IMG/VR virus record: IMGVR_UViG_3300021197_001535
Coordinates: 1-34,189 of that record
Strand: one strand, 5' to 3'
DNA from: a virus
Length of the DNA: 34,189 bases
The notes under the pieces are model-generated. The model made no database searches. It saw only the letters and a program-made list of their open reading frames with translations, and was not told the DNA's origin. This document shows, in pieces, positions 1 to 34,189 of this stretch. A program made the position numbers and the translations under genes. Each line of letters begins with the position of its first letter. Within the stretch, counting starts at the first letter, position 1.

Positions 1-56
1 AAGTGGGAAAAAGTGGGTAGATTGACCAGCATCACGCACTCACAACCTTGCAACAT
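1..56 (-). CDS. Possible 5' end of a minus-strand gene, cut by the window edge
   Basis: An ATG on the minus strand at 56-54 opens a frame that stays open for 18 codons to the window edge (starting MLQGCECVML). It is too short to assign. The reason to mention it is position: it begins 33 nt downstream of a copy of the motif that precedes the other three small minus-strand genes. It may instead be untranslated sequence, with the real start beyond the edge. Confidence 0.3.
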   Translation of the reverse strand, partial: MLQGCECVMLVNLPTFSH

Positions 57-89
57 TAACGTGTTGCTTGGCTGCTGGCGCATCGTTTG

Positions 90-104
90 GTCAATGATAG
101 AGTT
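90..104 (-). promoter_or_regulatory. Repeated minus-strand promoter-like motif, copy 1
   Basis: Read on the minus strand this is AACTCTATCATTGAC. Three further near-copies lie at 460-474, 805-819 and 1015-1029, each a short distance upstream of a small minus-strand gene. This copy lies 33 nt before the partial reading frame at the left edge. It does not resemble the Bacteroidota sigma promoter used on the plus strand, so it may be recognised by a phage factor or phage RNA polymerase; that is inference. Confidence 0.5.
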
Positions 105-116
105 GTCTTAAAGTGA

Positions 117-134
117 CTCAGCCCGAAGGCCAAG
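117..134 (-). terminator. UUCG-tetraloop hairpin after the 144-413 gene
   Basis: On the minus strand CTTGGCC, TTCG, GGCTGAG forms a seven-pair stem (two G-U pairs) capped by a very stable C(UUCG)G tetraloop. It lies 10 nt past the stop codon of the 144-413 gene and before the next promoter-like motif. There is no clear run of U after it, so it may be an RNA-end stabiliser or a weak terminator. Confidence 0.45.
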
Positions 135-143
135 CCACCACGA

Positions 144-413
144 TTAACTGCCTTCGTAGAAAGCAAGCACAATACCATCCTTAGTCGTTTTGACGTTACC
201 GTCTTTATCTGACTGGGACACAAGCTTACCAGCTGGTAGCTCGAATACAGCACCGACCTCAAGGTCTTCAATTGGTGCTTTGTTTACGTAGCAAAATGCA
301 CTCTCCGTAGAGAAGTTGTTTTCGCTTGGGATTGAGACACAAGCGTTCTCGCTTGTGAATTTGACAAGGCGAGCTGAAACTGCTTTGTCGAGAACTCTTA
401 GCACATTTTTCAT
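144..413 (-). CDS. Small hypothetical protein (89 aa), minus-strand block
   Basis: An 89-residue protein of mixed charge without signal peptide or membrane segment. The middle part (SVSIP-like strands, then YVNKAPIEDLEVGAVFELP and a K-D-G-N turn) reads as a compact beta-rich fold in which a short barrel is possible. I do not recognise a family. It is the middle unit of a series of single small minus-strand genes, each with its own upstream motif (here 460-474) and a hairpin behind it (117-134). An early or host-takeover role fits the arrangement, but nothing in the protein itself shows it. Confidence 0.7.
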   Translation of the reverse strand: MKNVLRVLDKAVSARLVKFTSENACVSIPSENNFSTESAFCYVNKAPIEDLEVGAVFELPAGKLVSQSDKDGNVKTTKDGIVLAFYEGS

Positions 414-432
414 GATGCAGGATTAAAGTTAC

Positions 433-474
433 ATGGCATGATTGCCGTTGTTAAGTGTAGTCACTGATAGAGTT
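433..474 (-). promoter_or_regulatory. Promoter-like region of the 144-413 gene: motif plus inverted repeat
   Basis: On the minus strand the motif AACTCTATCAGTGAC (474-460) is followed, 12 nt later, by CGGCAATCATGCCAT (447-433), which holds the inverted repeat GGCA-ATCA-TGCC. The same 15 bases at the same 12-nt distance occur in front of the 488-757 gene. The start codon lies 46 nt past the motif. The inverted repeat could be an operator over the transcription start or a small 5' hairpin in the mRNA. Confidence 0.55.
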
Positions 475-482
475 GAGCTAAA

Positions 483-496
483 AACGCTTACGCGTT
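483..496 (-). terminator. Mini-terminator overlapping the stop codon of the 488-757 gene
   Basis: The minus strand reads AACGC-GTAA-GCGTT followed by TTT: a five-pair stem with a GNRA-type loop and a short U run. The stop codon TAA of the 488-757 gene sits inside the hairpin, so coding end and terminator share the same bases. It separates this gene from the promoter-like motif of the next one. Confidence 0.45.
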
Positions 497-757
497 TGCC
501 AGTTCATCTAAGAACTTAGCCTCGAAGGACTGATAGGTTTTAGCTTCAGGCTGCTCATCAACCTTCTTATCAGCCAGCTTAGTCAACCAGTGATTCAACA
601 TACGCTCCTCTGCTTGCAATGCATCAATCTTAGCACGAGTCTCTTTCAATGCAATAACAGCACTGTCAATCAAGTTGTGACGAGTGGCTGTGATTTGGTT
701 GTACGAATCACGAATGGCGTCAGAGGTCATAGCCTCAATGTTCTTTGCAAATCCCAT
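488..757 (-). CDS. Small helical coiled-coil protein (89 aa)
   Basis: An 89-residue, almost wholly helical protein. Heptad-like spacing runs from about residue 20 to 65 (HNLIDSAVIALKETRAKIDALQAEERML), suggesting a coiled-coil dimer. There is no signal peptide or membrane segment. No family recognised. The plus-strand frame opposite (590-970) has no coding character, so the minus strand is the real gene. It has its own upstream motif at 805-819, and a terminator-like hairpin covers its stop codon. Confidence 0.7.
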   Translation of the reverse strand: MGFAKNIEAMTSDAIRDSYNQITATRHNLIDSAVIALKETRAKIDALQAEERMLNHWLTKLADKKVDEQPEAKTYQSFEAKFLDELANA

Positions 758-777
758 GATATTAGTTTAAGGATTAG

Positions 778-819
778 ATGGCATGATTGCCGATGTATAT
801 CTAAGTCAATGACAGAGTT
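778..819 (-). promoter_or_regulatory. Promoter-like region of the 488-757 gene
   Basis: The minus strand has AACTCTGTCATTGAC (819-805), a 12-nt spacer, then CGGCAATCATGCCAT (792-778), identical in its last 15 bases and in spacing to the region before the 144-413 gene. The spacers between them differ in sequence (one has TTAGATATACAT, the other TACACTTAACAA), so conservation is restricted to the two elements, as expected for binding sites. Confidence 0.55.
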
Positions 820-855
820 TAAAGCGGAGCATAGTAGCTCTGCTGACTATTGTCA

Positions 856-960
856 TCACTTGCTTGCTTGCAGTGCAACGATAGCGATGAGTGCAGTGGT
901 GATAGCGATGCACATCCATACGAATGTTACGTCAGTCATCTGGGCAGTCATTGGTTCCAT
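856..960 (-). CDS. 34-aa single-helix membrane peptide
   Basis: ATG at 960-958 (minus strand), stop at 858-856; protein starts MEPMTAQMTDV and ends LQASK. Residues 10-31 are a continuous hydrophobic helix (FVWMCIAITTALIAIVAL), with a short lysine-ended tail. It is below the usual ORF cut-off, but it fits the pattern of the block: promoter-like motif 54 nt upstream (1015-1029) and an imperfect GAGC/GCTC hairpin after the stop. Small one-helix peptides are common in phage early regions, where some act on host membrane proteins; no specific role can be given. Confidence 0.55.
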   Translation of the reverse strand: MEPMTAQMTDVTFVWMCIAITTALIAIVALQASK

Positions 961-1014
961 GGCGGTTTGATTTAGTAAGTACGGGGGTACTTTGGTTTCT
1001 CGATGCATGGTAGG

Positions 1015-1029
1015 GTCACTGACTGAGTA
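1015..1029 (-). promoter_or_regulatory. Repeated minus-strand promoter-like motif, copy 4 (divergent)
   Basis: The minus strand reads TACTCAGTCAGTGAC, the most divergent of the four copies, 54 nt before the 856-960 gene. It lacks the GGCA-ATCA-TGCC repeat seen in the two middle copies. The plus-strand promoter-like element at 1056-1063 starts just beyond it, so this is the divergent control point between the minus and plus blocks. An 11-bp string, TCACGCACTCA, occurs both here (1033-1043) and at 32-42. Confidence 0.4.
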
Positions 1030-1055
1030 GGTTCACGCACTCATAAATTTTTTAC

Positions 1056-1063
1056 TATATTTG
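1056..1063 (+). promoter_or_regulatory. Bacteroidota -7 element (TATATTTG) 4 nt before a start codon
   Basis: TATATTTG matches the Bacteroidota -7 consensus TAnnTTTG exactly. The ATG of the 44-residue gene follows after only 4 nt, so initiation at the usual distance would give a leaderless or nearly leaderless mRNA. No TTTG lies 19 bp upstream, so the -33 part is weak or replaced. The same arrangement occurs at 13750-13757. Confidence 0.45.
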
Positions 1064-1067
1064 CCGA

Positions 1068-1202
1068 ATGGCAAAGCAAAACACATTCCAACAGTTCGTT
1101 CAGAAAAAAGTATCAAGACCCGGAATCCATGGGAAAACAAAATCATCTAAGCGTAAGTCTTCTAAGCTTTACAAGAAGGCATATCGCGGTCAAGGCCGCT
1201 AG
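1068..1202 (+). CDS. 44-aa very basic phage protein (R-P-G-I-H / Y-R-G-Q-G-R type)
   Basis: ATG 1068, stop TAG 1200-1202. The protein begins MAKQNTFQQFVQKKVSRPGI and ends YKKAYRGQGR; it is strongly basic (K/R/S repeats in the second half) with no acidic residue. From memory, similar short proteins with RPG-x-H, K-x-x-SK and Y-x-GQGR spacing recur in Bacteroidota phages without known function; I could not check this. Nucleic-acid or virion-interior binding fits the charge but is inference. It overlaps the next gene by 74 nt in another frame, so both sequences constrain each other. Confidence 0.65.
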   Translation: MAKQNTFQQFVQKKVSRPGIHGKTKSSKRKSSKLYKKAYRGQGR

Positions 1203-3834
1203 TCTATCAATACTCCTATTAGCATCTATAACCGCTCTAGCACAGAGTTGGGTTAGCGTAGAGCTACAAGCAGATCAATACTCGACAGAAACGAGTTGGT
1301 CTATTGTACAGGGGGATAGCACATTTGCATCAGGGGGTCCTTATACAGAACCCTTTCAGTATGTACAACAACTGGTAGAACTACCACCCGGGGAATACAA
1401 CTTTGTAGTTGATGATGCTTTCGGGGATGGTATCTGTTGTGGGTTTGGGGAAGGATGGATTGGGATAAGCAATGCGTGCGGTCTCAATGACTACTACTAC
1501 GACTTCAGCACTAGCCAACTTGTAGTATTCTTTGACCTACTCCCATGCCCCCCACCCGTCTATGGGTGTATGGATACAGAAGCTATCAACTACAACCCCA
1601 ACGCTCTCTTCGAGAGCAACAGCTGTCTTTACAATGTCACATTCCAACTAGATCTTAATGGACCACATCCACCAGAAATAGATGTACCTGAGGTAAATGG
1701 GACGTTCAATGGGTGGTGTGGAAGTTGCTCTGCGATGTCAGACGACAACAACGACGGTATATGGGAGATCACTCTACCTATACAACAAGGCAACTTTCTA
1801 TGGAAGTTCTCTGCAGACGAATGGGAGGTTCAGGAATTGCCAGTAGGCGTTTCTGAGTCTCCTTGTTTTTTGTTTGATGAAAACGGGTATGTAAACAGGA
1901 CCCTTAATGTTCAAGGGAATATGACTCTACCCCCGTTCTGTTGGGAGAGCTGCCTTCCTTGTGGGGCAGTACCGGGATGTACAAATCCCAACGCCAGCAA
2001 CTGGAACCCTTGGGCTAACTTTGACAATGGAACATGCAGTGTAAATGAGATAGCAGACTGCCAAGAAGGGGAGACAGAGATAACAGTGACTCTGATCCTC
2101 GACAACTACCCATCAGAGACAAGCTTCTCTTTAGAGAACCAAGCTATAGGAGAAAGCATCATCGACGTATCCGTCGGGCAAGTATCTGAGCAGATAGTGG
2201 GAATACCACTAATGTTTAGCACCTGCGTTGTAGTAGGTGACCCAATAGAGTTTAAGCTAAACGACACCTTTGGTGACGGACTTGGGGCTTCACAGTGGGG
2301 CGGTCAAGATGGGGACGCTTATATAACTGCGTGCGAGGACACATTGTGGCAATTAGAGGTAGCGGACTTTGGGTATACAGTAGCCGCAAACTTTACTGCA
2401 CCGGAGTGTGGTGCCCCAGAACAAGTACTTGGATGCCTGAACGAAAGCTATCTAGAATATAACCCTAACGCAAATACAGACGACCCGTCACTGTGTCAAA
2501 CAGTGATCACGTACGGGTGTATAGAAGATGAGTTTTACAACTACGATTCACAAGCCAATACAGAAGACGCAATAGACTCCTGTTCTTACACGCTCACAAT
2601 TACAGACGGGGTCGGGGACGGATGGTTCGGCAGCTGGTTGGGGGTATACCAGGACGGGGCTCTATCCCCACAATATCAGATGGGGCCTAACGATGGGAAT
2701 GAAGAGGTCTTCGACATAATTCTGTCAGCCCAGCAGGATATCGAGATATTCTTCTTTACCACTCCGCAGTCACAGAATCAAATAGCACAATGTGGGTTCA
2801 TGCTCGAAGGACCAACAGGGGACACACTGATTAATGTACCTCAGTGGAGCATGATCCCATTCCCCAACACATACAGCGTTCGCCCGTACTGCGGAAATAC
2901 CTGTATCCCATTCTCATACGGATGCACAGACACATTAGCCTCCAACTTTGACGTCAACGCCAACAGTGAAAACGGGACTTGTTACTATAACCCAGGCTGC
3001 ACACAAGCAGGCTACCTAGAATACTACACACAGGGATATGAAGCTGACTACGATAACGGTAGTTGTGATATCATCGCGGTATTTGGCTGCATGGATAACA
3101 CAGCTTTTAATTACAACGAAGAAGCCAATGTAGAGACCGAGTGTACCCCAGTAATAACTGGATGTATGAACGAGCTCGCGTTCAACTACGACCCTAACGC
3201 AAACACCCCCGGTGATTGTACTCCGTATATATATGGATGTACAGATGCAACTGCATTCAACTATAGCCCACAAGCCAACGCCGACGACGGGGATTGCATT
3301 GATGTAGTGCTTGGATGCATGGATGAGTCTGCAATCAATTACAACCCACTAGCCAACACAAACAGTGGGTGTATAGAGTCAGTATCAGGGTGTATGGACC
3401 CAGACGCATTTAACTTCAACGACCTAGCCAACGTCCCAGACAATGATCTATGCAACTATGATGCAGGGTGCATTACAGGTCCAGGAGAACCATACTGGTT
3501 GAATGACCAATGCTATGCATGGGTAATAACCGTTGACCCCTACTGCTGTGAGACAGGGTGGGACAATGTGTGTGTGGAGATGTACGAGTACTGCGGTAAC
3601 GGGATAACCAACGTACCCATGTACCTCAACGACATCAGCGTATTCCCCAACCCAACACAAGACGCCATACGCATACAAGCCCCACAAGGCACAATAACAA
3701 CTGTCTACAACTCTGTCGGGCAGAAGATCACAACAACCTCAGAAAAAAGAATTACCCTCCCAGCCGCTGGAGTATACACGGTAGTAATCAACTACAAGGG
3801 TAGAGTAATAAAAGAAACAATCGTAAAACAATGA
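1129..3834 (+). CDS. Secreted repeat protein with C-terminal T9SS sorting domain (901 aa)
   Basis: Residues 1-39 look like a long signal peptide: basic stretch (TRRHIAVK), hydrophobic core, cleavage after ALA before QSW. The body holds about eleven Cys-bounded units of the type GC-M/T-D-x-x-A-x-N-Y-N-P-x-A-N...C, with interspersed beta-sandwich-like domains that carry D-x-x-GDG motifs (DAFGDGICC, DTFGDGLG, DGVGDGW), typical of Ca-binding secreted Bacteroidota proteins. Near the end is a Cys cluster (DPYCCETGWDNVC). The last ~75 residues match the type A T9SS tail: FPNPTQD, YNSVGQ, LPAAGVYTVV, final KETIVKQ. It should cross the outer membrane and be displayed or released. The next gene overlaps its stop (ATGA). 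The start is the only ATG in frame upstream of the signal segment. Confidence 0.85.
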   Translation: MGKQNHLSVSLLSFTRRHIAVKAASLSILLLASITALAQSWVSVELQADQYSTETSWSIVQGDSTFASGGPYTEPFQYVQQLVELPPGEYNFVVDDAFGDGICCGFGEGWIGISNACGLNDYYYDFSTSQLVVFFDLLPCPPPVYGCMDTEAINYNPNALFESNSCLYNVTFQLDLNGPHPPEIDVPEVNGTFNGWCGSCSAMSDDNNDGIWEITLPIQQGNFLWKFSADEWEVQELPVGVSESPCFLFDENGYVNRTLNVQGNMTLPPFCWESCLPCGAVPGCTNPNASNWNPWANFDNGTCSVNEIADCQEGETEITVTLILDNYPSETSFSLENQAIGESIIDVSVGQVSEQIVGIPLMFSTCVVVGDPIEFKLNDTFGDGLGASQWGGQDGDAYITACEDTLWQLEVADFGYTVAANFTAPECGAPEQVLGCLNESYLEYNPNANTDDPSLCQTVITYGCIEDEFYNYDSQANTEDAIDSCSYTLTITDGVGDGWFGSWLGVYQDGALSPQYQMGPNDGNEEVFDIILSAQQDIEIFFFTTPQSQNQIAQCGFMLEGPTGDTLINVPQWSMIPFPNTYSVRPYCGNTCIPFSYGCTDTLASNFDVNANSENGTCYYNPGCTQAGYLEYYTQGYEADYDNGSCDIIAVFGCMDNTAFNYNEEANVETECTPVITGCMNELAFNYDPNANTPGDCTPYIYGCTDATAFNYSPQANADDGDCIDVVLGCMDESAINYNPLANTNSGCIESVSGCMDPDAFNFNDLANVPDNDLCNYDAGCITGPGEPYWLNDQCYAWVITVDPYCCETGWDNVCVEMYEYCGNGITNVPMYLNDISVFPNPTQDAIRIQAPQGTITTVYNSVGQKITTTSEKRITLPAAGVYTVVINYKGRVIKETIVKQ
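1558..3456 (+). repeat. About eleven GC-(D)-xxA-x-NYN-type repeats in the secreted protein
   Basis: Units begin near 1558, 1975, 2431, 2515, 2920, 2997, 3087, 3160, 3235, 3313 and 3388. Each starts with G-C, has a D/N plus two residues and A, then N-Y/F-N/D, then an A-N or A-L and a second Cys. The last six are in direct tandem with roughly 24-26 residue spacing; the early ones are separated by larger domains. The DNA of the copies has diverged, so this is an old protein repeat. Confidence 0.8.
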
Positions 3835-4871
3835 GATACGTAACAGCACTTATATTCCTAGCACTTACCTTTAGTGCAAATGGACAAGACTTCTACAACA
3901 AAGTCCTCCGACGGGCAACGTTTTATGCAGCAGCCAACGGAGGGAATTCAATCTCGGATCAAAGTATCTATTCCCTATCCTCCGGGTCACTTGCAACGGA
4001 TGTTGTTGAGACCCCCTTCGACTACAGTCTCACCCTTGGGATTCGGAAGATTGCTCGCTTCGGTTATGAGAACAGAGCTAATGTGTTCTATGACGGCACT
4101 GAGAACACGTACGGGGACGCAGCCACAGTCGGTAAGCGAAACGGGTTTGAGTTCCTTGCAGAAGCAGACTGGAGACGCCAACAAGGACGTAACTTCCTCG
4201 ACCAAGACTACTTCGTAAGGTACGTAGCCGACAACTGGATTGTAAAAGCAGAGTGGCTGCAGGACGGCTTTGCAGACATACGATACTTTGAAGGGTCTCA
4301 GAGGGGTAGAGCTAGGATTGGGGACAAGCTGTCCCTAAATGCAGGCATCGTACAGCGTATATCAGAACCTTATGGGTACGACCCACTTAGTGAGCTTACA
4401 ATAGGCGACCAGATACACTATACATCGCTTGCAATAAGTGAAGGGTACACAATAGATGTTAACACTGGTGAATTCTTTGACCCAAATGGGGCACTAGTTG
4501 CGAACGATCCGGCAGTGTGGGAGCAGGTGGTGATACCCCAGGTCCTAAACGACTACGTTTCTAGGAAACGCTCTGAACTCCCCGACCAGTGGGTACATTC
4601 ACTCGTAGTAGGCTACGATTTCTACCACTACAGCAAAGATTTTTGGCTACACTCATGGGGTAACATGATGCCCTATCACGTGAACACAAATGGGGAATAT
4701 TCCTACCACAATTTTGTAAACAGCTCACAGTGGGTAGATTACTCATTAGGTATTATCTTTGGGGTAAAGTTCAACAAAAGCTTCGGGGTGTTCCTGGAGG
4801 GTAAGTACAACAAGTACTGGGATAGAGAATGGCATGACTTCTCTGTAGGCTTGAACTACATACTTATTTAA
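3831..4871 (+). CDS. Outer-membrane beta-barrel protein (346 aa)
   Basis: Signal peptide MRYVTALIFLALTFSANGQ, then alternating strands rich in aromatic residues (FGYENRANVFY, GFEFLAEADWRRQ, YFVRYVADNWIVKAEWLQ, SLVVGYDFYHY, DYSLGIIFGVKF, GVFLEGKYNKY) and a last strand HDFSVGLNYILI, as in outer-membrane barrels. ATG overlaps the stop of the T9SS-type gene (ATGA), so the two are probably translated together. I do not see the PorP/SprF signature. I recall similar unnamed barrels in marine phage contigs but cannot confirm it. Possible roles are receptor masking (superinfection exclusion), anchoring the upstream secreted protein, or weakening of the outer membrane. Confidence 0.75.
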   Translation: MRYVTALIFLALTFSANGQDFYNKVLRRATFYAAANGGNSISDQSIYSLSSGSLATDVVETPFDYSLTLGIRKIARFGYENRANVFYDGTENTYGDAATVGKRNGFEFLAEADWRRQQGRNFLDQDYFVRYVADNWIVKAEWLQDGFADIRYFEGSQRGRARIGDKLSLNAGIVQRISEPYGYDPLSELTIGDQIHYTSLAISEGYTIDVNTGEFFDPNGALVANDPAVWEQVVIPQVLNDYVSRKRSELPDQWVHSLVVGYDFYHYSKDFWLHSWGNMMPYHVNTNGEYSYHNFVNSSQWVDYSLGIIFGVKFNKSFGVFLEGKYNKYWDREWHDFSVGLNYILI

Positions 4872-4872
4872 C

Positions 4873-5157
4873 ATGGCTAAGAAGATAGGCGAGGACACTC
4901 AGGTAACATTAGACCTGAAGACAATAGGGATGGCAGCGACGGGGTTAGGAGCCCTTATAAGCATGTGGTTTGTACTACAAGCAGACATCGCAGAAGCGAA
5001 AGAGCTACCACTTCCTGCTGACCCCGAGATTACTCGAATGGAGTTTGATATGAAAGACCAACTTGTGCGTCAGACCATTATGACTACACAGGAGGATGTA
5101 TCAGAACTTAAGCAGGATCTTGACCGGATTGAGGAAAAAATCGATAAACTTAAATAA
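4873..5157 (+). CDS. Single-pass membrane protein with C-terminal coiled coil (94 aa)
   Basis: After a short polar N-terminus comes one hydrophobic segment (about residues 17-36, TIGMAATGLGALISMWFVLQ), then a proline-rich linker (ELPLPADPE) and a helical, charged C-terminal half (EDVSELKQDLDRIEEKIDKLK) with heptad spacing. The topology matches inner-membrane spanin-like or holin-accessory proteins, which is the best guess for a gene two genes upstream of an amidase, but no specific family is seen. It starts 1 nt after the barrel gene stop, so it belongs to the same operon. Confidence 0.7.
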   Translation: MAKKIGEDTQVTLDLKTIGMAATGLGALISMWFVLQADIAEAKELPLPADPEITRMEFDMKDQLVRQTIMTTQEDVSELKQDLDRIEEKIDKLK

Positions 5158-5165
5158 CATGAAAC

Positions 5166-5528
5166 ATGAAAACTGTAATGCTATATGCGCTATTGTTTGC
5201 GTTGTTACTGGTACCTGCATCCACGGTAAGTAATAGCGACCCATCAATAGACAGTGGCATCTATGTAGTTGAGTTCAATGCGAGCTTTAACGCACAGAAT
5301 AGCGTGCCCTGGATAGAAACCATAACTGAGTGTAAGCCTCTACGTGTAGACATAGGAGAAGCACCTGATATGCAAAAGGAACACAAGATTGTGGTAGTAC
5401 CAACGATCATTGTGTTTAGTGAGGGCGAGGAAGTAGAACGCTTCCAAGCCAACATCATGATGACAATGGAGGCTACTTCAGACGAAGTTCAAGAAGTAGT
5501 TGATGAAATTATTTTGAGCGACTTCTAA
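5166..5528 (+). CDS. Exported thioredoxin-fold protein without active-site cysteines (120 aa)
   Basis: Hydrophobic N-terminus (residues 3-20) is a signal peptide or anchor. Then YVVEFNASFNAQNSVPW (33-49) aligns with the thioredoxin VdFwAxWCGPC segment, but W-C-G-P-C is F-N-A-Q-N, so both catalytic cysteines are gone. The cis-proline motif survives (VVVPT, P79), followed by IIVFSEGEEVERFQ, the typical strand-turn-strand. The fold is kept and the redox chemistry is lost; only C56 remains. A binding or chaperone role in the periplasm is likely. The promoter of the downstream noncoding region begins inside its last codons. Confidence 0.75.
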   Translation: MKTVMLYALLFALLLVPASTVSNSDPSIDSGIYVVEFNASFNAQNSVPWIETITECKPLRVDIGEAPDMQKEHKIVVVPTIIVFSEGEEVERFQANIMMTMEATSDEVQEVVDEIILSDF

Positions 5529-5543
5529 GTTGCCTTATATTCG
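5513..5543 (+). promoter_or_regulatory. Bacteroidota-type promoter in front of the noncoding region
   Basis: TTTG (5513-5516), exactly 19 bp, then TATATTCG (5536-5543), one base off the -7 consensus TAnnTTTG. The -33 part lies in the 3' end of the thioredoxin-like gene. Initiation about 5-7 nt after the -7 element would put the 5' end at about 5548-5550, which is where the first long-range helix of the proposed RNA starts. The same geometry occurs at 6207-6237. Confidence 0.65.
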
Positions 5544-5547
5544 CAAA

Positions 5548-5788
5548 GAGACCGCTCCCCAAAGCGATCGGCCCTCGGTAACCAAAAAGGGGCCTAGACA
5601 TCGGGTTATAGTAGCTACCACCATAGGTAGTGAACGTTGTCCCCGGTAGTCTCAAAAAGTGCATCGGTATAAAACTCGGGTGGGAACAAGGCTATAGGCT
5701 GACAGAAATGCCCCCACGCAGGCTAGACACGGCGAGTGGAAATCCGAAATCGAAACATTAAAAACCAAGGGGGAATAATTGTATCCAG
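5548..5788 (+). ncRNA. Candidate structured noncoding RNA, about 240 nt
   Basis: No reading frame of coding character fills this 260-nt gap between two genes. Helices seen by eye: GAGAC 5548-5552 with GTCTC 5649-5653, closing a 5' domain; inside it CGCT 5553-5556 with AGCG 5563-5566 (loop CCCCAA), GGCCC 5570-5574 with GGGCC 5590-5594, and CTACC 5615-5619 with GGTAG 5626-5630. The 3' domain is three nested helices: TCGG 5664-5667 with CCGA 5744-5747, ACTCG 5674-5678 with CGAGT 5733-5737, GTGGG 5680-5684 with CCCAC 5713-5717. A-rich single strands link them. A promoter fits its 5' end. The 3' end is uncertain and may run into the amidase mRNA, so a long structured leader is the alternative. It does not match tRNA, tmRNA, RNase P or group I core motifs that I know. 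Confidence 0.6.
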
Positions 5789-6205
5789 ATGAGACCACTC
5801 AAAAGAATCATTATACACTGCTCTGCAACGCCAGAGGGTAGAGACATAGACGCAGCAACAATAAAGGATTGGCACGTTAACGGTAACGGCTGGTCAGATA
5901 TTGGCTATCACTACGTCATAAAAATAGATGGGTGCCTAGAAGTAGGCAGGCAGATAGATAAGGTTGGGGCTCACTGCAAGGGGCACAACAAAGACTCTAT
6001 CGGCATATGCTATGTAGGAGGGGCTGACAAAGAGATGCAGGCAAAGGATACTATGAACGAAGCCCAGGAATCCACTATGCGGGAGCTCATATACTCCCTA
6101 CGTATGGTATCAGACTCGCACCTCACGCTGCATGGGCACAATGAGTATGCAACAAAGCTCTGCCCGAGCTTCAGAGTGTCCGAAAAGTTTAAGGACATAC
6201 TATAA
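5789..6205 (+). CDS. N-acetylmuramoyl-L-alanine amidase, T7-lysozyme type (endolysin)
   Basis: A 138-residue Amidase_2/PGRP-fold enzyme that cuts the bond between muramic acid and the L-Ala of the stem peptide. Zinc ligands by alignment with T7 lysozyme: H10 (IIIHCSAT), H117 (HGHNEY) and C125 (KLCPSF), with the catalytic tyrosine at Y40 (GYHY) and lysine at K123. The H-to-C spacing of 8 and the K two before the C match T7. There is no signal peptide or cell-wall binding domain, so it needs a holin to reach the murein; a holin candidate lies at 30008-30445. Confidence 0.92.
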   Translation: MRPLKRIIIHCSATPEGRDIDAATIKDWHVNGNGWSDIGYHYVIKIDGCLEVGRQIDKVGAHCKGHNKDSIGICYVGGADKEMQAKDTMNEAQESTMRELIYSLRMVSDSHLTLHGHNEYATKLCPSFRVSEKFKDIL

Positions 6206-6206
6206 G

Positions 6207-6237
6207 TTTGTATATAAGCTGAAGTTTTATATCTTTG
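6207..6237 (+). promoter_or_regulatory. Near-ideal Bacteroidota promoter before the groES-like gene
   Basis: TTTG (6207-6210), 19 bp, TATCTTTG (6230-6237): full agreement with the Bacteroidota sigma consensus TTTG-N19-TAnnTTTG. Predicted start about 6243, leaving a leader of roughly 10 nt before the ATG at 6254. It is the best host-type promoter in the window and is the likely driver of the GroES-to-terminase genes. Confidence 0.8.
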
Positions 6238-6253
6238 TTATAAATCAAACATT

Positions 6254-6532
6254 ATGACAAAGATTAAGTTTCAACCGGCAAGAGATTGGGTAGTACTCCC
6301 AATGGTGCGAAAAGATCAGACTAAAAGCGGTATCCACCTTATGGAGGGGACTGCAAAGTCTATGCGGAGCAACGTCCTCGAGGTGATAGCCGCAGGGCCC
6401 AAATGCGAAGCAGTTGCAGTAGGAGACACTGTAATGGTTCACCCAAATTCAGAAGGACTAGTAATCAATCTGGATGAGGGTGAATTCGTTATGATAAGTG
6501 AATTCCAAATCTGTGGAGTTATCCCCAAATGA
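6254..6532 (+). CDS. groES: GroES-like cochaperonin (Cpn10 family)
   Basis: The 92 residues match Cpn10 length and order: N-terminal strand ending RDWVVLPMV, a mobile-loop region (RKDQTKSGIHLMEGTA), then EVIAAGPKC, VGDTVMVHPNSEG and the final strand EFQICGVI. As in other phage Cpn10 proteins (T4 gp31 is the known precedent) it would replace the host GroES on GroEL to fold capsid or other large virion proteins. No GroEL gene is seen in the window, so it must work with the host ring. Confidence 0.8.
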   Translation: MTKIKFQPARDWVVLPMVRKDQTKSGIHLMEGTAKSMRSNVLEVIAAGPKCEAVAVGDTVMVHPNSEGLVINLDEGEFVMISEFQICGVIPK

Positions 6533-6771
6533 CTGGGAACGTAACTATATCCATCAAGGACTTCGATAAGCTACGCGGGCAATCCTCTAAGGCAGAGGAC
6601 AGATCAGAGCGTGTAACCCGTGCAGCGAAGGAGCTAGAGGTCTTCCTCTCATTCATGTGTACTAGAGAGCACATTCAAGAATACCTTGATGAGTTCAACC
6701 GCCAATCCCAAGCTTCTAAGATTATACTAGAGGACGGGAGGGCCAAAATAGTATTCAAAGATGAAGATTAA
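6529..6771 (+). CDS. Hypothetical helical protein (80 aa)
   Basis: Start overlaps the cochaperonin stop by ATGA. The sequence is charged and helical in the middle (SKAEDRSERVTRAAKELEVFLSFM), with a C-terminal strand pair (SKIILEDGRAKIVFKDED). No family recognised. Its overlap with both neighbours (4 nt before, 11 nt after) shows it is part of the coupled chain leading to the packaging genes. Confidence 0.65.
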   Translation: MTGNVTISIKDFDKLRGQSSKAEDRSERVTRAAKELEVFLSFMCTREHIQEYLDEFNRQSQASKIILEDGRAKIVFKDED

Positions 6772-7063
6772 GATTGCAGCCAACACAACCTTCAAGTACT
6801 TACAAGTATTCAATGGTATCCTGGAGCTCACAGACAAAGAGCTCTTGATACTGTCTTACTTCGTTGACACAAGCACAACAGTAAACCTGTGCTCAGCAAA
6901 GAACAAAAAGGCAGTAGCGGATAAGCTGGGAGTCAAAGATCCCAATACACTGAACAACTACGTCAAGAGACTGAAGGACAAGGGGGCTATAACACAGACA
7001 GCTGATGGGTACAAGCTATCTCAGCTGCTCGAGAGTACAACAGAAATACATATAGTAAGATGA
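6761..7063 (+). CDS. Winged-helix-like DNA-binding protein (100 aa)
   Basis: After a short strand segment comes LTDKELLILSYFVD, then NKKAVADKLGVKDPNTLNNYVKRLKDKGAI, which reads as helix-turn-helix with a recognition helix (TLNNYVKRLKDKG) and a wing (ITQTADGYKL). This is the layout of MarR-like or replication-initiator-like winged helices. It might control the late operon or take part in packaging, as a small-terminase-like DNA binder. The start lies inside the previous gene. Confidence 0.6.
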   Translation: MKIKIAANTTFKYLQVFNGILELTDKELLILSYFVDTSTTVNLCSAKNKKAVADKLGVKDPNTLNNYVKRLKDKGAITQTADGYKLSQLLESTTEIHIVR

Positions 7064-7392
7064 AATCAGCAATAGAAATGCTAAAGACTTTTGCATCCGA
7101 AGTAGTAAAGTATGCAGAGGCAGGAGCACCACATGTAACCAAAGTAGAGTACCAGAAACGAATAGAGACTTGTAAAAGCTGCCCACACCTTCGAGAGAAA
7201 GTAGATAGATGCGGGCTATGCGGATGCCTTGTAGAGCACAAAGCAAAGTGGGCTACAGCTGCATGTCCGGACGACCCAAAGAGATGGAGTCCGGTATATA
7301 TAGGCAATAAGGGGAGGAAGGTAACACTTAAAGGAAAGAATAGAGATGGGAAAAGCCAACACGAAGAGTCTGATACAGCGAATAGCGACTAA
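7060..7392 (+). CDS. Small zinc-binding phage protein (DUF6171-like, 110 aa)
   Basis: A helical N-terminus is followed by C-x-x-C-P (CKSCPHL), then CGLCGCLVEHKAKWATAACP and a D-P-K-R-W end, giving six cysteines in a zinc-ribbon-like arrangement. I recall this pattern from phage proteins labelled DUF6171; function unknown. Start overlaps the previous stop (ATGA). The C-terminal tail (GKSQHEESDTANSD) is encoded by DNA that also encodes the first 15 residues of the HU-like protein. Confidence 0.65.
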   Translation: MKSAIEMLKTFASEVVKYAEAGAPHVTKVEYQKRIETCKSCPHLREKVDRCGLCGCLVEHKAKWATAACPDDPKRWSPVYIGNKGRKVTLKGKNRDGKSQHEESDTANSD

Positions 7393-7570
7393 GTACAACC
7401 TGCCCCTACACAAAGTAGAGGAGGCAGTATACTACCAATTCAAATACACAACCAAGGTAATGCGTGAGGGTAAGTTCGAACCTGTTCGATTGCCCTATCT
7501 TGGGAAGTTTCACGTAATGCCTGGTAGACTTAAGCACATCAACAATGCGGGATCTGATAACAGTAAGTAA
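7346..7570 (+). CDS. HU/IHF-like DNA-binding protein, short form (74 aa)
   Basis: TKSLIQRIATKYNLPLHKVEEAVYYQFKYTTKVMREGKFEPVRLPYLGKFHV follows the HU/IHF pattern: two N-terminal helices, then strand, L-P-x-L-G-x-F. The DNA-grasping beta arm of normal HU (about 90 residues) is mostly absent, as in the short IHF-like proteins of Bacteroidota phages. It may help DNA bending during packaging or gene control. It overlaps its neighbours by 47 and 26 nt, the densest overlap in the window. Confidence 0.6.
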   Translation: MGKANTKSLIQRIATKYNLPLHKVEEAVYYQFKYTTKVMREGKFEPVRLPYLGKFHVMPGRLKHINNAGSDNSK

Positions 7571-8042
7571 CAACGTAGTTGTCCCAAGCGCGTACGCACT
7601 GACCATCAACGAGTTCAAGGGTTTGAAATCCAGCGAATTGGGTGCCGTATACTTTTACACGGACCACCGCTCCCCTTATGCTGTATACGAAGAGGAAGAC
7701 AGAATGGCTAGAATTAGTCAAGATCTGAAGGTTAAGTTCACCCCCAAAGTGATGGGGGCAATAGACAAGTATAAGGAACTATCAGAGACCTCAGCTATAA
7801 AGCTTCTTAAATCTGCACGTAACTCGATAACTAAACTCGAACGTTACTTTGCTACCGTAAACCTAAATGTTCTTGATGACCACGGTAAGCCTATCTACCA
7901 CGCGAAGGACCTGATCGGTAACCTGTCCAACATGGGTAAGGTTGTCACAGGACTTGACGAGTTAGAAGCTATAGTCAAGAAGCATCAGCAGAAAGACAAC
8001 CCAAATAGGGGCGGGGTAGTGACCAACAAGTACTCCCACTGA
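7545..8042 (+). CDS. Protein immediately upstream of terminase, possibly packaging-related (165 aa)
   Basis: Soluble protein with a beta N-terminus and a helical middle (TSAIKLLKSARNSITKLERYFATVN), ending in a basic tail (HQQKDNPNRGG). No family recognised. Its stop and the TerL start share a base (TGATG), the usual position of a small terminase subunit, and the size is suitable, but there is no visible helix-turn-helix. I therefore give a position-based guess only. Confidence 0.55.
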   Translation: MRDLITVSNNVVVPSAYALTINEFKGLKSSELGAVYFYTDHRSPYAVYEEEDRMARISQDLKVKFTPKVMGAIDKYKELSETSAIKLLKSARNSITKLERYFATVNLNVLDDHGKPIYHAKDLIGNLSNMGKVVTGLDELEAIVKKHQQKDNPNRGGVVTNKYSH

Positions 8043-9994
8043 TGTTTAGCAACAGTATAAAATACTCACCAGCTGCTCAGCACTATCTAGACTTCGGGTT
8101 CTATACTGATGCGATACCAGGCACTAAGGAGTACTATGATCACTGGGATGAACAAAAACGAAGATGCTTAGAAGGATACGAGGGATTAACGGGTTATCAC
8201 TATTTCTATCTCAACTACTGCCCAATAGACCGGGTAGTGGACGACATCATGGCAGACGGTACCAAGATCGCAAGAAGAGAAAGAACATTTCCTGCCTTCT
8301 ACGACGGAGACCACGAGTACTTCACTGCGGTAGACGAGTGCAGAAAAACAAATAAGCACATGGTTGTGCTTAAGGCGAGACGTAAAGGTTTCTCCTACAA
8401 AGCAGGGGCAATGCTTGCACGCAACTACTTCTTGATGCGTAACTCTAAGAACTACGTATTCGCCTCACAGAAGGAGTATCTCATAGGGGATGGACTCCTG
8501 AGTAAGGCGTGGGACTTTCTGTCCTTTATAGACGACAATACGGCTTGGACACAGCCGCGATTGCGTGACCGTGAGATGCACAAGCAGTCAGGGTACAAGA
8601 AGAATGTCAATGGTGCAGATGTAGAGCTTGGGATGAAGTCTCAGATTATAGGTGTATCTTTGAAAGACAACCCCGACAAGGTGCGTGGTAAGGCAGGTGA
8701 TCTGATTTTCTTTGAGGAGGCAGGTTCATTCTCAGGTCTACTTAAAGCTTGGGAGGTAGCTATGCCAACAATGCGTCAAGGCTCCAAGACACTTGGTACT
8801 ATGATTGCGTTTGGTACGGGTGGTGAGGAAGGTAGCGGGTTTGACGGTATGGAAGAACTGTTCTATCACCCAGACTCCTATGACTGTATGGCGTTTGACA
8901 ACGATTGGGATGCTGGTGCAATGGGCACCAAGTGCGGATACTTTGTTCCTATTTATCAGAACTTGGACGGGTTCATCGACGATAACGGGAACTCACTAAA
9001 ACAACTAGCTAAAGAACATGAAGAAGACCAACGCGAAAAAAAGAAAGGGGCCAACGACCCCAAAGCGCTCGACCAGTACACGGCAGAACACCCGTTCACG
9101 CCGCAAGAAGCAACCCTCCAAGTCACAGCCAACCTCTTTGATGTCACGTCTCTTAAAGAGCAGTATAACAAAATTAAAGCACATGGTCTCGAAAGTGAAG
9201 GCACTGCTGGGTTAATGTACTATGATAAGAATGGGAAATCATCATTTAGGGCATCGAACGAAGTACACCCGGTTTATAAGTTTCCTCACAGAAAAGGGGA
9301 CAGGACCGAAGGCGGAGTCGTCGTATACGAATCACCGTACACAACCAAAGAAGGGGAAGTACCCCACAACCTCTACATAATATGCCATGACCCCTATGCT
9401 CAGTCGAAGTCGACAACAAACGAGTCACTAGGGTCAGCGTATGTAATCAAGAGACCTAACAATCTATCCAAACCGGATGATATAATCGTAGCAAGCTATG
9501 TCGGGAGACCACAAACGCAGGATGAATACAACCGCAATCTATTTATGCTCGCAGAGTATTACAACGCCAAGATCGGGTTCGAGAACGACCGTGGGGAGCT
9601 TATTGCTTACGCGAAGAGATATCGCAAGCTACATAAGCTACAGGAGGAGTTTGAGATGCTCGATAAAAGGGAACTCAGATCTAGAAACGTAAAGCGTCAA
9701 TATGGTATGCACATGACTGAGCAACGTAAAAGGCAAGGTGAGTTGTATATTAGGGACTGGTTGATCACCCCAAGACACACAGACGAAGATGGAAATGTGA
9801 CTCTAAACCTGCACAAGATCTACGATCCAGCGCTTTTGCAAGAACTAATGAAGTTCAACCACAGAGGCAACTTCGACCGAGTTATGTCGTTTATGGTAGG
9901 CATGTACCATACGCGAGAGTTATATAATAGAGAGGTGGTAGAAATTGTCAATGACCGGTCTACAGATGACTGGTTCGATAAAATTTATAAGTAA
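8042..9994 (+). CDS. terL: Terminase large subunit
   Basis: 650 residues, usual for TerL. ATPase part: Walker-A-like LKARRKGFSYKAG at about 110-122 (variant with R-R-K-G instead of a full GxxxxGK), Walker B with catalytic Glu GDLIFFEEAG at about 219-228, then the coupling segment LGTMIAFGTGGEEGSG. Nuclease part (RNase H fold): first Asp in IICHDPYA (about 448), GFENDRG (about 513-519) and a late Asp near DRVMSF. It is the motor and nuclease that cuts concatemers and pumps DNA through the portal encoded next. Confidence 0.93.
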   Translation: MFSNSIKYSPAAQHYLDFGFYTDAIPGTKEYYDHWDEQKRRCLEGYEGLTGYHYFYLNYCPIDRVVDDIMADGTKIARRERTFPAFYDGDHEYFTAVDECRKTNKHMVVLKARRKGFSYKAGAMLARNYFLMRNSKNYVFASQKEYLIGDGLLSKAWDFLSFIDDNTAWTQPRLRDREMHKQSGYKKNVNGADVELGMKSQIIGVSLKDNPDKVRGKAGDLIFFEEAGSFSGLLKAWEVAMPTMRQGSKTLGTMIAFGTGGEEGSGFDGMEELFYHPDSYDCMAFDNDWDAGAMGTKCGYFVPIYQNLDGFIDDNGNSLKQLAKEHEEDQREKKKGANDPKALDQYTAEHPFTPQEATLQVTANLFDVTSLKEQYNKIKAHGLESEGTAGLMYYDKNGKSSFRASNEVHPVYKFPHRKGDRTEGGVVVYESPYTTKEGEVPHNLYIICHDPYAQSKSTTNESLGSAYVIKRPNNLSKPDDIIVASYVGRPQTQDEYNRNLFMLAEYYNAKIGFENDRGELIAYAKRYRKLHKLQEEFEMLDKRELRSRNVKRQYGMHMTEQRKRQGELYIRDWLITPRHTDEDGNVTLNLHKIYDPALLQELMKFNHRGNFDRVMSFMVGMYHTRELYNREVVEIVNDRSTDDWFDKIYK

Positions 9995-10004
9995 TTTACA
10001 GCGG

Positions 10005-12200
10005 ATGTACGGACAGGCCTCATTACCCAGACAGCGGTTGCCGCTATCTAAGAAGAATCAGAAGTGGAGAGAAGAATGTGTCGAAGCATACATTAATCTT
10101 TCCAAGTTTGGTATGACAGAACGTAGAAGCTATCTAAAGTCTCTATACGACTACTACAATGGAGTAATCGATGAGCAAGACTACAGATACGTTCTAAAGC
10201 CTTACGGCAAGACACGTGGAAACTTCCCATCTAAACTGCGGAACTACCCCATCATTAAGCCTATTGTAGACCTGCTCCTCGGGGAGAAGGCTAAGAGGCC
10301 TTTGAACTATACAGTGACTGTGAAGAATGCAGACGCTATAAGTATCAAGGAGAGTGAGAAGAATGGCAAGTTGGTGGCGCAGGCCTCAATGATATTCCAA
10401 CAGGCAATGGAGGGAAAAGAGATTGATCCCAACAAGATGCCGGAGTTGATGAAGGACTTTGAGCGCAACTACAAAGATAGAAGAGCGATCAAGGGTCAGG
10501 CTGCTATCAACTACATTATGCAGAGTGAGGAAATCTTTCACAAGTTCCAGAAAGGTTTCTTCCACTACTTGGTAACGGGTGAGGTGTACTCGCACAAGGG
10601 AGTACGACGTAACGAGCCCTTCTACGAGATACTGAACCCTCTGGATATAGACTACGACAAAGATCCAGACTTGGAGTTTGTAGAAGATGGGGATTGGTCT
10701 ATGGTACGTAAGTATGCACACGCATCATCCGTAATAGACGCATTTGGGGAGTTCCTCACAGACGAGCAAATACTCGAGTTGGAGAACCCACAGAAAGCAT
10801 CAGCTGACTCGTACCTGCTGTACAGAGCAGAGTCCTCGGGCAGCGACGAGAATATATATCGCAACAGACTTGTAGAGTGCATTACTGTGTACTGGAAGAG
10901 TCGTAAGCGCATTGGCTTCTTAACCTACGTTGATCCTGAAACAGGAGAACCAGAGGAAGCAGAAGTACAAGAAGGATTTCGCCTCCCTGCAGAAGCAAAG
11001 GCGGGGGGTGCCAAAGTTAGGTACGAGTGGGTAAACGAGGTTTGGGAGGGAACTAGAATTGATGGACGATTCTTCATCAATATTAATCCTATCTCAAACC
11101 AACGTACATCCCTAGACAACCCATCGGTGTGTAAGCTTCCGATCAACGGACGGAAGTATTCTGACATTAATTCCGATAACATCTCACTCGTTTCCCTTGG
11201 CATCCCCTTTCAACTTAACTACAACATATACAAGTACCGTATGGAGCTTGCGATTGCTAGGTCTAAGGACATCATCGCACAGTTCGATATCAATATGATA
11301 CCTAAGAAGTGGGACATGGATAAGTTCATGTACTTCGTAGAGGGTACGGGTATTGCGTGGGTTGACTATAACAAAGAGGGTATACAACTATCTCCGCAGC
11401 ACCAGTCAGTGCTTGACATGTCTATCAAGACTATAGGTCAGTATCTGCAGTTGCTGGATTCTATCATGCAGGAGTGGGAAAAGATATCAGGTGTAAACAG
11501 ACAACGCCAAGGCGGCATAGGACCCTATGAAGGTAAAGCAGCATCACAACAAGCAATTGTTCAGTCCTCACACATTACTGAAGATCTTTTCCGCAAATTC
11601 GCAAGATTTGAGCAAAGGGAACTCCAGGGCCTTTTGGACTATTCTAAAGAAGCATGGCTATCGGGTAAGAAGGCAATGTACGTCATGCCTGACCAAGAGA
11701 TAGAGATGATCGATATAGACTCACTTGAGCACATGGAGAGTGAGTATGGCATCTTCGTATCAGACTCAGGTAGAGATCAGGACAAGCTTGACCAAGCTAA
11801 GGCGCTGTCTCAGTCTATGATTCAGAACGGCGTGCCAGCATCAGCAGTACTTGACCTGTTTGATACAGAGAACTACGCAGGCATCAAAGCTAAAATACAG
11901 GATGCTGAAGCATCACGTAAGAAGCTAGAAGCTGAGCAGCAGAAGGTACAACAGCAACAGCAACAACAACAGATGCAGATGAAGCAGATGGAGATTGAAG
12001 CTCAGAAGCTGGATAAAGATAAAGACAGGCAGGTAGAAATAGAGAAGGCGCTTATTGCTGCGGAGTCTAGAGATCAATCAGATAAGATCAATCTTGACCT
12101 CGAGAAGATGATGCGTGACTTTGAGCTCAAGCAGCAAGACATAGCACTCAAAGAAAGAGCGCTAGAGAAAGAAGGTGATACAGAACCTAACGGGGTATGA
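10005..12200 (+). CDS. Portal protein
   Basis: About 731 residues from ATG 10005, the first ATG after the TerL stop; starts at 9945 (TTG) or 9951 would overlap TerL and seem less likely. The sequence opens MYGQASLPRQRLPL, has a conserved RNYPIIKPIVDLLLGEKAKRP region, a central mixed domain and a long helical C-terminus: a glutamine run (QQQQQQQQMQM) leading into a charged coiled coil. Location between TerL and scaffold plus the length fit the large portals of short-tailed Bacteroidota phages. It forms the dodecameric DNA entry ring. Confidence 0.85.
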   Translation: MYGQASLPRQRLPLSKKNQKWREECVEAYINLSKFGMTERRSYLKSLYDYYNGVIDEQDYRYVLKPYGKTRGNFPSKLRNYPIIKPIVDLLLGEKAKRPLNYTVTVKNADAISIKESEKNGKLVAQASMIFQQAMEGKEIDPNKMPELMKDFERNYKDRRAIKGQAAINYIMQSEEIFHKFQKGFFHYLVTGEVYSHKGVRRNEPFYEILNPLDIDYDKDPDLEFVEDGDWSMVRKYAHASSVIDAFGEFLTDEQILELENPQKASADSYLLYRAESSGSDENIYRNRLVECITVYWKSRKRIGFLTYVDPETGEPEEAEVQEGFRLPAEAKAGGAKVRYEWVNEVWEGTRIDGRFFININPISNQRTSLDNPSVCKLPINGRKYSDINSDNISLVSLGIPFQLNYNIYKYRMELAIARSKDIIAQFDINMIPKKWDMDKFMYFVEGTGIAWVDYNKEGIQLSPQHQSVLDMSIKTIGQYLQLLDSIMQEWEKISGVNRQRQGGIGPYEGKAASQQAIVQSSHITEDLFRKFARFEQRELQGLLDYSKEAWLSGKKAMYVMPDQEIEMIDIDSLEHMESEYGIFVSDSGRDQDKLDQAKALSQSMIQNGVPASAVLDLFDTENYAGIKAKIQDAEASRKKLEAEQQKVQQQQQQQQMQMKQMEIEAQKLDKDKDRQVEIEKALIAAESRDQSDKINLDLEKMMRDFELKQQDIALKERALEKEGDTEPNGV

Positions 12201-13690
12201 CCAACAAACAACGTAGAGATATAATTGAGAAGGCCAAAGCCGAGGGGTTTGAGGGAAGCTACGTAGACTTATTTCGTTCCGGGGGAGCAGCACTGGCTGT
12301 TACTCCAGAACAACGTGAAAAGGGTCTTAGACCCTACCATGAGGCCGGGGATACGGAGCAATCAATGATCTTCCCAAATACTCCTCCTAATACTCCATTC
12401 AATACAGTGGGCATGAAAAAGCCCATCAGAGTACAAAAGGTTGTAGGAGATAAAGTTGTCCGAGATCAAGTTGTTCCCCCCGGTGTTTCGTCTTTCAATA
12501 CAGGTAGTGGGTATGGTACTGTAATAGAAGCCCCAGAGCTTAGGGCTCGTGGGCAGTACGGCAGACACAGAGCTCAGGAGGGCACCAGTCTACCAGGCAT
12601 GGGGAAGGTACAAGATATGTTAGGATTAAGTGCTGATCCCTCAAGACCTACAATATCTCAGGAGTCTGTAGACTACGAAACACCCAAAACGTCTCTATTA
12701 GAGATGGCTGCTAACCCACTTAGAACATCTAGGTACTACTCTAAGGCTATCCAGGCTGATGGTTTAGGAGCGTTAACAAGTAGACCCACTACAGCAGAGT
12801 ATGATGCCACTCCCAGCAATGCAATGGATACAGCTATCGGTGTTGTAAACCCAGCAGCTTGGGGCCAGTCTGGGATAGATGCAGTAGAAAGCCTACGCGA
12901 AGGTGACTACACAGGCGCAGCTGTAAATGCCCTAGGTGTACTACCCGGTGTGGGTAAAGGGGGAAAGCTCGTAGGAAAAAGCGTTAAGATGATGAATCCT
13001 GCCACAGTCTTTATAAAAAGTAGAATAGGATATCCAACCAACATAGTAGGTAGAGGAATACAAGCAACTAATTCTGCGTTTGCACAAGCAAATAACGTTG
13101 CGCAGAACCTTACAAAGGCTGCAGGGCAAAGTAAGCTTGGTCAGACCGTGGCAAGCTCTCCTGTGGGGCAAGGCGCTGCAAAGGTGGCAGATGTAGGAAA
13201 CACGGTAATATCAAAGACAAAAGCTCCCTTTAAAAAAGTAATGGATGCTGCAGCAAACACTAAGGCAGGACGACTTACTACTGAAGTCTTAGATATGCCA
13301 TCCGCAACACTTGGGGGTTCAACTTCAAGGCAGGCTCTTAAAGCATATGGTAGTGCTTATGCAGCAACACAGATGCCAAAACTATCAGCCCAGGTAGTAG
13401 GTGGAGACATAACAGGTGCAGCCAATACATTCTCCAAACTTCCTGTAGGTAAGAAAGTTAGAAATGCAGTAGGAGGATTAAAGCAGATAGCTGCTATACA
13501 GGCAGCCTCTGAAGGAGTTTCACACATAGCGTCAGGAGATGCTGATGCGGGCGATCTTATAAAGATGAGTAAGCTGCTTCCTGGAACATCTAACGTAAGA
13601 ATAGGATATGGGCTAGAGCAGTCATTGATGGACTCCAGAAAAAGAGGAGGCCGCGTAGACCGACGAAGACGGAAGAAAAGACGTAAGTGA
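12197..13690 (+). CDS. Putative virion or internal (ejection) protein, 497 aa
   Basis: Unrecognised. The start overlaps the portal stop (ATGA). After a helical start (TNKQRRDIIEKAKAEGFEG), the protein is low in aromatic residues, with many G/A/S/V stretches in the middle (NALGVLPGVGKGGKLVGKSVK, about 245-265), which resembles the amphipathic spacer segments seen before toxin domains and in membrane-inserting virion proteins. It ends in an arginine/lysine cluster (GGRVDRRRRKKRRK) suited to DNA contact inside the head. A role as internal or ejected protein is inference from position and composition. Confidence 0.6.
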   Translation: MTNKQRRDIIEKAKAEGFEGSYVDLFRSGGAALAVTPEQREKGLRPYHEAGDTEQSMIFPNTPPNTPFNTVGMKKPIRVQKVVGDKVVRDQVVPPGVSSFNTGSGYGTVIEAPELRARGQYGRHRAQEGTSLPGMGKVQDMLGLSADPSRPTISQESVDYETPKTSLLEMAANPLRTSRYYSKAIQADGLGALTSRPTTAEYDATPSNAMDTAIGVVNPAAWGQSGIDAVESLREGDYTGAAVNALGVLPGVGKGGKLVGKSVKMMNPATVFIKSRIGYPTNIVGRGIQATNSAFAQANNVAQNLTKAAGQSKLGQTVASSPVGQGAAKVADVGNTVISKTKAPFKKVMDAAANTKAGRLTTEVLDMPSATLGGSTSRQALKAYGSAYAATQMPKLSAQVVGGDITGAANTFSKLPVGKKVRNAVGGLKQIAAIQAASEGVSHIASGDADAGDLIKMSKLLPGTSNVRIGYGLEQSLMDSRKRGGRVDRRRRKKRRK

Positions 13691-13761
13691 TATATAGTAA
13701 TAGTCACTATAAAAGATAATTTTACAATCAAACCACGAATACAAATTAATATTTTTGCGTA
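13691..13761 (+). promoter_or_regulatory. Promoter-like gap before the scaffold gene (TATTTTTG 4 nt before ATG)
   Basis: A 71-nt AT-rich gap. It holds an inverted repeat TATAGT (13693-13698) and ACTATA (13706-13711), then TATTTTTG at 13750-13757, an exact TAnnTTTG -7 element, and ATG at 13762. No TTTG is found 19 bp upstream. The 4-nt distance to the start is the same as at 1056-1068, suggesting a leaderless or near-leaderless mRNA for the capsid genes. The inverted repeat may be an operator. Confidence 0.45.
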
Positions 13762-14877
13762 ATGTCAGACCCAAACAACAAATTAGATTTCAGTGCAATA
13801 AGCTTCGACAATGTCGTCGGAGATGGAGCCCCCGGGCTCGAGTTGACTGAGCAAGAGGAAGTTCAAGAAGTTGAACAGCCTAACGAAGAGATTGAAAACG
13901 AACTTGATCAGGACGTTGAAGCTCGTGATGAAGACAGAGGTGACGAAGACCGTGAAGACGGTGTAGACGAAACCTATGACGAAGAACGAGAAGACTCGAC
14001 AGTAGAGGACGATTTCGATGATGACCTAACAATCGCTGATCAGATCTCCGATGTGCTAGGATTTGAAATGGATGCACAATACTCAGATACAGTCGAAGGG
14101 CTGACTGAGTATGTTAAAGATGTAGCCCAGGAAATTGCTGAGGATCAAATTGGTGATCTATTCAAGCAGTTCCCTGAAGTACAACAACACCTTGACTACG
14201 TCCTATCAGGAGGTGAGTCAGGAAAGTTCTTTGAAGCCTATAACCCCCAGCTGGATTACAACAACCTCAGAGTAGAGGAAGGTGATACAGGTATACAAAA
14301 GGCACTTGTTGCTCAGTACTTCGAAGCTAAAGGACATGACCAGGAGTTTATCCAGGAAATGTTGGAAGACTACGAAGACAGCGGTAAGCTGTACAACAGA
14401 GCGCAGGTTGCACAAAAGTCCTTGGCTAAAAGCCAGGAGGCACAAAGAGCTCAGATGTTTGAGCAGCAGCAAGAACAGTTTAGAGCTCAGGAAGAAGAGC
14501 AAGAGCAGTTCTGGGGGGATGTAGCAGAACAGATAGAATCTGGCAATAGCTTCGGGGGTGTAACAATCCCAGAGGTAGACAAGTCAGAGTTCTTTGAATA
14601 CATATCAGCACCAGTCACAGAAGATGGTCAGACCCAACGAGACGTTGACTATGCTGAATCAGACATGGATATCAAACTCGCTATGGATTACCTGCTTTAC
14701 AGTGGGTTTAACCTTGAGAGTATTATAGATAAGAAAGCTAGGACAAAGAGTGCAAGAAACCTTAGAGACCGAATCATTAACAATGAGGAGCGCGTTAGGA
14801 ACGCTAGGGGAGCACAACGTACCAAGCAAAAGACATTTGATCCAGATCAACTGGACATAAACGCGCTTCTAGGATAA
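13762..14877 (+). CDS. Capsid scaffolding protein
   Basis: 371 residues. The first ~105 are extremely acidic (runs of E/D such as EEIENELDQDVEARDEDRGDE), the middle is helical with a glutamine/glutamate coiled coil (SQEAQRAQMFEQQQEQFRAQ), and the end is basic (TKSARNLRDRIINNEERVRNARG, then QRTKQKTFDPDQ), a typical scaffold layout in which the basic tail binds the coat protein. It lies directly before the major capsid gene, as in many tailed phages. No protease motif is visible. Confidence 0.8.
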   Translation: MSDPNNKLDFSAISFDNVVGDGAPGLELTEQEEVQEVEQPNEEIENELDQDVEARDEDRGDEDREDGVDETYDEEREDSTVEDDFDDDLTIADQISDVLGFEMDAQYSDTVEGLTEYVKDVAQEIAEDQIGDLFKQFPEVQQHLDYVLSGGESGKFFEAYNPQLDYNNLRVEEGDTGIQKALVAQYFEAKGHDQEFIQEMLEDYEDSGKLYNRAQVAQKSLAKSQEAQRAQMFEQQQEQFRAQEEEQEQFWGDVAEQIESGNSFGGVTIPEVDKSEFFEYISAPVTEDGQTQRDVDYAESDMDIKLAMDYLLYSGFNLESIIDKKARTKSARNLRDRIINNEERVRNARGAQRTKQKTFDPDQLDINALLG

Positions 14878-14903
14878 GCATTAACAATTTTAAATAAACA
14901 ATC

Positions 14904-16397
14904 ATGGCTTTGATGCAAGTACTGAAAACGTACTATAATGACTCGCAGATGACCGACAGCAACTCGTTGGTTAATGCATTGATGGAGAAGCCCGAAGAGC
15001 TCTCTCCCATCATCACTCACCTCGCAGGTCGCGAGGAGAAAAAATTCCCACTCTCCTTCTTGACTGAAGGTGTGGGTAACACTAGATCTATTAACCGCTT
15101 TGAGTACGAGTACAGAGTGAAGACCCACGAGGTCAACGTTCGCCCCGTTGTTCGTGCTGGTGGTAGTGCAGCTGGTGCTGACCCTGCCAACGTTACTGTT
15201 GGTGGAAACGGTACACCTTTTACAGTTGTATTCCCAGACAAGTGGTTCATCTTCCCCTACACTCTCGTTTCACAAACCGGTAAGCTCGCTCGTATTATGG
15301 CGGAGCCCGTGCAGGTATCTGAGGGATTTGAGTACACACTCCAACAAGTTGAACCAGGAGCTGCAGGCTTGAGTGCCGATGCTGATGGTACTGGCGACTT
15401 GGCTGTTGGTGCTCTCTGGGGTATGTTGTATGCAAATGTTGGACTCGACTTCTCTCGTGGAAATGCGTCTAACTGGACAGCTCCAGGTATGGTCCGCTCT
15501 AAGATTGGTACTATCCGTAAGTCTTACCAGTTCTCTGGTAACGCTAAAGATTACGTTGCCGAGTTTGAGCTCCCATTGAAGGAGGGTTCTTCTACCAAGT
15601 TGTGGATGGACTATGAGGAGTACCGTCACATGCTCAAGTTTAAGGAAGAGTGTGAGATGTACTACTGGTATGGACAGCGTACTCATGACGACGCAGGTCG
15701 TACAACAATGGTCGACGAGAACGGTCAGCCCGTTATCTCTGGACCTGGTTTGTTTGAGCAGATCATCAACAAGGACACTTACTCTACGCTTACACAGCAG
15801 AAGATTGAGGACACTATTGGTGACTTGTTCTATGGTATGACCGACGCTACTGATAAGCAGGTGACATTGTTCACTGGTGTTGGTGGTGCACGTGAGTTCG
15901 ACAAGGCTATGCGTAATTACTACTCTTCTGGTACTGGTACTGGTAGTGCAGGTGCTAACCGTAGCTACTTGACCACTTCAGAGTCTAAGTTCATCACGGG
16001 TAGCGGTCGTAACCTCGGAATTACAGGTTACTTCACTTCGTACGATCACATTGATGGTCATACAGTGAACGTAGTTAAAGTTCCATTGTTCGATCACGGT
16101 CCTGTTGCTCAAGCTTCTAAGAAGCACCCTGAGACTGGATTGCCACTCGAATCTTACAGAATGACATTTGTCGATCAGTCTTCTTATGACGGAGAGAACA
16201 ACCTCCAGATGATTAATAAGAAAGGTCGTGAAATGTTGCGCTGGTGTGTTGCTGGTTCAGTTGTGCCTAAGGGCTTTGCTGAGACCGACACTCGGGCGTC
16301 AGACGTAGACGGTGCTTCAGTGCATATGTTGAAGACAGCTGGTATCCTGCTCCGCAGATTCGATACTTCGCTTGATTTGACTTGTACCGCATCGTAA
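14904..16397 (+). CDS. Major capsid protein
   Basis: 497 residues, no membrane segment, mixed alpha/beta. Starts MALMQVLKTYYNDSQMTDS; conserved-looking segments are REEKKFPLSFLTEGVG, the capsid-like TVVFPDKWFIFPYTLVSQTG, and MYYWYGQRTHDD. Codon use differs visibly from its neighbours (GGT, CGT, GCT, AAC, TTC favoured, fewer AGA/AGG/ATA), as expected of the most abundant virion protein. It follows the scaffold and is followed by a very stable hairpin. The length is close to that of capsid proteins of crAss-like and related phages, where the HK97 fold is known; I infer that fold here. Confidence 0.88.
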   Translation: MALMQVLKTYYNDSQMTDSNSLVNALMEKPEELSPIITHLAGREEKKFPLSFLTEGVGNTRSINRFEYEYRVKTHEVNVRPVVRAGGSAAGADPANVTVGGNGTPFTVVFPDKWFIFPYTLVSQTGKLARIMAEPVQVSEGFEYTLQQVEPGAAGLSADADGTGDLAVGALWGMLYANVGLDFSRGNASNWTAPGMVRSKIGTIRKSYQFSGNAKDYVAEFELPLKEGSSTKLWMDYEEYRHMLKFKEECEMYYWYGQRTHDDAGRTTMVDENGQPVISGPGLFEQIINKDTYSTLTQQKIEDTIGDLFYGMTDATDKQVTLFTGVGGAREFDKAMRNYYSSGTGTGSAGANRSYLTTSESKFITGSGRNLGITGYFTSYDHIDGHTVNVVKVPLFDHGPVAQASKKHPETGLPLESYRMTFVDQSSYDGENNLQMINKKGREMLRWCVAGSVVPKGFAETDTRASDVDGASVHMLKTAGILLRRFDTSLDLTCTAS

Positions 16398-16409
16398 TTT
16401 GTGTTTGGT

Positions 16410-16450
16410 TTGCAAGGGGGGACCACAGCGGTGGCTCCCCCCATTTGCAA
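16410..16450 (+). terminator. Very stable hairpin after the major capsid gene
   Basis: TTGCAA (16410-16415) pairs with TTGCAA (16445-16450), six G with six C (16416-16421 and 16437-16442), and CCAC with GTGG (16423-16426 and 16431-16434), leaving loop AGCG and small bulges. The stem has about 16 pairs. It is followed by CCATCC, not a U run, so it may protect the 3' end of a processed capsid mRNA or reduce read-through rather than terminate classically. Confidence 0.7.
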
Positions 16451-16507
16451 CCATCCTATTAATAAAACCAAACTATTTTAATAGTTATTCTTTCAATATA
16501 AAAGAAC

Positions 16508-17305
16508 ATGAGAAAAGTTATAATCAGGCGCAAAGAAATACAGGGCTTTCTCCCCAAGGAGATTAGAGCCGGCGCAAGAGTCACTATTGGCTCAATGTAC
16601 GTGGGTAGGCAACCACTTAAAGGTTTGGACTCGGAAGAATCCAAAAAGTATCTACCAGAAATTATCGGACTGCCTGCAAGTCATCTAGACTTCCCAATGG
16701 CAGAAAAGACATTCTGGGCAAACATGAGCCTTAAGGTTCCGTTTGAAGGCGCAGAGTTGGATATCTCCACAGATGAGGATGGTACTCCACACAACGTTAT
16801 GGATTGGATAACCTACAAGTGGTGCACCAAGCACAGACATGTAGCAGACAAGAAGGAAGCTATGATATCAGGACAGAGGTTCTATATCTATGATCCAAAC
16901 AAAAGCCTTGTCGAAAAGAACAATAGGATCAAAGTCAAGAAGGAGTCAGACAAGGAGTTTATCAAGATCTCGGGTGACCTAGATAAGATGCGTAGAATTC
17001 TACGTGTGTTCGGGACAACTAAACCTGAGGGTCTTTCGGAGATTGAAGTAGAGAATACTCTATACGACATCAAAGAGAAGCAGCCAGAAAGATTCCTAAA
17101 GATTGTCATAGACAAGAACCTTGATCTAAGAGCAGAGATTGAAGAGATGGTGGCACTGGGAGTTATTCGCAAGATTGGTAATCAGCATATCAATGGTGAG
17201 GAAACAATCGGTGAGAACATAACAGACACTATCATTTACTTTAAGAACAAAAAGAACTCAGGGCAGATCAATGCCATGAGAGCACAACTTAAATCATTGA
17301 AGTGA
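16508..17305 (+). CDS. Head-proximal structural protein (265 aa)
   Basis: Starts after a 110-nt gap that holds the capsid hairpin. Beta-rich first half (VIIRRKEIQGFLPKEIRAGARVTIGSMYVG) and a helical second half (SDKEFIKISGDLDKMRRILRVFG, LRAEIEEMVALGVIRKIGNQ). The C-terminal part reads like a winged-helix or clamp-type domain. I do not know the family. It overlaps the next gene by GTGA. Position between capsid and the 417-residue protein suggests a role in head completion. Confidence 0.6.
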   Translation: MRKVIIRRKEIQGFLPKEIRAGARVTIGSMYVGRQPLKGLDSEESKKYLPEIIGLPASHLDFPMAEKTFWANMSLKVPFEGAELDISTDEDGTPHNVMDWITYKWCTKHRHVADKKEAMISGQRFYIYDPNKSLVEKNNRIKVKKESDKEFIKISGDLDKMRRILRVFGTTKPEGLSEIEVENTLYDIKEKQPERFLKIVIDKNLDLRAEIEEMVALGVIRKIGNQHINGEETIGENITDTIIYFKNKKNSGQINAMRAQLKSLK

Positions 17306-18555
17306 CCGTAGAGGAAATGCATATTGCAGTTAACCAGGGCGTGCAGAAGATTGCATCGTTCCAGGCTGACACGTTGTTACCGGAGGAGATAGACCACGAG
17401 CTCAACTTTGCAGTTCGGAGGTTTATCTCCCAGCGGTACAATCCTCAGGGAAACAAGTATAAGCGGGGGTTTGAACAATCTCAGAAGAGATTGGACGACC
17501 TCCGCCATCTTGTTGAGGACTTTACATCATATACATCAAGCTATATGGGTGTGGCATACACGTCACAAGCCGTCGGCAACATAGACGTATACAGGTACAA
17601 GTTCCCAACAGACTACATGTTTCTCATAAACGTACTTACTGAAGTTGCAACTACGTGCAAAAACGAAGCTGTACCCTTTGTAACAAGTGAGTACTTCTAC
17701 AGAGAGTATCTACGGATACCTCTCAGTCCCCCACAGCCTGGATACATCATTCAGCAGATTGAGGTAGCAACAACTACATCAGCTCCTGCAAGTATCATCT
17801 CAGCTACAGGCGGACTAACATTTGACGATTTGTTGTCAGATACGTACGGCTCAGATATAACTCCAAGCTTGTCAAAGAATGACAGCTACACGGACAGATA
17901 CTTTGAAAGTGTATCTGCTGACTCACCTACAGCTGACGCAAATGAGTACTACTTAGTTAAGCAGTACACAGAGACGGAGCTTCAAGACAATCCAAGTAGA
18001 GTAGGATTTCTGCAATTCAATGGTGGGCAGATATCAGGAGCAGACGAGGGGTACCCAGATGCAGCAGGACTAAATGGGGCATATGCAGTAATTACATGGG
18101 TTAACTCAGGTAATTCAGATGAGGTACTATACACAGTACTTAACTCTGCACCCTTCACGTCATACATAGAAAACAAGTCATTTAGTATACCTGATGATAA
18201 CGATCAGTCGGTAGCTGACTTGAAGATATTGAGAACAAATTGTAAGTTCTCACAACAGGATGACATCTATGCTCTTTTAGATGACCCCTTTAACACAACA
18301 AAAGAAACGGGAATCTTGTACACAATACAAGAAACTTTCGTAGATTTGTATGCAACTGAAAGGTTTCTACCAAACTTTATACAGTTAAAGTATTTACGCA
18401 GGCCAAGAGCCCTCAATAAATTGAAGGGCATTGGGTGCGAGTTGCCAGAACACACTCATCATGAGGTGGTCGAAATGGCAGTGAAAAGTATCTTGGAAGG
18501 CTTCGAGTCTCCAAGGTATCAAACGCAATCTGGGGAAGTCCTAGATAGCGAGTAA
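17302..18555 (+). CDS. Putative head-tail connector or adaptor (417 aa)
   Basis: GTG start overlapping the previous stop (GTGA); ATG at 17317 is an alternative. The N-terminus is helical (EEMHIAVNQGVQKIASFQ, LPEEIDHELNFAVRRFISQRY), a pattern seen in portal-binding adaptor proteins; the middle is variable and Ser/Thr/Asp-rich, and the C-terminus returns to helices (LPEHTHHEVVEMAVKSILEGF). From memory, similar proteins lie downstream of the capsid gene in short-tailed Bacteroidota phages. Function is inferred from place and shape. Confidence 0.6.
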   Translation: MTVEEMHIAVNQGVQKIASFQADTLLPEEIDHELNFAVRRFISQRYNPQGNKYKRGFEQSQKRLDDLRHLVEDFTSYTSSYMGVAYTSQAVGNIDVYRYKFPTDYMFLINVLTEVATTCKNEAVPFVTSEYFYREYLRIPLSPPQPGYIIQQIEVATTTSAPASIISATGGLTFDDLLSDTYGSDITPSLSKNDSYTDRYFESVSADSPTADANEYYLVKQYTETELQDNPSRVGFLQFNGGQISGADEGYPDAAGLNGAYAVITWVNSGNSDEVLYTVLNSAPFTSYIENKSFSIPDDNDQSVADLKILRTNCKFSQQDDIYALLDDPFNTTKETGILYTIQETFVDLYATERFLPNFIQLKYLRRPRALNKLKGIGCELPEHTHHEVVEMAVKSILEGFESPRYQTQSGEVLDSE

Positions 18556-18586
18556 TTTTTGTTTTACGTGTTAAAATAATTTCAAA

Positions 18587-19762
18587 ATGACACAAGTCTT
18601 TATAACAAATACGAACTCAGACCTTCAAGCGGCATCCGCTCCAGACTACTGGAGTGACTTGTCAGGAGCTGGAGCTTTGGGTATCTGGAACCAGTCTGGT
18701 AACTCAGGCCACGGTGCGTGGATGCAGACAGCACTTTATCAAATAACCAACTTGGCCGCATTGCCTGCAACCAGCGCAACCAACTTCCCTGCTGACGGAG
18801 CTGACAGCAACAGTGCTGCAACAGTTGAAGCAATTGCTGATCAGATGAGATTGGACCGTGCTGCTGGAGCTTTAACCTCTCTGGTTCAAGGTGTGCCTTT
18901 GGTGCCTTCTTTCCAAATCTGTCAAGGATATGGATCAGGCAATCCAATTGCTTCTCCCATTATCAGTGCAGGTAGCTTGGTTGACATCACATACCAGCCT
19001 CACAATGCAGGAGTAAAGGGAGTCTATGATTTGGCATTTAATGGTGCTACTGTCGCTGTAGGTGACGAGCTCACTGTTAAAGTTCAGATTAGATTCTCAG
19101 GAGAACCTTCTTTGTACGAGTCTCAGATCAACCCCGCAGCAGGAAACATCGGTGCTGTTTCAAGCCTATTGATTGATAGCAGACAGCACGTATTCAATGT
19201 TTCTGCAGTGGCTACTGCTGCTACAGACCAGAACGTGATGGATCTGCTCATTGTTGAGATCAATAAGCACCCAGTGCTTAAGACGATTCTTACAGCATCT
19301 AGTGAAAACTCTGGTACTACAGATGACCTTCGCTTGACTTGTAAGCTGTTCGGTATGCACCTCAGTGCTCAGTTGTTGTTTAAGGGTGCTAAGCAGTCTA
19401 CATCAACTACTGTCACTATCCCTGAGATGGGTGTTGGTAACTTCCACCAGGTACTCTCTGATGAGAAGAAGGCTAGATATGCTTCTGGCAACTTCAACAG
19501 AATGTACTTCCCACAGGACTTTACAACCTTCGCAACTAGTGGAACTGTCTATGATAAGATTGTTGTGCGGTACCGCAATAACATCTCTGATAATGTACTC
19601 AGAGGTGGGCAGGCTGGTATTAACACTGCTATTATCTATGGTGTTGACACTGGAACTGGAGGTAGTAACGACTTTGAGGAAGTGTTCCCACACTCTCCTG
19701 GCACTGCAAGTAAAATTGCATTCTCTGGAGCGGCAGGATTCAACTCTGCTGTTAGCGTATAA
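18587..19762 (+). CDS. Abundant virion structural protein (391 aa)
   Basis: Soluble, alanine-, serine- and glycine-rich, beta-sheet type, with a codon bias close to that of the major capsid gene (GGT, GCT, AAC, TTC, CAG), which points to high copy number. Possible roles are a major tail, collar or head-decoration protein. No transmembrane segment or signal peptide; no family recognised. It stands between two small gaps and is followed by a terminator-like hairpin at 19781-19803, so it probably forms the end of a transcription unit. Confidence 0.65.
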   Translation: MTQVFITNTNSDLQAASAPDYWSDLSGAGALGIWNQSGNSGHGAWMQTALYQITNLAALPATSATNFPADGADSNSAATVEAIADQMRLDRAAGALTSLVQGVPLVPSFQICQGYGSGNPIASPIISAGSLVDITYQPHNAGVKGVYDLAFNGATVAVGDELTVKVQIRFSGEPSLYESQINPAAGNIGAVSSLLIDSRQHVFNVSAVATAATDQNVMDLLIVEINKHPVLKTILTASSENSGTTDDLRLTCKLFGMHLSAQLLFKGAKQSTSTTVTIPEMGVGNFHQVLSDEKKARYASGNFNRMYFPQDFTTFATSGTVYDKIVVRYRNNISDNVLRGGQAGINTAIIYGVDTGTGGSNDFEEVFPHSPGTASKIAFSGAAGFNSAVSV

Positions 19763-19780
19763 TTAGACTAACCTTTTAAT

Positions 19781-19803
19781 GGGGGGCACATTCCGTGTCC
19801 CCC
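19781..19803 (+). terminator. Hairpin terminator-like after the 391-aa gene
   Basis: Six G followed by CAC (19781-19789) pair with GTGTCCCCC (19795-19803), including one G-U pair, around loop ATTCC. The stem is nine pairs and is followed by TTTAATAT, a short U-rich run. It looks like an intrinsic terminator, perhaps incomplete so that part of the transcription reads into the adhesin genes. Confidence 0.6.
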
Positions 19804-19819
19804 TTTAATATACATAATC

Positions 19820-20281
19820 ATGCCAGTAAGAAATCTATCAGCAAACACAAGAGTGCGTGTGGTAACCAACGGACTGAAAGTAAACAGTCGTTACAAGGTT
19901 CGTGCTCGCAATATCATAACAGGAGCACAGGCAGCAGCTAGTGAGCCTTCTCGTAGAGGGAAGATCATCAAGTCTGTGCCTATCGATGCTCGTGGTGTTG
20001 TGCAGGTAGATATTCTTGATAGCAAGAACGTAGCTGTAAAAAGCTACGTCAGCGTAGGTTCAGCTGAGATTGACTGCTGTATAGCAAAGTTGGTTCATGA
20101 TGCAATCAATTGCACATGCAAGTGCGATCAGTGCAAGAAGGATTTGAGGAGAGCACAAACAATAAGATTGTTGATTGATGCAGCTAAATATGATGCAACG
20201 GAAGGACTTGCAGAGGGTGCAGTAGAAAAGTACAACAAAGCAAAATCTATGTGTGTAGAGGTTTGCGCATGCGGATGCTAA
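19820..20281 (+). CDS. Tail-associated protein with C-terminal cysteine cluster (153 aa)
   Basis: The N-terminal ~75 residues form a beta domain (LSANTRVRVVTNGLKVNSRYKV). The C-terminal part is helical with ten cysteines in three groups: DCCIAKLVHDAINCTCKCDQC, then a helix pair (RAQTIRLLIDAAKYDA) and MCVEVCACGC at the very end. I recall similar Cys-rich endings in small proteins of marine phages that sit beside tail-fibre genes. Metal binding or disulphide crosslinks are both possible. It lies 1 nt before the giant adhesin gene, suggesting a partner role. Confidence 0.6.
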   Translation: MPVRNLSANTRVRVVTNGLKVNSRYKVRARNIITGAQAAASEPSRRGKIIKSVPIDARGVVQVDILDSKNVAVKSYVSVGSAEIDCCIAKLVHDAINCTCKCDQCKKDLRRAQTIRLLIDAAKYDATEGLAEGAVEKYNKAKSMCVEVCACGC

Positions 20282-20282
20282 T

Positions 20283-23200
20283 ATGAGGAGAGGTTCAGCA
20301 AACGGTAAGTTCTGCGCTATAGTGCAGGTAAGTATTGATGATGCTAAGAACGCTGAGTTTGAGGACTCCAGTCTTCTTAACAACTTCAACGACGCTAGCC
20401 ATCTATGTGTAAAGGTAAGATCTTACCTACGTAAGCTACCTTTGCATATGGGGGCACAGTGTGCCCTGGCAGTTGATGCAAAGCTAACTGCTTACAGCAA
20501 GTCATCTTCAGAGTATAAGCCCAACAACACTACTGTCTTCTACGAAGACGGGTCCAACGACGTTAACTTCCAAGGAAATGCAATTGCTACAACCATATAT
20601 ACTGCAGCAGGAGGACCAGAAACAATCATACGGTATCTGAATGATAGTGCTGTGGGAGGTGATAGAGAGATCTATCTAATGATACCAAGAACCACAGTAG
20701 ATCTAGAAAGTACTGAAGAATTCACGGATAGCCCCAGCGCTGCTCGAATAACTAGAGTAAATATCCAAGTTGATTTTGTGGACGGGTCTTCGGTACCAGT
20801 CATAATGGAGCTTAAGAGAGACGCTGTAATAACAGTGGACCTCTCTATAAACAAGCTTCAGATTGGTAACCAAGCTGAGGACTTTATGCAGTTTACCCCA
20901 CAGCTGAAAGGTGCTTACTTCAGTGGCAGTGTTAGTCCCTCAGTTATATACTCTTTTACTAAGTACAATACTAGTAATAGAGCCGCATCACAGAATCCTA
21001 GGATAGCTAATGCTTTTGGTCCAAACAGCACGGCAATGCCATTTGCATTGCCCGTATTCAGCCTAAACCATAATGATACAAATAGTCTACTGGGAAATAC
21101 CAACTCCCCTCTAAATGGTGCAGCTAGTAGTGGTAGAAACTACGCCGGACTTAGATGGGTAACAGGTACTTCAATACCATACTCAAATGGAACAGATAAC
21201 ATTTATACAAACGATGTAGTTGCACATTCTAATATTAACCTTGGTCAGTTTTTCCAAATGGACCGGTTTGATAACCCAACGAGCAACGGCAGCAGTAGCG
21301 TGTCAAGCGTTGCGGGCACCGGTAATATGTCATGGGGACGTAAGTACGGTACGGCAAACTGGTACGCAGCTAACGGTACCAACGGCTCCACGTCTCCATG
21401 GATTACAAACACCTTCAGCAGTAACTTAAGTAATGGTTTTGGTCCAAGTTTGGGATGGCATAAGAGATCGTCGGTGTCAACTGACATGCACGATGTAGGA
21501 GCAAATGGGGGAGGGGGCATACATGATCCAGGAACAATATATGGACCATCTACTCAGGGCGAGCTAGCCAATTGCTTTACACAGCATTTATCAGGTATAT
21601 CTGGTAATATGCCGGGTACTAATAACATGAGCGATACCGGTTCGAGTAACCGTCAAGTACGACGACAGTTTACGCATAGTAGTGTAACCCCAGTAGATGA
21701 TAGCCTAGCTGATGTGAAGGACTCATGTATCCCAATCAAGGACATGAAGACAAACTACTTTGCACAAGGATTCTCTGTAGGAGGTGGTGCTCCTATTGTA
21801 GTGTGTGCAAGGGTAGTAGGAACTGGATGGAATGGCAGTGGCGGCATCAACAACAGACCTGAGGTAGTAGATACTGGTGTGTTTTGGCAGCATGAAAAAA
21901 GCCAGCCCGACGGAGAGGGCTACACTATATGGCAGAACACCGACAGTACCAGCTCCGACGATGAGCTGGTGTCCGCCTTTTGTAATCTATCATACGAACC
22001 AACTACTAATGTTACATCACATCCTCTTCCAGGACTTTTGACCCCATTGGGAAATGAGCCAGCTGACGTTGTAACTGCCAATGAGGTATATTCATATTTT
22101 ACATCCAACGGCACCACTAGAACAACAGCGGCTATACTTGCTAATAATCAATTCGTAAACATGCCCTTCAACGGGTTTGAGTACGTCTGCAATAGAATGT
22201 TTGGGAATAGTGGTGCATTGCACTCACTAGACACTTTCCCCTGTAACTCAGAAGGGTACGATCCTGGTGCTCAAAATTGGGGTGAAGCCCTCATATTTAA
22301 ACGTGCCCGTACTATGTATGCACAGTACACGGTAAAAGATGCAGGCGGTACCAACTTCAACCTTGGACAGGGCGGTGGCGCCGTGCCCCAGGCTAGATTG
22401 CTTGGGTCATCATTCGGCTACGTTCCCCTAAGTATAGGGGCGAAGGGAGCAAACTGGAATGCAGACGCATGGTACATGGAAGGGTATCAAGACGTGCACT
22501 TTATAGTATCCCTTGGGGCAACAAGTAAAAACTACTCTCCTCCAGAAACAGTCGGCGCGGGCATAGATAGTACAAGATTGTCCCCATGGTTCTCGACAGA
22601 TGTTTACATAGCAGAAAATAACACCACCTACGGCGGAGCATCGCCCGCCGGTAGTGCTGCATTTAAAGTATTCGAAACTGATTTTAATAACGGTACTAGC
22701 AGCAATGTCTTTAGACTGGTCACTCTATACTCTAAGCAGAAGGTTCCAGGGAGTGCGTGGATAGGAGAGGATACAACAGTCTCTTACAGATATCCTTATG
22801 CATCTCAGCACGGGGCAAATCTTTGCAAGTGCACGGACCCTACCCTGGCACAGGGAATAGATAACCATCTTGCTACTGCATTCGACGATACAATACCAAC
22901 AGGTTTTCAAGGAGACTTTAACCACTCAAGTTTTGCTCGGGGAACTCAGTATACTGCATATGAAATGTATAAGGTTGCTCTTCCTATGGATGCATTGTAT
23001 ACAGGTGTATCGGGGAAAGGAGCGTTAGGTACAGGAGGAGCGGAGCCGTGTCTCTACGCAACAGGAAGTAGCGACTGCCTAGAGTTTATTGGAACTGACA
23101 TCCACATATCTGATATGGATGGAGGCGTCAATACAGGAGCCGATGGAACTGACGGATTCGGAGGACTGACAGTAAGAGCTAGTATACGGTACAGAAACAC

Positions 23201-26200
23201 TTGTTCTGGAACAGGGGCGGATAGCTTTAAATACAGTTCTGTTATCGCTCCTACCGAGATAGACCAAATACTATCTATATGGAAGATTACGTATGTACCC
23301 GGTAATGCAGGAAATGAGTCGATAGTAAACCCACAGTTTTACTCTCAAGCTACAGTTAACCAAGTACTAACTGCAGATGATGTAATATCACTAGAGATAA
23401 ACTCTCTAGGAAATAGTGAGTACGAACTTCTAGTGCATTTTCAAAATACAGAGAATTTCATAGACGCAACTTCTGAGGTTCAGGTGTTCCCTGATCTGCC
23501 CTTTGTACGTACCATGCCTACCTACAACCAGACCTATAAATTCAACGGTACTACAGACCAAGTTAGTGGTGTACAGCTAGGAGATCCCACTTCAATTGAA
23601 GATGATGCGTTTAGGTCTAGGTTCTACAACAGTGAGGTATTTAGTACTGACAGTAGTAACGCTATCACTGGCGGTGCTATACGGAATAAGTTCGTGCGAT
23701 CTGCGCATACAGCGCTAGATGGGGCTGCGGAAACCGGAGGAAGCTATATACCATACAGAAGCAGTAAGCTTATAATAGAGCCGATGTCTGAAGTTTATGC
23801 AGCGGCGGGCAAAAGAGTATTTGATTTTGTGACTTACGCAAAGTTCAGAGCTCTATCGGGGTGTACAGATCCTGACTACCTAAACTACAACCCTGATGCC
23901 TTGGATGACGATGGCAGCTGCGAAGGCTTCGCCATCGAAGGATGCACTGATGAAAACGCAGATAACTACAATGCAGAAGCCACGATAGACGATGGTTCTT
24001 GCATAACATGCTCTCAGGATTTAGGACCATTTAGTGGGTTTGACAATGGTAGTAACAATAAATTTAACGCATCAGGTGTATCTGCTGCCGTAAACAACGG
24101 CTCAGCAGCTAACGCATACAAGATACTAGCAGGCTACTCAACTGACCAAACAACGTTCGTGGGTAAGTTTGGGGAGACGTTGGGTACTCAGGCACTAGGA
24201 CTCAATGGTATAAGTGGAGGTACTCCCTCAGACTTAGATACTCTAGGAAACCTAAGTACTTTAAATCAAAGTAACTACCCATGGTTTGCTGCTTTGAGGA
24301 AGACGGGCACTATAGTAGGAAAAACTAACCTGCCCCTAACTAACCAACAGTACAACCAAGAAGGGACAGCAATTGATGCCGACTATGAGCTAGATATACA
24401 GGTAGTGTTCCCTTCCCAGGTAACTGCCGACTCTGTCGACGACGAAGGATTCAATACTTTTCAAGAGGCGATAGAAACACCGATCAATCATAGACTCCGA
24501 ATCTATGCGGCAACTGATGAGATCATAGATTTCATAACCGTGAATAACGCCAACGATGGCACCGGCGCCCCAACCACAGTAGAGGGACAACAGATATTCT
24601 TTATTGGTGAAGACTCTGACGGTAACCCAGGATTCAACTCCGCCACTGAGACCTCGTCACTGCAGGCTGCTGGATTCAATCCTACAATAGTAATTGATTC
24701 TGCCGCTCAAGCATTTACGATGGAGGGCAACAATCTAAGTGTAGCTAGATTCCATGTGCAGGGTACACTTGCACAGACTTCAACCCTCCTTTCTAATAGT
24801 ACTTTGTACGTTGTTGAGCATGTGCTATTGGACAAAAGCTGCTTGAGTTTCACAAGCTACCCCTCATTCTATAGCTTTACTATGATAGGGCTCTGTGGAT
24901 GTACCCTTGATGATAATATTAACTACCCCGCAATACATCCATGGCAAATTGACGAAAGCAACACCTATCCTGTAGCTTACGACAATACCCCATGTACATC
25001 TTCATCATTCCCATTACAATTAGGACCTGGAGATAGCGGACAGCTCTGCTTTACCGCAGATAGTGAAATAAACAGCTGTGACTCCCTATATGAATCCTGC
25101 TTCCTGAGTGTAGAAAGTGAGTGTCTATTTGATAGTGTAGAGAGTCTAGATGACCCGGACCTAATACAGATAAATGGTGGATTCTTCGCACCACAGGAAA
25201 CTACTGCAACCATACTTATAGAGGGCATATACAACCCCACTACAAACGAGTATGAGTACATCAACCAAAATACTGGGCTTCCTACACAGTACTTAAACTA
25301 TACTATAAATGTATACTTAGACGGTGAGTTGGTATCCGACCTTACGCAGGCAGGTCCGGCTGGCGCCGCAGACAGCGGCAACGGGTGGATGCATACATTT
25401 ACATTTGTAAATGCAACGTCTTACGAGTTTCACGTTGTGTACACCAACCCCGCAAATGAGGGGATATATGCAGGCATAGACTTGGGGACGGAATGTGTAG
25501 ATGTACTAGGACCGCAAAATATAGATCGCTTCGAGTGTGAGCTTTTACCTGGGTGTACTGATGAGGAAGCAAATAACTTTGATGCCACTGCAACCCTTGA
25601 TAACGGTGGGTGTGAGTATACAAGTTGTGAAGAATTGTTTGATAGCCTTGCTGGAGGATTCGATGAGATAAACATAGTACAAACAGCTGCTACTAGTAGC
25701 TGTGAGGAAGAGGAGACTATAGTTCTCGGACAGTCGGTCATAAATACATACGTACAGTTTAACACAGACGGTGAAGTAGCAGTACAAGTTGTAACAGATA
25801 CTTCAGATGACGTATTCTCTACGCAATGTAACATAGCTATATGTCCTGCAAATGCTGTAGGCTTTGGTACTGGTATTTCTAGCACTTCCGAGCTTGTCTC
25901 AACAATACTTACACAGGCGGAGAACTTTGAAACAAATGGAGGACAGATATCCTTGGGAACTTCAGGGCAAAATGCTGAAATATCTCCACTGCAGACTATA
26001 GATGTGCCGTTTGCAGCAGGTACAGCTACACAGTTCATAAATAGAACTACTGCTACAGAAACCGTTGCGACCGCTGATCAGGCTGGATTTACGTTCTCAG
26101 GTTTGGCCGCAGGAGAGTATTTCGTATTCGTGTACCCACCTCAATCAAATTTCACCGGCAGCGTTGACTTTACTACAGAGGAGTGCATTAATGAGATACT

Positions 26201-27587
26201 GTTTTATCTAGACTACGTAACCAGAATTACAGTAGGTTCTACAGTGCCTGACGATCCTTGCGAAGAAGATTGTGGAAACCCAGCTGGTTGTGATGATGAG
26301 GTATATGGATGTACAGATCCAGACAACACCGAATACAACGAAGATGCCACCATCGATGACGGCTCTTGTATACCTGGTACAAACTGTGATGCTAACCCAA
26401 ACGATGCAGCTTGCCTAGATTGCAGCACTGAGGCTTCAGAGTTGATTATAGGAAGTAGACGTAAAAGTGTTACAGATACTGAAGATCCCTGTAATCCATC
26501 AAACAGTGGGGATGGGTGCACTGATCCTAATGCATGTAACTACGACCCCTACATAGACGCAAGTAATTCTAACAACCAGTTGTGCGACTACTGTTCATGT
26601 AATGAGTTCTCAGAAGACTGTTGTGAAGGTGAAGATTGTGGGTGTGACCCACAGACAGATGAAAACTGTCCACCAGATATAGACCCCGAATGCCCAGATC
26701 CTACCAACCCTTCATGTAATGGAGGAGGTATTGACCCCTGCTATGATCCAGCAGATTGTCCTCCACCAGTTGATCCATGTGTTATACTTGGTAACTGTGT
26801 AGACGGGCCTATAGTAGATCCTCCGATAGTAGAGGAGCCTGTAATTGAGATAATTAATCCAGTATCAGTACCATGTGAGCCAGACTTCCTAGGACTAAGT
26901 CCCGCAGCAACGTTTGACTTCTCTACGGTGCAGTCTGCGATTATGAGGTGTCAAGGCACAGAGGGAGGTAAGATGGTTGTTAAGCTCAAGCACGGCATTG
27001 AGTACGATGAAGAAGACCTTATAAAACTTGATCTCATAACTTACCTGTTCATAGGGGGCGGAGACAAGGTTGCACTACCATGCCTGTTTAACTGCAACTA
27101 TGAAACCCGTACGAAGAAGAACACGCTGGAAGGTAAAGAAGCATGGGCAAGGCAAGGTGGTAATAAATGGGCATCAACTAATTCGTACACGAAGGGCAAT
27201 ATTGTAGTATATTACTACAACACCTATGGTACAACAAAGAAGTCATACTTCCGGGCTACTAGGGGTATTGAGGCTGGGGGTATTCACCCCAAGTACAAGG
27301 ACTCTGGGTGGAAACTGATCGTGGACTTCAAACCTAAAACTGTAGACCCTCTTGGAATCTCCGACGGTACTGAGAAGTATCTGCAGGTAATGTATGAGTT
27401 CTTTGTACGGTACTGCTCTTCATGCGAAGTAGGAGGAGCTGCAGCTTTACTTGATCCTAACACGGAGGGTAGGGACAACAGTACAGGTACGAGCTACGGG
27501 ATAAAACGAAACTCTAACGGCGGGGGCTCCTACAACTCAGGCTCGTCATCAATAATTGGCCCCGACGGGGAAGAAATAATATTCTAA
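20283..27587 (+). CDS. Giant adhesin-like virion protein (2434 aa) with Bacteroidota-type Cys repeats
   Basis: The largest gene in the window. No signal peptide, so it is most likely a virion protein. A small N-terminal domain (residues 1-70, VQVSIDDAKNAEFEDS) is followed by about 1100 residues of Asn/Gly/Ser/Thr-rich beta sequence. At about residue 1192 the first of five units GC-T-D...N-Y-N...DDGSC appears (others near 1219, 1756, 2008, 2077), separated by beta-sandwich-like domains. Residues 2090-2200 are a Cys/Pro/Asp-rich stalk. The last ~230 residues form a new domain (TYLFIGGGDKVALPC, then YFRATRGIEAGG) and a Gly/Ser end. Probable receptor-binding or host-surface adhesin. The next gene starts 1 nt after the stop. 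Confidence 0.8.
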   Translation: MRRGSANGKFCAIVQVSIDDAKNAEFEDSSLLNNFNDASHLCVKVRSYLRKLPLHMGAQCALAVDAKLTAYSKSSSEYKPNNTTVFYEDGSNDVNFQGNAIATTIYTAAGGPETIIRYLNDSAVGGDREIYLMIPRTTVDLESTEEFTDSPSAARITRVNIQVDFVDGSSVPVIMELKRDAVITVDLSINKLQIGNQAEDFMQFTPQLKGAYFSGSVSPSVIYSFTKYNTSNRAASQNPRIANAFGPNSTAMPFALPVFSLNHNDTNSLLGNTNSPLNGAASSGRNYAGLRWVTGTSIPYSNGTDNIYTNDVVAHSNINLGQFFQMDRFDNPTSNGSSSVSSVAGTGNMSWGRKYGTANWYAANGTNGSTSPWITNTFSSNLSNGFGPSLGWHKRSSVSTDMHDVGANGGGGIHDPGTIYGPSTQGELANCFTQHLSGISGNMPGTNNMSDTGSSNRQVRRQFTHSSVTPVDDSLADVKDSCIPIKDMKTNYFAQGFSVGGGAPIVVCARVVGTGWNGSGGINNRPEVVDTGVFWQHEKSQPDGEGYTIWQNTDSTSSDDELVSAFCNLSYEPTTNVTSHPLPGLLTPLGNEPADVVTANEVYSYFTSNGTTRTTAAILANNQFVNMPFNGFEYVCNRMFGNSGALHSLDTFPCNSEGYDPGAQNWGEALIFKRARTMYAQYTVKDAGGTNFNLGQGGGAVPQARLLGSSFGYVPLSIGAKGANWNADAWYMEGYQDVHFIVSLGATSKNYSPPETVGAGIDSTRLSPWFSTDVYIAENNTTYGGASPAGSAAFKVFETDFNNGTSSNVFRLVTLYSKQKVPGSAWIGEDTTVSYRYPYASQHGANLCKCTDPTLAQGIDNHLATAFDDTIPTGFQGDFNHSSFARGTQYTAYEMYKVALPMDALYTGVSGKGALGTGGAEPCLYATGSSDCLEFIGTDIHISDMDGGVNTGADGTDGFGGLTVRASIRYRNTCSGTGADSFKYSSVIAPTEIDQILSIWKITYVPGNAGNESIVNPQFYSQATVNQVLTADDVISLEINSLGNSEYELLVHFQNTENFIDATSEVQVFPDLPFVRTMPTYNQTYKFNGTTDQVSGVQLGDPTSIEDDAFRSRFYNSEVFSTDSSNAITGGAIRNKFVRSAHTALDGAAETGGSYIPYRSSKLIIEPMSEVYAAAGKRVFDFVTYAKFRALSGCTDPDYLNYNPDALDDDGSCEGFAIEGCTDENADNYNAEATIDDGSCITCSQDLGPFSGFDNGSNNKFNASGVSAAVNNGSAANAYKILAGYSTDQTTFVGKFGETLGTQALGLNGISGGTPSDLDTLGNLSTLNQSNYPWFAALRKTGTIVGKTNLPLTNQQYNQEGTAIDADYELDIQVVFPSQVTADSVDDEGFNTFQEAIETPINHRLRIYAATDEIIDFITVNNANDGTGAPTTVEGQQIFFIGEDSDGNPGFNSATETSSLQAAGFNPTIVIDSAAQAFTMEGNNLSVARFHVQGTLAQTSTLLSNSTLYVVEHVLLDKSCLSFTSYPSFYSFTMIGLCGCTLDDNINYPAIHPWQIDESNTYPVAYDNTPCTSSSFPLQLGPGDSGQLCFTADSEINSCDSLYESCFLSVESECLFDSVESLDDPDLIQINGGFFAPQETTATILIEGIYNPTTNEYEYINQNTGLPTQYLNYTINVYLDGELVSDLTQAGPAGAADSGNGWMHTFTFVNATSYEFHVVYTNPANEGIYAGIDLGTECVDVLGPQNIDRFECELLPGCTDEEANNFDATATLDNGGCEYTSCEELFDSLAGGFDEINIVQTAATSSCEEEETIVLGQSVINTYVQFNTDGEVAVQVVTDTSDDVFSTQCNIAICPANAVGFGTGISSTSELVSTILTQAENFETNGGQISLGTSGQNAEISPLQTIDVPFAAGTATQFINRTTATETVATADQAGFTFSGLAAGEYFVFVYPPQSNFTGSVDFTTEECINEILFYLDYVTRITVGSTVPDDPCEEDCGNPAGCDDEVYGCTDPDNTEYNEDATIDDGSCIPGTNCDANPNDAACLDCSTEASELIIGSRRKSVTDTEDPCNPSNSGDGCTDPNACNYDPYIDASNSNNQLCDYCSCNEFSEDCCEGEDCGCDPQTDENCPPDIDPECPDPTNPSCNGGGIDPCYDPADCPPPVDPCVILGNCVDGPIVDPPIVEEPVIEIINPVSVPCEPDFLGLSPAATFDFSTVQSAIMRCQGTEGGKMVVKLKHGIEYDEEDLIKLDLITYLFIGGGDKVALPCLFNCNYETRTKKNTLEGKEAWARQGGNKWASTNSYTKGNIVVYYYNTYGTTKKSYFRATRGIEAGGIHPKYKDSGWKLIVDFKPKTVDPLGISDGTEKYLQVMYEFFVRYCSSCEVGGAAALLDPNTEGRDNSTGTSYGIKRNSNGGGSYNSGSSSIIGPDGEEIIF
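23859..26580 (+). repeat. Five GC-TD-xxA-x-N-YN-type repeats in the giant adhesin
   Basis: Units begin near 23859, 23940, 25552, 26308 and 26515. Each has G-C-T-D, then N-Y/F-N/D, then usually D-D/N-G-S/G-C. They match the units in the T9SS-type secreted protein at 1129-3834, but here the second half is the more canonical DDGSC. A degenerate unit (GCTLDDNINY) is at 24897. Confidence 0.75.
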
Positions 27588-27588
27588 A

Positions 27589-29145
27589 ATGGCAAAAAAT
27601 ATAGCAGATCTTAGAACTACTAACACAACGGGTACTACAAGTCGTCAGTACCTGCTTGTGTCAGATCTGAGCACACGTGAGTCTACTAAGATTGCACTTA
27701 ACGAAGTATTCCCCTCACTGCAGAGTGGTAAAGAAACGGGCAGTGTGTCCGCAGGGACTACGGGTAGCATACAAGACTTGTTTGTTGGGGGTGGTGCAGG
27801 TACTACAATCACAAACACCAATAAGTCCACACTGATATTCAAGGGTCTTAAGCCCGAGGTAAATACAAGTGGGTCACAGAGTGCTGCTCTTGAGTTGCGT
27901 ACCGATACAAGTACCGCTGACCCCAACAAGAGAAACCTTGTCTTAGCTCTAAACATCAACAAAATTGATCTTAGATACGCGGACAATACTTCCTCGGGTT
28001 TCCTAGCAACTGTAGCAGGTACCGGTACAAGTTTGAACTTGTCTAGTGGAGGTACTCACTTCTCTGGTACGCTTGCAGTAGGTTATGGGGGCACAGGGTT
28101 AACCAGTGGTGCTGCGGGGGATATCTTGCACTTTTCAGGAAGCACAACTATTGCAAAGTTAAGCTTTAGAACTAAGGGTCAACTTATGGTTGCGCAGCAA
28201 ACTGCAGTACCCGTAGCACTAAATGTGGGAAGTAACGGTCAAGTACTTAAGGCAGATAGCACCACAACAAGTGGACTTGCTTGGGGCGATGTTACATTTG
28301 CAGGGGGCACTATGACTGGTGACATTGATATGTCGAACAATGACATTGACATGGGTACTGGATACCTCAGCGGTACTGGTAGCAACTCTCAAGGACTTAG
28401 GTTCGATGCTGCAAATGATCATGTGTTTATTGGGGACGGCACATTCTACAACACAGGAGTGTTGAATGTGAACGGTAACATATACCTAGGAACAAGTACA
28501 GGGGGCACAGACATGAATATTGTCATGAAGCCTACAAGTTCTGGAGCTTCTGCAAACTTGGGTATTTCAGGTTCTAGTGCAACTGGAACAGGAAACGCAG
28601 GAGGTACTGTAACTATTACAGGGGGAGCAGGAGACACAAACGGTAACGGAGGTAATGTAACACTATCTGCAGGTTTGAAAGCCGGCTCTGGTACTGATGG
28701 AAGCGTGGTTCTTCAAACCGGTGGTGGAACAGCTCTAAATATTGATCAGAATAAAGACGTTAACATTAAGAGTGGTAGCCTTGTAATTGATACTGCAACA
28801 GAAGGCATAGTCCACAAGGGCAGTGGAACTGTTACTCAGGCAACAAATCATACAACAGCTGTAACCATTAATGCTACTTCTGGCGTAATACAGCTAGCAG
28901 CTGTTACATTGGCTGCTGCTAACAACGCTGAGTTCACTGTCACAAACAGTGCAGTTCAAGCAGACTCAGTCATTATCTTGACAGTGCAGGATGAGAATAC
29001 AACAAACAACGCACAACTTACAGCATGTACCCACACCATTGCGGGAGGGAGCTTTAAGATCTCTGTATTCAATCCAGCTGCCACAGGATCTACATCTGCA
29101 ACAGCAAGTAAGATTCACTTCTTGATTATAAACAATTCTGTGTAA
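27589..29145 (+). CDS. Tail-fibre protein, trimeric beta type (518 aa)
   Basis: Highly repetitive Gly/Ser/Thr/Asn beta sequence. It contains the common fibre motif VGYGGTGLTSGAAGDILHFS (about 163-182) and a segment GTMTGDIDMSNNDIDMG shared by many phage fibres, plus a Gly-rich region (GNAGGTVTITGGAGDTNG). The C-terminal ~75 residues (AEFTVTNSAVQADSVIILTV...AGGSFKISVFNPA) look like a globular fibre tip. Such proteins form trimers that bind the host surface. Confidence 0.8.
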   Translation: MAKNIADLRTTNTTGTTSRQYLLVSDLSTRESTKIALNEVFPSLQSGKETGSVSAGTTGSIQDLFVGGGAGTTITNTNKSTLIFKGLKPEVNTSGSQSAALELRTDTSTADPNKRNLVLALNINKIDLRYADNTSSGFLATVAGTGTSLNLSSGGTHFSGTLAVGYGGTGLTSGAAGDILHFSGSTTIAKLSFRTKGQLMVAQQTAVPVALNVGSNGQVLKADSTTTSGLAWGDVTFAGGTMTGDIDMSNNDIDMGTGYLSGTGSNSQGLRFDAANDHVFIGDGTFYNTGVLNVNGNIYLGTSTGGTDMNIVMKPTSSGASANLGISGSSATGTGNAGGTVTITGGAGDTNGNGGNVTLSAGLKAGSGTDGSVVLQTGGGTALNIDQNKDVNIKSGSLVIDTATEGIVHKGSGTVTQATNHTTAVTINATSGVIQLAAVTLAAANNAEFTVTNSAVQADSVIILTVQDENTTNNAQLTACTHTIAGGSFKISVFNPAATGSTSATASKIHFLIINNSV

Positions 29146-29175
29146 CTTTACATAAACCACTAAACACATTGTAAC

Positions 29176-29586
29176 ATGTCCGCTAAAAAAGTAACACTCG
29201 TCAACAAAGAGGTTCTGAACCTCTTCCAAGGTCTCCTAGCAGTAAAGGAAATGAAAGGCTCACGCTTTGCAGTACTTGTAGCTAAGAACCTTAAAGAAAT
29301 GAAGAAGGTCCTTGACCCTCTCGATGCCATGGCTATTCCTACACAGGAGTTCCAGGAGCTGTCTGTTGAGATGAATAAGCTCATTGAGGCAGAAGACGGA
29401 GAAGCCATTAAGAAGCTTGAAGAAAGCAACTCTGAACTTATTGATGCTCGTAAGGAGCAGCTCGAAGGAGTCAACAGTAAGTTGGAAGAAAGTAGTGAAG
29501 TATACATATACAGCATCAAAGAAGATCAGCTGCCAGAAGATATCACTGGAGAGCAGATAGAAAAGCTGCTAGAAATAATTGAATAA
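29176..29586 (+). CDS. Small helical phage protein, DUF1617-like pattern (136 aa)
   Basis: Mostly helical with strong Glu/Lys content; N-terminus VTLVNKEVLNLFQGLLAVKEM and C-terminal strand EVYIYSIKEDQLPEDITGEQIEKLLEIIE. The pattern (first helix, middle coil, then an acidic end with L-P-x-D-I) resembles DUF1617 proteins of tailed phages, which occur near tail genes; match made from memory only. It shares a base with the next start (TAATG). Confidence 0.55.
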   Translation: MSAKKVTLVNKEVLNLFQGLLAVKEMKGSRFAVLVAKNLKEMKKVLDPLDAMAIPTQEFQELSVEMNKLIEAEDGEAIKKLEESNSELIDARKEQLEGVNSKLEESSEVYIYSIKEDQLPEDITGEQIEKLLEIIE

Positions 29587-30011
29587 TGGGAACACTTAAT
29601 ACACGTATATCGATACGTTCATCTAACGCGTTTAAGAACACTATCACCTTTAGGCATGACAAGGCCTATGCTGTAGAAGCTAGGGTTGATCAGGGTACAC
29701 GCGTTATCAAAGATAACTCCTCAGGGTCACCCCATGAGATAGCCTCAGGCTCGGACTACTATGACTCTTCTGAGTCTGGTGCTCTGGCTAATCAGGTGTA
29801 TGTATTTATACGTAATACCACACTTGCACTTAACAAGACAATAACAGTACAGTTCAACAAGAACGGTACTCGTGATGATGTTGGGTTGTTGGGACCAGGA
29901 CAGTTTATGTTCATCCCTTGGAAGTGTGATGCGTCTACCGATAAGCTCGAAGTATTTTCAAATGACACGGCAGGTGTAAAAGTTGAGTACATACTCTCAC
30001 CAATGCGATGA
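29586..30011 (+). CDS. Small beta-rich structural protein (141 aa)
   Basis: Beta strands throughout (TRISIRSSNAFKNTITFRH, VYVFIRNTTLALNKTITVQF, LGPGQFMFIPWKCDA, VKVEYILSP), no signal peptide or membrane segment. It looks like a compact sandwich used as a tail or fibre-attachment part. Its ends are fused to its neighbours by a TAATG overlap before and a 4-nt ATGA overlap with the holin gene after. No family recognised. Confidence 0.6.
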   Translation: MGTLNTRISIRSSNAFKNTITFRHDKAYAVEARVDQGTRVIKDNSSGSPHEIASGSDYYDSSESGALANQVYVFIRNTTLALNKTITVQFNKNGTRDDVGLLGPGQFMFIPWKCDASTDKLEVFSNDTAGVKVEYILSPMR

Positions 30012-30445
30012 GCGAGCGTAAGAAAATAAAAGATACCCTCCTTGGCAAGTGGTTGGCGGAAAAGGCACCTAACGTACTCGGTACAGTAGGTGACCTTCTC
30101 CCTGACAGCGGGGCTTTGGGTGTCGTAAAGAACCTCTTGGATAAAGATCCAAATGTTGACCCAGCTGAAGCAAAGGCTAAAATTGATGCTGAGATAGCAT
30201 TCCAAAACAACGTTACTGAGCGTTGGAAGGCTGATATGGGGAGCGACGTTAAACTCGCTAAGCTTATCAGACCTGTTACACTTATTGCTCTCATGGTCAT
30301 GTTCATGGCTACTATGGTTGCAGATAGTATGGACGGGTGGCCTTTCAATGTAAAAGACTCCTATGTGTCTCTGTTGGAGATACTGATGCTCACAGCATTC
30401 GGTGCATACTTCGCAGGTAGGACTATAGAGAAAGCTAAAAAGTAA
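30008..30445 (+). CDS. Holin, GTA/3TM-type (145 aa)
   Basis: A soluble N-terminal ~85 residues (ERKKIKDTLLGKWLAEKAPNV...) is followed by hydrophobic segments at about 88-107 (IRPVTLIALMVMFMATMV) and 121-138 (VSLLEILMLTAFGAYFAG), and a basic end (RTIEKAKK). The motif R-W-K-A-D-M-x-S-D-x-K-L-A-K-L-I-R-P before the first membrane segment is that of the 3TM holin family of gene transfer agents and phages. It would release the amidase encoded at 5789-6205 to the murein, although the two are 24 kb apart. Confidence 0.75.
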   Translation: MSERKKIKDTLLGKWLAEKAPNVLGTVGDLLPDSGALGVVKNLLDKDPNVDPAEAKAKIDAEIAFQNNVTERWKADMGSDVKLAKLIRPVTLIALMVMFMATMVADSMDGWPFNVKDSYVSLLEILMLTAFGAYFAGRTIEKAKK

Positions 30446-30461
30446 TGTGCAAACCAAACAC

Positions 30462-31598
30462 ATGACAGTAAATGAAATTAAAGACTTCCTTGCTGAGAAG
30501 CAGGGATATCTTAAAAAGAGCGCTGACGTACTATCTGAGAGACTTAATTGCCCGATTGAAGATTGTGAGACAGCACTCTACGAAGCCAGAAAGCTGGCTC
30601 GTAACACAGAAGACACCGATAACGATAGCGATAACGTTATTAATGAATTCGAACAGTTCCTTGACAAGAATGGTATCAGCCAGTCTGATGTAGCCAGTGT
30701 AAAGTTCTGGCAGACCGTATCTGGACACCAGCGATTCTCCGTCGTAACGAAGGGAGAGTCAATGAGTGTTGAATCTATCAAACAGGAGATAGAGCAGTTT
30801 GCAGCAACCTATAGCCCCAGTGTCTCTAGGAAGCCAAATAAGCCACTCAAAAACCCTGTAGCGTATGAGATATCACTTCCAGATATTCACTACGGTAAAC
30901 TGCATGATTTCGATCTTACTCAGGTTGAGCAGCAGTACATGAATGTTGTACAGGATTTAGTACGCAAAGCATCAGGACTTGATATAGAAAGGTTCATACT
31001 CCCAATTGGGAATGACGGTATGAACTCAGAGGGTATGAGAGGTACTACCACCAAGGGAACTCCCCAACAGGATTCCGGAGGATGGAAGGATACTTTTCGA
31101 GGATACTGGCAATTGATAACTACAGCAGTAAACTTCTTGAAAGAGAAGGCGCCTGTAGATATCATTGTTATATCAGGCAACCACGACTACGAGCGCATGT
31201 TCTATGCAGGGGATGTGCTCGCAGGATGGTACAGGAATGATACCAATGTTAGTGTAGACAACAGCTACAGCTCTCGCAAGTACTATGAGTACGGCAAGAA
31301 CATGCTGATGTTCACACATGGAGATAAAGAAAAACCAGCAGATATGCCACTTATAATGGCTACTGAAAACCCGGAGATGTTTGCGCGTACTGAGCATCGT
31401 GAGGTACACTGCGGGCATCTTCACAAAGAAATGGTCAATGAGTACAGAGGTATCAAAGTTAGGTTTATACCATCTATTTGTCCTAATGACGAGTGGCATA
31501 AGCAAATGGGGTATGAAGCTAAACGAACAGGGCAAGCATATATATGGAATAAGTTCAAAGGACTTGAGGGATATTTACAATCAAATGTTAGAGTATAA
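30462..31598 (+). CDS. Calcineurin-like metallophosphoesterase
   Basis: About 378 residues from ATG 30462 (a GTG at 30447 just after the holin stop is the alternative). The N-terminal ~135 residues are a separate helical, basic domain. Metal-binding motifs follow: D141-x-H143 (SLPDIHYGK), GND near 184-186, GNHD at 239-242, H in FTHGDKE near 286, and GHLH at 318-321. This is the two-metal phosphoesterase core. Substrate unknown; nucleic acid or nucleotide is likely. Similar enzymes are found in many marine tailed phages. Its position among tail genes is unusual for a metabolic enzyme. Confidence 0.85.
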   Translation: MTVNEIKDFLAEKQGYLKKSADVLSERLNCPIEDCETALYEARKLARNTEDTDNDSDNVINEFEQFLDKNGISQSDVASVKFWQTVSGHQRFSVVTKGESMSVESIKQEIEQFAATYSPSVSRKPNKPLKNPVAYEISLPDIHYGKLHDFDLTQVEQQYMNVVQDLVRKASGLDIERFILPIGNDGMNSEGMRGTTTKGTPQQDSGGWKDTFRGYWQLITTAVNFLKEKAPVDIIVISGNHDYERMFYAGDVLAGWYRNDTNVSVDNSYSSRKYYEYGKNMLMFTHGDKEKPADMPLIMATENPEMFARTEHREVHCGHLHKEMVNEYRGIKVRFIPSICPNDEWHKQMGYEAKRTGQAYIWNKFKGLEGYLQSNVRV

Positions 31599-31881
31599 CG
31601 ATGACATAGAAGACGAGGACATCACATCTTCGCTCGAAGAGGAAATAGAAATCCTTGACGAAGCGTACCGCAATGCTTACAAGATTGCGATAGGTGAGAT
31701 GTCGGTTAGGCAGCTATTGGAGTTGGAGGAGGATATGATATTCCTACCCTTCGACCCTTCAGCTCCTGAGTCTTTTAGTGCAGTCATCGACGATATAATA
31801 ATGTACTTCTCAGACAATGAGGAATACGAGAAGTGTGCAGAGTTAGTCAAAGTAAAAGACCAGTTCGATGACCTTGGATGA
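31585..31881 (+). CDS. Acidic helical protein (98 aa)
   Basis: Start taken at ATG 31585 (MLEYNDDIEDED), 14 nt before the phosphoesterase stop; upstream ATGs in frame would lie deep inside that gene and give a non-protein-like N-terminus. The protein is strongly acidic and helical (SLEEEIEILDEAYRNAYKIAIGEM, VRQLLELEEDM, SDNEEYEKCAELVKVKDQ). No family. Overlaps the next gene by 14 nt, so it is coupled to it. It may be a small chaperone for a tail protein. Confidence 0.65.
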   Translation: MLEYNDDIEDEDITSSLEEEIEILDEAYRNAYKIAIGEMSVRQLLELEEDMIFLPFDPSAPESFSAVIDDIIMYFSDNEEYEKCAELVKVKDQFDDLG

Positions 31882-32530
31882 GATAGCATATAACCTACTA
31901 AACATACTACGCGGGGGTAGGTCCAGCAATGATGAGCATATATCTTTAACACAGATAAAGTTCAACGTAGGCCACTACCGTGCCATGCTCATACGTAGAG
32001 ACTACGCACGCAATGGTGTGGTCTCTAAAACGTTAGAGCAGGATCTCGGATGTATTCCCCTGATAAAAGTAGATGGTAGTAAGTGTTGCAATCTCCCAAG
32101 CGACTGCCCTGTGTACAGGACTAACGTAAAGATGCCAAAGCCTGTAAGATTCAATCTACAGGATGCATTCACTTTCATAGGTAAACCTGATGGTACATCA
32201 ACAATGCCTAAGGTGGAGCCCTACATGGTAGAGTACTTGATGTACGATAAGTACACTTCAGACAAACCCAAGTACTATGTTATAGACGAGTATGTCTACG
32301 TGTACAATCCAGGAGGACTAGAGAACATAAATGTACGTGGGGTATTCGAAGACCCTAAAGAAGTACATAGCTTTAACACATGCGGCGGAAACTGCTATGA
32401 TCCACAGTCGGATTACCCTCTACCTGCTGACATGCTTTCATCAATAAACATGGGTCTCCTACAAGGAGAACTTCAACTTCTTAGCTCTACTCCCTCGGAT
32501 GTAGAACTTGATAGACAACAAGATAAATAA
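31868..32530 (+). CDS. Putative tail adaptor or structural protein of Bacteroidota phages (220 aa)
   Basis: N-terminal helix DEIAYNLLNILRGGRSSNDE followed by ISLTQIKFNVGHYRAMLIRRDYARN, then a Cys/Asp region (LEQDLGCIPLIKVDGSKCCN) and beta strands (YYVIDEYVYVYNPGGLENINVRGVFEDP). I recognise this pattern (NLLNxxRGGRS...QIKFxxxxYRAxLIRRD, then RGxFEDP) from structural proteins of short-tailed Bacteroidota phages including crAss-like ones, where it is part of the connector or tail. No search was done. Confidence 0.7.
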   Translation: MTLDEIAYNLLNILRGGRSSNDEHISLTQIKFNVGHYRAMLIRRDYARNGVVSKTLEQDLGCIPLIKVDGSKCCNLPSDCPVYRTNVKMPKPVRFNLQDAFTFIGKPDGTSTMPKVEPYMVEYLMYDKYTSDKPKYYVIDEYVYVYNPGGLENINVRGVFEDPKEVHSFNTCGGNCYDPQSDYPLPADMLSSINMGLLQGELQLLSSTPSDVELDRQQDK

Positions 32531-32535
32531 TAACT

Positions 32536-32991
32536 ATGGGTTACAACACAAACAACGATATATTGCTAGATGCAATTCGTAAGAACACAGAGAGTATAAC
32601 TGTATCTGTAGATGCTGACGGACTGGAGATAAACACCGACGCTCTAGAAACAATCAATACTGCAATCAAAACTGCAGTAGAAGTAATTGACAACGCTATC
32701 TCTGGAAGTGAGATGCAGGTAGATATTGTATCAGCCGGTGCAAACGATCTGCTTAAGTTTGGCAACAGTGGGGTAGTTATGATTAATGGTACTGCTCCTC
32801 AGAGTGAAGCTTCGGGAACATACTTTGCAGTGCAGTTTATAACCGAATGTACTCTTACAACCTTTACTATGGAAAACTCTACCACAGTAACAGGTGTGTT
32901 CCCCGCAGGCACGGTAATCTACGGAGATGTAAGAACGATTACGGCAAGCGCTAGCAACATCTACGTTCTATACAAAGGTAACCCTGCGTAA
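32536..32991 (+). CDS. Small fibre-like virion protein (151 aa)
   Basis: First half helical with regular hydrophobic spacing (TNNDILLDAIRKNTESITV, DALETINTAIKTAVEVIDNAI), suggesting a trimeric coiled-coil stem. Second half beta-rich (MQVDIVSAGANDLLKFGNSGVVMING, YFAVQFITECTLTTFTME), compatible with a small globular tip. The end reads YVLYKGNPA. The start of the following gene overlaps its stop (TAATG), as if expressed with the LamG-like protein as a receptor-binding unit. Confidence 0.65.
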   Translation: MGYNTNNDILLDAIRKNTESITVSVDADGLEINTDALETINTAIKTAVEVIDNAISGSEMQVDIVSAGANDLLKFGNSGVVMINGTAPQSEASGTYFAVQFITECTLTTFTMENSTTVTGVFPAGTVIYGDVRTITASASNIYVLYKGNPA

Positions 32992-33779
32992 TGTTAGGAC
33001 TGTCATTAAATTCAACTGCATCTGTTTCCGCCGCAGCCGCCGCGTCCATTGGTAGCCGTGGACTCCCCGCTGAGACACAGAACTATTCTGCGTACTTGGA
33101 TGGGGCCAGTGACCGTATCCAAGCTGGGAGTATGGCAGTCAGCTGGCTAAAGGTTGTTGAAGCTAACCAACCATTCTCTATACACTTCTCTTTAAAGCTT
33201 GATGCTCTTAATTCGACTATAAGTATCTCAGGTAGTTCAAGCAATTACTTGTGGATCTTAGTAAACTCAGGAGGTGATCTACAATTTTCTTTCGCTAGAA
33301 CTAGCCCAAATCGTAATGGCAGTGAGACATGGGATACAAACTTTTCTACAGGAACTTGGTACGACATTGTTATTACAGGAACCAATGACACGAACCGAGA
33401 CTTAAAATGCTACGTCAACAAAGTTGAACAAACTGCTAATGCTGCGGTTGCGTGGCCTGCATCCGAGGACAACAAAGCAACGCCAGGTAAATTCACTATG
33501 GGTACCTTCTTGAATGTAGTAGACTACGACTTTAGAGTTGATAGACTTGCTTCTTGGAGTAGTGTAATAACATCTGCTGAGGTTACAGAGATTTATGATA
33601 ACTATCCAGATCTCACAGCAGACTCAGGAAACTATGTTTCCTCTGACGACCTAGAGACATACTACAAGATGGAGGAAGGATCAGGCACTACAATGGCAGA
33701 TAGTTCTGGTAATAGTAACGCCAGTCTTAGTGTTGTAAATGCGAGTGGAAACTTCTGGAGCACAGATACTAGAATATAA
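32991..33779 (+). CDS. LamG/concanavalin-A-like lectin domain protein (262 aa)
   Basis: Residues ~35-205 have the order of a LamG sandwich: NYSAYLDGASDRIQAGS (opening strand), FSIHFSLKLDAL, SSNYLWILVNSGGDLQFSFA, FSTGTWYDIVITGTNDTNRDLKCYVNKVEQ, and DYDFRVDRLASWSSVITSAEVTEIYDN (final strand plus helix). After it follows ETYYKMEEGSGTTMADSSGN, a start of a second LamG unit that is short. No signal peptide. It probably binds host polysaccharide as a tail-spike or tip protein. Confidence 0.75.
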   Translation: MLGLSLNSTASVSAAAAASIGSRGLPAETQNYSAYLDGASDRIQAGSMAVSWLKVVEANQPFSIHFSLKLDALNSTISISGSSSNYLWILVNSGGDLQFSFARTSPNRNGSETWDTNFSTGTWYDIVITGTNDTNRDLKCYVNKVEQTANAAVAWPASEDNKATPGKFTMGTFLNVVDYDFRVDRLASWSSVITSAEVTEIYDNYPDLTADSGNYVSSDDLETYYKMEEGSGTTMADSSGNSNASLSVVNASGNFWSTDTRI

Positions 33780-34033
33780 TGGCAACGAAGTACGTAATCA
33801 TAGACGCAAGCGAGGTAAGCTCTGTAGACTTCTCACAAGTACGTGAGGACTCTGCAGATACTGTACGCTACAACCTCGACAACAGCAAAGCACTTGTCAA
33901 GTTTGATGGTAGCACTCCGTCATTCCTAGACGGTAAAGCTGAGTACACCCACTCGCAGATAAGAACAATACTAACCGATGAAGCGCAAGGCTGGTACATA
34001 GCCGACACGCAGGCATATCTAGATAGCTTATAA
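33779..34033 (+). CDS. Small tail-region protein (84 aa)
   Basis: Short beta-rich protein (TKYVIIDASEVSSVDFSQV, DTVRYNLDNSKALVKFDG, EYTHSQIRTILTD) with a final helix. I recall similar small proteins after fibre genes of marine phages; function unknown. It begins with TAATG overlap to the LamG-like gene and ends 2 nt before the next start, so it belongs to the same transcript. Confidence 0.6.
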   Translation: MATKYVIIDASEVSSVDFSQVREDSADTVRYNLDNSKALVKFDGSTPSFLDGKAEYTHSQIRTILTDEAQGWYIADTQAYLDSL

Positions 34034-34035
34034 TC

Positions 34036-34189
34036 ATGGCAACGGCAGCATGGACGCGGAAAGAGGGTAAGAGCAAGTCTGGCGGACTAAACCGCAAAGG
34101 CATTGCTTCTTATCGTGCAGCTAACCCAGGTAGCAAACTGTCTATGGCTGTTACAGAGAAGAACCCCACAGGTAAGAAGAAGTCTAGAC
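34036..34189 (+). CDS. DUF6321-like protein, cut by the window end
   Basis: ATG 34036; 51 codons are visible, the rest is outside. The start MATAAWTRKEGKSKSGGLN, followed by RKGIASYRAANPGSKL, matches the AWTRKEGKNP-x-GGLN-x-KG-x-ASY pattern of DUF6321 proteins found in many marine phages, small basic proteins of unknown role. It is out of frame with nothing and has no visible defects. Confidence 0.75.
   Translation, partial: MATAAWTRKEGKSKSGGLNRKGIASYRAANPGSKLSMAVTEKNPTGKKKSR

Follow-up and report, generated by a model that had tools for sequence, protein, structure and literature searches.

A conserved folded RNA, probably a free-standing noncoding RNA gene, ahead of the late module of crAss-like phages

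The question raised by this locus is what is encoded in an uncoded stretch of 260 nt (5529-5788) between a Trx-like ORF that ends at 5528 and an amidase gene that starts at 5789. The window analyzed here is the whole 34,189-nt stretch of IMG/VR record IMGVR_UViG_3300021197_001535. A preliminary description made from this sequence alone had placed a promoter and a candidate structured RNA in the gap, and offered a regulatory RNA, a packaging-type RNA or an amidase leader as its function. The gap is as described and contains no gene. The feature is larger than a single sequence could reveal: by sequence comparison it recurs in distantly related crAss-like phages, and positions 5548-5786 are probably a free-standing noncoding RNA gene of such a phage. 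This leads to a second question: which role a highly constrained RNA, present in one copy, plays where the late genes begin.

Folding of the window sequence gave no extra stability over shuffled sequences (z = -0.52), and the result was similar on the other strand. Since the single-sequence fold is uninformative, the case for an RNA rests on comparison. Relatives were sought in IMG/VR by conserved motifs and then confirmed with covariance models. An amidase search of IMG/VR returned 28 loci, 12 of which carry a near-identical upstream element. Motif scans returned 48 stretches (core motif), 60 stretches (second motif) and 104 stretches (gapped domain 1 motif), the last including far more divergent members. 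Covariance model R1 was built from 35 close members and R2 from 24 diverse members. R1 matched the divergent members with E values of 1e-5 to 1e-67, except for L110 (E 0.065), and found no match in contigs bearing the search motif by chance. R2 matched all 68 chosen loci and none of 35 control loci. By blastn, the window RNA and divergent members gave just one 32-nt chance-level match in the phage collection, and the window RNA gave no match in plasmids.

In the close set (n = 35), which was aligned without structure, 96.6% of the cells are paired and pairing falls to 31-46% in slid controls; 15 pairs show double changes (71 cells compared to 17.7 in shuffles). The broad set (n = 24), aligned to the model, has 97.2% of its cells paired (31-47% in slid controls), a percentage that leans towards the model to which this alignment, unlike the close one, was fitted. 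Double changes occur here in 40 of the 45 pairs and in all nine helices (254 cells versus 61.6 in shuffles). The check proposed in the preliminary description, a covariance model of homologous gaps, has found compensatory changes in abundance. In an unconstrained scan of the 68 members for covarying canonical column pairs, the top 29 are all pairs of the model. It was concluded that a real folded RNA of about 240 nt, with nine conserved helices in two domains and covariation in all nine, is strongly supported by the alignments.

Domain 1 consists of P1 around P2, P3 and P4-P5, and domain 2 of P6 around P7, P8 and P9 (Table 1). The helices drawn earlier from the single sequence (GAGAC 5548 / GTCTC 5649, 5664/5744, 5674/5733 and 5680/5713) correspond to P1, P6, P7 and P8, all of them in the covariation-supported model. 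P3 is followed by an invariant UAGAC. The outer pairs of P6 are imperfect in the window sequence itself. P8 and P9 are invariant in the close set, and in the broad set four of five pairs (P8) and three of three (P9) covary. Domain 2 also has long conserved unpaired stretches. Outside the nested model, pair 5638/5753 (GUY with RAC) is U-A in 37, C-G in 29 and U-G in one of the 68 members; the GUU/AAC tertiary contact is probably real, with covariation that may rest on few evolutionary events. Near the 3' end the pattern AGGG(G/A)-N2-9-TRYRT is found in 59 of the 68 members. Several other candidates were rejected. RNAalifold proposed AGAC paired with GUUU, but UAGAC is invariant and the other strand covaries with the 5' strand of P1. 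Pairing of the 3' GGGG with UCCCC is unsupported, as L163 has AAGGGG yet CUCC. The palindrome CUAUAG, considered as a dimer kissing loop, is not conserved (CUACAG in L081 and L088), and the T-box resemblance of GGGUGGNA is missing from divergent members.

Table 1. Features of the RNA locus and adjoining genes in the window
Feature	Position	Strand	Evidence or remark
Bacteroidetes-type promoter	5513..5543	+	TTTG 5513-5516, spacer of exactly 19 nt, TATATTCG 5536-5543; predicted start ~5548
Structured noncoding RNA, ~240 nt	5548..5786	+	Covariance models R1 and R2, covariation
P1, closing helix of domain 1	5548..5653 (5548-5552 with 5649-5653)	+	Compensatory changes in 5/5 pairs, broad set
P2 hairpin	5553..5566 (5553-5555 with 5564-5566)	+	3/3 pairs covary
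P3 hairpin	5570..5594 (5570-5574 with 5590-5594)	+	5/5 pairs covary, 100% paired
P4	5600..5647 (AUCGGG 5600-5605 with CCCGGU 5642-5647)	+	100% paired, double changes in 2 pairs
P5 hairpin	5614..5631 (5614-5619 with 5626-5631)	+	6/6 pairs covary
Probable 3-bp tertiary contact	5636..5756	+	GUU 5636-5638 with AAC near 5754-5756
P6, closing helix of domain 2	5661..5750 (core 5664-5667 with 5744-5747)	+	7/7 pairs covary across family
P7	5674..5737 (ACUCG 5674-5678 with CGAGU 5733-5737)	+	5/5 pairs covary
P8 and P9	5680..5717 (P8 5680-5684 with 5713-5717; P9 5690-5692 with 5710-5712)	+	Flank conserved loop UAUAGGCUGANAGAAAU
Conserved 3' motif AAGGGGG-N6-UGUAUCC	5767..5786	+	3' tail; AAGGGG and U(A/G)UAUC across members
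N-acetylmuramoyl-L-alanine amidase (endolysin)	5789..6205	+	PF01510 E 6e-12, phrog_822; first gene after the RNA in the window
Second promoter, TTTG ... TATCTTTG	6207..6237	+	After amidase, ahead of GroES-like gene
GroES-like co-chaperonin	6254..6532	+	PF00166; begins the module leading to terminase, portal and capsid; recurrent downstream gene

The promoter TTTG-N19-TATATTCG of the preliminary description is present at its place, and TTTG and TAnnTTTG are the promoter consensus cited for Bacteroides (PMC7366714). Of 61 distinct homologs, 49 have a strict box, TAnnTT(T/C)G, just 5' of the base at which P1 begins; the chance background is 1.4% per 22-nt window. The distance from box to P1 is 4-7 nt in 48 of the 49 box-bearing homologs. 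From this fixed spacing of the -7 box, the transcript is predicted to start at about 5548, where the closing helix begins; the predicted start had been placed on the 5' arm of this helix before. No plus-strand frame stays open through the element in any of the 68 homologs, and the element lengths are spread evenly over the three residues modulo 3. A conserved coding frame, named beforehand as a result that would speak against an RNA, is thus absent, and 5548-5786 does not read as a protein-coding gene.

The window phage is crAss-like, as indicated by its matches to Crass_capsid (E 6e-76) and to the terminase and portal families of crAss phages. Of the 34 contigs from the RNA searches, 16 have a capsid gene that exceeds the cut-off; each of these carries the RNA once, 8-28 kb upstream of the capsid gene and on the same strand. 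All 32 contigs with a match carry one copy of the RNA. The terminase gene lies about 2.3 kb downstream of the RNA in the window. Genes for GroES, a winged-helix-like protein, a zinc-ribbon protein, an HU-like protein and terminase recur downstream. The first gene after the RNA varies (amidase in 34 of 68 members, another lysis-type gene in three, elsewhere GroES or unknowns), and the next ORF is on the strand of the RNA in 65 of 67 cases. This gene order shows the RNA ahead of the late module (lysis, chaperonin, packaging, capsid). Phage-encoded chaperonins recur in the module: GroEL-like genes follow shortly after the RNA in L126, L127, L131 and L093 (L126 also has a GroES-like gene). In two contigs tRNA genes lie near the RNA, a 17-gene cluster in L130 (4877-7462) and two genes in L113 (10804-11071). 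A strong intrinsic terminator (GGGGGGCAC...GTGTCCCCC TTTAATAT) is found on the plus strand of the window at 19781-19803, between co-directional late genes.

Strong intrinsic terminators lie between the RNA and the first gene in eight members (L090, L092, L093, L114, L123, L127, L131 and L137), and in L090, L093 and L127 a new promoter follows the terminator. In L042, L047, L049, L073, L088, L098 and L122 a second promoter follows the RNA directly, its -7 box lying near +281 to +300, so the downstream genes need not depend on the promoter of the RNA. Counting strict promoters downstream of the RNA, 32 of 64 members have one. The reading of the RNA as a mere leader of a single long late operon was abandoned once these promoters and terminators were found. 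The window lineage has no such terminator, and its amidase gene starts 3 nt past the last conserved base; the RNA would therefore also be the 5' UTR of amidase in that lineage. Because of the terminators and second promoters behind it, a free-standing, trans-acting RNA is favored over a cis leader or attenuator, and we judge action in trans about evenly balanced between true and false. Such an RNA would be made as its own transcript of 240-390 nt, ending at the terminator in some lineages and continuing into the downstream mRNA in others. The folded RNA would then work in trans by binding a host or phage partner, protein or RNA, in the late phase. Covariation, fixed promoter spacing, single copy, terminators, second promoters and the variable first gene all speak for a free-standing RNA, as do the members located away from a phage late module, namely L159/L139 and L163 in bacterial MAG contigs. 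The terminator-less window lineage speaks against it, and so does the same-strand next ORF, as a cis leader would give; the members in bacterial genomes are also few, and L159 is without part of domain 2.

The RNA could instead act in cis as the leader of a late operon and so permit late gene expression, either by folding as it emerges from host RNA polymerase and altering the enzyme (put/EAR-like processive antitermination) or by attenuation at the terminator behind it. In agreement with this, a promoter directly precedes the RNA and late genes follow it on the same strand, whichever gene comes first; the strong terminators that separate RNA and genes in some lineages and the one strong plus-strand terminator within the late genes of the window (19781-19803) also agree. 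However, about half of the members have a second promoter that separates the RNA from the late genes, in some right behind the RNA, which would make read-through unneeded, the fold matches no Rfam antiterminator RNA, and the members on bacterial contigs are without a late module. We consider a cis leader possible, though on the unlikely side. A leader that senses a metabolite or protein for amidase alone (a riboswitch-like lysis timer) is very improbable. In half of the members counted above, amidase follows the RNA closely as first gene, but the RNA is retained in many homologs with other first genes or without amidase, and in several a terminator or second promoter lies between. The constant gene association of an amidase riboswitch is not found and this reading is largely refuted by context; of the functions offered earlier, the amidase leader was too narrow and a regulatory or noncoding RNA fits best.

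The packaging-type RNA, also offered earlier, would be part of the terminase-portal motor in the manner of phi29 pRNA. The RNA is phage-encoded, folded and in one copy, and it precedes the terminase and capsid genes at the distances given above. It is syntenic with terminase, yet phages with homologous terminases are without it: the models have no match in 17 crAss-like or related genomes and a fecal fragment that carry such terminases. The crAss terminase here has 650 aa, covering most of the length of its family, and some members are in bacterial contigs. According to PMC11476376, pRNA is peculiar to phi29-like phages, whose motor is reduced; this restriction also counts against a packaging role, which we rate as quite improbable. 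The long unpaired stretches of domain 2 and the abundance of group I introns in crAss phages (PMC7886860) would suit a ribozyme, a remnant of an intron or a degenerate mobile element. Against it, no ribozyme or intron family of Rfam matches at gathering score, or at permissive thresholds in the stretches searched, and the element is intergenic with its own promoter and was never found interrupting a gene. This origin is highly unlikely.

Rfam 15 at gathering score gave no match in the window and tRNAs only in 18 divergent loci; permissive thresholds gave chance-level matches only in the stretches searched. ARAGORN made no tRNA or tmRNA call. The earlier failure to match the RNA to tRNA, tmRNA, RNase P, group I introns or known ribozymes is borne out by these searches. 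HK022 put and EAR, RNAs of processive antitermination, lie just after the promoter at the operon head, a position that the present RNA would have in common with them; it is larger, its fold is different, and a second promoter behind it is common. 6S RNA forms a single long hairpin interrupted by a central bulge, and is likewise free-standing and in the size class of about 200 nt, whereas the present RNA is multi-branched, two-domain and without an Rfam match. 6S RNA is present in Bacteroides (PMC7366714). Like phi29 pRNA, the present RNA is a small folded phage RNA of defined conserved structure, but it has no Rfam match, is missing from phages with homologous terminases and has a layout of nine helices in two domains. 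GOLLD and ROOL are also phage-encoded, with an elaborate conserved fold and orphan function, and GOLLD is also known from a marine sample (PMC12286853). They are much longer (659 nt in a ROOL example, over 800 nt in many GOLLD) and often near tRNA islands. The present RNA, by contrast, has about 240 nt, precedes the late module of crAss-like phages and gives no match to either model. These two orphan phage RNAs exemplify its nearest kind. Searches of open-licence literature turned up no report of crAss-like phages with a conserved noncoding RNA. What is new would be the RNA family, in its sequence and fold, which lies outside Rfam, and not a mechanism. The family spans deep branches of Crassvirales, an order that ranks with the most abundant and best catalogued phages; the RNA provides a marker of the late module and a covariance model with which further searches can be made.

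The models gave no match in 17 named genomes of crAss-like or related phages (including crAss001, DAC15, phi14:2, ProJPt-Bp1 and FpV21; p-crAssphage is outside the sample) and one fecal fragment, an absence first judged with a strict pre-screen and upheld without pre-screen for six 26-kb late regions. In a capsid tree, carriers of the RNA are scattered over the order, with some on either side of the midpoint root, and explaining them takes 4-6 state changes; the tree is uncertain, with several long branches. Ancestral presence with losses and transfer both fit this distribution. In a tentative picture, to which we give less than even weight, the Crassvirales ancestor would already have had the RNA, serving as an RNA-based device when the phage turns to late gene expression or assembly; environmental lineages would have retained it, and the gut families examined to date would have lost it or put a protein in its place. 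Among bacteria, a strict motif had no match in 84,980 species genomes, and a looser motif had three matches in the same genomes, two of them real by the models. Among 395 class relatives two have matches. L159 (L139) is in a Salinivirgaceae MAG contig between restriction-type and vsr-like endonuclease genes, with domain 2 reduced and part of it missing, and in L163, also in a bacterial MAG contig, the RNA adjoins a helix-turn-helix gene. L138 comes from a MAG that bears the label Rhodospirillales and may have arisen by an error of binning or assembly. The scarcity in bacterial genomes fits a virus-borne RNA. One 59-kb contig (L121 / L129) has a model match with domain 1 well kept and no recognisable crAss capsid gene; because of this contig, the family may extend beyond the order, possibly to another phage group.

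Two long proteins of the window phage were also noted. A 901-aa protein (1129-3834) has at its C terminus a T9SS type A sorting domain (TIGR04183 above cut-off, PF18962 below), which is unusual for a phage and suggests export by host type IX secretion or a captured host surface protein. A 2434-aa protein (20283-27587), with no Pfam or NCBIfam match, has repeated C-T-D-P-x-A-x-N-Y-N-P-type motifs resembling those of the 901-aa protein.
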